From: Rhodopirellula halodulae | GTDB taxonomy: Bacteria > Planctomycetota > Planctomycetia > Pirellulales > Pirellulaceae | Assembly: GCF_020966775.1 (NCBI RefSeq) | Contig: NZ_JAJKFV010000029.1 | Coordinates: forward strand, 1,873,372-1,937,371 | Direction of reading: 5' to 3' | DNA: 64,000 nt | In this document: one piece after another, positions 1 to 64,000 of the stretch | How positions within the stretch are numbered: position 1 is the stretch's first letter | Layout of the letters: the number at the start of each line of letters is the position of its first letter | The notes under the pieces: model-generated | The model's database searches: none | Told to the model about the DNA's origin: nothing | Seen by the model: the letters and a program-made list of their open reading frames with translations, nothing else | Position numbers and translations under genes: made by a program

Positions 1-960
1 ACGCCGCAGTGGGCTCAGGTGGACCAAGGTCCGGAAACCTTTTTGCCCGAACGTGTGCAACTCAGCTTCACCGGCAATTTCGAACAAGAACCCGTGATCG
101 ACAGTGGCTTCGGCCCCTACGGACTGACTCGGTTGTGTTACGAGACAGGTGGCATCTACTTCACCGTGCACCCGAACCGCAACGTTTCGCGAGAAGTTCG
201 TCGTGGTGAGATCGATGCGTTCACGGCTGATCTGCGTGCCTTCTTTGATCCGTCTGCGATGGCCCGGTATCGGCCTGACTACTTGTCGCCACAAGACTAC
301 GTGAAAGCAGTCAAACGCAGTCCCTTGCGACAAGCTTTGATCTCGGCGGCTCAAATCAAGAACGTCAACGGAATCCAACGCCCACAAACGCGTTTCGTCA
401 AACGAAGTGAAGCCGGTTTGGCTCAAGCTTTGACCACGGCCCAGCAAGACGCGGCGAAATTAGAACCTGTTTTGGTTCAACTGTCGGCAACATTGGAGCA
501 GGGATTGAAGGATCGCGAAGAAGAGGAAAGCCTGCGTTGGTTGGCTGGATATGACTTGGCCTACGGTCGCGTGTTGGCCCAAAAAGTTCGCACGGAGACT
601 TACAACGCGATTTTGGCGAAAGCCAAACGCGGGATGCCGTTCGAGAAAGAGAAGAACAACACGTGGGTACTTGTTCCTGCTGACGAAATCACCGTTGGAA
701 GCAAGTGGCAGCGGGAAGCCGACACCGCTCGCGAATTTTTGCAGCGTGTCGCTAGCGAGCACGAAGGAACGCCCTGGGCCATGTTGGCAAAGAAAGAGTT
801 GGAAGTGCCAATTGGTTGGAAGTGGACGGAGACGTTCACGGACTTGAGTCCGCCACGGCAAGGTGGAGGCAACAACGGAAACAACAACAACCGCCCTCCA
901 CGCGATGATGAAAAGCGAATGATCAAGCGTGCTCCCAAACGTCCCGTACCAAAGCTCTGA
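1..960 (+). CDS. C-terminal part of a probable VWA-domain protein (5' end outside the window)
   Basis: The frame is open from the first base of the window, so the gene begins upstream and only about 319 codons are seen. The first 60 residues, with a GFGPYGLTRLCYETGG-type stretch followed by HPNRNV, resemble the last strand and helix of von Willebrand factor A domains in planctomycete proteins. A helical middle (LTTAQQDAAKLEPVLVQLSATLEQ-like) follows, then a conserved-looking tail domain and a low-complexity end rich in Gly, Asn, Pro and Arg (RGGGNNGNNNNRPP, then basic KRAPKRPVPKL). Its partner and reaction cannot be told from this fragment. The VWA call is inference from a short stretch and needs the missing N-terminus. 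The next gene lies 266 bases downstream on the same strand. Confidence 0.6.
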   Translation, partial: TPQWAQVDQGPETFLPERVQLSFTGNFEQEPVIDSGFGPYGLTRLCYETGGIYFTVHPNRNVSREVRRGEIDAFTADLRAFFDPSAMARYRPDYLSPQDYVKAVKRSPLRQALISAAQIKNVNGIQRPQTRFVKRSEAGLAQALTTAQQDAAKLEPVLVQLSATLEQGLKDREEEESLRWLAGYDLAYGRVLAQKVRTETYNAILAKAKRGMPFEKEKNNTWVLVPADEITVGSKWQREADTAREFLQRVASEHEGTPWAMLAKKELEVPIGWKWTETFTDLSPPRQGGGNNGNNNNRPPRDDEKRMIKRAPKRPVPKL

Positions 961-1226
961 AGCCGCTTGATTGCCGGACGCACTGGTGCGATGCCAGCGT
1001 GGGCGTGAGTTTCGACCTGCCGCCCGAAGTTTGTTTCCCGCGTGAAACAGCTGGGAGGGCCTGGATTTCCCTCGTAAATACGGGTGGGTTGGTGTGGCGG
1101 CGGACGAAGAAAACTTCGTAGCTTCCGCTCAAGCGTCAAGGTCGACGCAACCGATACCACCGATGCCGGGCCACCCGAGCCTGTCTTTTGGCATTCCTTC
1201 GAGAACGACAAAAAGGATTTTGTCCG

Positions 1227-2357
1227 ATGCGTTTGTGCACCCAACCGCCGCGAAGCAAGTCTGAAGCTTCACCAGCAGGACTTGGTCGAGTGTTGCCTTT
1301 GTTTGCAATTGCGTTTGGGCTTTGCACTCTGAATGCCAACCTCGCGCACGCTGAGATTGCTTGGCGGAAGGATCTGACCACGGCTCAGGCGGAAGCGGCT
1401 CAAAGTGGCAAAGCGTTGCTGTTGCATTTCACCAGCGACAATTGCGTCTGGTGCGATCGTTTGGAAGCCGGTGCTTTCCAAGATCCCACCGTTAATTCCG
1501 CGATCGAAAAGAGCTTCGTTCCTGTCAAGATTCACGCGGGAAAGTCACCGGAGCTGGCTCGCATGTTCAAGGTCACCAAGTTCCCAACGGACTTGATGTT
1601 GACGGCCACCGGTAAACCTCTCGGGGGTTCGGTCAGCCCTCAAAAACCACAGCAGTACATCGCAATGTTGGGGCAGGCAGCCAGCAAAATGCCAGCACCT
1701 GTGACCACGCCACCGTCCGCTCCTGCACAAACGATGCTTGCTTCTGGACGAACAGGAGCAGCGACAACCACGACTGCTCAAGCAACCACCGGGCAACCGC
1801 AGCAGAACCCGCATGTGGGGCCAACTGCCAATCTGCCCTCCGCGGAAAGTCAATTTCCTGGTGGAGCGACCGCACAATTGGCCGGTGCTCGCACCGACGG
1901 CATGACGCTCGGAATGCCTGCTCAGTCGCAACCTCCGATCCCAAACAAAACCCCTGCATTTGGGACCGATCAGCCAAAGCTCGCCATGGAAGGTTTCTGT
2001 TCCGTCACAGTGATCAACGAAGATCGTTGGGCCGAAGGCAACCCGAAGTTTGGCGTCGTTCACTTGGGCAAGTTGTACTTGTTTGAATCCGAAGACAAGA
2101 TGCAAACATTCTTGGCGGATCCCTCGCCATACACGCCTGTGCTGAATGAAATCGATGTGGTCCGATTCTTCGAGGAACGTGTGATCGTTCCCGGGAAACG
2201 CCAATTTGGAATGAAGGATCCTGTTCATCAACGCATGTTCTTTTTCGCCGACGAAGCGGCGATGGATCACTTCTACAACGAGTACGAACGTTACACGGAC
2301 GCCGCCATCGAAGTCATGGACCGTGCCGTGCGGGACGCCAATCCCAACTTGAACTGA
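1227..2357 (+). CDS. Secreted thioredoxin-like protein with a C-terminal YHS-like region
   Basis: I start at the ATG at 1227, not the upstream TTG at 1188, because it gives a good signal peptide (basic start, hydrophobic core, ANLAHA cleavage near residue 42). Residues about 43-150 form a thioredoxin fold of the DUF255/thioredoxin_7 kind, with a CVWC redox motif at residues 73-76 and a cis-proline segment (TKFPTDLML). A Pro/Thr/Gln-rich linker covers about 160-255. The last 120 residues (GFCSVTVINE, then GKLYLFESEDKMQTFLADPSPY) look like a YHS metal-binding-type domain, possibly followed by a second degenerate copy (HQRMFFFADEAAMDHF). It probably acts as a periplasmic disulfide or metal-handling protein; that role is inference. 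A hairpin terminator follows at 2413-2444. Confidence 0.75.
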   Translation: MRLCTQPPRSKSEASPAGLGRVLPLFAIAFGLCTLNANLAHAEIAWRKDLTTAQAEAAQSGKALLLHFTSDNCVWCDRLEAGAFQDPTVNSAIEKSFVPVKIHAGKSPELARMFKVTKFPTDLMLTATGKPLGGSVSPQKPQQYIAMLGQAASKMPAPVTTPPSAPAQTMLASGRTGAATTTTAQATTGQPQQNPHVGPTANLPSAESQFPGGATAQLAGARTDGMTLGMPAQSQPPIPNKTPAFGTDQPKLAMEGFCSVTVINEDRWAEGNPKFGVVHLGKLYLFESEDKMQTFLADPSPYTPVLNEIDVVRFFEERVIVPGKRQFGMKDPVHQRMFFFADEAAMDHFYNEYERYTDAAIEVMDRAVRDANPNLN

Positions 2358-2412
2358 AAGCAACGCAGTGAGCGAAGTAAAGCTTGTTCGCGAACCGTTC
2401 AAACACCGCCAA

Positions 2413-2444
2413 TGCCTTCCTTTTCGCGAGGAAGGCACTTTTCT
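2413..2444 (+). terminator. Rho-independent-type terminator after the thioredoxin/YHS gene
   Basis: An 8-bp perfect stem (TGCCTTCC at 2413-2420 with GGAAGGCA at 2430-2437) closes a 9-base loop and is followed by CTTTTC. It lies about 55 bases after the stop of the upstream plus-strand gene. The T tract is short, so termination may be partial. Confidence 0.65.
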
Positions 2445-2656
2445 TTGGTCGGTGATTATCGCTAGATGCGTTGCCCATCCGCGGTAATCGAGATCGGTTG
2501 CAACGGATCGGACGGTTTTGCGGTTCAAGGAAACTTGGAAGGTGGAGTCGATCGGGTTCGAATTGACGCCTTACTCACCAACATGGGGTACGCTTCAACG
2601 CGGAACCACGTCACGGGGGCGAGGCCGCAATGATTGCACCTTGTTGAGAAGCACGC

Positions 2657-4786
2657 ATGGGTTCGCCTAGCTCAGACGTCTCGGGATCCGTCTCCACCCA
2701 AACACTTGCCAACAAAAAAGCAACGTCCTGGTTTGTGTTTGCCGGTGCCACGTTGCTGGGCGCGTTCTTGGTGTTCCAAGTCCAGCCCGTGATCAGCAAG
2801 TGCGTGTTGCCATGGTTTGGTGGCACACCTGCGGTTTGGACAACCTGTTTGTTGTTCTTTCAAGTCTTGCTGTTTGGCGGCTATTTGTACGCTCATTGTC
2901 TGCGTCGATTCTTCTCGCCAACGTTGCAAGGAATCATTCATTTGTCGCTGCTGTGTGCGGCGGCGTGGTCGTTGCCGATTGCACCATCGGATGCTTGGAA
3001 GCCGATCGGTACCGAAGATCCCACGTTCACCCTGTTGTGGTTGCTGACAGCCCACGTCGCATTGCCGTATTTCGTGTTGTCCAGCACGGGACCGTTGGTG
3101 CAAGCGTGGCTGAGCTATGAAAATCAATCGGATTCCGTTTATCGACTTTATGCGTTGTCGAACGTGGGTTCGTTGGTCGCTTTGTTGAGCTATCCGTTTG
3201 TGGTCGAGCCGCTATTGTCCGTCGAACAACAGTCGATTGTTTGGTCATTGGCCTTTTATGGTTTTGTCATCATCGATGGATGGCTGGCCATCAGTCTGCT
3301 GGGGCGTCGTCGTCGAAAGCCGAATAGCAGCGACTTGGAGAGTGTGGAAGCGTCTGTTTCATCCGGACAAAGCGTGCCAATGACCGACTGGATGGTTTGG
3401 ATTGGACTGCCTGCTCTTGCTTCGGTCATGTTGTTGGTCGTGACCAGCCATGTCTGCCAAGACATTGCGGTGATGCCATTTTTGTGGGTGTTGCCGCTGA
3501 GCTTGTATCTCCTCAGCTTCATCGTCAGCTTTGATTCACCCGCCTGGTATCGTCCCAAATTGATCGCCGCCGCAACGGGTTTGGCCTTTGTCGGTATTCA
3601 GGTCAAAGGCTGGTTCCCTGGTGGATGGCAAATGCCCGTAGAGGCGCTGGCTTATCTGGTTGTCTTGTTCGGTGTGTGCTTACTCTGCCATGGTGAAACG
3701 GCGGCTCGAAAGCCCAGCACCCACCGCTTGACGTTGTACTACGCGATGATCTCGGCCGGCGGAGCGATCGGCGGCATCGTTGTGGCATTGATCTGTCCGA
3801 TGGTGTTCCAGGACTACCGTGAATTGCCTCTGGCGATGGCGTTGTCGATCGGCGTGGTGGCGGTCACATTCCTTGCCTCACGATCGTGGTTGACGACGCA
3901 GTGTGATTGGCGAATGTCCAAAGGGATCATGGGTTTGATCGTTGGAATTATTGGTTTGACCGCGGTGGTCACAACGTTGACCAGCCGAAAAGACACCATT
4001 GATCAACGTCGCAATTTTTTCGGTGTTCTTCGCGTTGAGAATGACGCTGACCGCATTCAGTTGGTGCACGGAAACACGATTCACGGTATTCAACTACACG
4101 GTGAATTGAGCCGGACACCGACGTCGTACTTTGGCTACAGCAGCGGTGTTGGTCGATTGATCAAAGCAATGCAATCAGAACAACCGCAAATGAGGATCGG
4201 TGTGATTGGGTTGGGCTGTGGTGTGTTGGCCGCTTATGGTCGTGAAGGCGACTCGATGGATATGTACGAAATCAATCCGGACGTCTTGGCGATCGCGGAA
4301 GAACACTTCACCTTTTTGAAAGACTGTCCAGCCGAAGTCCGACACCACATTGGCGACGGTCGTTTGTTGCTCGAACGGCAAACTGAAAAACGCTTTGACT
4401 TGCTGATCTTGGACGCGTTCAGCAGCGATGCGATTCCGGCTCACCTTTTGACGTTGGAAGCGATGCTGTTGTATCGCCAGCGATTGGCGAAGGACGGTGT
4501 GCTGGCGATTCATGTGTCGAACAATCACCTGGACCTGGTGCCGCTGACTCACCGGTTGTCGCATTCCATCGGGTTTGAAAGCCGATTGATCCAAAACGAT
4601 CACCGCGATCAAGTGTATACCCGCCCGTCGCGGTGGGTGATCGCCTCGGACCGTGGGGATGGATTCTGGGAAGCCGACACATTGTCGGTTGCTCAGGTGC
4701 CCGATCAAGAGTCTCTGCGTGACGCTCCGCTGTGGACGGACCAACACCACAATCTAGCAAGCGTTTTGATTTGGCCGTCTCTCTGA
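2657..4786 (+). CDS. Fused MFS/spermidine-synthase-like membrane protein
   Basis: The 709-residue protein has an N-terminal membrane half of about ten helices (from the segment starting VFAGATLLGAFLVFQVQP) and a C-terminal Rossmann-fold aminopropyltransferase-like domain from about residue 490. The cofactor glycine motif is GVIGLGCGVLAAYG near residue 513, followed by the acidic MYEINPD; FDLLILDAFSSDAIP near residue 580 matches the catalytic region of spermidine synthases. This architecture is a known bacterial family annotated as fused MFS/spermidine synthase, and its substrate is generally unproven. The soluble domain probably faces the cytoplasm. No polyamine genes are nearby, so a role in polyamine synthesis is not supported by context. 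The start is the ATG at 2657; no strong ribosome binding site is visible. Confidence 0.8.
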   Translation: MGSPSSDVSGSVSTQTLANKKATSWFVFAGATLLGAFLVFQVQPVISKCVLPWFGGTPAVWTTCLLFFQVLLFGGYLYAHCLRRFFSPTLQGIIHLSLLCAAAWSLPIAPSDAWKPIGTEDPTFTLLWLLTAHVALPYFVLSSTGPLVQAWLSYENQSDSVYRLYALSNVGSLVALLSYPFVVEPLLSVEQQSIVWSLAFYGFVIIDGWLAISLLGRRRRKPNSSDLESVEASVSSGQSVPMTDWMVWIGLPALASVMLLVVTSHVCQDIAVMPFLWVLPLSLYLLSFIVSFDSPAWYRPKLIAAATGLAFVGIQVKGWFPGGWQMPVEALAYLVVLFGVCLLCHGETAARKPSTHRLTLYYAMISAGGAIGGIVVALICPMVFQDYRELPLAMALSIGVVAVTFLASRSWLTTQCDWRMSKGIMGLIVGIIGLTAVVTTLTSRKDTIDQRRNFFGVLRVENDADRIQLVHGNTIHGIQLHGELSRTPTSYFGYSSGVGRLIKAMQSEQPQMRIGVIGLGCGVLAAYGREGDSMDMYEINPDVLAIAEEHFTFLKDCPAEVRHHIGDGRLLLERQTEKRFDLLILDAFSSDAIPAHLLTLEAMLLYRQRLAKDGVLAIHVSNNHLDLVPLTHRLSHSIGFESRLIQNDHRDQVYTRPSRWVIASDRGDGFWEADTLSVAQVPDQESLRDAPLWTDQHHNLASVLIWPSL

Positions 4787-4921
4787 GAGGTTGTGAGTCA
4801 GGGGCACGGTTGTGAGGCCAAGGTCGCTGATCGTCATCAGACGAAGACGGAAAATCTTGAAAGAGGCATGGGGCGGGCTTGACGCGAAGCGACCGAGCCC
4901 GATAATTTGCCTCTCTCACAC

Positions 4922-4994
4922 GGGGGATTAGCTCAGTTGGGAGAGCGATTCGCTGGCAGCGAATAGGTCATCGGTTCAAGTCCGTTATCCTCCA
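4922..4994 (+). tRNA. tRNA-Ala (anticodon GGC)
   Basis: A full cloverleaf can be drawn. The acceptor stem is GGGGGAT with ATCCTCC, the D arm GCTC/GAGC, the anticodon stem ATTCG/CGAAT around loop CTGGCAG (anticodon GGC), and the T loop TTCAAGT. Position 3 is G paired with U at position 70, the classic alanine identity element, which supports the assignment independently of the anticodon. The T stem has one T-T mismatch. CCA is not encoded (A is followed by CTC), so it must be added after transcription. Confidence 0.95.
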
Positions 4995-5000
4995 CTCACG

Positions 5001-5036
5001 AAAAAAGCCGTCTGCATTTCGCAGGCGGCTTTTTTC
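5001..5036 (+). terminator. Terminator after tRNA-Ala
   Basis: The 9-bp arms GCCGTCTGC (5007-5015) and GCAGGCGGC (5021-5029) enclose loop ATTTC, with a T-G wobble. The stem is preceded by six A and followed by six T, so the structure can also act on the minus strand and could serve the convergent DUF1501 gene, whose stop is at 5158. Confidence 0.85.
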
Positions 5037-5157
5037 TTTGGCTGATTGACGTCGATGCTGTTTCGGGTGGCTTTTCCCGGAGTCGGTCGGCTTCATTGAA
5101 GACCGCACGGGAGTTCGCACGGCCTGGGCCCGTTCTACCTTGGAGGAGCTGAACGGC

Positions 5158-6636
5158 TCACGCCAGGATGTCTTGGACGACGTGCCCGTGCACATCGGTG
5201 AGCCGGAAGTAGCGGCCTTGAAAACGGTAGGTCAAACGCTCGTGATCGATGCCCAGTAGATGCAGCATCGTCGCGTGCAAGTCGTGGACGTGGACAGGGT
5301 TCTCGGTGATGTTGTAGCAAACCTCATCGGTGGCGCCGTACGACATCCCTGGTTTGATCCCAGCTCCCGCCATCCAAAGTGAGAAGCAGCGCGGATGGTG
5401 GTCTCGGCCATAGGTTTCGGCGTTCAACGTTCCCTGGCAATAAGACGTTCGGCCGAATTCGCCTCCCCAAACCACCAGCGTGTCGTCTAGCAGACCGCAC
5501 TGTTTCAAGTCGTTCACGAGCGCCGTTGTCGCCTGGTCAACGTCTCGGCACTGCCCGGGCAACTGTTTCGGAAGCGTGACGTGTTGGTCCCATCCCATGT
5601 GAAAGAGTTGGATGAAACGCACGTCTCGTTGTGCCAGTCGTCGGGCAAGCAAACAGTTGTAAGCGTATGATCCTCGCTTCTGAACATCTGGGCCATAGGC
5701 GTCCAACACGTGCTGAGGTTCGTCGGAGAAGTCGATCAGATCCGGAACTGAGGTTTGCATCCGGTAAGCCAACTCATACTGCTGGATTCGAGTATGAATT
5801 TCTGGGTCACCAAATTCGTCGAGCTTCTCTTGGTTCAGTTTGGCCAGATCGTCAAGCATTCGACGCCGGGCCGTCGCATCCAGACCATCGGGATTGCTGA
5901 GATACAACACCGGGTCGCCAATGCTCATCAATTTGACGCCTGCATAGGTTGATGGCAGGAAACCACTGCCCCACAGCCGATCGTACAACGGCTGGCAGTT
6001 CGGACGACCCGTGCCTCGCGAAACCATCGAGATGAACGTTGGCAAGTCTTCGTTCATCGTGCCAAGGCCGTAGTGAAGCCATGACCCGACGCTGGGACGG
6101 CCCGGCAGTTGATGCCCACTTTGGAAGAACGTCATCGCGGGGTCGTGGTTGATCGCTTCGGTGTGCATCGAGCGAATCAAACACATGTCGTCGGCGAGTG
6201 TTGAGATCTTGGGAAGCAGTTCGCTGCCCAGTTCCAATCCCGACTCGCCATGCTTGGCGAACTTGTATCGAGATCCCGCAATCGGAAACGATTTTTGATT
6301 CGCCGTCATGCCGGTGACCCGCTGGTTCATTTCAACGTAGTCGGCCAGTTCCCTTCCCTCATGTTCTTGCAACGCAGGTTTGTAGTCAAACAATTCCTGC
6401 TGAGACGGCGCGCCGCTTTGAAACAAGTAGATCACTCGTTTGGCCTTGGGTGGAGTGTGATACTCCCGCATCGAACCGTTTGGCTTGGGGATTGCCGAAT
6501 CATTGGATCCTGCAAACACAGAGTCGCCCATCATCGAAGCCAAAGCAGCCACGCCAACTCCGGACGCAGAACGACCAAAGAAGTGTCGCCGCGTCAGCAT
6601 CATCTGATTTTCAAGAATGGTCTGTTTGATATTCAT
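5158..6636 (-). CDS. DUF1501 family secreted protein (Tat substrate)
   Basis: I place the start at the ATG at 6636 (MNIKQTILENQ). It puts a twin-arginine signal (LTRRHFFGRSASGVGVAALAS, Arg-Arg at residues 15-16) near the N-terminus, while longer starts bury it. The remaining 450 residues match the planctomycete DUF1501 family, which has an alkaline-phosphatase/sulfatase-like fold: IYLFQSGAPSQQELFDYKP near the start, MHTEAINHDPAMTFF in the middle, and VVWGGEFGRTSY with GRDHHPRCFSLWMAGAGI near the end, where metal-ligand-type Asp/His residues cluster. The gene follows the PSCyt1/DUF1553 gene by 66 bases on the same strand, and these two families are a recurrent planctomycete pair. The substrate is unknown. 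Confidence 0.9.
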   Translation of the reverse strand: MNIKQTILENQMMLTRRHFFGRSASGVGVAALASMMGDSVFAGSNDSAIPKPNGSMREYHTPPKAKRVIYLFQSGAPSQQELFDYKPALQEHEGRELADYVEMNQRVTGMTANQKSFPIAGSRYKFAKHGESGLELGSELLPKISTLADDMCLIRSMHTEAINHDPAMTFFQSGHQLPGRPSVGSWLHYGLGTMNEDLPTFISMVSRGTGRPNCQPLYDRLWGSGFLPSTYAGVKLMSIGDPVLYLSNPDGLDATARRRMLDDLAKLNQEKLDEFGDPEIHTRIQQYELAYRMQTSVPDLIDFSDEPQHVLDAYGPDVQKRGSYAYNCLLARRLAQRDVRFIQLFHMGWDQHVTLPKQLPGQCRDVDQATTALVNDLKQCGLLDDTLVVWGGEFGRTSYCQGTLNAETYGRDHHPRCFSLWMAGAGIKPGMSYGATDEVCYNITENPVHVHDLHATMLHLLGIDHERLTYRFQGRYFRLTDVHGHVVQDILA

Positions 6637-6702
6637 GGTGGTTGTTTCTTTCGTGTGCGTCTTAGTCGGGCGAGTTCCAGTCTGTGCGAGCAAATGAAAC
6701 CT

Positions 6703-9700
6703 TCATTCGATGGTCACAAACTTGTCTGTGTTCATGATCAAATGCGCCACCATCGTGGTTGCAGCCAATTCGATCGCATTCAGCGATTCGTCACGTTTTG
6801 ATTGCCCGATCGACAGAAGCTTCTCTGCCTCGTTTGCATTTTGCTGATAGTGTTGGCGAAAGTAAGAAAGGTTGTCCCGCATGACATCCAGGCTCGCTTC
6901 ACTTGGTTGGCGGCTGACCGCGGCGGCATACATGGATCGAATCCGTTGCTCGTCATTTGCTTCGTGACTCTGAAGCGTCTTCTCAGCTAAGTTCCTCGCG
7001 GCTTCAATGAACGTTGGGTCGTTCATCAACACGAGTGCCTGCAATGGCGTGTTCGTCCGCCGGACTTGGACATTGCACACTTCGCGACCCGCGGCATCGA
7101 AGATGATTTGCCTTGGCGGATTCACCGCACGCTTCCAGTAGGTGTACATGCTTTTGCGATAAAGGTCGCCACCGTCGCTCGCTGCGTAGCGTGTGCCAGC
7201 GTTGGCCGCAACGGTCTCCCACAAACCATCGGGTTGGTACGGTTTGACGGGTGGACCACCGGCTTTTTCATTCAGCGTTCCTGATGCCTGGAGCGCGACA
7301 TCGCGAATGGTGAAACCATCGGCTCGATATCGGGGACCGCGTGCCAGCAAGCGATTTCCCGGATCAATTGATGATAGCTCGGGACGATGCTTGGAAGATT
7401 GGCGGAAGGCGGCACTGGTCACAATCATTCGGTGCATCGCCTGGATGTCCCAGCCCGAATCCATCAGTTCCACGGCGAGGAAGTCCAACAATTCAGGATG
7501 GCTGGGCGTTTCACCCTGCAGCCCAAAGTCCTCCGACGTTTTTACCAGTCCGACACCAAAGTGGTTTTGCCAAAGGCGGTTGACGATCACGCGAGCCGTC
7601 AAAGGGTTGTCTCGCGAAACGAGCCAACGCGCCAGTTCCAAGCGATTGCTAGGTTGTCGATCATCAACCGAAACGCTGTCGCGGGACGACTGCTCAGACG
7701 CCCGCCCCAGCAAAGCCGCCGGAATACCGCGAGGAAGCGGTTCGTCTTTGTTGGGCTGGTCATACTGGCCACGGTTGAGCAGGTAAGCCGGCTTGGCTCC
7801 ACCCTGCCGTTCCCGCATGACCATCACGTTGACACGCGGACCGGCTTGCAGAGTCAGTTTGTATTCCGCTGCGTTGTAACGCTGTTTTGCGGCTTTCAAT
7901 TCTGGATCGATCGACTGGTAGTGTTCCCGCAGTTTCTTGATGTCTTGTTGGGATCGTTTGTCGGCCGGCTTACGTAGACGTTGAGCCAAGTCCGCGTCCA
8001 AACCCGCGAATTCGGCGACCGCGCTCTGTGACCATTGAACGCGGAGCTTTCCGATGGAATGATTCTTGAATTGGCTGTTGAAATGCAGTGACAGAGTAAC
8101 CGTTGCATCCGAATCGACAGGGATCGGATCCTTCAGCGTCAAAATTGCATGGACGGGTGCTGCCTTCTTCACGCTGCCGAACACGGCCCACCCACTTCGT
8201 GGATCATCGTCAATCGCTTTGGCGACGTCGTATCCTGACTGTTCCGCGTTGGCTGAGATACTTTTTATGGCGACGGAATTTCCACCGAGGGAAACTTCTA
8301 GATTCGTCAGAACAAAGTTGCCGTTGACGCTCGGTGCTAGTTGAAGTGGTTTCGTGAAGCGTTCATCGGGCAAAGCCTCGATCTTGATTGCGGTGATTGG
8401 TTTGGATGATTCCAGGCCGTCTGGCAAAAACGACAGCTCATAGGTCACGCCATTGGCGTTTTCGGCTGAGTAGACAACTGTGTTGTCGTTTTTTAGCTCC
8501 AGAATTCCTTCGCCCGTCAGGTCAGCGTCGAGAATTTTAGCGTCATTCCAGGTGACTTGATGAGATTGCAATTCCGTGTGTTTGGCTTCGATCCAGGCAT
8601 CGGCTCTCGCGTTCAGTTGTGATTGGGCCGCGTCCAGTGCTGCTTGCGCGTCCTTGACCGCAATGAGCAAATCGGGGTCGACTTCCGCCAAAGGCGAAAA
8701 GGCTTTGATCGTTGGGTCTGCATTGACTCCTTTGCCAACTCCGCGTTCACCAATGTTGTTGAAGTAGGCGAAGAATTGATAGAACTCACGCTGGCTGAGC
8801 GGATCGTATTTGTGGTCGTGGCAGCGCGCGCATCCCATGGTGAGCCCGAGCCACACCGTCGACGTCGTTTCCACTCGGTCGATAGTGTTCTCGACCGAGA
8901 ACTCTTCGGGTAAAGCACCGGCTTCGTTGTTTTGCCGATGGTTGCGATTGAACGCGGTTGCCAGACGTTGGCTGTCCGTCGCGTTGGGAAGCATGTCCCC
9001 GGCGAGTTGCTCAATGGTGAACTCATCAAAAGGCATGTTGTTGTGAAACGCTTGGATGACCCAGTCTCGCCAAGGCCAATTGGTGCGTTCTTGATCGACT
9101 TGGTACCCGTCGGTGTCGGCGTACCGGGCTGCGTCAAGCCATAGCAATGCCTGTCGCTCGGCGTACCCCATGGAGCCAAGGAACTCGTTGATGATCTCGG
9201 CATAGGCTTCATCGCTGGGTTCGGCAACGAACCTATTGATCTGCTGTTCGGACGGTAGAAGTCCAGTGAGCGTCAACGAGACTCGGCGAAGCAGTGTCGC
9301 TGGATCCGCGGGATCGGAGGGTGTGATGCCTTCTTCCATCAACCGTCGCCCGATGAAGGCGTCGATGGGATTTTGGGACCAGCGTTCCTTTTGTTCTTCG
9401 GGCCAATCCGATTGCGACACGATTTCGCGAGGCACGTCCGCCTTCTTGGGACGATCGAATGCCCAGTGCCCTTCGTATTCGGCTCCCTGCTGAATCCACA
9501 ATTGCAGGATCCGCTTTTCATCTTCGCTCAGCGAACGATTGCTGTCCGGTGGTGGCATCACGTCGTATTCATCGTCGCTGCGAATTCGCGTGATCAATTC
9601 GCTGGCGTCAGGATCACCCGGGACAACGCCAGCGTAACCACCCAAATCGGCGAACAGGTGCTCTTCGTCATCCAACCGAAATTCGGAATCCTGGTTTTGC

Positions 9701-9831
9701 GAATCGGGACCGTGGCAATGGAAGCAGCGATCCGAAAGAATGGGCAGCACCTGGCTGCTGAAATCGATCTTCTCGGCCACAGCGACCGTCGGAACGAACG
9801 CGAAAGCGAGGATAAGTGAGCTGTATTTCAT
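6703..9831 (-). CDS. PSCyt1/DUF1549/DUF1553 secreted heme-binding protein
   Basis: The ATG at 9831 ([19 protein letters not shown]) gives a clean signal peptide and is preferred to a start 39 codons upstream. Just after it is a planctomycete cytochrome motif, CFHCH at residues 36-40 (CxxCH), then [14 protein letters not shown], typical of the PSCyt1 domain. A DUF1549-type region follows ([49 protein letters not shown], then [16 protein letters not shown] with a second CxxCH). A variable insert with a beta-rich, discoidin-like section is in the middle. The C-terminus is DUF1553-like ([27 protein letters not shown], then [23 protein letters not shown]). It is likely periplasmic and redox-active in an unknown pathway with the downstream DUF1501 protein. 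Confidence 0.9.
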
Positions 9832-9942
9832 CGAGACGATTGAAATGAGGCGGGAAGGCGGGGTGGCGGGCGAGCAAGAAATAGCGGGAAAATTCGGTTG
9901 ACGCACCGCCGGAAATGGCGTTTCACCGATGGCCCTATAACA

Positions 9943-10021
9943 GTTCACTCCCGTTGCGATCGAAACCTGCCGCCATTTTCGCGTTTTTTTGCGGCAGGAT
10001 TTCTGCCGGGTGGGAGTAAAC
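9943..10021. promoter_or_regulatory. Nested inverted repeats in the divergent promoter region
   Basis: Between the divergent PSCyt1 gene and sigma factor gene there is an outer inverted repeat (GTTCACTCCC at 9943-9952 against GGGAGTAAAC at 10012-10021, one mismatch). Inside it is a perfect inner repeat (CCTGCCGC at 9966-9973 against GCGGCAGG at 9991-9998). The right inner arm can alternatively pair with CTGCCG at 10003-10008. This may be an operator or an RNA leader with competing hairpins. No function is proven. Confidence 0.4.
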
Positions 10022-10088
10022 CGATGAACGCACCCAATCTAAAAAGCTAATTCCACACACGAGTGGCCCCGCGAGAACTTATTGACGA

Positions 10089-10619
10089 ATGGACGATCAT
10101 CGATTCCTGCCGCTGTTTCTGAGGCACGAGCGTGAGCTCGCGGGAATCGCGCGAGCGTATTTGCCTGATTGGGATGCGGTCGACGAGGTGATTCAGGAAT
10201 CGAGCCTGGTGATGTGGCGAAAGATTGACGAACTTCAATCGGACGACGATTTCGTCAAATGGGCCCAAGTCATCATTCGTTTCGAAGTCCTGAAGTACCG
10301 CCGCAACCATGCTCGACGACGTTGGTTGTTGGACGATGAGTTGGTTTCTCAACTCATGGATGAGTCGACCGATGACGAGATCTCAAATCACGGCCTCGCC
10401 GCGGAGAATCGTTCGAAGGCCGTTCGCGAATGCCTGGGAGCGTTCAGTGATGACCATCAACGACTGTTGTTGGCACCTTACACCGATGACGAAAGCGTTA
10501 AAGCGTTGGCGGATCGTGGAGGGCACAGCGTCAATGCTCTTTACAAACGTTTGGGTCGTTTGCGTTCCAAGCTTCACGATTGTGTCACCGAGAAACTCCG
10601 GCATCCGGGACTCGCATGA
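10089..10619 (+). CDS. Sigma-70 family (ECF-type) RNA polymerase sigma factor
   Basis: The 176-residue protein has the two-domain layout of small extracytoplasmic-function sigma factors. The region 2-like part covers DAVDEVIQESSLVMWRKIDEL to FEVLKYRRNHARRRW. The region 4-like helix-turn-helix is DESVKALADRGGHSVNALYKRLGRLRSKL. It resembles the Rhodopirellula/Verrucomicrobium sigma subfamily. The next gene starts inside its stop codon (ATGA overlap), so the two are cotranslated. That FecR/LamG membrane protein may therefore be its regulator, by analogy with sigma/anti-sigma pairs; this is inference. A nested inverted repeat sits upstream of the start. Confidence 0.88.
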   Translation: MDDHRFLPLFLRHERELAGIARAYLPDWDAVDEVIQESSLVMWRKIDELQSDDDFVKWAQVIIRFEVLKYRRNHARRRWLLDDELVSQLMDESTDDEISNHGLAAENRSKAVRECLGAFSDDHQRLLLAPYTDDESVKALADRGGHSVNALYKRLGRLRSKLHDCVTEKLRHPGLA

Positions 10620-12148
10620 TGAACGATACAACCATCTACGATCTGATCGAGCGGCACTTCATCGGCGAGTTGACGGAGAAGCAACAGCGGGAACTGCGAG
10701 ATGCCTTGAAAGCGAACAAGAAGTATCGCGATCGCTTCCGAGAATCTGCATTGATCTCCGCTGAGTTGCGACATTTGGCGAGTGAATTAACAATTCAGCC
10801 TTCGGTGGAGACAAGGTCCAAGTCGAGTCCGGCTTTTCGAAGTGGGTGGTTGTCCATCGCGATCGCGGCAACGGTTTTGCTTGCCTTGGGCGGAGGCCTG
10901 TTGTTCTGGCGAGCTGATCTGCCGGCAACCTCGTCGTCGATTGCGACTTTGCTGGACGGCTATCAGTACGAGTTTGATGCGGCCAATGCACCAGCGAGCG
11001 ATGAGTTTGGTGTCGGCGATTACACCCTGACTCAGGGAGCGGTCACGTTGCTGTTTGAGAATGGCGTGAAGGTGGTGGTCGAATCACCGGCTGACTTCTC
11101 ATTGGTCAGTGCGATGCAAATGCAACTTGATCGGGGACGGGTGCGTGCGGTTGTGCCGGAGTCAGGCCACGGATTTGTGCTGGCGACGCCCCAAGGAAAC
11201 ATCGAAGACTTGGGAACTGAATTTGGTGTCTACGTCGGTGCGGATCGTGATGCAGAATTGCATGTGTTCGCCGGTGAAGTCAATTTGCTTCAGCAGACGC
11301 AGGCTTCCCAACGATTTTCCGAAGACACCGCGGTGCGATTGGTCAGCGGAAACCGTGAACGATTGACATCGACCAACGATGCTGCGTTCGCGACAAGTGC
11401 CATGATCGGTTATCAGCGTTGGCAGGAGAGCCAACGACAATGGAGGGAGGATCCATCGACCGTTTTGTATTTCGATTTCGAAGACCGATTCGAACACAAA
11501 GTTGATGCGAGACAAACAGATGGTCGGTCCAGCCGACTGGCGGATCGAAAGCTTGCCGGCAACCCAAACGATGGTGACGTCCGCGGATGCATTTGGGCCA
11601 CTGGGCGATGGAGTGGCAAAGGGGCATTGTTGTTTGAGAACGCGGACGATCGAGTCGAGCTGGAAATTCCGGGTGAGTTTGATGCGGTCACCATCATGGC
11701 GTGGATCCAAGTGAATCGCTTGGACAACGCTCTGCAGGCGGTGTTCAACACGCGTGATTGGCAAGCCGGCGAACATCACTGGAACCTGCTTCGAGACGGA
11801 GCGTTTCGTGTTGGGGTGTCAGGTGCTTTTGCAAGAAGCTGCAGTCACCAACGTGTGCCTCTGGGACGTTGGACTCACATCGCCGCGGTGATTGATGCAC
11901 ACCGCGGTCAGGCGGCTTACTACATCGATGGCCAGCGAATTGATCTCGCGACTTGGCAACCCAACGGTCCCGTTCGGTTCGGTCCGACAACGCTCGGCTC
12001 GTTTGGTGAGACCAGCGATGATGATTCGAAATCGGTAACGTTCAGTCGTGACTTCCGAGGTCGGATCGACGAATTTGCCGTTCTTCGCAGGCTGCTTTCC
12101 GATGAAGAGATCCGTTTGGCTTACCTAGACGGAAATGGCTTCGATTGA
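10616..12148 (+). CDS. FecR-domain membrane protein with C-terminal LamG/concanavalin-like domain
   Basis: The start is the ATG at 10616, which overlaps the sigma factor stop by four bases (a second ATG at 10619 is equally possible). In the 510-residue product, the first 75 residues are helical and cytoplasmic in type (IYDLIERHFIGELTEKQQRELRDAL), as in anti-sigma-like FecR proteins. A single membrane helix lies at about 79-98 (LSIAIAATVLLALGGGLLFW). A FecR domain follows at about 160-240 (GRVRAVVPESGHGFVLATPQGNIEDLGTEFGV), and a LamG-like jellyroll from about 290 to the end (FDAVTIMAWIQVNRL, YYIDGQRIDLATW, FRGRIDEFAVLRRLLSDEEI). It probably senses or binds something outside the cytoplasmic membrane and transmits it to the sigma factor. 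Confidence 0.85.
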   Translation: MMNDTTIYDLIERHFIGELTEKQQRELRDALKANKKYRDRFRESALISAELRHLASELTIQPSVETRSKSSPAFRSGWLSIAIAATVLLALGGGLLFWRADLPATSSSIATLLDGYQYEFDAANAPASDEFGVGDYTLTQGAVTLLFENGVKVVVESPADFSLVSAMQMQLDRGRVRAVVPESGHGFVLATPQGNIEDLGTEFGVYVGADRDAELHVFAGEVNLLQQTQASQRFSEDTAVRLVSGNRERLTSTNDAAFATSAMIGYQRWQESQRQWREDPSTVLYFDFEDRFEHKVDARQTDGRSSRLADRKLAGNPNDGDVRGCIWATGRWSGKGALLFENADDRVELEIPGEFDAVTIMAWIQVNRLDNALQAVFNTRDWQAGEHHWNLLRDGAFRVGVSGAFARSCSHQRVPLGRWTHIAAVIDAHRGQAAYYIDGQRIDLATWQPNGPVRFGPTTLGSFGETSDDDSKSVTFSRDFRGRIDEFAVLRRLLSDEEIRLAYLDGNGFD

Positions 12149-12196
12149 AACGATCGATCGGTTTTACATATCGGATCGCTTCGCTCGTAAGACGTG

Positions 12197-13117
12197 TCAA
12201 GCCGAACAAGTCACCTGCGATAATGCGAAAGCAATGGAACGGATTCGCGTCGCCACGTCATCGGCACGCGACATGAACACAATCGGACACGCGGCTCCGA
12301 AGAGCGTCCCACCGAAAGAGCATTCGGCGGTGTACATGATCGCTTTGACGGTCAGGTTTGCTGACAGCAGATTGGGAAAGACCATCACGTCGGCAACATG
12401 AAACCGTTCGTCAGTCAGACGTTTGCGTTGGATCGCGGTCTTTGAATAAGCCAAGTCGAATGACGTTGGTCCGTGAAGCGTGAAGTCAACTTGGCCAGTC
12501 TGACTTGTATTGTGGGAGTACGTCGATTTCATCTCCTGAAGCATCGAAGCCAGAAGGGTTTCGGGCATCGCTTGATTTTCTTTCTCCGATGCCGCCATCA
12601 TGGCGACATGCGGAGATCGGCATCCAATGGATTGACTGATGGTTGCTGCGCCGGAAATCATTTCAAACAACTGCTCCGTTGACGGCCGAAGATTGATGCC
12701 GGTGTCCGTCAATAAAAAGCAGCGATCGTCTTTTGGGATTTCCATCAGCACGATTTGCCCAATGGTGGCACCTGTACGAAGTCCTGATTGAGAGTCGAGC
12801 ACGGCCCGCATCAGGTCAGGTGTTGCGATTTGACCTTTCATCAACATCGCCGCACGCGATTCTTTAATCAATGCGACCGCGGTACTCGCCGGGCGATCGG
12901 CTTCCACCCATTGGAATAGTGAATGGTCCACGCCACACTGGTCGGCTGTTCGTTGCATGGATGGGCAATCGCCGCACAGCAATGGTTGTGTCCAACCGCG
13001 TCGGGTGGTTTCGGCAAGCGCCTCGATGACCGTCGTGTCGTCGCCACCCGCGACCGCGACGGGGACTCGCGGTTGGAGGCGGTCGGCTTGCTCAAACAAG
13101 CTCGCAAAATTTTGCAT
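12197..13117 (-). CDS. Phosphate acetyl/butyryltransferase family protein
   Basis: The 306-residue length and motifs fit the phosphate acyltransferase (PTA/PTB) fold, which transfers an acyl group between CoA and phosphate. Visible features are an N-terminal VPVAVAGGDDTTVIEAL, a central MLMKGQIATPDLMRAVLD, which is diagnostic of phosphate butyryltransferases, a middle FLLTDTGINLRPS, and a C-terminal VADVMVFPNLLSANLTVKAIMY then GAACPIVFMSRAD. No acyl kinase gene is next to it, so acyl-phosphate use is unclear. It lies 24 bases downstream of the crotonase-family gene on the same strand, suggesting one transcript and a role in acyl-CoA metabolism. The acyl specificity cannot be read from sequence. 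Confidence 0.82.
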   Translation of the reverse strand: MQNFASLFEQADRLQPRVPVAVAGGDDTTVIEALAETTRRGWTQPLLCGDCPSMQRTADQCGVDHSLFQWVEADRPASTAVALIKESRAAMLMKGQIATPDLMRAVLDSQSGLRTGATIGQIVLMEIPKDDRCFLLTDTGINLRPSTEQLFEMISGAATISQSIGCRSPHVAMMAASEKENQAMPETLLASMLQEMKSTYSHNTSQTGQVDFTLHGPTSFDLAYSKTAIQRKRLTDERFHVADVMVFPNLLSANLTVKAIMYTAECSFGGTLFGAACPIVFMSRADDVATRIRSIAFALSQVTCSA

Positions 13118-13141
13118 GATGTCGTTCGTGTTTGCGATCGT

Positions 13142-13927
13142 TCAGGTTTGCCAGACGGGCGTTCGCTTTTCTAAGAAAGCTTGAATACCTTCCTTCGCGT
13201 CCGCGTGCAATGAATTTTCGGTCATCACGCCAACCGATTTAGTGTAGGCATCGGCTTCGGAGAGCGACAGTTGCTCGTAGAAAGCTCGCTTGCCAATCGC
13301 GATCGTGTGTTTGCTGGCAGCGGCGATCTTCTGCGCCATCTCACGTGTTGTACTGGCAAGGTCTTGCTGCGGAACGACTCGATTGATCAATCCAATTTGA
13401 AAGGCACGATCCGCGGACAATGGATCACCGGTTAGCAACATCTCCATCGCGATCTTTGGCGGGATGCTTCGAACCAAGGGAACCATCGGCGTGGTGCAGA
13501 ACAGACCAATCTTCACGCCTGGCGTGGCGAAGAGCGCATCTTCGCTGGCAATGGCCAGATCGCAGGAAGCGACCAGTTGGCAGCCCGCCGCGGTCGCGAT
13601 GCCTTGGATTTCAGCGATGACTGGTTGAGGAAGGGAACGAACACGCTGCATGGTTTGCGAACACTGGGCGAAGAGAGCTTCGTATTCCTCCGCGGACCGA
13701 TCGACCATTTGCTTCAGGTCATGGCCGGAAGAGAATACTTTTCCCGCTGCGCGGAGAATGATGACGCGACAGTCACGATCCTTTTCGCAAGTCACCAACA
13801 CAGTTTCCAGTTGCTGCAGCAGTTCGAGCGACAACGCGTTGCGTTTGTTTTCACGATTCAGCGTGATGGTGGTGATGCCGCCATCGTGATGAACCAAAAC
13901 ATTCGATTCCTGCGAACTCAATGCCAT
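13142..13927 (-). CDS. Enoyl-CoA hydratase/isomerase (crotonase) family protein, atypical active site
   Basis: The 261-residue protein has the crotonase fold signatures. VFSSGHDLKQM is the first oxyanion-hole segment, and IQGIATAAGCQLVASCDLAIAS the second. The positions of the two general acid/base glutamates of classical hydratases look substituted: AAGCQL instead of a GGCEL-type Glu, and TPGVKIG instead of a PEI-type Glu. This resembles ECHDC3-like members. Hydration of enoyl-CoA is therefore doubtful, while CoA-thioester binding is likely. It is the first gene of a probable two-gene unit with the phosphate acyltransferase. Confidence 0.82.
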   Translation of the reverse strand: MALSSQESNVLVHHDGGITTITLNRENKRNALSLELLQQLETVLVTCEKDRDCRVIILRAAGKVFSSGHDLKQMVDRSAEEYEALFAQCSQTMQRVRSLPQPVIAEIQGIATAAGCQLVASCDLAIASEDALFATPGVKIGLFCTTPMVPLVRSIPPKIAMEMLLTGDPLSADRAFQIGLINRVVPQQDLASTTREMAQKIAAASKHTIAIGKRAFYEQLSLSEADAYTKSVGVMTENSLHADAKEGIQAFLEKRTPVWQT

Positions 13928-14084
13928 CTTATCTGCGCCATCTTATGTGCGATTGTTCAGTGTGAGACGTTGATCAACATCGGATGAGCATATCGCAAGC
14001 TCACCAACTCGGCGGAGCCGTTCAAGGAATCTACATCAATCGGGAATCACTGATGAACGCGTCTTGCAATATCGAAGGGCAAGA

Positions 14085-14780
14085 TCAGGCGGTGGTTTGG
14101 TGGCATGGGTCGACAAGGTGCAGCAATTCTCGCAAACCATGAATGACAGAAGTGGGGTTTGCTTCCATCAATTCCGATTCGGATTGAGCGCCGGTGGTGA
14201 TGCCCAGAGACATGCCGCAACCTGCGTTGTGGCCTTCCTCGATGTCGATTTGAGAATCGCCCACCTTGATGACATGCGAGCTTTCTTCTACGCCAGTCAG
14301 TGCCATCGCCAAGAAAATCATATCGGGGGCTGGGCGACCGCTTTCGACATCGGATGCCGTGACCAAAGCGTCGAAGTCTTCGCCCACTACCCAGCCAATC
14401 TTATGAATCAGTTTCTCCGCAGTTGAGCGATCATATCCCGTGTTCAGGACGACCTTGATGCCTTGCGTACGCAGTTCGCGGAAGGTGGCGGTGGCATCCG
14501 GTTGCTCGCTGACGCCCAGTGTCCGATAGGCTTCGCGAAGCATGCCTTTGAAATTTGAAAAGATGTCTTGTACTTCGGATTCGCGATGTTCCTTCCCATC
14601 CGAAGCCAACACATCGCGAATGGCCTGGCATTTTTCTTTGCCCGCACCGATCGTTTGGACTTGTTCTTGCGTGAACGAATAGCCCGCTTGGTTGATAGCT
14701 TGACGAACGGTTTTGTAGACGACGTTGTTCTCGTCGACGGTGGTTCCTGCCATGTCAAAAACAATCAATTCAATCATCAT
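14085..14780 (-). CDS. Phosphonoacetaldehyde-hydrolase-like HAD phosphatase (PhnX-like)
   Basis: The 231-residue HAD-superfamily protein has the nucleophile motif FDMAGTTVDE (Asp9). Lys48 in TIGAGKEKCQAI sits where phosphonatases carry the Schiff-base lysine. VVLNTGYDRSTAEKL is motif II, and the C-terminal motif is VIKVGDSQIDIEEGHNAG. This matches the phosphonatase-like hydrolases that recur beside FAD oxidoreductases in phosphonate loci (established family knowledge, TIGR03351 type). It would cleave the C-P bond of a phosphonoaldehyde made by the neighbouring oxidoreductase. Its start overlaps the stop of that upstream gene by about 11 bases (or 8 if the second ATG is used), indicating translational coupling. 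The exact substrate is inference. Confidence 0.85.
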   Translation of the reverse strand: MMIELIVFDMAGTTVDENNVVYKTVRQAINQAGYSFTQEQVQTIGAGKEKCQAIRDVLASDGKEHRESEVQDIFSNFKGMLREAYRTLGVSEQPDATATFRELRTQGIKVVLNTGYDRSTAEKLIHKIGWVVGEDFDALVTASDVESGRPAPDMIFLAMALTGVEESSHVIKVGDSQIDIEEGHNAGCGMSLGITTGAQSESELMEANPTSVIHGLRELLHLVDPCHQTTA

Positions 14781-15948
14781 AAATCTCTGAAAGGTGTCGG
14801 CGAGTGAAACCGGCGCTGCTGGTCATCCCTTTGCCACCGATTCCGGTGGTGATGTGAATGTTGGGGGCGACGGAATGGCAAAAGATGCCCGCCGGATCCT
14901 TGGTTTGGCTGTAGATGCCGTACCAAGTGGACTCCATTTGCCAGTTTTGTAACTGCATGATTCGTTGTGCTTCTCGCAGGATCGCCGCGTTGATGTCGGA
15001 GCGGATCTCGAAGCTGAGTGCATTCGGTTGGTCGGCGGAAGTGTACTCGTGCGAGTCACCTACAATGATGCTGCCGTCGGACTCTTGTTTGAACAGAATG
15101 TGCAGCCCCCAGCGTTTGCGATCCGACGCCGCCTCGTCACGTGATTGGATCTCGTTCCAAGAGGGACATTGCGAAAAACTTTCGTAGCGGCGGATGGACC
15201 ATCCCGTCAGGATGTTTCCTGGCAGAACGCATTGAGGCTGGGGGGCCAGTCGCAGCATTTGCAGTTTGCAAAGCTGCATTCCGCTGCGGGCAAACACTTC
15301 GGGGAACAATGTTTGGAAATCCGCACCACCGCAAAGGATCGCTCGCGAGGCAGTGAAGCGGTGTCCGTTGGAAGTGATGGCTTCCACGTGCCCCGAGTTG
15401 CTTTCGAGCCGCTGCACAAGCGTGTTGAAGCTCGCCTTAAATCCATCTCTTTTTGCCAAGTGACTCTGCAGACGATGGATCATCTGTCGAGGATCGACGG
15501 ACAATTCTTCTGGGAAGTACAACGCCGCCTTGCAATACGACGGCTGAAGGCTCGGGAATTGCGACAGGCACTGTTTCGCGGTCCAAAGCTCCGACTGATA
15601 TCCAGTGGATTGATTTCTCGCGTGAAGCTCTTCGAGCAATGTGCACTCTTCATCATCGGAAGCGATGTAGTAGCTTCCGTTTTGGCGAACGGTAAGATCC
15701 GTCTGTGATTGAAGTGATTGGTAGATCGCCAGGCTTTCGCGACCCATTGGTTGCCAAGTGTCGTCCAAGCCGGAAGGCACGATCTGACCGAAGTTGCGAA
15801 CCGTTGCGTTCTCCGGCTGAGCGTTTCGTTCGAGCAAGATGACTCGTAGGCCACGTTGCAGCGCGTGGTAGGCATAGAACGTTCCCATGATCCCACCGCC
15901 AATGACGAGGAGGTCGCAATTCGATCCGGTACTGGGATGGATAGGCAT
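14770..15948 (-). CDS. FAD-dependent oxidoreductase of phosphonate-catabolism type (TIGR03364-like)
   Basis: The ATG at 15948 (MPIHPSTGSNCDLLVIGGG) puts the dinucleotide-binding motif VIGGGIMGTFYAYHAL at residue about 14; upstream starts add a sequence that does not look coding. The 392-residue protein is a DAO/glycine-oxidase-type flavoenzyme: FAD motif, ATVRNFGQIVPSG, then TGIGGKGMTSSAGF at the C-terminus. Members of this family are recurrently encoded with PhnX-like hydrolases and are proposed to oxidise (N-alkyl)aminophosphonates to phosphonoaldehydes. Here it follows the DUF5690 transporter gene by 59 bases and overlaps the hydrolase gene, which strongly supports that role. It should be cytoplasmic, as there is no signal peptide. 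Confidence 0.85.
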   Translation of the reverse strand: MPIHPSTGSNCDLLVIGGGIMGTFYAYHALQRGLRVILLERNAQPENATVRNFGQIVPSGLDDTWQPMGRESLAIYQSLQSQTDLTVRQNGSYYIASDDEECTLLEELHARNQSTGYQSELWTAKQCLSQFPSLQPSYCKAALYFPEELSVDPRQMIHRLQSHLAKRDGFKASFNTLVQRLESNSGHVEAITSNGHRFTASRAILCGGADFQTLFPEVFARSGMQLCKLQMLRLAPQPQCVLPGNILTGWSIRRYESFSQCPSWNEIQSRDEAASDRKRWGLHILFKQESDGSIIVGDSHEYTSADQPNALSFEIRSDINAAILREAQRIMQLQNWQMESTWYGIYSQTKDPAGIFCHSVAPNIHITTGIGGKGMTSSAGFTRRHLSEIYDD

Positions 15949-16007
15949 TGGGATGGGTGGGCGATGTGTTCGGGCTCGATCGATTCCACACGGTAGCTTG
16001 ATGCGGC

Positions 16008-17375
16008 TCAATCGGTTGCTGAGCTGGGCGTTGGTGATTGAAGTTGATTGGCAGGATCGGGAATGCGTTTTCGGTAGTGAATGAGCAAACAAACGGTCAG
16101 CATGCTCGCGATGGCGGCCACACCGATTGAAACTTGATTCAGCAGCGGAAGGAATTGACGGTCAGCGGTGACGCTGTTTCGAAACAACATCACGCCAACA
16201 TATCCTAAGTATCCCAACGCATCCGCGAGATACATCAGGTAGCCGACGTTCCCGGTTTCTTTCAACGCGGCGATCATGCGTTCGAACACGGTCGTATGAA
16301 ACAGCACGTAGGGGATGTACATGCCAAGACCGAGTAGGACCATGAAAGTCATGGGCGAAAGCCAATTCATTGATTGACAGAATACTGCCGCAAGCACAAT
16401 CAAGAAGCCTCCGCTCAGCATGCCGATCGATGCCAGGAATGCGAAACGATTGTTGCGAAGAAGGCTGGTCAATCCGGCGATCGCGACAACACCGATCATG
16501 ACCCAAAATTCGGAACGAGCGAAAACGGTTGGCTCATTCGCCACGCCTAGTTCGCTCCAGATCTCGATTGCGAAATCGTCACGAACGCTGCGAGTGATCG
16601 TGAGCAGTGTGTAGATGCTCAACAGACCGAGCAGTCCAATCGAATTGCGTCTCCAGAATGCTCGACGATCCGACTGTGTCATTGGTGAACGCTTGGAACG
16701 AAGGCGTTCGTCCTGCGGGGAAGGTGGTGGGATTTGAGCAAGCATCCAAACGAAGATGCACAAGGGAATGACAAACAGCATGCCCGTCAGGAAGGGCATC
16801 CAAAACACGTCCACCTGATGTTCCGCCAGCAGAGTTCGCCCGACGGATTTTACGAAACCGGATGACAGAATAAAGCTCGCACACAAACCCGCCGAAAGAG
16901 CCTCGGTGACCGCCCTGCCCTCCAGAAAACCAAGTACCAATCCAAACACCATGCCAAGTGGCAAACCGTTGACAAAAAGCCAAACGAAGTTCCAAGGTGC
17001 GGGAGTTGAAGCGAATCCCAACAAAGCGATTTCGGCGATTGCGATGAGCAACAAGATACAGACCGCTCGATCACGAGCACGCATCTCAGCAACAACTTTG
17101 ATGCCAACAAATTTCGAAAGCGTGTACCCGGCAACTTGCGCCGTGATCAAGACGGTTTTGTAACCGAAACCGAACGCGACCATGCCCTCATAGGTCGCCG
17201 CCGTGAAAGGTTTCCGGAAAGCGTACATGCAGAAGTACGTTCCAAAAGCCGCCAGGATGCAGTAAACCGAGAACGCGGTTGCGTTGGTCGTCGCCAACCA
17301 TCGGGTGACCGAAGAATCCCGGTGGTCGACGAGGTCAGAGGTGAGAGTCGCTTCCGTGGTCGCCATGGGAGGCAT
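16008..17375 (-). CDS. DUF5690/MFS-type membrane protein, candidate phosphonate importer
   Basis: The 455-residue protein has about 10-12 hydrophobic helices. The ATG at 17375 is used; a TTG three bases upstream or an ATG at 17366 is also possible. The first helix ends in MYAFRKPFTAATYEG and is followed by AGYTLSKFVGIKVV. The pattern R-K-x-F then GY-x-x-SKF-x-G resembles the start of GlpT/UhpT-type organophosphate antiporters, where the Arg binds phosphate. A second arginine segment, TLLTITRSVRDDFAIEIW, lies at the start of the second half, where GlpT has its other phosphate-binding Arg. The gene opens the operon encoding the FAD oxidoreductase and the PhnX-like hydrolase. I infer import of a phosphonate; the family itself has no assigned function that I know of. 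Confidence 0.8.
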   Translation of the reverse strand: MPPMATTEATLTSDLVDHRDSSVTRWLATTNATAFSVYCILAAFGTYFCMYAFRKPFTAATYEGMVAFGFGYKTVLITAQVAGYTLSKFVGIKVVAEMRARDRAVCILLLIAIAEIALLGFASTPAPWNFVWLFVNGLPLGMVFGLVLGFLEGRAVTEALSAGLCASFILSSGFVKSVGRTLLAEHQVDVFWMPFLTGMLFVIPLCIFVWMLAQIPPPSPQDERLRSKRSPMTQSDRRAFWRRNSIGLLGLLSIYTLLTITRSVRDDFAIEIWSELGVANEPTVFARSEFWVMIGVVAIAGLTSLLRNNRFAFLASIGMLSGGFLIVLAAVFCQSMNWLSPMTFMVLLGLGMYIPYVLFHTTVFERMIAALKETGNVGYLMYLADALGYLGYVGVMLFRNSVTADRQFLPLLNQVSIGVAAIASMLTVCLLIHYRKRIPDPANQLQSPTPSSATD

Positions 17376-17720
17376 CAAAGCGTCGTGGAAAGAATTGTTG
17401 AGCAGAACATGTCGTTCATTGAGCAGATGAATTTGCCGGGAAGAAACCGTGAGGTTTTTGTGGTCGTTTGATGCCTGGCGGAACCGTTTCTTGAGTTCTG
17501 TTGAGATTGGAGCGCTGTTCCCCGTCTCACTGACACAATGTTTGCTACAACGTCGCGTCTTTCGCGTTATGCGACGACACTGTCCGCCATCTCTTGACTG
17601 GACGATGGTTGGGGATGGTGCAACAATGTTTCTTCTCAGTCAACGCGAACTCGTGGAACTTCATAGGAACCTCACAATGCTTTCGGTGCTCTTCCCTAGA
17701 TTCCATTTTGGGGAAGAACG
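17376..17720. promoter_or_regulatory. Divergent control region of the phosphonate cluster with three ACAATG repeats
   Basis: This 345-base stretch has no convincing gene. It holds three direct copies of ACAATG followed by a T-rich end: ACAATGTTT at 17535-17543 and 17623-17631, and ACAATGCTTT at 17674-17683. It also holds an imperfect inverted repeat, CGTCGC at 17551-17556 with GCGACG at 17571-17576. These are candidate operator sites for the XRE-cupin regulator encoded immediately downstream. A GGGGAAG ribosome binding site at 17710-17716 precedes that regulator. Confidence 0.4.
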
Positions 17721-18275
17721 ATGAACCTCATCGAATTGGCACAACGGCTTCGGCAACTACGTTTGGATCGTGGTTACACGTTGGAAGACGTGGCTCAGCG
17801 AAGTGGGCAAACGAAGAGTTGGTTATCACGAGTCGAAAATTTTCGAATCACGCCGTCCCTGTCGTCGCTCGCTGAACTTGCGAATGCGTTGGGGGTTTCC
17901 ACCGCCAGTTTGCTGGAAGGGTTGGATCATCGGCCGCAAATTGTTTGCGTTCGTCACGACCAAAGACAGCGTATTCAGCGTGATCCGGATTCGATGATCG
18001 AGTACTACTCGCTCGCTCATGAACGGACACATCGGACGATGGATCCGTTTCTGTTAAACGTGCCGAGTGGTGAAATTCGCGAGCCTCGGACACACGAAGG
18101 CGAAGAGTTTCTCATCGTGTTGAAGGGAAGAGTTCAGTTCATTTATGGGGATGAGACATTCACTCTCACCAAAGGCGATAGCCTTTACTTCGATAGTGAA
18201 GTGGAACATGCCCTTCGAAATCCATATGCAAATGATGCGGAAGTGTTGTGTCTGTTTCGATTGGGACGGGAGTGA
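17721..18275 (+). CDS. XRE-family regulator with C-terminal cupin domain
   Basis: In the 184-residue protein, residues about 7-62 form an XRE/Cro-type helix-turn-helix (IELAQRLRQLRLDRGYTLEDVAQRSG, then SWLSRVENFRITPSLSSLAELANALG). Residues about 110-180 form a small cupin (GEEFLIVLKGRVQFIYGDETFTLTKGDSLYFDSEVEHALRN) expected to bind a small ligand. The start ATG has a good GGGGAAG Shine-Dalgarno sequence. The gene is divergent from the transporter operon and overlaps the dehydrogenase gene, so it most likely controls both arms in response to a phosphonate or its breakdown product. That control is inference from position. Confidence 0.88.
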   Translation: MNLIELAQRLRQLRLDRGYTLEDVAQRSGQTKSWLSRVENFRITPSLSSLAELANALGVSTASLLEGLDHRPQIVCVRHDQRQRIQRDPDSMIEYYSLAHERTHRTMDPFLLNVPSGEIREPRTHEGEEFLIVLKGRVQFIYGDETFTLTKGDSLYFDSEVEHALRNPYANDAEVLCLFRLGRE

Positions 18276-19393
18276 ATGCGGGGCGATCCGAAGTTGAAAT
18301 ACAAAACATCGCGATGGAGTTTGATACCGAACGGCGGATGTTCGTTCCGGTCGAACGAGCGATTGATGCGTTGCAGGAAGGTCAGGTGCTCGTCCGTGTG
18401 ACGTGTTGCACGATCTGCGGTAGCGATCTGCATACTTTCACTGGGAGACGCGCCGGACACCATCGCGGAGTTTTGGGCCATGAAATCATCGGCGAGATCG
18501 TTGGATGGTGTGGCGAGTTCAGCCCGATGGATTACCACGGTCAACCATTGCGAGTCGGGCAGCGAGTCACATGGGCGATGTCCGTTGGATGCGAGTGCTG
18601 TTTCTTCTGTGACAACGACCTGAACCAGAAGTGCGATTCACTGTTCAAGTACGGTCACGAAGTCAACGAGGGACATCCAACCGGTGGCCTGAGCCAACAC
18701 TGTGTGTTGATCGCTGGGACGCCAGTGTTTCCGATTCCTGACTCACTCAGCGACGCCGTTGCGACGCCCGTGAACTGCGCCACCGCAACTGTTTCCGCGG
18801 CGATGCGGTTGGTGAGTCAAACACAGCGATTGCATGATTCGGCGGGTTTGATCGTCGGGGCTGGGATGCTGGGGCTGACCGCAGCGGCACAATTGCATGA
18901 GGCCGGGGCGAAGCAAATCGTCGTATTGGATCCGGACGAAGGACGAGCGTCACTTGCCGATGACTTTGGTGCAACCGAAGTGATTCATGACACCGATCCG
19001 GCCCACCTGGAACAACGGATCATGGATCTGACGGATGGCCGAGGAGTGGACTTCGCCATCGACTTTGCGGGAATGACATCCGCGGTAGAGAGTTGCCTGC
19101 ACTCCGTACGGTTGGGCGGAGTCGCTTTGTTGGTGGGGTCGGTGTTCCCTTCGGATTCCATCGAAGTGTATCCAGAATCGATCGTCAGAAGGATGCTGAC
19201 GATTCGTGGCCTGCACAACTATCTACCGAAAGACTTGGAGAACGCGCTGGCGTTTTTGGATCGAAACGCCAATCGCTTTCCGTTTGACAGTTTGGTTAGC
19301 CGAACGTTTCCGTTGAGTCAGACGCAGGACGCATTTCACTATGCGAGTGATCAGCGACCCGTGCGAGTCGCGGTTGTACCCGATTCGCTGTGA
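18272..19393 (+). CDS. Zinc-dependent alcohol dehydrogenase, phosphonate-associated (HpnZ-like)
   Basis: The GTG at 18272 overlaps the regulator stop (GTGA), giving 373 residues; a GTG at 18248 would overlap by 28 bases and is less likely. This is a medium-chain dehydrogenase. The catalytic zinc site includes CTICGSDLHTF and GVLGHEIIGEI. Structural-zinc cysteines are in CECCFFCDNDLNQKC. The NAD-binding glycine motif is VGAGMLGLTAAAQL with acidic VVLDPDEGRASL. It resembles the proposed phosphonate-catabolism dehydrogenase family (TIGR03366). Together with the divergent hydrolase/oxidoreductase operon it suggests a pathway handling a hydroxy- or aldehyde-bearing phosphonate. The substrate is unproven. 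Confidence 0.87.
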   Translation: MNAGRSEVEIQNIAMEFDTERRMFVPVERAIDALQEGQVLVRVTCCTICGSDLHTFTGRRAGHHRGVLGHEIIGEIVGWCGEFSPMDYHGQPLRVGQRVTWAMSVGCECCFFCDNDLNQKCDSLFKYGHEVNEGHPTGGLSQHCVLIAGTPVFPIPDSLSDAVATPVNCATATVSAAMRLVSQTQRLHDSAGLIVGAGMLGLTAAAQLHEAGAKQIVVLDPDEGRASLADDFGATEVIHDTDPAHLEQRIMDLTDGRGVDFAIDFAGMTSAVESCLHSVRLGGVALLVGSVFPSDSIEVYPESIVRRMLTIRGLHNYLPKDLENALAFLDRNANRFPFDSLVSRTFPLSQTQDAFHYASDQRPVRVAVVPDSL

Positions 19394-19428
19394 GTTGCAG
19401 ATCAAGAGAGTTGCGTTGTCCAAAATAC

Positions 19429-22400
19429 TCACTCGGTAGTTGCAGGCACCTCAGCGTCCACAACCGCCACGGCATCGGAGGCTTGCTTCTTGGCTTTGGC
19501 TTTATTGCGTGACGCCGATAGCAACGTCATGCCTTCTTTCACGCAAATGACTGCGATCAACAAGGCGGCAACGGCGGCCACGATCTTCAGCATGCCATGA
19601 ACCCAGGCGACGGCGGCAATGCCGCAGATCACAGCCACACCGGCTTGCATGAACTTCACCATTGCCTGAACGCGAGAGCTGTGCGTTTGAGATTTTGCAC
19701 TGCGTTCCACAGCACTGCGTGCGGACTCGTTGGCGAGTTCACGCATTGCGGAGAGGTTGCTGTTGCGCTCGGGAGCCTGCGAGCGAGGAATCAGCGGTGC
19801 GTTAGGGTCGACGACTTCCGCCACTTCCAACTCCGGTTCAGCCGACTCGATTTTCGGAGTTGCGGGTTTAGCAGGAGCTTGGGCTTTTGCTGGCTCAGGC
19901 TTCGCCACCGGGGCATCGCCGGGCTGTTGTGAGACTCGCTGCAGCAAGCGGTTCATGTAGGCTTCGATGGAATCGTCTTCGGGCTCGTCCGTTTCTGCTT
20001 GCGCCACAGGTTCGTCAGCAACCAGCTCTTCATCGGCGAGTTCTTCTTCGGCCAGTTCAGACGCGTATTCCTCTTGTGGCAATTCAGCGGCAGCTTGTTG
20101 AAGATCATCCGCTGAGAATGCCTGGGTGGACCCCAATTCGTCGGTGGATTGGGGTTCTTCAGATTTCCAGGTTGGCGATTCAAACGAATCGGATGCTTCC
20201 AATTCGCCGGTTCCGAAGTCTGCAGCGTCCGATTGATCTAGATGTTCGTCCTGCAACCCCGGAGCAAAGTCCGATTGGCCATCCCACATTTGAGTGCCGG
20301 AGTCTGCGAGTGATGCTTCCGAAGCGACCTCGTCATCCGATGACGCATCGCCACGCAAGTCACGGATCAATTGGTCCGCCAACGACCCTCGCGGAACGTC
20401 GTCGTCCGTTTCTTGCGACAGGCCAGTTTGGTCTGCACTCAAGTCATTGTCGAAAATGACGTCGCCGGGTGTGTCTGCGTCGAACGCGTCACGGTGCAAT
20501 GCTTCTTGCTCCCAATCCTTTGAGACCGGTGCGAGAGGCTGTTCCATTCCCTCGTCAGACGCTTCATTTTCGGCGAAAGCGTCTTGGAATGGATTGGCTT
20601 CCGCTTCGATCGCTGGTCCCGCGTCGTTGTATGCTTCTGGCGTTGGAGACGCCGTTTCGTCTTCCGCAGATTCGACGGGTTCGCTTGTGTCGGTGTGGCT
20701 GTTCCACTCTTGCGAAAGACGTGCTTCGCGGAATTGATCGGCTTCTGCTTGAGCAGCTTCGGTGAAATCGGCTGCGAATTGTTGGACCTGAGCGTCCTCT
20801 TCGTTGTCGCTTCGTTCAGCGGGTTCCGTTGCGGCGGTGTTCCAGACATCTGCTTCTGCGGATGCTGTCGTTTCGACATGGTCGTCTTGCAGTGGCGATC
20901 GCTCTTCGGGAAGAAGATGCGACCGAGCGTCTTCTGGCCATTCAGGAGCAACGTCAGAATCTGGTTCAGGATCGCTTTCGGATTTGCGAAGCAAGTCAGC
21001 TTCGGCGTTCGACGAACTCTCGTAGGTTGGCCAGGCGTCGGAGTCGTCTTCGACGCTGGTGGGTTCCTCGTCCGTAGCGATGGGCGTGCTCCAACTAGCG
21101 GCCTTTTCTTCGGCTTCTTGAAGCAGTTGATCGGTTTCCGCGTCATGCACCACGTGCATCGCTTCGTCGATCAGTCCATCCGCATCGCTGTCGCTCTCAT
21201 CAGAGAGCCAGGAAACACTGCCCGCAGCTTCGCTACTTGAGGGAGCATCAAACTCACTCGCGCTTTCATCGCGAAGGTTCAGGATGGAAGCGTCGGCATC
21301 TTCGTCAACCGCTTCGGACGAGTTAGCGAGGTTCTCTACGGCTGGACTCTCTTCCGCTGCCTCGTCGGTCGAAAGAATCCCGAGTTGAATGCTTGGACCA
21401 TTCTTTGCCGGAGAAGCGGGCCGTTCTCCACGAATCAGTTGCCGCGTTTCTTCTTCCAGCTTTTCAATTTGATCGAGCGTGTCATCGTGGTCTCGGGTGG
21501 ACCGATCAAACAATTGACGGGTTTCGGAGTTCTCGCGTTCGGCGCGAACGCGGGCCTTTTCTGAGGTCTTGAGTTTGGCTTTGTATTCGTCGCGTTGTTC
21601 CTCGGTGACCGAAAGCGTCTCGCGAAGTTTATCGTTGTCTTCACGAAGTTGCGCGAGTTGTTGCTCTGCCTGGGCCAGGCTGAGTGTCAATTCGTCGACG
21701 CCCTTGCGAAGAGCGTCCATCTCTTCATTCCAAGAGGTGCGATCGATGTCGTGGCGATCCTCGGACTCGCGAACTCGAGATTCCAATTCGCTGATTGTGT
21801 TGCGAGCGTGTTGGCAATCACGACGCAGCGATTGTGCTTCTTCACGAGCTTCTGAGATCTCGCTTTGCAACGCCTCAATCTCTGCCCGCAAAGACTCCTC
21901 TGTCTTCAGCAGTTCGTCGTATTGTTCCTGCGTTTCGTACAACTTGGCATCGCTGCTGGCCTTTTGATCGACCAATTTGTCGCGTTCAGTGTTCGCGAGA
22001 TCACGCTGAGCGATTGCTTCATCGCGAGCTGTTGACAGTTCTTTGCACTGGCGAGCGTGTTCTTCGACTCGTTCCAATCCAATGGTTTGCAGCGATTCTT
22101 GTTGCTCGCCCAGTGCCAGCAACTGCTCATTCAGCGATGCGAATTTGGCTCGCATTTGCGTCACGGCTTCGGCAGCTTGGTCAGCTTGGCTCTGAGAAGC
22201 TTTCAACTGTTGGCGAGTTTCGACCAACCGCTGCTCGCTGGCGAGTTGACGCTCAAAGAACTGTTCTTTTTCCAGCAATAGCTCTTCGATTTGTGAGCGA
22301 TACTCGTCGTCACGGCTCTGCAAACGTTTTTGTTGGCTTGCGAAGTCTTCTTTTTGCTCTTGCAGTTGTTCTTGCTGAACAGCCAACTCGTTCTGACGTT

Positions 22401-23217
22401 TGGTCAAGTCGCGATGGCGTTGTTGAAACTCAGCGTGAAGCTCAACCGCTGCTGATTCCTGCGAGCGGATCTCGTCTTCACGCTCTCGGAGTGCTTTGAA
22501 CTGAGCTTCAATTTGGTCGGCTTGTCGTTGCAGTTCGTCTTGTCGCGAACGAACCCATTGGTCATGACGCTCGGCTTCTTCCTTGAGCTTCTTCCAACGT
22601 GCAGCTTCCTTCTGGAATTCGACACTGGAGTCGAACATGGATTGCGATGCCGGTGCCGGGACCGTCTGACTGAAGCGGTGAGCCGTCGGTGCAGCGGGTT
22701 GAGGTTCAGAGAGCTTCGCTTGAATCAGTTCGAATTCATAGTTCCCCAAACGAAGCACATCGCCTTGTTGCAAAGTGCCTTCCGTCACGCGAACGTTGTT
22801 GATCAGCAGAGGAATCGAATAGGCACGAACAAGGATTCGATGCGCGTCGCGAATGAGCACTGCGTGCAAAGGTCGCAGCGTCGGATCGTCCAATCGGATC
22901 GAACAGCCAACACCATTGCCCAAGGTGTAGCGTGCTCCCGCCAGGCGAAGACGGCGTGTGGGGTGATTCTGCGAGCGGACTCGAAATTCAATCGCGTCCT
23001 CTTGGTTCCACATCGTGCCCTGGTCTTCCATGGACGGACGACCCGAAGACGGCCGGGCAAACCGTGTGTTGGATCGGCTGGAGCTGCCGCTGAACGGTTG
23101 CCGGTCGTCTGCTGCTCGGCCGGATCGGAATGAATCCGCATAGACAGTCGCGGAGGCGGAGTCGTTGTGGTTCGGTGTGTTCGGGGAGTCAGTTGCCACC
23201 ACGGAGTTCCTTCTCAC
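19429..23217 (-). CDS. Giant FHA-domain coiled-coil membrane-anchored protein
   Basis: The product has 1262 residues in four parts. An N-terminal FHA domain lies at about 78-165 (RYTLGNGVGCSIRLDDPTL, PLHAVLIRDA, LLINNVRVTEG, GDVLRLGNYEFEL), expected to bind phosphothreonine peptides. A long Glu/Gln/Arg-rich coiled coil spans about 200-620. A very acidic Glu/Asp/Ser/Ala region without obvious fold covers about 620-1130. Near residue 1200 there is a hydrophobic hairpin (MQAGVAVICGIAAVAWVHGMLKI, VAALLIAVICVKEG) followed by a basic tail. The FHA Ser-Arg of the usual loop is not obvious (LRPLHA keeps only the His). The start is a GTG. It could be a membrane-tethered scaffold read by a Ser/Thr kinase; no kinase lies in the window. 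It converges with the HpnZ-like gene 35 bases away. Confidence 0.85.
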   Translation of the reverse strand: MRRNSVVATDSPNTPNHNDSASATVYADSFRSGRAADDRQPFSGSSSRSNTRFARPSSGRPSMEDQGTMWNQEDAIEFRVRSQNHPTRRLRLAGARYTLGNGVGCSIRLDDPTLRPLHAVLIRDAHRILVRAYSIPLLINNVRVTEGTLQQGDVLRLGNYEFELIQAKLSEPQPAAPTAHRFSQTVPAPASQSMFDSSVEFQKEAARWKKLKEEAERHDQWVRSRQDELQRQADQIEAQFKALREREDEIRSQESAAVELHAEFQQRHRDLTKRQNELAVQQEQLQEQKEDFASQQKRLQSRDDEYRSQIEELLLEKEQFFERQLASEQRLVETRQQLKASQSQADQAAEAVTQMRAKFASLNEQLLALGEQQESLQTIGLERVEEHARQCKELSTARDEAIAQRDLANTERDKLVDQKASSDAKLYETQEQYDELLKTEESLRAEIEALQSEISEAREEAQSLRRDCQHARNTISELESRVRESEDRHDIDRTSWNEEMDALRKGVDELTLSLAQAEQQLAQLREDNDKLRETLSVTEEQRDEYKAKLKTSEKARVRAERENSETRQLFDRSTRDHDDTLDQIEKLEEETRQLIRGERPASPAKNGPSIQLGILSTDEAAEESPAVENLANSSEAVDEDADASILNLRDESASEFDAPSSSEAAGSVSWLSDESDSDADGLIDEAMHVVHDAETDQLLQEAEEKAASWSTPIATDEEPTSVEDDSDAWPTYESSSNAEADLLRKSESDPEPDSDVAPEWPEDARSHLLPEERSPLQDDHVETTASAEADVWNTAATEPAERSDNEEDAQVQQFAADFTEAAQAEADQFREARLSQEWNSHTDTSEPVESAEDETASPTPEAYNDAGPAIEAEANPFQDAFAENEASDEGMEQPLAPVSKDWEQEALHRDAFDADTPGDVIFDNDLSADQTGLSQETDDDVPRGSLADQLIRDLRGDASSDDEVASEASLADSGTQMWDGQSDFAPGLQDEHLDQSDAADFGTGELEASDSFESPTWKSEEPQSTDELGSTQAFSADDLQQAAAELPQEEYASELAEEELADEELVADEPVAQAETDEPEDDSIEAYMNRLLQRVSQQPGDAPVAKPEPAKAQAPAKPATPKIESAEPELEVAEVVDPNAPLIPRSQAPERNSNLSAMRELANESARSAVERSAKSQTHSSRVQAMVKFMQAGVAVICGIAAVAWVHGMLKIVAAVAALLIAVICVKEGMTLLSASRNKAKAKKQASDAVAVVDAEVPATTE

Positions 23218-23872
23218 GGGAATGGTTTATGAACGGATCAGCCCGGCGAAGAATTGAGTGTAGGAGCCGTCTTGGGAGGGGCTCGAAAGGTCGCCAGGAT
23301 GATGGGCATTCGTTCAGGCGGTTCGGAGGAACCACTTGTTCCTGTTCATTCGGTTATTCCGATCAGGGGCATGAACGCAATTGTGCGGTTTTGGCAAACT
23401 TTGCGGGTTAGGTGCGACTTTTTCGATTACCCCCCAGGTTCGATTGTCTCCAGGTTCGATTGTCTCCGAGGTCGGATTCGGGGCTGCGTAGGCTGTGCCA
23501 TCGCGTTTGGGCTTGGTTGCTGATAGCGAATTCCTTGCGTAGGCAGCAAACCGAATCGCTGCATGATGCGAAAGGACGGTTCGGTGCCACTCAAAACAAA
23601 TCTGAATTCGAGATGGTCCAAAAGAGGGGGTTGGTGTTAGGATTTCCCTCGCAGGCCGAAATTTCGGGATTTCGAGCGCCTCAAATCGCCGCAAACGGTC
23701 CCTTTGTGAACGAGAAACGCTTTTCCGCGGTCTACCCTAATGAAACGCCGAGGTCATTCGGTAAGCAGCTAGGGATGCTCTTTTTGAGTGAACTTGAATG
23801 ACCTGGCCTGCGTCACAGTGATTGCCGCAGTTGGGTCGGATTTGGTTACTTTGCCAGCCAGAGAGGTGAACG
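23218..23872. other. 655-base non-coding stretch with a tandem 16-base duplication
   Basis: No convincing gene is visible; short open frames here lack a family signature. A perfect tandem duplication of CAGGTTCGATTGTCTC is at 23435-23450 and 23451-23466, followed by a degenerate third copy (CGAGGTCGGATTCGGG). The stretch must contain the promoters of the FHA gene (leftward) and the DksA-like gene (rightward). Confidence 0.5.
23435..23466. repeat. Tandem direct repeat, 2 x 16 bases
   Basis: CAGGTTCGATTGTCTC occurs twice with no spacer. The GGTTCGATT core recalls a tRNA T-loop, but no cloverleaf surrounds it. Confidence 0.85.
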
Positions 23873-24295
23873 ATGTCTCGCGATGAAACACTGAAAAAGC
23901 TTCGGGTAACGCTGCTCCGACGCCGAGACGCGCTTCGAAAGGCTTTGGAGGGTGACTTGAGCCTGTTGCAAGAGCTTCACAATCAGAAAACCGGCGACGC
24001 CTTGGATGCCGCCGCTGACACGGTTCAAGACGAGCTAAACAGTCAATTGGTCGAAGTCGAAAGTCGCGAATTGTTGGCGATCGAGGAAGCGATTGCTCGA
24101 TTCGAGGATGGACGATTCGGTGATTGTGAAGATTGTGGCAAACCCATTCCACTGAATCGTTTGAAAGCAATTCCCTACGCGGTCGACTGCATCGATTGCC
24201 GTCGTGCGGCCGAACGAGAAACCTCGTCTGGCGTGGTTGCTCCGACGGAATGGAATCGCATCTTCGACACGCCCAAGGTCGATCCTGCGGTCTGA
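23873..24295 (+). CDS. TraR/DksA-type zinc-finger protein
   Basis: The 140-residue protein has an N-terminal helical hairpin (residues about 5-85) and a C4 zinc finger, CEDCGKPIPLNRL then CIDCRRAAE. DALDAA at the hairpin tip matches the DxxDxA motif with which DksA reaches into the RNA polymerase secondary channel, so a role in transcription control is plausible. The stretch QDELNSQLVEVESRELLAIEEAIARFEDGRFGDCE is typical of the family. The start ATG is preceded by GAGAGGTGAACG, a good ribosome binding site. It is followed by a structured gap and then apt on the same strand. Confidence 0.88.
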   Translation: MSRDETLKKLRVTLLRRRDALRKALEGDLSLLQELHNQKTGDALDAAADTVQDELNSQLVEVESRELLAIEEAIARFEDGRFGDCEDCGKPIPLNRLKAIPYAVDCIDCRRAAERETSSGVVAPTEWNRIFDTPKVDPAV

Positions 24296-24326
24296 TTCGC
24301 GGAAGACCTGCTTTTCTCGAAACTTG

Positions 24327-24416
24327 TAAACGCTGTTGGAAGAAACGGCGTTTAACCGGAGGTGATCTGCATCTCCAGTTTCTTTCAATTCACCGGTCAC
24401 GGTTGTTCGACCGGTG
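24327..24416 (+). promoter_or_regulatory. Two strong hairpins between the DksA-like gene and apt
   Basis: Hairpin 1 has arms TAAACGCTGTT (24327-24337) and AACGGCGTTTA (24344-24354) around loop GGAAGA, eleven pairs including one wobble. Hairpin 2 has CACCGGTC (24391-24398) perfectly paired to GACCGGTG (24409-24416). Neither has a T tract directly after it, so a simple terminator is unlikely. It could be a leader structure for apt or a processing site. It does not match the purine riboswitch pattern I know. Confidence 0.4.
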
Positions 24417-24511
24417 TGAGATGACCCATCCGATTCGTTAGGATGCGTGCAACAGATTGATCGATAGTCGAATCAACTGATCTCGCTTCTCAACATGAAT
24501 CGTATTTGCTC

Positions 24512-25084
24512 ATGGATTTGCGTCATCACGTTCGTGACATTCCGGATTACCCCAAACCCGGCATCTTGTTTCGTGACATCACACCCTTGCTCGCCAATTG
24601 CGATGCGTTGACCGCGGCCGTCGACCAGATGGCCGAGCCATTCTTGGACCAGAAGATCGACGTGGTCGCCGCCGCGGAAGCTCGCGGGTTCATCTTTGGC
24701 ACCCCGTTGGCAATGCGTTTGGGCGCGGGGTTCGTACCCATTCGCAAACCAGGCAAGCTGCCTTTTGATCTGCATTCCTTTGCGTATGAATTGGAATACG
24801 GAACGGACGAACTTCAGATTCACGTCGATGGAATTCAACCGGGGCAACGTGTGTTGATCGTTGACGACCTGTTGGCGACCGGCGGAACGGTCGAAGCGTG
24901 TTTGCGGTTGCTTGAGAAGTGCGAAGCCAAAGTGGTTGGCTGTTCGTTCTTAATTCATCTCACCGCGCTCGGCGGCGAAGCTCGTTTATCGCCGTACCAT
25001 GTGCACAGTGTTCTGGAATACGGTGGGGATGACGCGGAAGAGGAGCTGAGCATTCAGAACCGTCCGCCGGGACCCAGCGTTTGA
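24512..25084 (+). CDS. apt: Adenine phosphoribosyltransferase
   Basis: The 190-residue protein would convert adenine and PRPP to AMP in purine salvage, in the cytoplasm. It opens with MDLRHHVRDIPDYPKPGILFRDITPLL, close to the usual APT N-terminus. AAAEARGFIFGTPLAMRLGAGFVPIRKPGKLP is the conserved base-binding core. VLIVDDLLATGGTVEACLRLL is the PRPP loop with its two acidic residues. The length and C-terminal part agree with the family. I use the ATG at 24512; an in-frame TTG six bases upstream is less likely. It stands 217 bases after the DksA-like gene, separated by the two hairpins. Confidence 0.95.
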   Translation: MDLRHHVRDIPDYPKPGILFRDITPLLANCDALTAAVDQMAEPFLDQKIDVVAAAEARGFIFGTPLAMRLGAGFVPIRKPGKLPFDLHSFAYELEYGTDELQIHVDGIQPGQRVLIVDDLLATGGTVEACLRLLEKCEAKVVGCSFLIHLTALGGEARLSPYHVHSVLEYGGDDAEEELSIQNRPPGPSV

Positions 25085-25088
25085 TCGC

Positions 25089-25982
25089 TCAGTTTCCGTT
25101 GCGATGCGTGAAGAGGCTTCGCAGCGTCGTCATGGCGGTGCGAACGTTGCGGCTGTATTCCGGAGCACGCAGATCAGCGGTGTAGTGCGTGGGCACTTCC
25201 ATGATAGTGGACGCCGCTTTCGCAACTTTGGCCGTGATTTCTGCATCGATTCCCGAGCCCGTTTCCGAGAGCGGAAGCGAACGGATCAGATCACCCAAGA
25301 AGACTTTGTGGCCCGTTTCCAGATCGGACAAATGCAGTCCGGTCGTGAGATTGCTGCACGTCGTCAGGCAGCGGTTGACCAGCCGCCCCATTTGGTTGCC
25401 CAAGCCACCACGCAGGTTGTTGCGATGGGAACCACCGCGACGCATGGAACGTGATCCGTAAACCACTTCGGCCTGCTCTTCCAAAATGGGCCAGATCGCA
25501 CCTAGTAGGTCGGCTGGATCATAGGCCATGTCCGCGTCTTGGATTGCGACCACATGACCTTGGGTGTGACGCAAACCCATGCGAATGGCTGATCCGCGAC
25601 CGTGGTGATGCCGCCGTCGAAGAATGATGCGGTTGTCGCGTTGCGGCAGGCCACGAAGGTAGTGCCAGCTTCCGTCCACGCTGCCATCATCGATTAGGAT
25701 GGTTTCCGTCGCCGGAGGCATGACTTCGTCGATGCGATCGATGACCTCTGGAATCGTGTCGCGGCAATTGTGGATGGGAACAATCACCGACACGTCGATT
25801 TGTTTGACCGGTGTCCATCCGCTCGCGATTTGGTTGGCTTCGGCGATCAGGCCAAGCGTATCGTCAATCCGCTGCAAGAATTCTTCGGGATTGATCGACG
25901 TATCCGGCGTCGAATGTGCCTGGTCCAAATGCTCGGGAGCCGCCAGGGAAGGTTTGACGCTGGGTTGGATGGTGGTCGTCAT
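25089..25982 (-). CDS. Glycosyltransferase family 2 (dolichyl-phosphate-mannose-synthase-like)
   Basis: The 297-residue protein has a GT-A fold from about residue 60: VSVIVPIHNCRDTIPEVIDRI, ILIDDGSVDGSW and the nucleotide-sugar metal motif VAIQDADMAYDP. Then come VVYGSRSMRRGGSHR and the acceptor-side LSDLETGHKVF. SGIDAEITAKVAK near the C-terminus is typical of DPM1/GtrB-like enzymes. No C-terminal membrane helices are seen, so it may be soluble or membrane-associated. It would transfer a sugar from a nucleotide donor to a lipid or glycan acceptor; the sugar is unknown. It converges with apt with four bases between stops. Confidence 0.87.
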   Translation of the reverse strand: MTTTIQPSVKPSLAAPEHLDQAHSTPDTSINPEEFLQRIDDTLGLIAEANQIASGWTPVKQIDVSVIVPIHNCRDTIPEVIDRIDEVMPPATETILIDDGSVDGSWHYLRGLPQRDNRIILRRRHHHGRGSAIRMGLRHTQGHVVAIQDADMAYDPADLLGAIWPILEEQAEVVYGSRSMRRGGSHRNNLRGGLGNQMGRLVNRCLTTCSNLTTGLHLSDLETGHKVFLGDLIRSLPLSETGSGIDAEITAKVAKAASTIMEVPTHYTADLRAPEYSRNVRTAMTTLRSLFTHRNGN

Positions 25983-26159
25983 AGATGTCGTCGCTCGGAA
26001 GTTGCCGTGGGATTCGCCAGGGAAAGCGATCGGGGCATATCGCCACGGAAACTATGGGCAACGATTCTCGGCCGAGCGGACTCGACCAAGAAATTTGCAC
26101 AAGTGAACAGACGCATTCAATCGTGGCAATTCAGGTTGCAACGATTAAAGCGGCAGGTA

Positions 26160-28163
26160 TCAACGAGCAGAAAACGTTGATGAAGTCCCAAGTGTTCCCT
26201 TTCCAGCCACCGGGCTGTGATCCAGAACATAGGGGCCCAGATTCCGATCCAGGTGCAGAAGCAATCGCGCGGCTTCGCTGGGTTCGAACCGCTTTGCGGG
26301 AGTGAAATCCACGGTGTAGGTCGCACCGGTCGTCAGCCTTACCTCGTCAATTTTTCCCAGGAAGGGACGTGTGGGTTGGCCCGCGTTGTCGGGATCCGCA
26401 CCGATGAAGAGTGGCAGCCGGTTAGTGGTTCGTTTGCCTTTCGCGGCGATCGAGCCGACTTGTTTTCCATCCACGTACAAACGGACTTCTTTTCCGTCGA
26501 AGACGCCAGCCACGTGCGTCCACTGATCGACGGGCAGTTTGTTTTTTGCTTTGGCGGTGTAGTACTTGCCGTTCAAATTCACATCGAACTGCGGAACACC
26601 CTCATCGGAAAAGAACGCGAATTCGCTGCTTTGTGTTTTCGCGACTGCCGCTCGCATGCCCTCGGTTTGACTTGGATTCAGCCAAGCTTCCAACGTGAAG
26701 GGGCCGTCAGGAAGATCGAGCGTGTCACTGTCGATCCGAATGGCCGACTTCTCATTCTTCATCACCAGGCATTGATTCATCTCGCCACGGAAAAAGTCGG
26801 CGGGCACGGCGGCCAATCGAATGTCAACCGGAGTCGATACACTGGGCAATTCGATCCGTGCGGACTCGCCCAGGAAAGTTGGGTGCAACTCGATACGCGG
26901 GATGGTCCAAGTCGCATCCATGTCGGGCATCCGTTGAAGCTTGACGTCAAATTCCACGCGTTCTCCGGCGGCCAATGTCATGTGTTGGTGATCCAGAGTG
27001 CTTAACCAATCACGGGATGCCGAACCAATCGACGCCGTGACTTCCATCTCCCGAGGCGATGGGTTCGTGACACTGATCGTGACTTTCCCAGCAGCACTGC
27101 CGTTGGTGTTCAAAAGCAAATCGCTTGAATCGATGATCGGACGCAGTTTGCGAGCCAAGCCGACTTCTTCGATGAATTCCTCGGTGAACTCTTTCGGGTC
27201 CATCACCGCGCCCACCGGCAACGACGCAACGGAGATGTGATCCGGGCGAACCGTCACAACATTCAAATGATGCAGGAAGCCCGCGCCGGGAATTTCTGCG
27301 GATAAGTGACCACCGGTGGTTGCCAGCGTGAAGTACTCGATGCCGTCTTTGAGTCCGTCGTATCGCATGTGGTGGATGTGGCCGGCAAACACGGCCGAAA
27401 CATTGCCCGCCTCTTTCATCATCTTGTGGACGGTGTCCCAGTTGGAACCCGTGTATCCGCCACCGATCCAACGTGGGTGATGCAAAAAGACAAACACATG
27501 GTCGAGTTCCTTGTGCTGCTGCAACGCTTTTTCGAGGAAGGCGAGTTGTTCGTCACTCATGCGTTGCAACTTGCCGATGTTAAACGCTTTTTGGTTCGTC
27601 ACCGGATCACCTTCATCGCTGTACAGAACCACAAAGCCTGCGTTCTTGTGGCGGAACGTGTACCAGAGCGGACCAAAGTGCTGTTCGTAATTGGATTCGT
27701 GGTGGCCTTGCGGGGCCGGGCCCTTGCCTCGCCAGTAGACATCGTGGTTTCCAGCGACAGGGAACCAACGCACATCCAGGCGATTCATGATCTCTTTGTA
27801 TTCAGACATTTGCCGCATCCATTCGGGTTTTTCGTTGTAACCCTGGATCAGGTCACCAACCGTCATCACCAAGTCGGGTGACAACAGATTGGTGTCCGCA
27901 ACGGCTTGTTCGAGGACTTTTAATCCAGCCGGACTGCCACCCGTGCGGTCGCCATAGACGATGAATTGAAATGCGTCTTCTTCCGTAGCCAGTGGCAACA
28001 CCTGAGGCTTTTCGCGAGTCGTGAAAAAGCTCTCATTGGTGTGTTCGTGGGAATGGCCCTCTGCTCCGTCGTGGGCGGAGGATGCCGTGAACGGGATGAT
28101 GCTGAGGCACAGGAGCGTCGTTCGCGCGACGCGTTTCATCGAAGGCAGGGCTTGGGTAGGCAT
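26160..28163 (-). CDS. Secreted metallophosphoesterase with C-terminal LamG domain
   Basis: The 667-residue product has an N-terminal signal (MKRVARTTLLCLSIIPFTASSA, from residue 9). The calcineurin-like phosphoesterase core covers about 50-310 with all metal motifs: VYGDRTGG, VGDLIQGYNE, AGNHDVYW, LHHPRWIGG and FAGHIHHM. A beta-rich region follows at about 330-460. The C-terminal LamG/concanavalin-like domain is at about 480-660 (FTLEAWLNPSQTEGM, WTHVAGVFDGKEVRLYVDGKQVG, FLGKIDEVRL). It probably hydrolyses a phosphoester outside the cytoplasm while the LamG part binds a glycan or surface; the substrate is unknown. A His-rich stretch (HDGAEGHSHEHTNE) after the signal could bind metal. Neighbouring genes on either side are not obviously linked. 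Confidence 0.87.
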   Translation of the reverse strand: MPTQALPSMKRVARTTLLCLSIIPFTASSAHDGAEGHSHEHTNESFFTTREKPQVLPLATEEDAFQFIVYGDRTGGSPAGLKVLEQAVADTNLLSPDLVMTVGDLIQGYNEKPEWMRQMSEYKEIMNRLDVRWFPVAGNHDVYWRGKGPAPQGHHESNYEQHFGPLWYTFRHKNAGFVVLYSDEGDPVTNQKAFNIGKLQRMSDEQLAFLEKALQQHKELDHVFVFLHHPRWIGGGYTGSNWDTVHKMMKEAGNVSAVFAGHIHHMRYDGLKDGIEYFTLATTGGHLSAEIPGAGFLHHLNVVTVRPDHISVASLPVGAVMDPKEFTEEFIEEVGLARKLRPIIDSSDLLLNTNGSAAGKVTISVTNPSPREMEVTASIGSASRDWLSTLDHQHMTLAAGERVEFDVKLQRMPDMDATWTIPRIELHPTFLGESARIELPSVSTPVDIRLAAVPADFFRGEMNQCLVMKNEKSAIRIDSDTLDLPDGPFTLEAWLNPSQTEGMRAAVAKTQSSEFAFFSDEGVPQFDVNLNGKYYTAKAKNKLPVDQWTHVAGVFDGKEVRLYVDGKQVGSIAAKGKRTTNRLPLFIGADPDNAGQPTRPFLGKIDEVRLTTGATYTVDFTPAKRFEPSEAARLLLHLDRNLGPYVLDHSPVAGKGTLGTSSTFSAR

Positions 28164-28311
28164 GCTGCTGGACTAGGCGGGAGGAAGGTTTCAGAAATCT
28201 GGGCGTAACCTAAACAATCCCGAGTCTACCCAAACTGGCTGGCCTGTGAATTTTGAGCAAAGAAAATGACGGCTCGGTGGGAGAAGGGTTCCCTCTCGAG
28301 GGCGACGCGAT

Positions 28312-29871
28312 TTATCCGTTCGCCAAGTGCTCGTCCGATTGAAGTGGAGGCAAAAACCGTTCGACACGCAGGTCGCAGACTCGAAGCCGCCCGCTTTCTA
28401 GGTTGAAACCGACCGCACCGACGTGGAAGGTTTGATCAGCCAAGGACAGCAGAACGCGATTGCCAACTGAGACTTCGATGTAGCTGCCGTACGCGATCAA
28501 TTGAATCTCCGCTTCCCCGCGTTTTTCGCGTTCCCAGTAACCAGCCTGAAGCGTTCGAAATTGCATCGTTTCTTCGCCGGCACCATCGGGGCCGCTTCCC
28601 CACGCTCTCAGTTGGCCCACTCCTTTGAACAAGTCCAATGAGAGGTAGTAGCCATCGTGGTTTTCGCGATTCAACCGAAAGGCGATGCCGCACTTTCCAT
28701 CGTTGAGCATTTGCATTTTGGCTCTCAGACGAAAACAGCTCAGGTCCTCTTCCATCACGAAGCACTGAAAACCCGACTCGCAGTTCATCTCGAACGACCC
28801 ATCGTGTTTGGTTCGATCGGATTGGCAGTCGACCGATTTGATGGGGGTGAGTTTGTCGACTTCCAACTCCTCGTCCACCAAGGAATCGAAACCCTCAAAG
28901 GTGCGTACCTCGAGCTGACCATTGGGAAGGCGAGCGATTCGTTTGGGAGGCGGCATCAGGTTTTCGGTTTGACGGTCGGCTCCACCGGGAGTGAAGAACG
29001 ACCACAGCAACACACCCCGCTCATCGTTGGTGATTCGACCGGCGTAGTTACCGCTGGCAAGCAGAACGTTGTCGGCATAGCTTCGCCAAGGCTTGCCAAT
29101 TTTCTCGGTGTGCCAATAACGAATTTTCGCGTCTTCTCGCATACTGCCGACGAGGTAGTAGTCTCCGTTGATCTTGAACAAATTGGGGACTTCGATGTCG
29201 TCGTACAGTCCAGGATGATGTAGCGGGGGCCGCTGCTCGAATTGATTCGGCTTGGTTTCTTCCATCACCGCCACGCAACCACGGCGGACAATTGGTCCGT
29301 GGTTCACGCGACCCGCGGCGAGCAACCATCCACGAGCACCCTCGCGATAATAGAACGGGTCACGCCATGACACCCAGTTCCTGCCTTCGTCAATTTCGGA
29401 CTCATAGTGTTCACGGTCCGGGCTGAGCGGAAAACAGCTCTGCATGTCTTGTTCGAAAGGAGGTTGCGGTGGACGAAGTGGCAGCTCGTAAGGCAATTCT
29501 GAACGTCGGTCCTCCCAAGCAACGGGGACCTTCTTCCAACAATACAAGTCATCGCTCTCTGCCATGCCCAAACGTTGCTTGGCTCCGTGATCTCGGCGTG
29601 AAAGTCCGGTGTAGAACATCCGCCATGATCCTTTGCGATGCGGATTGGGCGTCACGTGCATGGTCCAAAGCATGGAGTCGTCCCAGCTACCCGGATCACC
29701 GATGAACAATGCGTTCTCAACTCGCCGCCACGAGAAACAATTGTCGCTCACAGCGTGAGCGATGAAGTCGTGGTTGGGCAGGACGAGGTGAAAGAGATGG
29801 TAGATGCCATCGTGATAGATGACGTCAACGTCGCCCAGTGTCTTTCGCGTGCCAGCTGTTTCGGAATACAT
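28312..29871 (-). CDS. GH32-like (clan GH-J) beta-propeller glycosidase family protein
   Basis: The 519-residue protein starts with a five-bladed-propeller pattern, GDVDVIYHDGIYHLFHLVLPNHDF, in place of the usual NDPNG motif of GH32 enzymes. It retains a WRDPFYYRE segment matching the RDP motif and EVPNLFKINGDYYL matching the EC motif acid. The C-terminal 130 residues form a jellyroll-like region (GIAFRLNRENHDGYYLSLDLF). This suggests hydrolysis or transfer on fructosyl or related sugars, but the altered first motif makes the exact activity uncertain. There is no signal peptide, so the protein is probably cytoplasmic unless the start is elsewhere. No transporter or regulator is adjacent. Confidence 0.78.
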   Translation of the reverse strand: MYSETAGTRKTLGDVDVIYHDGIYHLFHLVLPNHDFIAHAVSDNCFSWRRVENALFIGDPGSWDDSMLWTMHVTPNPHRKGSWRMFYTGLSRRDHGAKQRLGMAESDDLYCWKKVPVAWEDRRSELPYELPLRPPQPPFEQDMQSCFPLSPDREHYESEIDEGRNWVSWRDPFYYREGARGWLLAAGRVNHGPIVRRGCVAVMEETKPNQFEQRPPLHHPGLYDDIEVPNLFKINGDYYLVGSMREDAKIRYWHTEKIGKPWRSYADNVLLASGNYAGRITNDERGVLLWSFFTPGGADRQTENLMPPPKRIARLPNGQLEVRTFEGFDSLVDEELEVDKLTPIKSVDCQSDRTKHDGSFEMNCESGFQCFVMEEDLSCFRLRAKMQMLNDGKCGIAFRLNRENHDGYYLSLDLFKGVGQLRAWGSGPDGAGEETMQFRTLQAGYWEREKRGEAEIQLIAYGSYIEVSVGNRVLLSLADQTFHVGAVGFNLESGRLRVCDLRVERFLPPLQSDEHLANG

Positions 29872-30101
29872 GAAGAAGAACGTTTGGTTGAAAGGAAACA
29901 GAGGTTGAAATGTGATGGGGCCGCCGCTGCGGTTGGCGAATCAACTCGGGCGGTTTGGCAATGCCGAGTGGACCTTTGGTGCGTTGATTTTATGAGATCG
30001 TGCTGTGTGGCACGTGCGAGCTACCATCAATTCAGGACGTGTTCGATTCTTGCTTGGAAGACGCCTGGTTGCTGAAAGACACCTGGTTGCGACGACCGAC
30101 G

Positions 30102-31499
30102 TCACAACTCCGATGCGAACAAGCGTGCACAGAGTCCCAACGTCGCTCGCCAAGTCGTGGTTTCTGGCACGCCTTCATCGCAGTTGGGTAGCAACGATTC
30201 GTACCAGTCACTGAACCGCTTGATCGTCGGTTGGTCGTGCACCACAACGGATAGCTCGTAGTTCAAAAAGAACGATCTCACATCGAAGTTGGCTGAACCG
30301 ACGAGGGCCGCCGACTGATCGATGATTCCTACCTTGGCGTGGACCATGGCGTCCTGATAGCGATAAATCTTTCCGCCCAAGTATTCGAGGTCGTTCATGT
30401 AATCGATACGGGCGTAATCCACGGGACGCAGATCACTGTTCTCAGGAACCAGGATTCTCACATCGATGCCTCGACGACACGCCGCCTCCAAAGAACTGAT
30501 CGCTTGCGACGTCGGAACAAAGTAGGGCGTGCAAATCCAAATGCGTTCCTCCGCTCGATGGATCATGAAATCCCAGAAGTCCTCCAGGATCTCCTCTGGA
30601 CCATCCGGCCCGATCGGCATGGTGGTCATCCGCGTCCGTTGATCATTCGCTGTGTTCTCAACGGATCGTTCATCAATTTGAAAATCCGTCGGTGGCAATT
30701 GCTCTTCCGTGACGAAGTTCCAATCGCTGCAGAACACCGCTTGCAATTGTGCCGCGGCAGGGCCTTCGATCTGGACGCTCATGTCCACCCAGCGATTGTC
30801 GTTGCCGGACACGTCAAGTTCTTCTTCGACCAAGTTGGCTCCACCAAGGATCGCTTTCCTCGCGTCAACGACCGCCAGCTTCCGGTGATTTCGGAAATTC
30901 AGATATGCCAACCGGCTGAGTTGAGACATTGGTTTGAAGCGTTCTGCTCGACCACCCGCCGCGCGGATTTGCTCCAGTTGTGTGTCCGACATTTGAAAGG
31001 AGCCGAATCCATCGCACAGCAAACGTACCTGGACGCCGTCGCGAGCTCGTCGGCAGAGCTGATCGACGATTCGCTGCGCGCCTTTTCGCTCATCCATGAT
31101 GAAGGTCATGATGTAGATCGTGTCTTTCGCTTCCTCGATCAACCGCAAGTAGGCTTCCAAGACATCTCGCGTGTCATCGAGCAATTGGATTTCATTGCCC
31201 ACCGTGGGGCGTCGCAACCCGCGAGTTTCGAGTAGCTTTTCCAAGCTCGTTTCCGCAGGGACGCTCGCGGCTTCGGCTGGAGGGAGATCGACCAGCTTGC
31301 GCTGTGAATGCTCAGCGGAGATTTTGCGACCGCCGAGCCATAGAAACAGAATCAAACCGATCGGCGGCGACAATAGAACCAGCCCCAACCATCCCAAACG
31401 TCCCACATTGTGACGTTCCTCGTGCCGAATCATCGTGATCGCCACGATGCTCAGGAATGCACCCGCAACGCTGCTGATGTATGCGACGAACCAAATCAT
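30102..31499 (-). CDS. Cardiolipin-synthase-like phospholipase D family protein
   Basis: The 465-residue protein begins with two membrane helices (MIWFVAYISSVAGAFLSIVAI, then LGWLGLVLLSPPIGLILFLWLGG). Two PLD active-site motifs follow: HRKLAVVDARKAILGGANL and HAKVGIIDQSAALVGSANF. This is the layout of bacterial cardiolipin synthases, which join two phosphatidylglycerol molecules at the cytoplasmic membrane. The typical YIMTFIMDERKG and FVPTSQAISSLEAACRRGIDVRILVP stretches are also present. The length matches the family (about 480). No associated lipid gene is adjacent, so other PLD-type transfers are possible. Confidence 0.88.
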   Translation of the reverse strand: MIWFVAYISSVAGAFLSIVAITMIRHEERHNVGRLGWLGLVLLSPPIGLILFLWLGGRKISAEHSQRKLVDLPPAEAASVPAETSLEKLLETRGLRRPTVGNEIQLLDDTRDVLEAYLRLIEEAKDTIYIMTFIMDERKGAQRIVDQLCRRARDGVQVRLLCDGFGSFQMSDTQLEQIRAAGGRAERFKPMSQLSRLAYLNFRNHRKLAVVDARKAILGGANLVEEELDVSGNDNRWVDMSVQIEGPAAAQLQAVFCSDWNFVTEEQLPPTDFQIDERSVENTANDQRTRMTTMPIGPDGPEEILEDFWDFMIHRAEERIWICTPYFVPTSQAISSLEAACRRGIDVRILVPENSDLRPVDYARIDYMNDLEYLGGKIYRYQDAMVHAKVGIIDQSAALVGSANFDVRSFFLNYELSVVVHDQPTIKRFSDWYESLLPNCDEGVPETTTWRATLGLCARLFASEL

Positions 31500-31703
31500 T
31501 GACGGTGTGGGGCAGGATCCAAGGTGACAAGCTGTTTCGGAGTGCTACTCAGGCAGGAAACGTGCCAACTTGATAGCAATTCGCTCATTGAGCCCAACAC
31601 ACTCGTGTTTCACAGTCCGGCGTGAGTGGTCTGTCGTCCGCGCGAGACAATTTGCTATGCCACGTCTGACGAAGTGTTTCTCCCCGTTTTTGCTTGACAA
31701 TCC

Positions 31704-32900
31704 GTGATCCCCACCCGTTTAACACGCACGATCCTGTTCGAGATCCTTCGGATCTTCGTGATCGCGTTGGTGGTGCTCACAACGTTGATTTTGCTCATCG
31801 CGGTGGGACGGGAGTTGATTCGAAAAGGGCTCGGCCCGATGGCAGTGCTGCAGCTCTTGCCATTCGCGATCCCGATTTCTTTGCAGCATGCCGTTCCGGC
31901 GACCGCGTTGTTTTCCGTTTGCTGTGTTTATGGACGGATGGCGGCGGATGGCGAAATCTCGACGGTCAAAGCATCGGGCATTTCGCCGTTGAAGTTGCTG
32001 CAGCCGGCGATTGTTTTCGCGGCGTTGCTCAGCCCCGTCGCGGTGTATTGCAGCGACATGGCGGTTTCCTGGGGCAAGCCCGGTGTGAAGCGAGTGGTGT
32101 TGCTGTCGATCGAAGACATCGCCTACCGCTTGCTGCAGTCCGACCATTCCTACACCTCCGATCATGGGTTTTCGATCCACGTTCGCGAAATTGTTGGCCG
32201 GCGAATGATTTCCCCAAGAGTCACCGTTCGCGGCAATGGCGACGACGCTTTCACGGTCACTGCCAACGAAGGGCAATTGGTCATGGACGAGGAAAGCCAA
32301 TCGTTGAAACTCAAATTGATCGACAGTGAAATGATTCGCGGGAAAGCTCTTCAGGGCTACATCCCGGGCGAATACGACTTCGAGATTCCGCTGGGCAACG
32401 CGTTGGACGAAGACGACATTTCAACACGCAGTCCCAGTGAGTTGCCGTTGCGTCTGATTCGTGACGAGAAGTTGCGACAGCGAGAACGGACTCACGCAAA
32501 GATCGGTGAGCTGGCCGCCTTCACCGGATTCTCGTTGATGACCTCGCGCCCGACCGAGATCGGTGGCGAGAAATCACAATCGATCCAATCCAGCCTCAAC
32601 GGCAGTCGTCATCGCTTGACGCGTTTACGAACGGAGCCTTGGCGACGTTGGGCAGAAGGCTTCACTTGCTTCTTCTTTGTCCTCGTCGGTGCTCCGCTGG
32701 CAATTGTGGCTAAAACCAGCGATTACTGGACCACCTTCGGAATGTGCTTCCTGCCGACGATCCTGGTCTACTACCCGCTGTACTTGTTGGGGCTGGATCA
32801 AGCGAAATCAGGCGACATGCCACCCTACGGTGTTTGGATTGGCAATGTGGTGTTGTCGGGCGTCGGGTTGTTGTTGATCGCCCGTGTGCGACGCTACTGA
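31704..32900 (+). CDS. LptF/LptG (YjgP/YjgQ) family permease
   Basis: The 398-residue protein has three N-terminal helices (TILFEILRIFVIALVVLTTLILLI; VLQLLPFAIPISLQHAVPATALFSVCCVYGRMAADGEI; a third ending SPVAVYCSDMAV). A soluble beta-jellyroll-like middle follows, then three C-terminal helices (FTCFFFVLVGAPLAIVAKTSD onward). This is the pattern of the LptFG lipopolysaccharide export permeases, which with LptB move LPS across the inner membrane. The start is a GTG at 31704, with TTGACA-like sequence only five bases ahead, so the true promoter must lie further upstream. No LptB or LptC gene is nearby. Confidence 0.87.
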   Translation: MIPTRLTRTILFEILRIFVIALVVLTTLILLIAVGRELIRKGLGPMAVLQLLPFAIPISLQHAVPATALFSVCCVYGRMAADGEISTVKASGISPLKLLQPAIVFAALLSPVAVYCSDMAVSWGKPGVKRVVLLSIEDIAYRLLQSDHSYTSDHGFSIHVREIVGRRMISPRVTVRGNGDDAFTVTANEGQLVMDEESQSLKLKLIDSEMIRGKALQGYIPGEYDFEIPLGNALDEDDISTRSPSELPLRLIRDEKLRQRERTHAKIGELAAFTGFSLMTSRPTEIGGEKSQSIQSSLNGSRHRLTRLRTEPWRRWAEGFTCFFFVLVGAPLAIVAKTSDYWTTFGMCFLPTILVYYPLYLLGLDQAKSGDMPPYGVWIGNVVLSGVGLLLIARVRRY

Positions 32901-33070
32901 TCCTGAGTCATCGGCGTATCATGCCAAGTTGCTTCGCACCAGAGTGATCTTTCGTACCCAGCGATAGCCAGAAAGAGATCGCTTCCTCGCCGACTCTTTT
33001 CGATGGGGCGGTTCAGACTCTACAATCGCGCAACGAATTTCCATCACGTCGCACTTCACGAGGTTCAGCC

Positions 33071-33934
33071 ATGCTGCGTTCGACCAACGCATTTTTCGTT
33101 CGCTCCACAAGCCGGTTCACCGGGGCCGTTGCAGGAGGTTTGATCGCACTTTGCTTGCTCAGCAGTATTGCTCAAGCTGAGATTCAAACTCAGACCATTG
33201 TTTATCAAGACGGCGATGTGACGTTGGAAGGGTTTTTGGCGTTCGATACCAAAGTCCGTCCCGCGGGGACTCAGGGCATGGAAGGAAAGCCTGGCGTCTT
33301 GGTCGTTCATCAATGGATGGGACTGACGGACTACGAACGTCGTCGTTGCAAACAACTCGCTGAGCTCGGCTACGTCGCGTTTGCTTTGGATATCTACGGT
33401 CGAGGCGTTCGGCCTGCTGATACGACCGAAGCGGCGTCGATGTCAGGCAAATACAAAGGTGATCGCGAATTGTATCGACGCCGGCTGAATCTTGGCCTGG
33501 AACAACTTCGCAAAGCGGAAAACGTCGCGGAGGGGCATCTTGCCGCCATCGGTTATTGCTTCGGCGGAACGGGCGTGCTTGAGTTGGTTCGAAGTGGAGC
33601 GGAGGTCAACGGTGTGGTCAGCTTCCATGGCGGATTGGATTCACCAACGCCTGAAGACGGAGCCAACATCCAGGCCAAAATTCTTCTCTGCCATGGTGCG
33701 GACGATCCCTTCGTTCCCGAAGAAGACATCAAAGCCATGATTGCTGAGTTCGATGAGCATGAAGTTGATTGGCAAATGAATGTTTACGCCAACGCGGTGC
33801 ATTCATTCACTCAGCCGATGGCGGGCAATGACAACAGCAAAGGAGCTGCCTACAACGAGAAAGCCGACATGCGATCTTGGGATGCCATGCGGGTCTTCTT
33901 TCACGAACTGTTCGCGACCAAAAGCACGAACTAG
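33071..33934 (+). CDS. Secreted dienelactone-hydrolase family protein
   Basis: The 287-residue alpha/beta hydrolase carries an N-terminal signal peptide ending near LLSSIAQAE. The active-site nucleophile is a cysteine at about residue 163 in IGYCFGGTG, as in dienelactone hydrolases. GKPGVLVVHQWMGLTDYERRRCKQLAELGYVAFALDIYGRG matches the family core, DDPFVPEEDI gives the acid and AVHSFTQPMAG the histidine. The signal peptide suggests a periplasmic role, unlike the cytoplasmic catabolic enzymes. The substrate is unknown. The gene stands alone, 170 bases after the LptF/G-like gene, and converges with rbgA. Confidence 0.88.
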   Translation: MLRSTNAFFVRSTSRFTGAVAGGLIALCLLSSIAQAEIQTQTIVYQDGDVTLEGFLAFDTKVRPAGTQGMEGKPGVLVVHQWMGLTDYERRRCKQLAELGYVAFALDIYGRGVRPADTTEAASMSGKYKGDRELYRRRLNLGLEQLRKAENVAEGHLAAIGYCFGGTGVLELVRSGAEVNGVVSFHGGLDSPTPEDGANIQAKILLCHGADDPFVPEEDIKAMIAEFDEHEVDWQMNVYANAVHSFTQPMAGNDNSKGAAYNEKADMRSWDAMRVFFHELFATKSTN

Positions 33935-34039
33935 TTCAGTTGAATTGGTGCCTGAAACGGCAGACTGTCTGAACCGATTGGCAAAATGTGACGACGATTG
34001 TTGTCGAAAATTCGTCACACTTTGCGTTGAGCATCACGC

Positions 34040-35020
34040 TCACCGACGACGTTCGCGACGTGAAGCGTCCATTTCGCGAGACTTTCGTTGGGCTCGCTGT
34101 TTGGCTTTGAAACGCTTCTTGCGTTTCTCGTCCTTCAAGCGAGCCGCTTCCGCCGCTTCCGCCACGGCTTTTTCCGTTTGCAAGCGTTCTCGCTGCATCG
34201 TGGCCGGCGTTTCGAGTGTCAGACGTCCCAGACCGCCCGAGCGATATTCCTGAATCAAAATTCGCGACGCTCGTTCCAAATCGACTCGGTTGTTTCGACC
34301 TAAGCAACCGCGTCGACGACCGATGTCTTCAATGATGCCGAGTTCGTTTTCGGCAATTTCTTCCAGGTCGAAACGTTCGGCCAATCGGTCCGGGTAGTGC
34401 TGGCTGAGGTGCCGTGCCGCGAAAAAGCCGACGTCGCTGTAGTCCATCGCCGTGTCCTTGATGGACCCAATCAATGCCAAACGGTAGCCGCTATTTGGGT
34501 TGTGGACTTTCGGCCAGAGCATGCCGGGCGTATCCCACAAAATGACGCCGTCACCAATGTCGACTTTTTGCTGATGCTGGGTCACGGCGGGCGTGTTCCC
34601 CGTTTTCGCGACTTTGCGTCCTGCCAAAAAATTGATGATGGTGGATTTGCCCACGTTGGGGATCCCCATCACCATGGCATTGATCAGTCGGCCCTGGCGT
34701 TGCGGGCACATGCCGATCACAGCGGACTTCAAACGACGGATGGTGGGCACATCTTCCGTCGTGACCGCACGGGCACGAGTCGACTCGGATCGTTCGAAGA
34801 ACTCCAGCCATTCCTCCGTCATCCGCGGGTCGGCCAAGTCTGACTTGGCCAACACCTTCAAACAGGCTTTGTCTCCTCGCAAATCCGACAGCAACGGGTT
34901 GGCGCTGGAATATGGAATGCGAGCGTCGATGATCTCAATCACCACGTCCACTTTGGGAAGTGCGGATTGCATCTCCAGCCGAGCTTTGTGCATGTGGCCA
35001 GGAAACCATTGAATCGACAT
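34040..35020 (-). CDS. rbgA: Ribosome biogenesis GTPase RbgA/YlqF-like
   Basis: The 326-residue protein has the circularly permuted GTPase order of the YlqF/RbgA family. IQWFPGHMHKARLEM is the diagnostic N-terminus. VVIEIIDARIP and LAKSDLADP (the G4 motif) come first, then GIPNVGKSTIINFL (G1) and ILWDTPGML (G3). It acts in late assembly of the large ribosomal subunit. The C-terminus ends in a long basic, charged helix (about residue 275 onward, RLKDEKRKKRFKAKQRAQRKSREM), longer than in Bacillus and probably RNA-binding. The gene is convergent with the dienelactone-hydrolase gene. Confidence 0.92.
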   Translation of the reverse strand: MSIQWFPGHMHKARLEMQSALPKVDVVIEIIDARIPYSSANPLLSDLRGDKACLKVLAKSDLADPRMTEEWLEFFERSESTRARAVTTEDVPTIRRLKSAVIGMCPQRQGRLINAMVMGIPNVGKSTIINFLAGRKVAKTGNTPAVTQHQQKVDIGDGVILWDTPGMLWPKVHNPNSGYRLALIGSIKDTAMDYSDVGFFAARHLSQHYPDRLAERFDLEEIAENELGIIEDIGRRRGCLGRNNRVDLERASRILIQEYRSGGLGRLTLETPATMQRERLQTEKAVAEAAEAARLKDEKRKKRFKAKQRAQRKSREMDASRRERRR

Positions 35021-35203
35021 TGCAGCGACGGTGATGAGCGGGGGAGCGGGTTGCCGACGGTTGATTTCAAGGCAATCGAGATCAACCGTTCCGCTCCAGT
35101 GTCACACAGAAGCCGCCGTTTGGCTAACCCTGAAACATGATCGACTCATGGCAAGGTGTGGGCGAACAATTTCATTTGGCCGCCCGCACCCGTCACCTCG
35201 GCA

Positions 35204-36529
35204 TCAAGCCACCGCGGGAGTCGGTTCAGGCTGTGGTTTTGCCGTGGAGAGTCCGTAGATCGCGATCACGATGAAACAGATGACCGGCAAAACAAACGAG
35301 AGGTTCAGTGACCACGAATCGATCAAATAGCCCTGCAGCGGAGGCATGATCGAGCCACCGGCAATGGCCATCACCAAACCGGCGGCACCCAGTTTTGCAT
35401 CGTCCCCGACACGATCCAGGGCGATTCCGTAGATCGTTGGGAACATCAATGACATGCAACCCGATACGCCGACCAATGCCCAAAGACCAATTTGTCCGCC
35501 CACAAACATGACGGGAAGCAGCAGTCCGATCGCACCCAAGGCCAGGACCATCAACAAGGCTCCCGGGCGAACGTACTTGAGCAGGAACGTGCAAACGAAT
35601 CGGGCGACTGCGAAAAGCACCATCGAGTACAGGGTGAAGGACGATGCCGCAGCGGCTGCCTCCCCGGCGGACATGCCTTCGTCCATGAAGACCGCTTTGC
35701 CGTATTGGGCGGTGAACGTCCAGCACATGATCTGAGCACCGACGTAGAAGGCTTGTGCGATAACGCCTCCCACATATCGCGAATTGGCAAACAGTCGCGA
35801 AAGCGTGCCACCGATATCGAGTGATCCATCAGCGTCATGATTGCGAGGCATTTTCTTGACCAGAATCAAGATGAACATCGTGACGATGACCAGTCCGATT
35901 GCCACGTAGGGGCCGCGAACAATCGCGAGGTCCGAAAACTTCATCGCATCGAATTGTTCCGCCGGCAACTCGGCTCGCTCCGGTCCATCGAGCGGATTGA
36001 TGTTCGAAAGAATTGCGTACTTCGCGGTCAGGATGCCGACGATCGAACCGAGTGGGTTGAAGGATTGTGCCAAGTTCAGACGCTGGGTCGCCGTGGATTC
36101 CGGTCCCATCGAAAGAATGTAAGGATTGGCACTCGTCTCAAGAAAACTTAGTCCGCAAGTCATCACGAAAAACGCGATGAGAAACGGCATGAATTCACCA
36201 ACGCTGGCCGCGGGAATGAATGCCAGTCCACCCAAGGCGTACAGCGCCAATCCAACCAGCAAGCCTGTCTTGTACGAGAACTTCTTAATGAACAGAGCGG
36301 CCGGCAATGCCATGAAGCAGTAGCCACCATAAAAAGCAAACTGCACGAACGAACTGACGAAGTTACTTTGGTTGAAGATGCGGCCAAAGGCTTCCACCAG
36401 AGGGTTGGTGATGTCGTTCGCGAATCCCCAGAGGGCAAAACAAAACGTCGTGAGAATGAATGCAACCAAGTAACTCTTGGGGACCACTTCCGTTTGGTTT
36501 TGTGTGTCCGCGACGCTGGATTCGGCCAT
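35204..36529 (-). CDS. fucP: L-fucose:proton symporter family permease (FucP-like MFS)
   Basis: The 441-residue protein has twelve helices. FILTTFCFALWGFANDITNPLVEAF is very close to the first helix of FucP, which holds the conserved Asn/Asp pair for proton-coupled fucose uptake. GLSFLETSANPYILSMGPE and QSFNPLGSIVG are other family marks. The gene is the last in a run of three on the minus strand after the alpha-fucosidase and aldo/keto reductase genes, so L-fucose import across the cytoplasmic membrane is the likely job. The gap to the upstream gene is 103 bases, enough for a second promoter, though one transcript is probable. Confidence 0.88.
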   Translation of the reverse strand: MAESSVADTQNQTEVVPKSYLVAFILTTFCFALWGFANDITNPLVEAFGRIFNQSNFVSSFVQFAFYGGYCFMALPAALFIKKFSYKTGLLVGLALYALGGLAFIPAASVGEFMPFLIAFFVMTCGLSFLETSANPYILSMGPESTATQRLNLAQSFNPLGSIVGILTAKYAILSNINPLDGPERAELPAEQFDAMKFSDLAIVRGPYVAIGLVIVTMFILILVKKMPRNHDADGSLDIGGTLSRLFANSRYVGGVIAQAFYVGAQIMCWTFTAQYGKAVFMDEGMSAGEAAAAASSFTLYSMVLFAVARFVCTFLLKYVRPGALLMVLALGAIGLLLPVMFVGGQIGLWALVGVSGCMSLMFPTIYGIALDRVGDDAKLGAAGLVMAIAGGSIMPPLQGYLIDSWSLNLSFVLPVICFIVIAIYGLSTAKPQPEPTPAVA

Positions 36530-36632
36530 GAGTTTCCGGAGGAGAGTAGAGGTGGGGAGGACGGGAGAAGAGAACTCATTGGTGAGTTCATGCGGGCTCG
36601 ATCAGTATGCCGGCCCAATGATAGCGGTTGCT

Positions 36633-37700
36633 TCAAACAAAGGGGTAAGCCGGATCGACCAAGCCTTCTTGTTTCATCGAATCCCAGAAGGCCTTTGGCG
36701 GATTCGCTGATACCAAGCCAACGTTCTGCGCAATGCGTTTTGGATTGCTGCTGTTCAGCGCCGTGGCAATAACCCCCGGAGGCGACATTCCAAATGCCAC
36801 GCAAGCTTCGGCGGGCAAGACGCCATGTTGCTCGCAGTGATGATGGAAGCGATCTCGCCAACAAATCAGGACTTGGTCTTCTGCTGATTCTCCGGTGACC
36901 TTGCGGTAATCGTAGTATTGACCGCCCGTCAAAAAGCCGGCGTGGAACACCGCCGAGTTGATGATGCTGACATTGCTTTGCCGCATTCGCTCGATGAAGT
37001 CCAACAATGCCGGCGGGTGTTCGCGGATGGTCAAACTGGTTGCCAGCATCACCCAGTCCAATGGGAACGCTCGTGTCAACTCTTCGGAAACTCGCCAGTC
37101 TTTCGATCCCACGCCAATGCCGAGCACGTCGCCTCGGTCTCGCAGTTCACTCAATGCCTGATAGGCGCCGAGGATGTCATCCCAGCGTCGTTTTCGATCA
37201 TCCTCGCTGGTTGACGCAGTGAGGTACTCGTCCGGGTCATGAACCGATACTAACTGCGGTTGGTAGGGGGCCATCAACTCGCAGCCCTGTTCCCAGCAAC
37301 GCAGGATGCCGTCGTAACTGATGTCCTGGACAGCGTCGTGCTCGAGTCCCACCCAAGCACCGGGTTCGAACGTCGGCTCGGGCGTCTTCAACGGAACCCG
37401 TCGCCAACCAAGCTTGTTGCTGATCAACACTTGATTGGGAGAAATTTCCAGGGAACGCAACGCGTCGGCCATGCATTCAAGTGCGAGGCCAGCGCCGTAC
37501 TTTCCCGCGGAGTCCGCTGCAACGACACCGTTGCAGTGTTCGAACCATTCGGAAACGATCGACCGTTTGGTGTTTTGATCGACCGCTTGATAGAGATTGC
37601 CCAACGCACTCGTGCCAAAAACGATTGGCGGTAGAACGTTGCCAATCGATACATCGGCAGCTTTCTCTCGAGGTCGAGAGGCGATGGACTCTGGCATCAC
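36633..37700 (-). CDS. Aldo/keto reductase, probable L-fucose dehydrogenase (D-threo-aldose 1-dehydrogenase type)
   Basis: The 355-residue protein has the aldo/keto-reductase tetrad: Asp in AADSAGKYG, Tyr in the same segment, Lys in ISNKLGW and His in LVSVHDPDEYL. IVFGTSALGNLYQ is the N-terminal cofactor-side motif, and GIGVGSKDW and SNVSIINSAVFHAGFLTGG fit the D-threo-aldose 1-dehydrogenase subgroup. It would oxidise fucose to its lactone using NAD(P). The start ATG overlaps the stop of the alpha-fucosidase gene by four bases, so the two are coupled, and the permease follows. No lactonase or later pathway gene is in the window. Confidence 0.87.
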   Translation of the reverse strand: MMPESIASRPREKAADVSIGNVLPPIVFGTSALGNLYQAVDQNTKRSIVSEWFEHCNGVVAADSAGKYGAGLALECMADALRSLEISPNQVLISNKLGWRRVPLKTPEPTFEPGAWVGLEHDAVQDISYDGILRCWEQGCELMAPYQPQLVSVHDPDEYLTASTSEDDRKRRWDDILGAYQALSELRDRGDVLGIGVGSKDWRVSEELTRAFPLDWVMLATSLTIREHPPALLDFIERMRQSNVSIINSAVFHAGFLTGGQYYDYRKVTGESAEDQVLICWRDRFHHHCEQHGVLPAEACVAFGMSPPGVIATALNSSNPKRIAQNVGLVSANPPKAFWDSMKQEGLVDPAYPFV

Positions 37701-39313
37701 TGAGTTACCTTCAGGACATAAGCAAACTTCGACGCGTTCTCTTCAGGAAGCGTCACCACGACTCCGTCTTCACTGCGTTCCCATTTGATTTCCTTGTCGG
37801 ACCCCAGCAACGTGATGGCGCCGATCTCTTCGGTATAAAGTTCGCTGCCACTGGCCAACGTTTTGACCGTCACTTGATTGTTCTCTGGCCATTTCAAACC
37901 ATGCACGTACAGTGTGTCGTCCTTGGTCGTGAATCGCAGGTCTTCCGATGTAAACGGCTTGTCTTTCGATTCGGAAACGTGACCCGTTGAGACGGATGTG
38001 GGACCTTCACCGAAGGTCTTCCAATAAGTCGTGCCATAGATCGCTTCCCCATTGACCTTTAACCAATCGCCGATTGCTTTCAGGATCGCTTGGTCTTCAT
38101 CGGGAATGGTGCCGTCTGCACGGGGACCGACGTTCAGGAGAAGGCAACCGTTCTTGCTGACGATGTCCACCAAATCGTTGACCAAACGCTCGGGCGTCTT
38201 GTAGCGTTGGTTTTTGGTGTAACCCCAAGAGCTGGAGCTGACCGCGGTGTCCGTTTGCCAGAAAGGTTTGCGGATCTCGGCCATCTTCGAACGCTCTTTG
38301 TCCAGAACCGCGGCCGATTCAGGGAACGCGTTGAACTTGTAGTTGATGATGCCCAAGTCCTCGTTGGAGGACGTCTTGTTGTAGTAGTAGGCAGCAAATT
38401 TTTGCAGGTGTTCAGCGAACGAATTGTTCAGGTGGTCGGTGTCTTGGTGCTTTGGGGTGATGCCGAAGTCGAACCAAAACACGTCGGGCTGATACTTGTC
38501 GATCAGCTCGCACGAACGAGCCAACCAGTCATCTTTGAATTGTTGGTCTTGTGGGACGAAACTTTTGCGGTAATCCCACGCATCATCTTCGAACAAGAAC
38601 GGCATCGGACGGCCGTAGAGATCAGCGTACTGAGGGTCCGCGTTGTCGAATGATGGATCGCGGACGTAGAACATCCAATTGAATGCACGGTGGCTGCTGA
38701 CGCCGAATTTCATTCCTTCAGCCCGGATGGCCTCGGACAATTCTTGGATGATGTCGCGTTTGGGCCCCATCTCCGAGGCGTCCCAGCGTGTGAACGCACA
38801 GTCGTACATGGGGAACCCGTCGTGGTGCTCCGCAACAGGAATGACGTAGCGAGCGCCGGTGTCCTTGAAGAGCTTGGCCCACGCTTTCGCGTCGAACTTC
38901 TCGGCTTTGAATTGTGGGATGAAGTCTTTGTAGCCGAATTCCTTTTGCGGACCGTAGGTCTTCACATGGTGTTCGAAGAAGTTGTCTCCTCGACGACCGC
39001 GGTTGATATACATCTGCCGCGGATACCACTCGCTGCCAAACGCGGGAACGCTGTAGGCGCCCCAGTGAATGAAGATGCCGAATTTGGCGTCCTTGTACCA
39101 CTGCGGAATCTCGTAGGCTTCCAACGAATTCCATTCCGCTTGGAAGGGGCCGCTTTCGATCGTCTCGTGAATGGATTCCAGCGCGGGCTCAACCTGCGGA
39201 TGCGGGAGCGTGGCTGGGTGTGGCTGGGATTGGTCTTGGGCAAGGGCGAGCGGGGAAGTGACGCACGCCAAAATGGCTGTCAAAACAGTCCGGAATTTCA
39301 TGCTGCTGCTCAT
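37697..39313 (-). CDS. Secreted alpha-L-fucosidase (GH29)
   Basis: The 538-residue protein begins with a signal peptide (VLTAILACVTSPLALAQ). The GH29 hallmarks FGIFIHWGAYSVPAFGSEWYPR and YVIPVAEHHDGFPMYDC follow, with the catalytic nucleophile Asp282 in DVFWFDFGI and NVGPRADGTIP near the start of the C-terminal beta-domain. It removes alpha-fucose from polymers or oligosaccharides outside the cytoplasm, which fits a marine planctomycete feeding on algal polysaccharide. It is the first gene of the fuc operon and overlaps the dehydrogenase gene by four bases. The promoter must lie between it and the terminator at 39499-39531. Confidence 0.95.
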   Translation of the reverse strand: MSSSMKFRTVLTAILACVTSPLALAQDQSQPHPATLPHPQVEPALESIHETIESGPFQAEWNSLEAYEIPQWYKDAKFGIFIHWGAYSVPAFGSEWYPRQMYINRGRRGDNFFEHHVKTYGPQKEFGYKDFIPQFKAEKFDAKAWAKLFKDTGARYVIPVAEHHDGFPMYDCAFTRWDASEMGPKRDIIQELSEAIRAEGMKFGVSSHRAFNWMFYVRDPSFDNADPQYADLYGRPMPFLFEDDAWDYRKSFVPQDQQFKDDWLARSCELIDKYQPDVFWFDFGITPKHQDTDHLNNSFAEHLQKFAAYYYNKTSSNEDLGIINYKFNAFPESAAVLDKERSKMAEIRKPFWQTDTAVSSSSWGYTKNQRYKTPERLVNDLVDIVSKNGCLLLNVGPRADGTIPDEDQAILKAIGDWLKVNGEAIYGTTYWKTFGEGPTSVSTGHVSESKDKPFTSEDLRFTTKDDTLYVHGLKWPENNQVTVKTLASGSELYTEEIGAITLLGSDKEIKWERSEDGVVVTLPEENASKFAYVLKVTQ

Positions 39314-39641
39314 CAGGAAGGCGGGGCAACGATGGGGTTAGGGAGGATCATTTGTCTTCAGGGGTTCATTCTGACGGATTAGTTTCCACTGGAGAGCGGG
39401 GAATCCCATAGCCGAGTTTGAAATTTGCATGTCGATTTTTAAACCGTTGAGGCGTGGTGTTGTGTCGATTGCCGGAACGTAATTGATTCTGTGCGAACAA
39501 AAAAAACGGCGGACCATTCGGGTCCGCCGTTCACGTTGATTGATCAGTTGGTTGGTTTGCGAGTCAGCTCGGGCTGGTGATCTGCCGTGACTGACAGCCC
39601 GTTTGCCAAATTCACTTGTTTGCCAAAATCAGTGGCTACTG
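39314..39641. other. 328-base non-coding stretch between the fuc operon and the ThuA gene
   Basis: No gene is visible. The stretch contains the terminator at 39499-39531 for the upstream ThuA gene and, between 39314 and 39498, the likely promoter of the fucosidase operon. No clear operator palindrome was found. Confidence 0.6.
39499..39531 (-). terminator. Terminator of the ThuA gene
   Basis: On the minus strand a 9-bp perfect stem (CGGCGGACC at 39507-39515 paired with GGTCCGCCG at 39521-39529) is followed by eight T (seen as eight A at 39499-39506). It isolates the ThuA gene from the fuc operon. Confidence 0.88.
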
Positions 39642-40499
39642 CTATTTCGATTCTTCTTGCAAACGACCGGCGGCCCACAGAACCCCGCGGGAGACCAAGT
39701 CCATGTAGCGAGCATCGGCGACGGTCTCATTTTGGTGTCCCAGCGATGTGCTGAAAATTCGCGTTTTGTTGGGGCCGTACTCGTTGGTCCATGCAACGAC
39801 GGCGGTGGCTGTGTTGGGCTGCGCGTTGGGGTCTTGTTTGAGTTGGCGTTTGTTGGGTGGAGTCTCCTGGACTCCGCTAATCAGAGCCGATGCGCCATCG
39901 AAGATGCGAACGTTGTTGTAAAGTTCTTCGTTGATGGTGGTCCAGTCTTTCATGCCCTTGGTGATTGGGTGTTCGTTCTGGTGCTGAATGTCGATTGGAA
40001 ACTTGGGGCCGTGACCGCTGGATTGCAGACCCAGCATCTCAAACCATCCGGCGTTCTCGGCACCCGGTTGCACGGGGTTTTTGTAGTCGCCCCATCGATA
40101 GCTGTGCATGGCGCAGTGCAAGTTCACAGCGGGGACGCCGTCAAGGTGCGTGTCTAGGATTCGGTTGACGTACGGCTTTTCAGTGACGTTGGCGGAACAC
40201 TCATCGTGGATCACGACATCGTAGCCGTCGGCCCACTCATCCGATTCGTAGATCTCGAAACGGGCCTGAGTGGACTTGTCATCGCTCAACACCACCGTGA
40301 CCTCTGCGTCGATTCTTTCTTCGAGTCCTTCCTTCAACAACTTGGACTGCGTTGCGTAATCGTGGCAGCAGCCCCCCGCGACCAGCAGGACCTGAAGTTT
40401 GTCGGAGGAAGGTGATTGTGCTTCATCGCCGTAGGCAGTGAGATTCAGGAACGCCGGGGCGAGGGCTGCGGCAAGTGCTAGCGGAAGGTGTTTGAGCAT
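39642..40499 (-). CDS. Secreted ThuA-domain protein
   Basis: The ATG at 40499 (MLKHLPLALAAALAPAFLNLTAYG) gives a signal peptide, while the 99 codons upstream look random and overlap the divergent gene. The 285-residue product is a ThuA-like protein with a class-I-glutamine-amidotransferase-type fold: LQVLLVAGGCCHDYATQSKLL, VVIHDECSANVTEKPYVN, VPAVNLHCAMHSYRWGDY, and the C-terminal TRIFSTSLGHQNETV. ThuA proteins are linked to sugar metabolism and are abundant in planctomycetes, but their reaction is poorly defined. It is divergent from the PVC-type heme protein gene with 119 bases between the starts, a pairing often seen in this phylum. Confidence 0.87.
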   Translation of the reverse strand: MLKHLPLALAAALAPAFLNLTAYGDEAQSPSSDKLQVLLVAGGCCHDYATQSKLLKEGLEERIDAEVTVVLSDDKSTQARFEIYESDEWADGYDVVIHDECSANVTEKPYVNRILDTHLDGVPAVNLHCAMHSYRWGDYKNPVQPGAENAGWFEMLGLQSSGHGPKFPIDIQHQNEHPITKGMKDWTTINEELYNNVRIFDGASALISGVQETPPNKRQLKQDPNAQPNTATAVVAWTNEYGPNKTRIFSTSLGHQNETVADARYMDLVSRGVLWAAGRLQEESK

Positions 40500-40618
40500 C
40501 GGTGAGATCTTCGGGAGGGTGAGTCGAGGAAGGAAACACATTGTAAACCACCAATGCTGAAATGGGTTGGGGTATGGTGTTTTCCAGCCAAAACCAACTG
40601 CCGAATTGAAGGAAAGCA

Positions 40619-43600
40619 ATGTCGTCCACCCTTTCGTTGTTGAGTCGAATACGGAAACGCTTGCCGCAATCCGCGAAACGATGGTCGTTGATGGCCATTT
40701 TTGTCGTTGGCTGGGTTGTCGGTAGCCGAAGCGTCGTTTTGGACGCGGAGCAACCCGTTCATTCGCCCGAGGCACCCATCGGGGCGGAGGAACCACTCAC
40801 CGAACCGGCGGTGTATGGCGAGGGAGTGCGGTCGACGGGGCATCGATCACCTCAGGAGGAGATGCAGGGTTTTCACCTGCCCCCGGATTTTGAGATCCGT
40901 TTGTTCGCTGCTGAGCCGCAAATCGCGAAACCTTTGAACATGGCGTTGGACGATCGCGGAAGATTGTGGGTGACCAACACGGTGGCCTACCCGTACCCAG
41001 TCGCGAACGACGAAGTTGGGCCTGACTCGATCAAGATTCTTGAAGACAAAGACGGAGACGGTTTCGCGGAGTCCGTCGTCACCTTTGCAGATGGTTTGAA
41101 CATTCCCATGGGCGTGTTGCCATTTGGCGATGGATGTTTGTGCTTCAGCATTCCGAACATTTGGTATTTGAAAGACACCGATGGCGATGGGCGATCTGAT
41201 GAGCGAGAAATCATTCTCGGGCCGTTTGATACGACACGCGACACGCATGGGATGATCAACGCAATGCGGGATGGCGGTGATGGTTGGATCTACGCTTGCC
41301 ACGGTTTCAGCAACCGCAGTCAAGTAGCAGGTAGAGATGGACACGAGGTTTCCCTGGTGTCTGGAAACACGTTCCGATTTCGTCCGGATGGGAGCCGAAT
41401 TGAACGAGTCACGAAGGGGCAGGTGAATCCTTTTGGGATGACGAGTGACGAATGGGGATATTGGTATTCGGCGGATTGCCACAGCAAACCGATCACACAA
41501 TTGATTGCGGGGGCATGCTATCCAAGCTTTGGCCTGCCGCACGATGGCTTGGGGTTTCTCCCGCCGATGATGGAGACTTTGCACGGTAGCACCGCGATTT
41601 CAGGGATTCAGTACTTTCCTCCGGACTCGCCAAACGTTCCGCTTCGCGGGAGTTTTTTGAGCGGCAATGTGATGACATCTCGCTTGAATTGGACTTCGCG
41701 TGTGTTTGACGGGGCGACCGCGAAGGGAGAGGCGAATCCTGATTTCTTGACCAGTGATGATCCGTGGTTTCGCCCGGTTGATCTGCAAGTGGATGGTTCG
41801 GGGAACATCTACGTTGCTGACTTCTACAATAAAATCATTGGTCACTATGAGGTGCCTTTGGAGCATCCCGGTCGTGACCGAACGAGTGGACGGATTTGGC
41901 AGATTCGTTACATGGGGCCACGAGTGGATGCCCAGCATTCGTCTAGCGAAAAACAGCGGTTGGTTTCGCGAATTCGTCGGAGTACCGACGTTAATTCAGG
42001 TGAGTTCACTCTGTCCGATCTTCGCGAATTGCTGGCGCATGAAAATTCGCATGTGGTGAGATCGGCTGCCGAGTGTCTTGGGCAACGGGGGGACGTCTCC
42101 GATGTAAATCGTCTGTTGTCTTCTTTGGCAGAAGTTGACGACGAAGATGTGGTGCTGCGGCAGACGATTCGTATCGCCATACGCGATCTGCTGATTCGGA
42201 CGCCATCTAGTGACCCATTTTGGAATGCGGAGTCGGATCGCGAGGTCGCTTCGATCATGCTTGGGATCAACGATGAAAAAGTCGTAACACCAATCTTGAA
42301 ACATCTGAAGTCGTTGGCGACGTCAAATGTCGACCAAGCAACCAGCGAGGCATTGCTAGGTCACGCTGTGTCGCTAGCCAGGCCGAAGCAGTTGGAAGCT
42401 TGTGTGGATTTGGCCAGGCGATTGTCCGATGACGATGCCGAACGTGCGTTTCAGTGGTTGGGGCTTCTTTACGAAGCTGGCGGAACTCGCGCGGCAAATG
42501 TTCCAACTCCGATTCGAAATTGGGCTCTGGAATTGATCAAGGCCGAGTGGGCTGATTTGACATCGGCTGACCAAATTCCTGTCGCATGGTTTGCCTCGGG
42601 TGATCAGGAGTGGCGGTCAGAGTCGCGTCTGATTTCAGCAGCCATTCCCAATGTGGAGCACGAAGAGTTTGCAAAGTTGCGTAGCAGCTTCCCACTCGGT
42701 GAAACGTATGTCGGCACCCTCGCCAGCGATTGGTTGCTCGCTCCCAAGCGAATCTCTTTCTGGATCGCGGGGCACAATCTGCCTCCCGGTGAGTCGAACG
42801 ATGATGCGAATGTGGTCCAGCTACGATCGGCGAGTGGCGGTCAAGTTGTCCATCGCGTGTCGGTGCCCCGATCCGACGTTGCTCAACATGTGGTTTGGAA
42901 TACCGGCGAACTGAAGGGCGAGCTGGTTCGCATCGAGGCTGTCGATGGCGACGCGGGGAATGCGTACGCATGGGTGGCATTGGGGCAGTTTGATCCCGCT
43001 TGGTTGGAGCCGAATGAATCGACCTCGCGTTGGAAGCGGTTGCTGGATTGGGCCGAGAAAATTCGTCCCGAAGGTTTCGACTCTGTTCTTCGAAAGCGTT
43101 TGGCCAACGAACAACTTGGTTTACTTGCCAGGCTGCGTTTGGCGAAAACCCTGGCGAACTTGGGCGGTGAAGCTGAATACGCTGCGCTAGCGGCATTTAC
43201 GCTGCGACATGACCTGTCGCCGCAAAACATCGATGCTGTGTTGCAAGCGATTCTCGATGCAGGATCGAACCCAGCCGGTGTGTTGGCCGAGGTGGCAAAA
43301 CTTTTGAGCGCACGACAGCAAGTTCAGTTGGCTGGTCATTGGCTGCGTGGTGGGGCGAATGTCGAGACACTGCTTGAATCGATTGAGAATGGCCATTTGG
43401 CGAAAGAGTTGCTAGCCGATGCTGATGTCGAACAACTGTTGTCGGCGGGGGCCGATGATTCGCTACAAGCCCGCGTGGAAAAATTGGTCTCAGAAATCAA
43501 CGATGACGATGCCAAGCTGGTGGCTTTCTCGCAGAAGCTGGAATCCGTTCGTTCGCAACTCGGCGACCCTAGTCTTGGCAAAGCTGTTTTTGCGAAGCAC

Positions 43601-43972
43601 TGTCAGGCTTGTCACCAACTTCATAGCGAAGGCATGCTCGTTGGGCCGCAATTGGATGGAGCGGTGACACGCAGCTTTGAAAGGCTGATGGAAGATGTCT
43701 TGCTGCCGGATCGGAACATCGACCAGGCCTTTCGGACTCAGAGCCTGCTGCTGGATGACGGCCGAGTAGTGGTCGGCTTAGTTGCAGAAGAGAGTGCGAC
43801 GATCCTACGCGTCACAACTTCGGATGGGAAAACGCAACGCGTGACGGCCGATTCCGTTGAATTGCAAAAGGAGTCGTCGCGATCGCTGATGCCGAATAAT
43901 TTTGATGAGCTGATGTCAGTAGATGACATGGCCAACTTGATGGCTTACCTCAAGCAACCGGTCGCGCCTTGA
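40619..43972 (+). CDS. PVC-type heme-binding protein (propeller, HEAT repeats, cytochrome c)
   Basis: The product has 1117 residues. An N-terminal hydrophobic segment (LMAIFVVGWVVGSRSVVL) is followed by a dehydrogenase-like beta-propeller from about residue 80 to 430 (GFHLPPDFEIRLFAAEP, ALDDRGRLWVTNTVAYPYP, ILEDKDGDGFAE, NIYVADFYNKIIGHYE). HEAT-like repeats follow (LRELLAHENSHVVRSAAECLG), and a long helical middle. The C-terminal cytochrome c domain has CQACHQLHSEGMLVGPQLDG (CxxCH) and ILRVTTSDGKTQRVTADSVE. It is likely exported and redox-active; the substrate is unknown. AGGAAAG lies just upstream of the ATG. The gene is divergent from the ThuA gene and convergent with pnp. Confidence 0.9.
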   Translation: MSSTLSLLSRIRKRLPQSAKRWSLMAIFVVGWVVGSRSVVLDAEQPVHSPEAPIGAEEPLTEPAVYGEGVRSTGHRSPQEEMQGFHLPPDFEIRLFAAEPQIAKPLNMALDDRGRLWVTNTVAYPYPVANDEVGPDSIKILEDKDGDGFAESVVTFADGLNIPMGVLPFGDGCLCFSIPNIWYLKDTDGDGRSDEREIILGPFDTTRDTHGMINAMRDGGDGWIYACHGFSNRSQVAGRDGHEVSLVSGNTFRFRPDGSRIERVTKGQVNPFGMTSDEWGYWYSADCHSKPITQLIAGACYPSFGLPHDGLGFLPPMMETLHGSTAISGIQYFPPDSPNVPLRGSFLSGNVMTSRLNWTSRVFDGATAKGEANPDFLTSDDPWFRPVDLQVDGSGNIYVADFYNKIIGHYEVPLEHPGRDRTSGRIWQIRYMGPRVDAQHSSSEKQRLVSRIRRSTDVNSGEFTLSDLRELLAHENSHVVRSAAECLGQRGDVSDVNRLLSSLAEVDDEDVVLRQTIRIAIRDLLIRTPSSDPFWNAESDREVASIMLGINDEKVVTPILKHLKSLATSNVDQATSEALLGHAVSLARPKQLEACVDLARRLSDDDAERAFQWLGLLYEAGGTRAANVPTPIRNWALELIKAEWADLTSADQIPVAWFASGDQEWRSESRLISAAIPNVEHEEFAKLRSSFPLGETYVGTLASDWLLAPKRISFWIAGHNLPPGESNDDANVVQLRSASGGQVVHRVSVPRSDVAQHVVWNTGELKGELVRIEAVDGDAGNAYAWVALGQFDPAWLEPNESTSRWKRLLDWAEKIRPEGFDSVLRKRLANEQLGLLARLRLAKTLANLGGEAEYAALAAFTLRHDLSPQNIDAVLQAILDAGSNPAGVLAEVAKLLSARQQVQLAGHWLRGGANVETLLESIENGHLAKELLADADVEQLLSAGADDSLQARVEKLVSEINDDDAKLVAFSQKLESVRSQLGDPSLGKAVFAKHCQACHQLHSEGMLVGPQLDGAVTRSFERLMEDVLLPDRNIDQAFRTQSLLLDDGRVVVGLVAEESATILRVTTSDGKTQRVTADSVELQKESSRSLMPNNFDELMSVDDMANLMAYLKQPVAP

Positions 43973-43978
43973 GTCGAC

Positions 43979-44012
43979 AAAAAAATCCCCGGTGTTGAAC
44001 CCAACACCGGGG
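43979..44012 (-). terminator. Terminator of pnp
   Basis: On the minus strand an 11-bp perfect stem (CCCCGGTGTTG at 43987-43997 paired with CAACACCGGGG at 44002-44012, loop AACC) is followed by A and seven T. It lies between the convergent ends of the PVC cytochrome gene and pnp. Confidence 0.92.
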
Positions 44013-44074
44013 ACTCGATGCTTCATTTGCAAGTCGCGAAACCTAAGTCGCGAAGCGCGAGTTACGGTGAGCGA

Positions 44075-46327
44075 TCAGTCGCGGTCGCGTCCGCCACCAC
44101 CGCCGCGACGTGGGCCGCGGCCTCGACCGCCACCACCGCCGCCACGACGACGACGTGGACGGTCTTCGCCGTCACCTCCGCCTTCACCGTCGCTGGATCC
44201 TTCGCCTTCAACGGCCAATGGATCGTCTTCGCCGAGCTCTTCCAGAGCTTTGCGACGGCTCAGCTTCACGCGGTCATGTTCGTCGACATCGATCACGAGA
44301 ACCTTCATTGCATCGCCGACGGCGATCACCTGATCCAGGCTGCTGATGTAGCCGCCACTCATCTCGCTGATGTGAACCAATCCGTCGCGTCCAGGTAGGA
44401 TTTCAACAAAGGCACCAAACTCTTTGATGCTGCTGACGGTTCCGTCGTAGATTTTGCCGATCTGGACGGTCGCGGTGCAGGCTTCCACCTGACGCATGGC
44501 TTCTTGCGCCGATTCTTTGTTGCTGCTGGCGACCAAGACGGTTCCTTCATCATCAACTTCGATGACGGCACCGGTGGTTTCTTGGATACCGCGGATGTTT
44601 TTGCCGCCGGGGCCGATCAAAGCACCGATCTTGTCGGGCGAGATCTTGGTGCGGAGCAAACGAGGAGCGGTTGGCGAGATTTCGCGACGAGGACGTGGGA
44701 TCGTCGTCAGCATCTTCTTGAGGATCTCGATCCGAGCTTCGCGAGATTGCTTCAGCGTGGCGCGGATGATGTCGTTGGCGATTCCGGTGACCTTCAGGTC
44801 CAACTGGATCCCGGTGATGCCGTTTTGCGTACCAGCAATCTTGAAGTCCATGTCACCGAAGTGGTCTTCGGTTCCGAGGATGTCGGTGATCAAGCACCAG
44901 TTGTCGTCGGTTTCGCGAACCAGACCGACCGAGATCCCGGCGACGGGATTGCTGATCGGCACACCCGAGGCCATCAGGCCAAGAGTTGCACCGCAGACGG
45001 AAGCCATCGAGGAGCTACCGTTGGATTCGGTGATGTCGCTGATCACGCGAATCGTGTAAGGGAAGTCGTCCGCCGATGGCAAGACGGGAGCCACACTGCG
45101 TTCCGCCAAGCATCCGTGTCCGATTTCACGACGGCCTGGGCCACGGATCGGACGGCATTCGCCAACCGAGTAGGACGGGAAGTTGTAGTCCAGCATGAAC
45201 TTCTTGCTGTACTCGTCTTGCAGGCCGTCGACGCGTTGTTCGTCACGGCTGGTTCCCAGAGCGATGGTAATGAGTGCTTGCGTCTCACCACGTTGGAACA
45301 TGGCCGAACCATGAACGCGGGGCAGCAAGTCCGTTTCGCAGTGGATCGCACGCAGCGATTTGTGATCGCGACCGTCGGGACGTGTGCCAGCCAAGATCAG
45401 GTCACGAACGACTTTTTCTTCCAGGTCGTGCCACACGGTCTTGAAGCGATTGATGCAGACAGCGCCATCGGCGTCTGGATCAGGAATGACGTCGGCCATG
45501 GCACGGTCGCGAATTTCGCGAACGGCGTCTTGGCGAGCCAATTTGCCCGAGGTTTGCTGAGCCGCTTTGAAGTCGTTGTAGTAGGCGTCGGTCAGACGCT
45601 GCAACAATCCGTCGTCCTCAGGAGCTTCGAAAGGAACCTTTTCAGGGCTGACCTTGTTGTAGAACTCTTCTTGCAGATCGATGACTTCGCGAATCGCATC
45701 GTGTGCGAACGTGATGGCTTCCATCATCTCGTCTTCTGGCATTTCGTTGGCGAAGCCCTCGATCATGGCAACCATTTCGCGGCTACCGCTGACGATCATG
45801 TCCAACTCGCTTTCTTCGAGTTGGTCCGCGGTCGGGAAGGCGATCAATTTGCCATCGATCTTGCCGACTCGCACGCTGCCCAAAGGACCTTGGAAAGGCA
45901 GTGAGCTGATATGGCAAGCGGTGGCTCCACCGATCATTGCCAAGACGTCACCATCGTTTTGCAAATCGCTGGCGATGACGGTCGCTTGGATTTGAACTTC
46001 ATCTTTGAAACCGTTGGGCCACAGCGGACGGATCGGGCGGTCCATCAATCGCGAGCTAAGGATTTCTTTGGTGCTTGGGCGGCCTTCGCGTTTCAGGAAT
46101 CCACCGGGGAATTTGCCAGCCGCAGCCAAACGCTCGCGGTAATCACACATCAATGGGAAGAAATCGATTCCCGGGCGAGGAGCACCGGAGGCGACGGCCA
46201 CCAGCACGACCGTTTCGCCGTATTGCACCAGCACACTGCCGGCGGCTTGTTTCGCGATTTGGCCTGTTTCAAACGACAGCACCGAATCGCCAATCTTTCG
46301 CTCCACGCGAATTTTTTGAACACTCAC
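44075..46327 (-). CDS. pnp: Polynucleotide phosphorylase with Arg/Gly-rich tail
   Basis: The GTG at 46327 (reading VSVQKIRVERKIG) is chosen because GAGG lies about eight bases upstream; it gives 750 residues. The protein degrades RNA from the 3' end using phosphate and is a degradosome-type enzyme. It has two RNase PH-like halves (ETGQIAKQAAGSVLVQYGETVVLVAV; ALITIALGTSRDEQRVDGL; GHGCLAERSVAPVLP), a KH domain (PDKIGALIGPGGKNIRGIQETTGA) and an S1 domain (GTVSSIKEFGAFVEILPGRDGLVHISEM). The last 35 or so residues are an Arg/Gly tail (RPRRRRGGGGGGRGRG type), absent from Escherichia coli PNPase. It is downstream of rpsO, as in many bacteria. Confidence 0.96.
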   Translation of the reverse strand: MSVQKIRVERKIGDSVLSFETGQIAKQAAGSVLVQYGETVVLVAVASGAPRPGIDFFPLMCDYRERLAAAGKFPGGFLKREGRPSTKEILSSRLMDRPIRPLWPNGFKDEVQIQATVIASDLQNDGDVLAMIGGATACHISSLPFQGPLGSVRVGKIDGKLIAFPTADQLEESELDMIVSGSREMVAMIEGFANEMPEDEMMEAITFAHDAIREVIDLQEEFYNKVSPEKVPFEAPEDDGLLQRLTDAYYNDFKAAQQTSGKLARQDAVREIRDRAMADVIPDPDADGAVCINRFKTVWHDLEEKVVRDLILAGTRPDGRDHKSLRAIHCETDLLPRVHGSAMFQRGETQALITIALGTSRDEQRVDGLQDEYSKKFMLDYNFPSYSVGECRPIRGPGRREIGHGCLAERSVAPVLPSADDFPYTIRVISDITESNGSSSMASVCGATLGLMASGVPISNPVAGISVGLVRETDDNWCLITDILGTEDHFGDMDFKIAGTQNGITGIQLDLKVTGIANDIIRATLKQSREARIEILKKMLTTIPRPRREISPTAPRLLRTKISPDKIGALIGPGGKNIRGIQETTGAVIEVDDEGTVLVASSNKESAQEAMRQVEACTATVQIGKIYDGTVSSIKEFGAFVEILPGRDGLVHISEMSGGYISSLDQVIAVGDAMKVLVIDVDEHDRVKLSRRKALEELGEDDPLAVEGEGSSDGEGGGDGEDRPRRRRGGGGGGRGRGPRRGGGGGRDRD

Positions 46328-46832
46328 AACAACCTCTTTTCCTGCATCTACACAACAAACAACAATTTGGAACGGTTTCTCCGAAACCGGCCCGTTTTGC
46401 ATCCCCGGCCGACAAGGCCACGTCAGCCTCAACAGCCGATGGGAACAGACGGCGACACGGTCGCCGCACAACAAAATGAAGAACCGTGGTTTCGCAAAAC
46501 GAAGGTCACGATTCGAGACAACCAAACGTGGGCGTGATTTGGTTGGATCGCGTTGGACACCCTTCGGGCATCACGTTTGAGCTGCTTTGACGAGACGGCT
46601 CGATGCAACCGGATCGGTCGCCAACGGAGGCACGTCAAAGGGAAGCCAGTGAATCGGCGATCGCGTTCACTGATTTGGAAGGGGAAGGATTGAAATCCAG
46701 AGAGGGATTTTCCCAAAGCGTTGACGGGTCGCTGGCAAGCATGCCGCGACCCCATCCCGCCCCGGGACCAAAGAGCCCGGGGGGACGCACGCCATGTGGC
46801 CGCGGCCACGCCGACGACCACCCGGCCACAAC
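46328..46832. other. 505-base gap between rpsO and pnp with a GC-rich hairpin
   Basis: No gene is visible. A stem CCCCGGG (46760-46766) with CCCGGGG (46776-46782) lies about 50 bases after the rpsO stop, without a T tract on either side. In other bacteria the rpsO-pnp spacer carries processing hairpins through which PNPase limits its own synthesis. Here that is only a possibility. A separate pnp promoter is also likely in so long a gap. Confidence 0.45.
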
Positions 46833-47102
46833 TTATTTGCGGATACCGAGTTTACCGATGATATCGAGGTATCGCTGTGGGTCTTGCCCACGAACGTAGT
46901 CCAACAGACGGCGACGACGACTCACCAGACCCAACAAACCACGACGCGAGGCGTAATCCTTGCGATGGGTTCGCATGTGTTCGGTCAATCCGTTGATTCG
47001 TTCTGTCAAAATCGCGATTTGCACTTCAGGAGACCCTGTGTCTCCGGCCGCGGCGCCGTGCTCGCGAACCACTTCTTCTTTCCGTTCTTTCGAAATCGTC
47101 AT
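46833..47102 (-). CDS. rpsO: Ribosomal protein S15
   Basis: The 89-residue protein is the usual size for S15 of the small ribosomal subunit, which binds 16S rRNA at the central domain junction. [51 protein letters not shown] is the nearly universal core, and the C-terminus [12 protein letters not shown] is canonical. It is followed by pnp on the same strand, the classic rpsO-pnp order, although the gap is long. Confidence 0.98.
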
Positions 47103-47220
47103 ACCGACAAATGCTTTCCTGATCGTATGTGATCGCGGTGGCCAATGTTTCTGAATCGCAGGAGTTTAGCGTGCCCCTCTGCGAACGCAACGTCAAATTC
47201 GCCGCCGCGGGAAATTCGGC

Positions 47221-48942
47221 TCAGTAGCCGATTCCTGCTCTAAGAATAAACGCTTCGTCGAGGTTCGTGTTGCCCTCAATCGACTGTTCGTACAGCAATT
47301 CTCGGTCGAACGAGACACCTGCTTCGATAAATCCGGAGCGTTGGCCGGAACGCAAAAGCTGTGTCTGGCCCCACTCGAATCCGAACATCACGTTGATCTG
47401 GTTGATATCGACTCGTTCGCCATCGGCAGCCAGCAAAGAATCGCTGAGTGTCCAAGAATCGCCGCCGTACTCGCCCGCCAGATACCACCAAACGTCTCGG
47501 GTGCCGATCGTTCGCCAGTATTTTGCCAGTTTGGGCTCAGGGAAATAGATATCGAATCGGGTGTAGGGATCAGGTTGCCACAACCATCCCCCCGCCGGGA
47601 GCAACTTCACGTCGAGTCGATCGAGGTAATACACCCCGGCTTTGAACGTCGAGGTCGGGGTCAAGCGGAAAGATGCCAAGCCTTTCCCCAACACCCGAAT
47701 GCTGTCGCTGTTGAAGGTGTCAAAATCGGTATACGCCCCCACGCGGACTCCCAATTCGGCCCCGATCATCTGATTGGGATCTGTTTGCCATCCAAAATCC
47801 AACGAGGCCGCATATGCGTTGCTCGGCAGCATCCGTGTTGGAACGGTGGGCGGTGTGGCAGGCCCATCGAACAGATAGAGCGAAAACGACGGGACAACGA
47901 ATAGCGGTCGCGTGCTGAACAAAAAGTTTGGGAAGGCGAAGCCAATGGATGCATCGGTTTGGTTGTATCCCAGGTCGGTCGCGCCGTCGCCGCCGCTGAT
48001 GAAGGTGTGTCGGAGACGAGGGCCGTGCAGCAATTTGTAGGCGCTGATCGCTTCCGCGGAACTGAATCCGCTGGGGAACAAACTGTTGGGCGTTCCTGAA
48101 ATTCCACCCGGGAACAGGGTCGAGGGTGATCCCGATGGATAAGCGGCGCTTGGATAGGGATCCAAACCCGCGGGAGGAACCGTGGCACCCGCGTAGGGTG
48201 ACGCACCGGAATAGGACATTCCCGTTCCCGGGTAAGCCGGCGGTGCGCCTGCGTAAATCGAACCGGCGCTGTACGGGACCGCGGTTCCGCCGCCGTAGCC
48301 TGTGTTGAACCCACTGCCTTGGATCGTGCCACCTTGGTAGGGGACGGTGGTGGAACTGCTGCGGAAAAGATCGCCGGAGAAAATGCCATTGAGCAGCCCG
48401 CCATTGGGATAGGCCGCGTTGCCGGTTGCGGGCGGATAGGCTCCTGTGGTGCCGGCCGAAGCCGTCGGGTAGCCAAGTGGCGCGGTGGTTCCGGGCGGTG
48501 TGCTCGGTGTGTATTGAGGAACCGCGAATGAGTTGGGTGCCGAAGAGGCGGAGGCGTAAGGGTCAAACAGCGACCCCGAAACCGGTGCTGTGCCGGGTGG
48601 GGGAGGCGTTGCGAAATTTGGGCTGGAATAGATCGAGCTTCCATAGCCACCATTTGGCGCGGGATTCGCGGTTCCACCCACTGCGGGCGGCGGGGCAACA
48701 CCGCCGGATCCGTACGGCGAACCACCCATTCCCGGCGATTGGATGGGGGCCATGTTGGTTTGCGGTGTTTCTGCGTAGCCTGTTTGAGCGAGAACTCGCT
48801 GCGGCCGGCTTATCGAAATGACGCACACCCACGCGGCCAGCATCGTGCAGGGGGCAAGCATCGTAGGAAAGACGATTCGCGAGAATCCTCCTATGATGAC
48901 GCCCGTCTGCGGTGCGACGAAGGGATGAGATGAAGTCGCCAA
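47221..48942 (-). CDS. Outer-membrane barrel-like protein with long Pro/Gly/Tyr-rich N-terminal region
   Basis: The 573-residue protein begins with a signal-like stretch; a start at 48861 (MLAPCTMLAAWVCVISISRPQRVLA) would make a tighter signal. Residues about 40-300 are low complexity with Pro, Gly, Ala, Tyr and Ser (many YP, PG and GG steps). The C-terminal 270 residues alternate polar and aromatic residues in strand-like segments (DLGYNQTDASIGFAFPNFLFSTRPLFVVPSFSLYLF; LASFRLTPTSTFKAGVYYLDRLD; VDINQINVMFGFEWGQT) and end in GIGY. A terminal aromatic is the usual signal of an outer-membrane beta-barrel. The function is unknown; I recognise no close family. Confidence 0.78.
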   Translation of the reverse strand: MATSSHPFVAPQTGVIIGGFSRIVFPTMLAPCTMLAAWVCVISISRPQRVLAQTGYAETPQTNMAPIQSPGMGGSPYGSGGVAPPPAVGGTANPAPNGGYGSSIYSSPNFATPPPPGTAPVSGSLFDPYASASSAPNSFAVPQYTPSTPPGTTAPLGYPTASAGTTGAYPPATGNAAYPNGGLLNGIFSGDLFRSSSTTVPYQGGTIQGSGFNTGYGGGTAVPYSAGSIYAGAPPAYPGTGMSYSGASPYAGATVPPAGLDPYPSAAYPSGSPSTLFPGGISGTPNSLFPSGFSSAEAISAYKLLHGPRLRHTFISGGDGATDLGYNQTDASIGFAFPNFLFSTRPLFVVPSFSLYLFDGPATPPTVPTRMLPSNAYAASLDFGWQTDPNQMIGAELGVRVGAYTDFDTFNSDSIRVLGKGLASFRLTPTSTFKAGVYYLDRLDVKLLPAGGWLWQPDPYTRFDIYFPEPKLAKYWRTIGTRDVWWYLAGEYGGDSWTLSDSLLAADGERVDINQINVMFGFEWGQTQLLRSGQRSGFIEAGVSFDRELLYEQSIEGNTNLDEAFILRAGIGY

Positions 48943-49089
48943 AAGGATGCACTTGGGAGACGGCGGGCACGGTCAGTTCACAAACTTGAGTCGATTTAGC
49001 GATTTTCGCGAACTTTCGTCAAGATAAATCTGGCCTGCAAACTATTCCGGACTTGAAACACTCGACGAAGCGAGAAGGCAGCTTGGGCA

Positions 49090-49797
49090 ATGGAAGATCT
49101 AGACATCCCACAATTGGCTGAATACCTGCACATCACTCCCGATCAAGTTCGCAAAATGGCGACGCGAGGCAATTTGCCGGGGCGCCGAGTCGGCGGCGAT
49201 TGGCGTTTCAACGAAGCCGAGATCCACCATTGGTTGGAAGAACGCATCGGGCTGAGCGACCAAGGCGAGCTGGATCAGGTACGAGCCGTTCTGCATCGCC
49301 AGTCCGATGCTCCGCCGCAAAATCTATCGGAGCTTTGTCCAGTCGATTTGATCGCCAATCCGTTCGTCGGCAGGACTCGCGGCAGCGTGATTCGCAACAT
49401 GTGCGAATTGGCCAGTCGCACGGGAATGTTGTGGGACGCACCGGCGATGGCCGAGGCGGTGGCCAGTCGCGAAAAGTTGCATCCGACGGCCTTGGACTGC
49501 GGTGTGGCGTTGCTTCACCCTCGACGGCCGCAGACATCGATCTTGGCTGAATCTGTGGTGGCTCTTGGGGTTTGTCCGACAGCCGTGCCCTTTTCAGACA
49601 CGGGGCAGCTGACCGACATTTTCTTTTTGATCTGCTCTTATGACGACAGTTCTCACTTGCGTATTTTGGCAAAGCTAAGCCGCATCGTTTCCGATGAAGC
49701 CTTCTTGGAAGGGGTGCGAGCGAGTGACACGCCCGCGGACACGTGGGCGCTCCTGAACGAGGCTGAGATGTCGCTAGATGAGCACCACGCTTTCTAA
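49090..49797 (+). CDS. HTH (excisionase-type) protein with PTS EIIA-like domain
   Basis: In the 235-residue protein, residues about 4-52 form a MerR/excisionase-like helix-turn-helix (IPQLAEYLHITPDQVRKMATRGNLPGRRVGGDWRF). From about 85 to 225 it resembles a fructose-type EIIA domain: MCELASRTGMLWDAPAMAEAVASREKLHPTALDCGVALLHPRRP, where the His of ALLHPR occupies the phosphoryl-accepting position. LTDIFFLICSYDDSSHLRILAKLSRIVSD is the typical end. It could be a phosphorylation-responsive regulator; no PTS kinase or carrier is in the window. The following gene overlaps its end by 20 bases and is probably translated with it. Confidence 0.85.
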   Translation: MEDLDIPQLAEYLHITPDQVRKMATRGNLPGRRVGGDWRFNEAEIHHWLEERIGLSDQGELDQVRAVLHRQSDAPPQNLSELCPVDLIANPFVGRTRGSVIRNMCELASRTGMLWDAPAMAEAVASREKLHPTALDCGVALLHPRRPQTSILAESVVALGVCPTAVPFSDTGQLTDIFFLICSYDDSSHLRILAKLSRIVSDEAFLEGVRASDTPADTWALLNEAEMSLDEHHAF

Positions 49798-50773
49798 ACC
49801 CACCCCCACCGTCGATTTCGCGGCATCCGCGGGCGAGCCAAGGATCGTTGCATGGATCGGTCCTTGTGACGATGCGTTGACGCGTTCCGCTCGTGCGATT
49901 TGCGAGTCCGGTTGCGATGCCATTTCGACGTTCCCGACGATCGAGCAATTCCTCAACGCACCTCGACGCTTGCCGGTGTCTCATGTGTTGATCGTCCAGT
50001 GCGAACGCATCGCGTTGGAGGCGGGCGAAGTTCAAGCTTTGCGGGCCGTGGTCCCCGAAGCTCGCGTGATGCGGTGGATCGGTCCTTTGGTGGCTCCCTC
50101 CGTTCAATTGCCAACGCGAGTCGCCGCGACGAATCAAACGACAGCAACACTAACGTCCCCGAAGTCATCCAAGGCCGATGAATGGCATGACGATTGGGTG
50201 GCGACAATCAGTTGGCGAGACACGAGTGAGGTGTTGCCACATTGGCTGGCCAGTTCAGATGAACGATCACGCGACGGAGTTGCCAGATTGCCCGAAGGGA
50301 ACTGTGTTGTTTCAGGACGTGGCGATAGCGACTCGAGCGAGTTGCCCGGATTGGATGGTGAGTGCACTGCCTGTGCTGTACGCCCCGTCATTCTGGTGTC
50401 CCGTTGGTGGGCGACCGCGGACGCCATCTTTGATGCGGTTGAGTCGATTGGTCGACAACACAATCGAGCCGTTCCCGTCATGACTTGGCGGCGCAACGGG
50501 GTATCTCAATCGGATCGTATTCAAGACGCCATCGTGGTTTGGGACGATTCGGTTTGGACGCCGGACCGATCAACGCAAGTCAATGGCTCTGTTTGCGGGC
50601 CGGGTTCACTACATGACAACGACACCGAAGTGCATGTCTGGATGACGGGGATGGCCACGCCTCACCAGGTTGAATTGGCGATGAAAGCCGGCGTCAAAGC
50701 GGTTTGGAACAAGCCCACTCGTCGTGAATCGCTCGAGTCGATTTGGGCAATGCAGCGTTCGCCAAAATTCTGA
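49778..50773 (+). CDS. Protein with degenerate receiver-like ends, function unknown
   Basis: The 331-residue protein starts 20 bases before the end of the HTH-EIIA gene. The N-terminal 100 residues (PRIVAWIGPCDDALTRSARAICESGCDAISTF, then SHVLIVQCERIALEAGEVQALRAVVPEARVM) follow a receiver-like alpha/beta rhythm without the phospho-Asp. The C-terminal part (TEVHVWMTGMATPHQVELAMKAGVKAVWNKPTRRESLES) looks like the end of a receiver domain with the conserved Lys-Pro, and the segment before it carries IVVWDDSVW. No membrane helix or signal is seen. A regulatory partner role for the upstream gene is plausible but unproven. Confidence 0.7.
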   Translation: MSTTLSKPTPTVDFAASAGEPRIVAWIGPCDDALTRSARAICESGCDAISTFPTIEQFLNAPRRLPVSHVLIVQCERIALEAGEVQALRAVVPEARVMRWIGPLVAPSVQLPTRVAATNQTTATLTSPKSSKADEWHDDWVATISWRDTSEVLPHWLASSDERSRDGVARLPEGNCVVSGRGDSDSSELPGLDGECTACAVRPVILVSRWWATADAIFDAVESIGRQHNRAVPVMTWRRNGVSQSDRIQDAIVVWDDSVWTPDRSTQVNGSVCGPGSLHDNDTEVHVWMTGMATPHQVELAMKAGVKAVWNKPTRRESLESIWAMQRSPKF

Positions 50774-50871
50774 TTTCGAGATCACTTGCTGAGTGATTGT
50801 GGGCGACCGCGAGTGCAATCATGAGTGGTGTAAACACGAGTGCTGAAATCAACTGCGATTGGCCAAAAGAA

Positions 50872-50901
50872 AACCCGCCCACGACGGATCGTGAGCGGGT
50901 T
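50872..50901 (-). terminator. Terminator of the YTV-repeat gene
   Basis: A long interrupted stem (AACCCGC at 50872-50878 with GCGGGTT at 50895-50901, and CACGA with TCGTG inside) is followed on the minus strand by TTTTCTTTT (complement of 50862-50873). It lies 67 bases past the stop of the 580-residue gene. Confidence 0.75.
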
Positions 50902-50967
50902 AGGTGAACCGAGTGGAGTGGCTCGGTCCAGGTTCTGATCGCGAATCGGGTGATCCGCTGATTTCAT

Positions 50968-52710
50968 TCAGCAACCGGTGCAGGGCGAAGCGCTGACGGT
51001 CGCGCCGCAGCTGCCGCATCCACTGCCAACCGAAGGTGCCGACTGGTACATGATCGGTGACGAGCATCCGGACGAATCACCGCCCATCATGACCGAAGGA
51101 CCAACGTGAATCGGCGCCGAAACGGCAGGAGCACTGATCGATTCGGTGCACGGTGTGAAGGATTCTTCCACCAAGGTTGGCACCATCTTGCAGACCTGGA
51201 CCTGCTTTTCTTTTGTGACGGTCACGGGAACGTCGACCGTGTATTCCTCGATCACCTGTTCCGCGACTTGGTCGTAGCGGGTGGTGGTGTAAGGTTCGAC
51301 AGTGTACTCCGGAACGTTGTAGGTGAAGCTGACTTCTTTCGTTCGTTCCTCGGTCTTGTAGGTCACGTACGGGATGGTTTCCGTTTTGGTCACCGAGGTG
51401 TACGTCAGGTGTTTGCGAACTCGGGTGCGAGTCTCTTCGTTGTACTGCACTTCTTTGCGGGTACGCGTGCGAGTCTCGTCAACGTACTTCACAACCTTCT
51501 TGGTTCCCGTGCGGGTTTCAGGTTGGTAGACGATCGTGGTGCACTCGTAAGGGACCTGCGTGGCCTGTTGTTCGTAAACGGTGTAGTTGACGACCTGCGA
51601 TTCGGTGGTGCTGGTGGTGACCGGGACTTCTTCTGTCACGACATTGGGCACCCAAACACGTTTGGTCACGGTGGTGGTTGCCGATCCACATCCGGCGGAA
51701 GCGGAAGCAGCGTAAGACACCCCTCCGCCACAGCCTGCGTACGATTGGCCACAACCCGTGTTGCATCCACCGCAAGAGGAAACGCAACCGCCACAGGAGC
51801 GACATCCGCCGCAACGACTGACGCATCCGCAAGCGGAAGACGACGAGAGCGAAGGCTGGCAACCGCTTGAGTAAGCAACGTTGGTCGCCACGGGAGCCGC
51901 GGCCACTTCAACGACTTGTTCTTCCCAGTGGCCGTAGTCTTTCGTGACCGTTTTCATCGTCGTTGTGGGAACGGCGACTTCGATGGTGCGGCTCTTGGTG
52001 ACCGGAACCGCATTGACCACGGTGCGGGTCTTTTGAGTCGTGACCGCTTGAGGAACGTTGACGGTGTAAGTGAAGCTCTCGTCCACCAATTTGGCGACTT
52101 TGACCGTGTAGGTTTCTGGCACATCGACCAAGGTTGGGACACGAACAGTGTACTCTTCAGGAACCTCGTTCCACTGCGGAACGCTTTCCGTGACTTGCAC
52201 CTGCTTTTCTTCTTTTACAGGAACCAAGACCGAGTATTTGATGGTTTTGGTATCGGTCTTTGGAACGTTGACGACCTTCGTGCGGTAGTTCTCTTCCGTC
52301 CCGGGCACGGTCTTGTAAACCGTTTTGGTACGGAAACGAGTTTCCGGTTGGCTTTCCGTCACGTTGACCATGCGGGTTTCGGTCACGTAGGTCGGCTTCA
52401 TCACAACGCGATAGCCAACGACAGGTTCGCAAATCGTTTCGCGGGCCGGCGAAACGGATTGAACCACGGAAGTTCCGCCCAGCACGGACGTGCCGCAGCT
52501 GCTGGCGTATCCGCCGGAGTAGCTTGCACTGGGAACGACGTAGCCTTGGCCGCAGCCAATGGCACCGCCGCAACCGCTGCTGACGACGGAGGTGGATACG
52601 CCACACGGATCGGAGCAGCCTCCACATGGCATGCACTGAGCCATCGAAATGGTCGCGGTGAAAGCGAGGCACGCCGCGGCGACCCCCGCCATCATGGATC
52701 GTAAATTCAC
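50968..52710 (-). CDS. Cys-rich YTV-repeat cell-envelope protein
   Basis: The 580-residue secreted protein has a signal peptide (MAGVAAACLAFTATISMAQ). Two Cys/Gly/Ser-rich blocks (about residues 25-60 and 285-345, with CGGC and CNTGC steps) alternate with two long beta-rich blocks in which Tyr-Thr-Val motifs recur (YTVRVP, YTVKVA, YTVNVP, YTVYEQ, YTVEPY, YTVDVP). VTKEKQVQV and TRTRKEVQY are further repeat units, and the C-terminus is Cys-rich again. Planctomycetes are known to have YTV-domain proteins in their cell wall fraction, and this protein fits that type. Disulfide cross-linking in the envelope is an inference. The composition is unlike its neighbours. Confidence 0.88.
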   Translation of the reverse strand: MNLRSMMAGVAAACLAFTATISMAQCMPCGGCSDPCGVSTSVVSSGCGGAIGCGQGYVVPSASYSGGYASSCGTSVLGGTSVVQSVSPARETICEPVVGYRVVMKPTYVTETRMVNVTESQPETRFRTKTVYKTVPGTEENYRTKVVNVPKTDTKTIKYSVLVPVKEEKQVQVTESVPQWNEVPEEYTVRVPTLVDVPETYTVKVAKLVDESFTYTVNVPQAVTTQKTRTVVNAVPVTKSRTIEVAVPTTTMKTVTKDYGHWEEQVVEVAAAPVATNVAYSSGCQPSLSSSSACGCVSRCGGCRSCGGCVSSCGGCNTGCGQSYAGCGGGVSYAASASAGCGSATTTVTKRVWVPNVVTEEVPVTTSTTESQVVNYTVYEQQATQVPYECTTIVYQPETRTGTKKVVKYVDETRTRTRKEVQYNEETRTRVRKHLTYTSVTKTETIPYVTYKTEERTKEVSFTYNVPEYTVEPYTTTRYDQVAEQVIEEYTVDVPVTVTKEKQVQVCKMVPTLVEESFTPCTESISAPAVSAPIHVGPSVMMGGDSSGCSSPIMYQSAPSVGSGCGSCGATVSASPCTGC

Positions 52711-53314
52711 TGGTGAAATCCTCTATGAGTCAAAAACGACGGTGTGTTGTGTGCCGAGTGCGGTCCGCTGGCTCGCTGAGATAGCAGCCACACCGCTGAT
52801 TGGGTGACTGAGACGCCGGCGATCGGCGATGCAGCCACACATTCGTGCAGTTCAGGACGGACATTTGGGGGATCACTCACCCACTTTCGATGCATCAGAT
52901 TAGATCAACCCAACCAGGTTACAATCGTTCAGGTCGGAAAAATCCTCTCAAATGTTGCAACCGGAACATCCGTTGCAGTCATCGCAAACATCCTACAGCA
53001 CGTAGATTCAGCAAGGTCAACCGTGCCGTGGCTGATCCGGCCGCCGAGTGCGAAATTTCCAGGGGAATTCATCTCGCGGGCGGTGGTTTTTTCGTCCCCG
53101 TCTCTCGTGGCTTGGGCGGTCGATTGATAGAGTTTCGTTGAGACGCACGCCGGAGTTGCACGGTCGAATGACGGCACGTCTCTGGTTGCCAAGCGTTGCT
53201 GACCCGCCAATCGACGATTGCCCGGCAACGCGATGTGGGCCTCGCCGGCAGCCCAGGCGTACGAATTGTCGAGAGCAGCGGCGACTCAATGACTCTGAAC
53301 CCTTCCACTCATAC
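52711..53314. other. 604-base divergent intergenic stretch
   Basis: It lies between the divergent YTV gene and TPR gene. The open frame reaching back from the TPR gene looks non-coding upstream of 53315. A 10-base repeat, GCAGCCACAC, occurs at 52784-52793 and 52831-52840, within the region likely to hold the YTV promoter. Nothing else stands out. Confidence 0.5.
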
Positions 53315-54721
53315 ATGAACACTTTGTTGAATTCACCACAGTTGAAGTCACCACAAATGATCAGTCGCTTGTTGCCACTCGCCGTCGTTTGTTTGCTTTT
53401 CAACGCCTTGCATGCGACGCCGATCCGGGCGGCCAAGCCTGGGCAACCGGTCGTGGCTCGTGTGGAAATGCAATTTGCGAAAGAGGATCAGGTCGTAGAT
53501 GTCATCGCCAAAGGTGACCTTTTGACGGTGGTTGAAGATCGCGGTGAAGACTACGTGATTGTGACTCACGACGGCACGCGTGGCGCCGTGGACAAGGTGA
53601 ACGCCGTGGAGCTCGCGGAATCGACCGGCATTTACTCCGAGCTGATTGAAGAGAATCCGGACGAGGGACGTTACCATACGCTACGAGCTTCCGCTTGGTG
53701 GGCCTTGGGCGAGCAAGAAAAGGCGATGGCGGATTTCAACGAGGCCATCGAAAAGGGATACGAAGAGGCTCACGCCTATAGCAGTCGAGGACTTTTTCAC
53801 GCTGCTCGCGGAGAACATGAGAAAGCGATCAAGGATTACGAACGGGCTCTGGAACTGGATCCCGAAGACATCACCCCAATCATCAACCGTGCCGCCGTCC
53901 GCATGGCCCAGCGTAAGTTCGACGCGGCAATCGCTGACTACACCGAGGCCTTGGAGGTTCGTGAAGGAAACGCTGGTTTGTTGCGGCAGCGAGCGTTGGC
54001 CTACAAATCCGCGGGGCAGATGGAAAAGGCGATCGAGGACTACGACGCGATCGTGGATGACAACCCGGAGGATGTCGCGGCCGTTATGGGACGTGGCTAC
54101 ATTCGTTTTCAGCAGCATAACTACGCGGCGGCGGCAGCGGACTTTTCCGCGGCATTGGAACTGAATGAAAAGGACCCGGTGGCGTGGAACAACCGTGGTT
54201 ACAACCGCTATCAATTGGGCAAAGCCAAGGACGCCTTGGCGGATTACGACCGAGCCATTGAACTGGCCCCGGAATATGCATTGGCGCACCAAAACCGAGC
54301 CTGGTTGTTGGCGACCACCGAAGACGAATCGCTGCGTGATCCAGATGCCGCTGTCGAAGCCGCGAAAAAGGCTTGCGAGCTGAACGGCTATGGGAACGTG
54401 AGCGATCTCTCTGCCCTGGCGGCAGCGTTGGCGGCACAGGGTGAATTCAAGGAAGCCGTCGGTTGGCAAGAGAAGGTCGTCGAGTCGGCACCAGAAGACG
54501 CCAAGACGTTTGCCTCCAAGATTTTGGATCGCTATCGAGCCGGCAAGCCTTACATCGCCGATCCGATTGCGGCTGAGAAGACGGAGCAGCAGGCCGCCGA
54601 AGCAGCCGCGAAAAAGAAGGCTGACAAAGAGAATGCTGCGGCGAAGAAAGAGGCAGCCAAACGGTTGTCAGAGCAAGCTGAAAAAGAAGCCAAGGCGAGC
54701 GGGCTCGAGAAAGCCGAGTGA
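53315..54721 (+). CDS. Secreted SH3-like plus tetratricopeptide-repeat protein
   Basis: I start at the ATG at 53315 (MNTLLNSPQL), or the ATG at 53357 (MISRLLPLAVVCLLFNALHATPIRAA), since both lead into a signal peptide; the frame continues upstream but looks non-coding. After the signal an SH3-like segment of about 60 residues occurs (VIAKGDLLTVVEDRGEDYVIVTHDGTRGAVDKVNAVEL). About seven TPR units follow (YSSRGLFHAARGEHEKAIKDYERALELDPE and similar), and a basic Ala/Lys/Glu-rich C-terminal helix from about residue 415. It is probably a periplasmic scaffold; the partner is unknown. It is transcribed away from the YTV gene. Confidence 0.83.
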   Translation: MNTLLNSPQLKSPQMISRLLPLAVVCLLFNALHATPIRAAKPGQPVVARVEMQFAKEDQVVDVIAKGDLLTVVEDRGEDYVIVTHDGTRGAVDKVNAVELAESTGIYSELIEENPDEGRYHTLRASAWWALGEQEKAMADFNEAIEKGYEEAHAYSSRGLFHAARGEHEKAIKDYERALELDPEDITPIINRAAVRMAQRKFDAAIADYTEALEVREGNAGLLRQRALAYKSAGQMEKAIEDYDAIVDDNPEDVAAVMGRGYIRFQQHNYAAAAADFSAALELNEKDPVAWNNRGYNRYQLGKAKDALADYDRAIELAPEYALAHQNRAWLLATTEDESLRDPDAAVEAAKKACELNGYGNVSDLSALAAALAAQGEFKEAVGWQEKVVESAPEDAKTFASKILDRYRAGKPYIADPIAAEKTEQQAAEAAAKKKADKENAAAKKEAAKRLSEQAEKEAKASGLEKAE

Positions 54722-55026
54722 TTCGAGGCGAGTGACTTCGCTTCGCCAGCCAACACCGTGAAACGGCGGTTTCACGCCAATTATCAGAGCTTTTTTTGCT
54801 TTCTTCTGGAAAAGACTCAAGAAACGCGAAAGGGCCGTTTCGATTGGGGTTGCCGCGGCGTGTGTGGATCTCCGAGTATCGCGCGACGGACGAGGACGAG
54901 TTGAGGTCGCGAAGGATCGCGGTCTGACTCAATCAGACTCCTCGCCCGAACACGACGGCTTGGGTTCATAGCAATGATTCCAAGCGGTGCGGAGCAAACT
55001 TTTCTATCGTCCAAGGAGGGACGGGA
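54722..55026. other. 305-base non-coding stretch with a weak terminator-like hairpin
   Basis: No gene is visible. A stem GTGAAAC (54758-54764) with GTTTCAC (54769-54775) has a loop GGCG; seven T follow 15 bases later (54791-54797). It may end the TPR transcript weakly. The rest likely holds the promoter of the next gene. Confidence 0.45.
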
Positions 55027-56571
55027 GTGCACACGACTCATCATTCGGCTGGTGTTCTCGACCGATCGCGGCAACTTCGTTGGTTTGGTCAGCATCTGAT
55101 CATTCAGTGCTTGGCGGTGTGTTTCGCGATTCAATCGTTCGCTTCCACGGCGGTCGGCAGCGACGCGATCTTGCTCGAGTTTTCATCCGCACAGTGCGGC
55201 CCATGCCAAGCGATGAAGCCCGTTGTTTCGGAATTGATCGCTCGCGGAGTCCCGGTTCGCCAAGTCGATGTGCAGAGCGAGCCGCATTTGACTCGCCGCT
55301 TTGGTATCCGCAGCACGCCGACGTACATCGTCCTGCGAGAGGGCAAAGAGGTCACGCGACTGTTGGGCGTTCAAACGATCAGTGAGCTCACTGATGCACT
55401 CAGCCAATCCGCCGCTGGGCCTTTGATCCCGACTCGTAGCACCACCAATCAACCCAGCCTCAACGAACCGCAAACTCGACTGGCACCTCTGACCTCGGGT
55501 CAGAACGCGGTGGATCGAAGTCCCCGTCGAGCCATTCGTAAAGAACGTGCGAGTGAACCGTGGGATTCGGATTGGCAATCGCTCAACCAAGGTCCCGCGG
55601 AATCGGCCACCCAGTTGACCCACACGCAAGACGCATCGATGGAACCCATGCCGAGCATGTCCTTGGCCGATGCGATCGAGAAAGCAAAATCTGCCACCGT
55701 TCGACTGCGAGTCTTCGATGGTCGTGGTTACGGTGCTGGAACCGGAACGATTGTCGACACCAATGGCGATGAAGCTTTGATTCTGACCTGCGGCCACCTT
55801 TTCCGCGACGGCGAAGGCAAAGACAAAATCGAAGTGGATTTGTTTGTTGCGGGCGAAGTACGAACCGTCATGGGACAAGTCGTCGATTATGACGCGGGTG
55901 ATCGTGACATTGGTTTGGTGGCAATTCGTCCCGGGTTCCCCGTCACACCAGTCAAAGTATTGCCGGCTGGCGAAGTCGTCAAAGTGGGCCAGACGGCGTT
56001 CAGCTTTGGTTGTGATCGCGGTGATCCGCCGAGTCGTCGCGACACGCGAATCACTGGCGTCGACAAGTACAACCAAAACATCGGTGCGTCGAACTTGGAG
56101 ATCGATGGTGCCCCGATCGATGGTCGCAGCGGTGGAGGTTTGTTCGACGATCGGGGTGTACTGATTGGAGTGTGCAACGCGGCTGACTACAAATCGGATC
56201 TTGGAATTTACACCGGTCCGCGGTCCGTCTATTGGCAACTGGATCGAATCAATCTGACCAACCTCTACCAAGGTGGTGCTGCTGATATGCCTCGCGAGCA
56301 AATCGCCTCGAACAATCAGCAACCAACCCGCGAGCAGTCTTTGAATGCTCCTGCTCAGACGCCTCGCAACGAATTCACCATGGCAGCGGCAGGAAGCAGC
56401 CCATCGCCAATCGCCCAAGTTTCTGCAACGAAAGAGCCTCGGACTTCGGCAACGGAAATGATCGTGATCTTACGAGATCCCAACGGTCAGCAACGCGAGC
56501 AAGTCATGACGCTAAACCAGCCCGATCCGGATTTGGTTCAGCGAATCCGTCAGGCGGCGATGGGGCGATAA
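55027..56571 (+). CDS. Secreted thioredoxin-trypsin fusion protein
   Basis: The 514-residue product starts with GTG; a signal region (CLAVCFAIQSFASTAVGS) leads to a thioredoxin fold at about 46-130 with CGPC at residues 57-60 and the cis-Pro segment RSTPTYIVL. A 90-residue linker is followed by a trypsin-like domain at about 222-410 with a readable triad: His257 in LTCGHLF, Asp294 in DRDIGL and Ser368 in GRSGGG. The C-terminal 100 residues are disordered-looking. The combination suggests a periplasmic protease with redox activity, or a quality-control protein; this is inference. The GNAT-like frame begins two bases after its stop. Confidence 0.85.
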   Translation: MHTTHHSAGVLDRSRQLRWFGQHLIIQCLAVCFAIQSFASTAVGSDAILLEFSSAQCGPCQAMKPVVSELIARGVPVRQVDVQSEPHLTRRFGIRSTPTYIVLREGKEVTRLLGVQTISELTDALSQSAAGPLIPTRSTTNQPSLNEPQTRLAPLTSGQNAVDRSPRRAIRKERASEPWDSDWQSLNQGPAESATQLTHTQDASMEPMPSMSLADAIEKAKSATVRLRVFDGRGYGAGTGTIVDTNGDEALILTCGHLFRDGEGKDKIEVDLFVAGEVRTVMGQVVDYDAGDRDIGLVAIRPGFPVTPVKVLPAGEVVKVGQTAFSFGCDRGDPPSRRDTRITGVDKYNQNIGASNLEIDGAPIDGRSGGGLFDDRGVLIGVCNAADYKSDLGIYTGPRSVYWQLDRINLTNLYQGGAADMPREQIASNNQQPTREQSLNAPAQTPRNEFTMAAAGSSPSPIAQVSATKEPRTSATEMIVILRDPNGQQREQVMTLNQPDPDLVQRIRQAAMGR

Positions 56572-56573
56572 CT

Positions 56574-57308
56574 TTGTTCCGCCGCGGCCTGCTGTACACG
56601 CTCGGCATCATTTGGTGCCGAATCGTACCAGCGTCTTTGCTGCGATACCGCCGATGCGTGATCGTACGTTTGGCGGCGCGAGAAACGTCCGGGGCTGAGC
56701 ACCTAGCAGCAAATTTCGCCGCCCGTCGATCGAGAACGCCAGACGAATTGGCTTCCGTTGAGCGCGTGACGTTGTATTCACCGCCATCCCAAGATGACGT
56801 CACCGCGAAAGAAGCTCCGATGCCGAAAGCCCATGGCATTTGGCGAGAGCGTGACTCACCCGTCGCGCCCGCGTTGGGTGGAGCGTGGATCGCGGAAGAC
56901 GTGTTTGATGAACACGAGCTACACGTTCGCATCTCGCTGGACACGCAGCAACGATGGTTGTTTGCCGCGAGGGTTGAGAAAGGCCAGCGAGGTCAGGGCG
57001 TCTACTCCGCGTTGCTGGACGTGATTTTGCAAAGCGATGCAAATGTCTGGGCGGCAATCAATCCGTCCAACGTTGCCAGCATGCGTGCGCATAAAAGTTT
57101 CGTCGTCGAAACAGCGGGTGTCTTCTGCGTCTTGCGAGTGGGACCCTTTGCATGGGGACGAGTCGCGAATGCGGGTGGCTCTGTTCCTGCAAAATCGGCG
57201 GAGCCGGCCTTCAGTGATCACCGCTCGCACGTCTTGAAATTGCAGGACTGCTGCACCACAAATGGCAAAGAAAAACCGCTCGTGATTTGCATCACAAGCG
57301 GTCAGTGA
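56574..57308 (+). CDS. GNAT-like acetyltransferase family protein (start uncertain)
   Basis: The frame starts at TTG 56574, two bases after the preceding stop, and no ATG gives a better start; a GTG in the VIVRLA segment is an alternative. Near residue 130-180, AARVEKGQRGQGVYSALLDVILQS then WAAINPSNVASMRAHKSFVVE match the acetyl-CoA-binding core of GNAT enzymes (R/Q-x-x-G). The N-terminal part agrees poorly with the family. The end of the gene overlaps a hairpin (57275-57302) that acts as terminator for the opposite-strand response regulator gene, so the C-terminal residues are encoded by the hairpin. The substrate is unknown and the gene call is moderate. Confidence 0.55.
   Translation: MFRRGLLYTLGIIWCRIVPASLLRYRRCVIVRLAARETSGAEHLAANFAARRSRTPDELASVERVTLYSPPSQDDVTAKEAPMPKAHGIWRERDSPVAPALGGAWIAEDVFDEHELHVRISLDTQQRWLFAARVEKGQRGQGVYSALLDVILQSDANVWAAINPSNVASMRAHKSFVVETAGVFCVLRVGPFAWGRVANAGGSVPAKSAEPAFSDHRSHVLKLQDCCTTNGKEKPLVICITSGQ
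57275..57302 (-). terminator. Terminator of the response regulator gene, inside the end of the GNAT-like gene
   Basis: The minus-strand stem ACCGCT (57275-57280) with AGCGGT (57297-57302), with GTGAT/ATCAC continuing inside, is followed by TTTTTCTTT on the minus strand. It lies about 60 bases beyond the stop of the response regulator gene. Confidence 0.75.
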
Positions 57309-57360
57309 ATCGCAACGATTGTTGGTTCAGCGAACTTTGGTTCGCCGAGTATCGATCTGG

Positions 57361-57867
57361 TCAGGCTTGTATTCCGCCGCCGGTGTGCGACGGATGATTG
57401 CCCGCGTTGCCGGCTGCGGCTGACACGGCCGCTTGTTGAAGGTGAATCATCAGCTTTTTGTGGTCGCGAACGACTCGCAGGAATTCATCTTCGCTGACTG
57501 GTTTTTGGATGTAGTCGTAGACCCCAAGCTCGTCACAACGTTCTCGATAAGAAGCTTCTTCGCAGGCGGTCAAAACCACCGTCGTGACGCGGGCCGAATC
57601 CGGCTGCAGCTCGCACATCTCTTCGAGCACATCGATGCCAGTTCCGTCGGGCAGAATCATGTCGAGTAGCAACAGATCCAACCGTGGGGCGCGAGCAAAA
57701 ATGCCGGTGCGTTTCATGAACAGAATCGCTTCGTGCACGCTTCGAACCAACGTGAGTCGGTGATGCAGCCCGCTGCGACGCAATGCGTGAATCGTAACAC
57801 GCGCGTCCACGAGGCCGTCTTCCACCAACAGGATTTCCATTGGTTTGGTGCGTGAATCACCTAGCAT
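57361..57867 (-). CDS. Single-domain response regulator (Rcp1-like receiver)
   Basis: The 168-residue protein is a receiver domain alone: acidic pair in LLVEDGLVDARV, phospho-acceptor Asp69 in LLLLDMILPDGTG, Thr100 in VVLTACEE and Lys122 in YIQKPVSEDEF. After about residue 140 is a short Ala/Gly/His-rich tail. It resembles the Rcp1/CheY-like regulators that take phosphate from hybrid kinases. Its start is one base after the stop of the upstream 187-residue gene, so the two form a probable operon and the partner may signal through it. No histidine kinase is in the window. A terminator hairpin lies at 57275-57302. Confidence 0.88.
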   Translation of the reverse strand: MLGDSRTKPMEILLVEDGLVDARVTIHALRRSGLHHRLTLVRSVHEAILFMKRTGIFARAPRLDLLLLDMILPDGTGIDVLEEMCELQPDSARVTTVVLTACEEASYRERCDELGVYDYIQKPVSEDEFLRVVRDHKKLMIHLQQAAVSAAAGNAGNHPSHTGGGIQA

Positions 57868-57868
57868 T

Positions 57869-58432
57869 CTAAAGCTCCCTTTCGATCAGTTCGGCTTCGA
57901 GACGTTCATGACGTGTCATCTCACGCGTGAAGTGGGCAACTTGTTCGGCGAACGACACCACAGCGGTGCGGTCGCAACCACGATATTGTAATTCCTCGGA
58001 CTGTTCGATGAGATCGCACAGGTCGAGGTAGAGCCGTCGATGCTGTTCGAGTGCTTCGTGCAGTTGAGCTTGTGATTCGCCCGAATCGGTCGCGAATATT
58101 CCCAGTTGGGGGGGCGGTGCAGCGGTCTTCAAGTAACCATAGGACTCTTCCAGGCCGAATTGCAACGAGAGCAAGTCGCGAATTTCGCCGAGGGCACGTA
58201 CAAATCGTTTGATGAGTGATTGGGCGGAGTCCTCCGGGTTCCAATCTTCCGTTTCGCAGAGGGCCCGCAACTCGGCCGCTGCCAACCACAGATTTGGGTT
58301 GCTGTCTTTAATTTCTTGCAGAAACGCCGCGTTGATCAGCACTAAGCATTCGGAGGGATCCAAATGATGAGTTTGCGTTACGGCGGCGGCCGCCTGCAGC
58401 TTTCTACGCGGATGAGGGTCTACGCTCGTCAT
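57869..58432 (-). CDS. Helical protein of unknown function, operon partner of the response regulator
   Basis: I choose the ATG at 58432 (MTSVDPHPRRKLQAAAAVTQ), since the 53 codons further upstream look non-coding. The 187 residues are almost wholly helical and acidic (LWLAAAELRALCETEDW, ALEQHRRLYLDLCDLIEQSEELQYRG, EQVAHFTREMTRHERLEAELIEREL). They suggest a four-helix bundle, perhaps a phosphotransfer or hemerythrin-like fold, though no diagnostic His set was seen. It is directly followed by the response regulator gene (one base apart). I do not recognise the family. Confidence 0.65.
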   Translation of the reverse strand: MTSVDPHPRRKLQAAAAVTQTHHLDPSECLVLINAAFLQEIKDSNPNLWLAAAELRALCETEDWNPEDSAQSLIKRFVRALGEIRDLLSLQFGLEESYGYLKTAAPPPQLGIFATDSGESQAQLHEALEQHRRLYLDLCDLIEQSEELQYRGCDRTAVVSFAEQVAHFTREMTRHERLEAELIEREL

Positions 58433-58873
58433 ACCAATGCAAATCCTCCGTGCTTGGTAACTCTGGCCGAACCCGAAAAGGAAGCGTTTTGCCCAGCGTT
58501 CGTGCGTCAGAGCGGTGATTGAGAGGTTACGGCTGCTGAGACCGATCGTCAAGGAAATTGTGGAGCGCGGCGGGGTGGAAATTCGCTTCATGCTGAGTTT
58601 TGGCGGCTCATTTTCCCTCTATTCCCCCAAGTCTTCCTCATCCGTTTCCTCTTCCAGATCTCATGTCAAAATGTCGCTGCCAAGTTTCTGGCATCGCCAT
58701 GCGGACACTTCGACGACTTTACGAGTAGGATCTTGCGTCAGACCGAAGCCGCGAATCTGTTCCACAGCGAAGCGTATCTCGACGGATGTGCTGTATCGCG
58801 GATGGATTCCGAAACGTCGATTCGCTTTGTGTCCCCCGCCTCCCCACCCACCTTCTTTTCCCGCCCGATTCAC
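58433..58873. other. 441-base divergent intergenic stretch
   Basis: This separates the 187-residue gene from the alkaline phosphatase gene, if the latter starts at 58874. No repeat, tRNA or clear operator was seen. The phosphatase frame stays open upstream to 58733, so a longer N-terminus is possible but lacks signal-peptide character. Confidence 0.5.
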
Positions 58874-60658
58874 ATGTCACCGAAGCATTCCTTGTTGCCC
58901 AAGTCGTTGTTGCCCACGTCGTTGACCATGTTTGGGTTGCTGCTCTGCGGCCCGTTTGTTTTCGATTGCCACTCTGTCTCGGCGGAGGAGACCGTCAAGA
59001 AGCTGTTGGACAAAGCCAAGACTCTGGTGGATCTAGGGCCAGAAAAAGAGGACTTGGTCGACCCACTGCGTGACATGCAGTCCAACGCCATGAAGAAGCA
59101 GTCCGCGCCTTGGGGGCACTGGGGAAGCAATCCGGCGAAATACAGCACGTGGACCAATCACAGCAACCGTTTGATACCGCTGTATACGTTTGGGTACACG
59201 CTGAATGAGCTTCGAGAACGCGGCAGTTTGTATTCAAACGCTCAACGCATGCGGGAACACTTTGGTCGCGTCGATGAGCGGACCTTTCATCCCGCGGCCA
59301 ACTATCACGATCAGGTCGACGTGTATGACTTGCAAATGGCAGCAATCGAATCCGGCAAACGCAACGTGATCTTGATGATCTTTGATGGCATGGATTGGCA
59401 AACAACGCGAGCCGCGTCGCTGTATCGCAATCAAGCCAATCGCTATGACAGCGGTCGTGGCACCGGATTGCTGTTCCAGGATTACCGCAGAGTCAAAACC
59501 GATTTCGCGTTCATCGTGACCACGCCGTACTCATCGGGGGCCAAGTTGGATGTCAATTCGCAAACCATCACCGCGGCACCCGGGAAGTCGACCGGAGGGT
59601 TCTCGCCGGAACATGCGGGCCCGATGCCATGGCACGAGCAATCGCGTCGCGAGTATGTCATCGGCCAAGATCGCGAGGTGCCACACACCTTCACTGACTC
59701 CGCCTCATCAGCAACCAGCTTGATGGCGGGTGTGAAAACATACAACGGCTCGATCAACGTCATGCCGGATGGGAAGTTTGCTGAACCCATCGCCAGAACG
59801 CTTCAAAAGAAAGGCTACCGAGTCGGTGTGGTGACCAGCGTTCCCGTGAGTCACGCGACACCGGGTTCCGCCTATGCCAACAACGTGGTCCGGCAAGACT
59901 ACCAAGACATCACTCGTGATCTGGTTGGGTTACCTTCTTCATCGCATCGCAAGGATCCTCTTCCCGGATTGGATTTGTTGATTGGCGGAGGTTGGGGCGA
60001 AGGCGTTGGCAAGGATGGTTCCCAAGGTGAAAACTTCATGGCCGGCAACAAGTACTTCCACGAATCGGATCGTGAGGCCCTAAAACGCGACTCAAAGGAC
60101 GGTGAGGAGAACGCTTATCTGTTGGTCGAACGAACGGAGGGGCGTTCCGGTGCGGAGGTCCTGAATGAAGCGACCGAACAGGCCATCGAAGAAGGCAAAC
60201 GTTTAGTTGGATTCTTTGGGACGAAGGGCGGGCACCTGCCATTTCAAACTGCCGACGGCAACTTCAACCCGACCTTTGATGTGAAAGGCACCGAACGCTA
60301 CGACGAGGCGGATCTGATTGAGAACCCAAATTTGTCACAGATGACCGAATCCGCATTGAAGTGGTTGTCATCCTCGAAGCAGCGACCCAGCGAAAAAGAA
60401 AAGGCTCCGGGTTTCTGGTTGCTGATCGAAGCCGGTGACGTGGACTGGGCGAACCACGCGAACAACTTGGACAACAGCGTTGGCGCGGTGTTCAGTGGCG
60501 AACAAGCTTTTGAAACCGTCGTGAATTGGGTGACACAGCAAAACGCTTGGGACGATACCGCCGTGTTTGTGACCAGCGATCACGGGCACTTTCTGGTGAT
60601 TGAAAACGAACAAGCGATCAGTAATGCGGCCCAAAAAGCGGCCTCCAGCAATCGCTAG
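58874..60658 (+). CDS. Secreted alkaline phosphatase
   Basis: The ATG at 58874 (MSPKHSLLPKSLLPTSLTMFGLLLCGPFVFDCHSVSAEE) gives a signal peptide; the product has 594 residues. Motifs of the PhoA-type family are present. VILMIFDGMDWQTTRAASLY carries the first metal ligand, with Asp in place of the usual second Gly. Nucleophile Ser276 lies in DSASSATSLMAG. EAGDVDWANHANN and FVTSDHGHFLV are zinc-ligand segments. It would release phosphate from organic esters in the periplasm, and possibly supplies phosphate alongside the phosphonate cluster elsewhere in the window. It converges with rtcB with about 33 bases between stops. Confidence 0.92.
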   Translation: MSPKHSLLPKSLLPTSLTMFGLLLCGPFVFDCHSVSAEETVKKLLDKAKTLVDLGPEKEDLVDPLRDMQSNAMKKQSAPWGHWGSNPAKYSTWTNHSNRLIPLYTFGYTLNELRERGSLYSNAQRMREHFGRVDERTFHPAANYHDQVDVYDLQMAAIESGKRNVILMIFDGMDWQTTRAASLYRNQANRYDSGRGTGLLFQDYRRVKTDFAFIVTTPYSSGAKLDVNSQTITAAPGKSTGGFSPEHAGPMPWHEQSRREYVIGQDREVPHTFTDSASSATSLMAGVKTYNGSINVMPDGKFAEPIARTLQKKGYRVGVVTSVPVSHATPGSAYANNVVRQDYQDITRDLVGLPSSSHRKDPLPGLDLLIGGGWGEGVGKDGSQGENFMAGNKYFHESDREALKRDSKDGEENAYLLVERTEGRSGAEVLNEATEQAIEEGKRLVGFFGTKGGHLPFQTADGNFNPTFDVKGTERYDEADLIENPNLSQMTESALKWLSSSKQRPSEKEKAPGFWLLIEAGDVDWANHANNLDNSVGAVFSGEQAFETVVNWVTQQNAWDDTAVFVTSDHGHFLVIENEQAISNAAQKAASSNR

Positions 60659-60691
60659 AGTTTGGTGCTTCATCGTGATTGTTGGATCACG

Positions 60692-62200
60692 TCAGTCGTC
60701 GGCAGGGGCTCCGTCCTTCAGCACAAATTTTGCTTTCAACCGAGCTACCTCGTCGGCGAGTCCAGCGTGCCGCACGCTTGCCAGGACTTCGTTGAAGTCT
60801 TTGTAGGCATCCGGCGCCTCGTCCCGTGGGTAGGCTCGGCAATTGCTGATGATGTCATGATTCAATAAGTCTTGATCGACGTTGGATTGGTTCAATTGCT
60901 TCTTGGCCTTCGTACGACTGAGTTGTCGCCCTGCTCCGTGGTTCACGCTGAATGCGGAGACGGAAGCACCCGGTCGAGCCACCATGATGCTGGAACCATC
61001 GCGAGGATTGCCCGGCAACAGAATCGGATGCCCAGTTGATTCAAAGTCTGTTCCCGCGAGTTGTTCGTGTCCTGCGGGAAATGCACGTGTGGCTCCTTTG
61101 CGATGAACCCACTGTAGTTTGCCATCGATCGGTTCTTGGCGTGCAATGTTGTGGCTGATGAAATAGATCAGTTCGCCTTGGACGCCAGGGAAAACGTCAC
61201 GGAATGATTCCAAAACGAGTTGGTTGATCAGCAAGTGATTCACCGTTGCGAAGTTCGCTCCCATGGCCATGTCGCAGAGGTACTTTTGGCCTTCCGGGGA
61301 TGCCGCTTCCGCGTAGACCAATTGCGGGTCACCGGCGGGGAAAGCCAGCCCGGTTGATTGGAAGTGTGCCTTCATGGCGCGGAACTGTCCCATCGCTAAG
61401 TCGTGACCAAAACCGCGAGAGCCGCAATGTGACAGAAACGCGACCTGACCATCTCGCAATCCCCACTGCTCGCCGATCGCACGCAGTTCAGGGTCTTGTG
61501 AAAGCGAGACCACCTCGGCTTCACCAAAATGGTTGCCACCGCCATAGCTTCCGAGTTGACGGTATTTGCTCTCGATCCGATCCCGTTTGTCACGCTGGCG
61601 TCCCATCCAATCCAGTCGTGCCGCCAACGTGTCGACGGAACCATCGGGCGCCGTGTGCGAGGCGTCTTCGCAGCGTGAAGCCCAACTCTTGGGGATGCCA
61701 AGTTTCTTCAGCACGGATTTCGAGGCACCCTCGGTTGCCAATTGGAATCCCAGTGCCGCGTCGACGCTTCGGCTTTTGGGGGCGTGTCGCTGACCGCGTC
61801 CCGCACCGGTGGGGACGCGTTTGGCAATGGCTTGAATGATGCGTCGACGAACTTTTTGGTCCGCGATTTCTTCGGCGGGCAGATTGGTTTGCAACAAACT
61901 CATGCTGCACTTGATGTCGACGCCGACCGGACCAGGATAAACGTGGCTGGGCGAAACCATGACGCAACCAACCGGTGCGCCGTAGCCCACGTGTGCGTCC
62001 GGGTTCAGAACCACGCGGGATACACCGGGAGCCAAGCGACTGTTGATGGCTTGTTGAAAGGTTTGACTGCCAAAACTTTCACGAATTGGATCGGTCCCAA
62101 TCACTGTGATCGGGGAATGATCGTCCCCAACGGGCAGCGTCGCGATTGCTGGTCCCTGGACCTGAAGCATTTCGTGCATTGTGTCGACGGAATCCATCAT
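60692..62200 (-). CDS. rtcB: RNA-splicing ligase RtcB
   Basis: The 502-residue protein joins RNA 3'-phosphate or 2',3'-cyclic phosphate ends to 5'-OH ends, with GTP and manganese. It has LNPDAHVGYGAPVG, GPVGVDIKCSMSL (conserved Asp and Cys metal ligands), LSHCGSRGFGHDLAMG and the guanylated-His segment VNHGAGRQLSRTKAKKQL (His421). The length is close to the usual 400-480 residues plus some N-terminal extension. No archease or rtcA gene is adjacent. The start is the ATG at 62200 (MMDSVDT), with a second ATG next to it. Confidence 0.96.
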   Translation of the reverse strand: MMDSVDTMHEMLQVQGPAIATLPVGDDHSPITVIGTDPIRESFGSQTFQQAINSRLAPGVSRVVLNPDAHVGYGAPVGCVMVSPSHVYPGPVGVDIKCSMSLLQTNLPAEEIADQKVRRRIIQAIAKRVPTGAGRGQRHAPKSRSVDAALGFQLATEGASKSVLKKLGIPKSWASRCEDASHTAPDGSVDTLAARLDWMGRQRDKRDRIESKYRQLGSYGGGNHFGEAEVVSLSQDPELRAIGEQWGLRDGQVAFLSHCGSRGFGHDLAMGQFRAMKAHFQSTGLAFPAGDPQLVYAEAASPEGQKYLCDMAMGANFATVNHLLINQLVLESFRDVFPGVQGELIYFISHNIARQEPIDGKLQWVHRKGATRAFPAGHEQLAGTDFESTGHPILLPGNPRDGSSIMVARPGASVSAFSVNHGAGRQLSRTKAKKQLNQSNVDQDLLNHDIISNCRAYPRDEAPDAYKDFNEVLASVRHAGLADEVARLKAKFVLKDGAPADD

Positions 62201-62460
62201 GGTTTCCTTGTAGATGATGGAGCCGATGGATGCAGAGGATCGCTACTCTTCGTGCCGGCTCATAAGCGTTGGTTCATTCTGATTGAATCTTTCAGCAGCA
62301 GAGAGCGATGCCGATTCAAAAGGTTCGCTTCGAAACAACATTTCAGGCAGTCCTGCGGCTTCGATCGTCGCGTTGGTGTCCAGAAAGCAGCGTCGCCGGC
62401 TCTGCAGTCAATTTCACCAACGAGGATGTTTCTTGGCGGGTCTAACGGATCGTCCGGTTG

Positions 62461-63867
62461 CTAACGGGGCGACAAACGAGGACCCGTTTCGCGGGTTGGA
62501 CCACCGATACGAAACATCTCTAACAATTCGGTTTGCCGATTGAACAGGTCTTTGGAGTGTGGCTGCTCCACCGTTGGAAGCCGCTGTGGCCGCGAAGTCG
62601 CTTCTGGTGTCGATATCTGTGAACGAGAAGTTTTTTGAGTCGTCGACTCGAGCGAATCGCTTGGTTGGATCGGTTCCGTTTCGTCGTTCTCGACAAATGT
62701 GGCGGGTTGAACAGCAGCGGAAGACGAGCTGGGTTCGCTCGGTTGGTTGCTGACCGAGACCGATTGTGGAAGTTGGGCGACGAAGCTTTCGAGTGTCAAA
62801 AGCAAGACAGAATCACCCTGCAGCGGAACGCTCGCGGTTTGGCCGGGGCCGTCTGAACCATGTTTGCGTTTGGCCATTTGAATCAGAGGGCTCGACTCCG
62901 GTGACCCGGGGACGCTGGCGGCCAAGGCGGATCGCAGATTGGCTTCAGTGATCCTTCGGTTCGGGCGAGAACTGTGAAGCGGACGAACGAACTGCAGAGA
63001 ACCTGAAGCCTCACCACCGTCGCGATGGCAGCTTGCACATTGCGACAGCAGAATGGGTTGCACCCGAGCGGTGAACGCGTGCAGCAACCACGAATTCATG
63101 ACCTCGCGATGCAGACTGTCCAGTTCCGGCGAATCGTTGCTTGGTTGCGAGGTCGGAATTGGATTGAGATCGTCTTGCCGATGAACTTCGTCGGAGGTGG
63201 TGCTGACGGCGGAAATCAATTCCACCGAGTGTCCGGCGGGGAGTTCCTGAAGTTTCTTCGGTTTCGACTCGACGTATCCTGCTTGTTGGACCGGCGAAGG
63301 ATTGACTTCATTAGCGACCGAAGGCTTCGTGACGTGCCGCAGTCGAGATTCGATTTGCTGTGCTTCGCGGGATTGCGGATCGATTTGATAGATCGTGAGC
63401 AACTGCTTGGTGGCTTCCGAATAGAGCCCTTGGTCCACACACCATTTGGCCGCAGATAGGGCTCGTTGTTCGGGGCGTTGTGAACTTCGTGGACGCATCC
63501 ACTGCTGACGAAGCTCGAACAAAGCATGCAGGTCGTCGCGAGCACCGATCACATCCTTCGCGGGAACGCGAATTTCTGATCCGTCCTTGTGAATCACGAT
63601 CGATTCGCCGGTCACTTCGACCAGCCCAGTCATGACTCGGTCGTTGCGAAGCAACACAAACTGCTGTTTGTGCTGCGATCTATCGTGGAACTTGGTTTCG
63701 TCCGCGTGAGCCACTTCCGTCATGTGCGCCAGAATGAACAGTCCCACCAAGCACATTGCATGGGCAATTCCCCGCCAAACTCGCGGTGGCGAGTTGGTGA
63801 AACGGAAACGCAACCATCTCCGTGAACCGGGGAATTGCGTGATCGGGAACTGTACGAGGACATCCAT
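62461..63867 (-). CDS. Membrane-anchored CxxCH-containing protein of unknown function
   Basis: The ATG at 63867 (MDVLVQFPITQ) is preferred to the upstream TTG. An N-terminal hydrophobic segment (GIAHAMCLVGLFILAHMTEVAHAD) acts as signal or anchor. About residue 55-130 is a small beta domain (QQFVLLRNDRVMTGLVEVTGESIVIHKDG, then a helical repeat with ALSAAKWCVDQGLYSEATKQLLTIYQIDP). A cytochrome-like motif SQCASCHRDGGEASGSLQF occurs near residue 285 (CxxCH). The C-terminus is Ser/Gln/Pro-rich and probably disordered, ending in FRIGGPTRETGPRLSPR. A heme-binding envelope protein is likely. The promoter would lie in 63868-64000. Confidence 0.75.
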   Translation of the reverse strand: MDVLVQFPITQFPGSRRWLRFRFTNSPPRVWRGIAHAMCLVGLFILAHMTEVAHADETKFHDRSQHKQQFVLLRNDRVMTGLVEVTGESIVIHKDGSEIRVPAKDVIGARDDLHALFELRQQWMRPRSSQRPEQRALSAAKWCVDQGLYSEATKQLLTIYQIDPQSREAQQIESRLRHVTKPSVANEVNPSPVQQAGYVESKPKKLQELPAGHSVELISAVSTTSDEVHRQDDLNPIPTSQPSNDSPELDSLHREVMNSWLLHAFTARVQPILLSQCASCHRDGGEASGSLQFVRPLHSSRPNRRITEANLRSALAASVPGSPESSPLIQMAKRKHGSDGPGQTASVPLQGDSVLLLTLESFVAQLPQSVSVSNQPSEPSSSSAAVQPATFVENDETEPIQPSDSLESTTQKTSRSQISTPEATSRPQRLPTVEQPHSKDLFNRQTELLEMFRIGGPTRETGPRLSPR

Positions 63868-64000
63868 GGTGAACTTCGCTACCAAATTTCAGCTGATGGC
63901 GTCAACGTTTCCCTCGATGTCGATTTTCGACGTTGGTTTCATTTGCTGTTTTAAGGCGGTCTCATTGACTGGCATCAAAGTCTGCCGCGGAACGCAGTTT

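Follow-up and report, generated by a model that had tools for sequence, protein, structure and literature searches.

Quality control in the cell envelope normally relies on separate proteins for the rearrangement of disulfides and for degradation, and the cell envelope of the planctomycetes is unusual. Links between thiol state and proteolysis by members of the Deg family are described in PMC3446894: in cyanobacteria, the Deg protease HhoA accepts PsbO as a substrate once thioredoxin has reduced it, and the introduction of that paper states that the activity of Deg1 and Deg2 depends on the redox potential. The mycobacterial MarP is reported in PMC4992679 to be linked to oxidative stress and to a disulfide that is tied to the active site, with two different wordings for the direction of this effect. 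No description of a fusion between a thioredoxin domain and a protease was found in the open-licence PMC papers searched, in agreement with the original prediction, which knew of no well-described protein with its domains in this order; PMC3237569, which was considered as a possible description, deals with a different subject.

A fusion of this kind is encoded in the window, that is, the 64,000 nucleotides from Rhodopirellula halodulae that were analysed here, as one uninterrupted frame of 514 amino acids on the forward strand (55027-56571). The fusion is real, conserved and apparently undescribed, both of its parts belong to well-known superfamilies, and it consists of an HtrA-like protease without a PDZ domain that is joined to a thioredoxin (Table 1). 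The CGPC motif at residues 57-60 and the triad His257, Asp294 and Ser368 had been read from the sequence at the outset, and all of these coordinates and residues were correct on translation. The triad residues are placed in the contexts CGHLF (H257), DIGLV (D294) and GRSGGGL (S368).

Table 1. Features of the gene for the thioredoxin-protease fusion, with positions in the window
Feature	Position	Strand	Basis
AAGGAGG ribosome-binding site	55013..55019	+	read from sequence; 7 bases upstream of GTG start
N-terminal export signal or anchor, residues 1-45, hydrophobic core HLIIQCLAVCFAI	55027..55161	+	hydropathy
Thioredoxin domain, residues 42-125	55150..55401	+	PF00085 E 6e-13
CGPC redox motif, residues 57-60	55195..55206	+	C57 in 156/160, C60 in 158/160 distinct rows
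Variable linker, residues 126-205	55402..55641	+	length spread among aligned rows
HtrA-like trypsin domain, residues 206-420 (Trypsin_2 match 238-382)	55642..56286	+	PF13365 E 5e-20; AF2 model; DegP Z 25.3
Conserved Cys255, two residues N-terminal of His257	55789..55791	+	158/160 rows
Catalytic His257	55795..55797	+	158/160 rows
Catalytic Asp294	55906..55908	+	159/160 rows
Conserved Cys329	56011..56013	+	158/160 rows
Catalytic Ser368 in GRSGGG	56128..56130	+	Ser in 158/160, Cys in 2/160 rows
Conserved Cys383	56173..56175	+	160/160 rows
Conserved C-terminal tail, residues 471-514	56437..56568	+	by eye, many of 32 family rows inspected

Relatives were collected from 180 loci, which comprise the strongest matches and further ones selected by hand to cover different families, and are not a random sample. 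A frame of at least 60 bits was present at 175 of these loci, 164 frames were aligned after identical ones had been dropped, and the removal of four repeats of the protease domain left 160 distinct rows, including L161, which is cut by a contig end ahead of the thioredoxin part. All nine positions considered here (C57, C60, P98, C255, H257, D294, C329, S368 and C383) are kept in 153 of the 160 rows. In 149 of 155 rows, hydropathy shows a hydrophobic stretch N-terminal of the thioredoxin domain, compared with 3 of 153 for the linker (rows with fewer than 20 residues to evaluate were excluded, and five of the 160 were too short ahead of the thioredoxin domain). This suggests that the protein is likely exported, as had been proposed. 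The segment corresponding to residues 128-212 ranges from 13 to 193 amino acids with a median of 74 (n = 159 rows, the contig-cut L161 being left out), which fits a tether. The Pfam scan (E <= 0.01) detected no PDZ domain in the fusion protein, and the Pfam scan gave no match for the tail. This tail produced one match per genome in 13 of 13 genomes of the genus and none in seven other genomes in the same search; it is folded as strand-strand-helix in the low-confidence full-length model only (pLDDT 38.5, 4 sequences).

The thioredoxin arm scores 49.1 bits with PF00085 (cut-off 23.5), and with its CGPC motif and cis-proline P98 it belongs to the thioredoxin superfamily. It is not a thioredoxin proper, with 54.6 bits for the equivalog TIGR01068 against a curated cut-off of 96.8. 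The domain is short and, as far as can be judged from the sequence, the first strand and helix that usually come after the signal seem to be missing. PF00085 was matched (E <= 0.01) by all 150 N-terminal parts scanned, which comprise that of the fusion in the window and 149 of the 162 usable rows in the 164-row set (four being repeats and 13 left out). While the middle residues of the CxxC motif vary, with CGPC in 97, CPPC in 15, CVYC in 7 and CAPC in 7 of the 160 rows and 22 forms besides CGPC and CPPC, the cysteines stay, suggesting that redox chemistry is what is kept. The divergence of this part from Rhodopirellula europaea is dN 0.10 and dS 2.2, the latter being near saturation. An extra cysteine is present at residue 99, directly after the cis-proline, in 52 of 164 rows. 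Thioredoxin matches in frames of 1376 amino acids (G530 C1:233485) and 1347 amino acids (G590 C1:243873) indicate another large thioredoxin-containing protein in the class.

The three relatives L029, L031 and L083 have lost the CxxC motif; they retain the remainder of that domain and the cis-proline (kept in 159 of the 160 distinct rows), as well as the triad and all three protease cysteines. Together with the lack of a PDZ domain, their retention of the remaining domain is consistent with a thioredoxin domain that serves mainly as a substrate-binding or chaperone-like arm in place of the PDZ domain of HtrA, with redox chemistry being secondary. However, of the 159 rows that reach this part of the protein, 156 have both CxxC cysteines, more than binding alone would need, and we consider such a role quite unlikely.

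The protease part matches PF13365 with 73.2 bits (cut-off 27.6) and is, with its H257-D294-S368 triad, a trypsin-like peptidase. The AF2 model of residues 206-420 (mean pLDDT 88.9, pTM 0.87, 19 sequences) shows the double-barrel chymotrypsin fold. Foldseek ranked DegP and MarP chains at the top for this model, and VIA-align superimposed it on DegP with Z 25.3 (rmsd 2.7, 192 aligned) and on MarP (3k6y) with Z 24.1 (rmsd 2.0, 183 aligned). The domain is nevertheless outside the HtrA/DegP family, with no PDZ domain after the protease and 26.4, 25.9 and 17.4 bits against the NCBIfam HtrA cut-offs of 470, 450 and 416.2, and outside the MarP family (NF033740), with 16.8 bits against a cut-off of 250. 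The GRSGGG motif is unvaried across the family except for a change from serine to cysteine in two rows, and the divergence of the protease part from R. europaea is dN 0.08 and dS 1.6, with dS again near saturation. Additional cysteines are found at residue 359, ahead of the loop of the catalytic serine (38 of 160 rows), and at residue 480 in the C-terminal tail (84 of 160).

PF13365 was matched (E <= 0.01) by all 124 protease parts scanned, consisting of that of the fusion in the window and 123 of 163 rows that were chosen at less than 75% identity. Since every protease part and every N-terminal part scanned matches its respective Pfam family, the fusion is more than chance. A search of 148 genomes with the protease profile gave family scores of 201-273 bits in 15 genomes and 77.8 bits for the best other protease. 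All 15 family-level matches are genes that align with the fusion family, and the profile found no free-standing cellular version of the domain in the 148 sampled genomes. Judged by these scores, the protease domains of cellular origin form a closed family.

The whole genome contains one copy of the fusion, and three other matches to the protein are of thioredoxin length only. Within the order, a match at E <= 1e-20 was obtained for 268 of 296 genomes (and for 197 of the 206 of good quality). Many of these matches span only the protease part of the query; the thioredoxin stretch is present in 159 of 159 rows that reach this region. No match at this threshold was obtained for 28 of the 296 genomes, and among 20 of these that were listed, six belong to genus g96 and two to the family of the window. 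Matches were found in 170 of 248 genomes of the class; 14 of the 20 listed genomes without a match are members of family f116, from which no matching row was recovered. In the sample of the phylum, 35 of 343 genomes match at E <= 1e-12, and 28 of these belong to the class of the window, while the seven others span the thioredoxin part only. The best named relative is that of R. europaea (L034), with 75% identity over the full length in the same fused frame, and a pattern scan of genome contigs retrieved three close relatives. From the sequences sampled, namely the phylum genomes and one contig pattern scan, the fusion is judged to be old and confined to part of one class. An assembly join or a frameshift of two genes, the source of error named in the original prediction, is excluded by the fused frame in R. 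europaea and by its recurrence across the order. The spread over the order, like the phage relatives described below, was beyond the view of that prediction.

The remaining exceptions to the nine positions are found in L059, L062, L077 (D294E) and the contig-cut L161. In L059 and L062, His257 and Ser368 are lost, the latter by a change from serine to cysteine, along with C255 and C329, while the CxxC motif and C383 are kept. These two rows, from the genomes G382 and G400 of a single genus, represent a pseudoprotease lineage. They form one clade (support 0.989), L031 and L083 another (0.998), and L029 is placed apart, which points to about three loss events besides L077. As the active site of either arm can be lost while that of the other stays, neither arm strictly needs the other. 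This loss of one active site with the other intact in a few lineages would be expected if the domains were independent and fused only for joint export, the protease cysteines forming a plain structural disulfide. The number of order and class genomes that carry the family, the presence of the thioredoxin stretch in every covering row and the membership of all 15 protease matches in fusion-aligned genes argue against this reading, which we regard as distinctly improbable.

When viral contigs were scanned with the protease profile, 19 loci with 15 distinct domains of 54-150 bits were revealed; the patterns used, GRSGGGLF and a [VI][LVI]TC[GA]H-type stretch, bias the motif counts in this set. The contig L238 encodes a thioredoxin-protease fusion at 2605-3840 (the same gene is located at 5001-6236 in L247), with 35.1 bits for PF00085, 46.9 bits for PF13365 and an alanine at the C255 site, and the adjoining frames match phage helicase and primase families. 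This fusion is followed by a short collagen-like stretch with a Pfam match below the cut-off. In the FastTree phylogeny, L238 groups with the cellular L061 and L154 (support 0.984), L228 and L229 are inside another cellular clade (0.962 and 0.943), and the other twelve viral domains are placed elsewhere; all 15 are nested in the minimal clade encompassing the cellular family (0.877). These placements suggest that phages captured the gene more than once. All three protease cysteines are present in 3 of the 15 viral domains, C329 and C383 without C255 in one, C255 and C329 in two (one of which, L242, is doubtfully aligned), C255 alone in eight and none in one. L228, L230 and L236 have the three cysteines on phage contigs and show no thioredoxin match.

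Other viral proteins differ in their layout. In L229 (413-1786), the protease precedes a collagen-like stretch with a match to tail-fibre PHROGs. In L240 (2629-4521), L241 (2520-4364) and L244 (2551-4428), the GRSGGG protease comes first and is followed by a segment with CPPC or CRNC, which may be a degenerate thioredoxin-like domain, so that the order of the two would be reversed. This segment has no Pfam thioredoxin match, and its profile comparison with the thioredoxin alignment gave a probability of 7.4. Among known phages, the query P0001 recovered 39 records, of which the 20 listed are all of thioredoxin length, and the query L244 recovered none. In plasmids, 140 records match, the eight listed all being of thioredoxin length, and none of the 140 covers 80% of the query.

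The conservation of C255, C329 and C383 equals that of the catalytic residues; the original prediction was silent on these cysteines and on the conserved tail. By alignment, all three lie in active-site segments. In the secondary structure of the model, C255 is located between strand 249-254 and His257, at His minus 2, C329 directly after strand 323-328, and C383 inside strand 379-387, the one that follows the serine loop. From their motifs, we take these sites to be equivalent to approximately residues 55, 141 and 213 of chymotrypsin, each of which is in the surroundings of the active site. The window genome has 17 Trypsin_2 matches, and 15 of the 16 others could be aligned to the family profile (L196 did not align). 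None of the 15 has a cysteine at the C255, C329 or C383 site, with some being weakly aligned and several lacking at least one of the sites. The 15 nearest non-fused proteases of the phylum have a cysteine at the C329 site in seven cases, at the C383 site in two and at the C255 site in none.

These cysteines are the basis of the main rival to the explanation that we prefer, namely a self-regulated protease, in which a disulfide among C255, C329 and C383 by the active site would lock or stabilise the enzyme and the thioredoxin arm, or the periplasmic redox state, would open or close it. The arm would then mainly target its own protease and not substrates. Such a latch is consistent with the conservation and placement of the three cysteines, with the loss of C255 and C329 along with His257 and Ser368 in the pseudoprotease clade, with the lack of the cysteines in the alignable paralogues, despite the sites missing from several, and with the active-site-tied disulfide reported in PMC4992679 for MarP, a close fold match. 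However, the three relatives without CxxC retain all three cysteines, the viral L228, L230, L233 and L236 have two or three aligned cysteines and no thioredoxin match, three cysteines leave one unpaired, and a cysteine at the C329 site is shared by seven of the 15 non-fused proteases. We consider the latch doubtful. The most far-reaching form of this idea is a self-contained, redox-switched protease across much of the planctomycete class, in which the thioredoxin arm would open the C255/C329/C383 disulfide, so that one chain senses the thiol state and switches proteolysis, with phages having taken the gene more than once; this form appears unlikely.

The genome neighbourhood revealed no conserved neighbour gene in 24 regions of about 8-17 kb, and only one neighbour family occurs in more than three of them. 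This family, a divergent gene of about 700 amino acids in 6 of the 24 regions, is by eye a methionyl-tRNA synthetase and gives no functional hint, and an operon partner was rejected. No conserved neighbour in these regions would thus link the fusion to a pathway. In the window, a frame of 244 amino acids (56574-57308, +) starts 3 bases past the last base of the stop codon of the fusion gene; it contains RGQGVYSALLD and is acetyltransferase-like by eye, with no Pfam match. A frame of 275 amino acids occupies the equivalent place in L034. A repetitive cysteine-rich protein (50968-52710, -) has a YTV match (PF07639). The window genome also contains a single DsbD_TM match, which could represent a reducing route, and two VKOR matches, representing an oxidising one, so that both may exist in the envelope.

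Since both active sites are strongly constrained in the aligned relatives, disulfide chemistry and proteolysis are likely to be functionally linked, which partly supports the original prediction that the protein may couple disulfide status to proteolysis in the periplasm. The explanation that we prefer for the two-enzyme protein is that it reduces and then cuts its substrates, to which we assign a tentative probability of about 0.42. The thioredoxin arm would be held reduced by an envelope thiol system and would open incorrect or harmful disulfides of envelope proteins, and the HtrA-like protease, on its flexible linker, would cut the loosened chains ahead of re-oxidation; the three protease cysteines may add a redox latch. 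This explanation is based on the retention of both CxxC cysteines (despite their variable middle residues), the cis-proline, the triad and the three protease cysteines, on the low dN relative to dS of both parts against R. europaea, on a linker that varies as a tether would, on the DsbD_TM and VKOR matches, and on the precedent of PsbO and HhoA. The separable arms, the lack of a conserved neighbour, the three cysteines without a thioredoxin domain on phage contigs and the 28 order genomes without a match count against it. The envelope location, the reductase direction, the passage of the same substrate between the arms and the redox control by the protease cysteines are what we infer.

Both activities appear to be combined in one chain that is kept by most sampled genomes of the order and many of the class, and which may first reduce and then degrade damaged envelope proteins. 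The fusion therefore lends itself to a clean test of whether proteolysis is fed directly by the reduction of disulfides, and gives a lead on how planctomycetes maintain their cell envelope. With three cysteines in active-site segments, the redox control of an HtrA-like enzyme also becomes directly testable.

The known proteins closest to the thioredoxin arm are the periplasmic thioredoxin-like (TlpA-like) proteins. The arm shares the CxxC motif, the cis-proline and the Pfam match with such proteins and differs in its fusion to a protease. The HtrA/Deg proteases (DegP, DegS, DegQ and AlgW) have the protease fold, the H-D-S triad and a probable envelope location in common with the fusion, but the fusion has no PDZ domain, a thioredoxin domain in front and three conserved cysteines, and it contains GRSGGG where most paralogues in the window genome contain GNSGG or GDSGG. 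MarP (Rv3671c), a periplasmic serine protease of mycobacteria, also shares the fold of the protease, but has membrane helices where the fusion has its thioredoxin arm. The disulfide of the MarP homologue MAP0403 joins residues 214 and 397, and is said in PMC4992679 to be present also in MarP; it connects other motifs than those that hold the cysteines of the fusion. Finally, HhoA, which is free of cysteines, and thioredoxin are two separate proteins (PMC3446894), whereas the fusion combines the protease and the thioredoxin in one chain.
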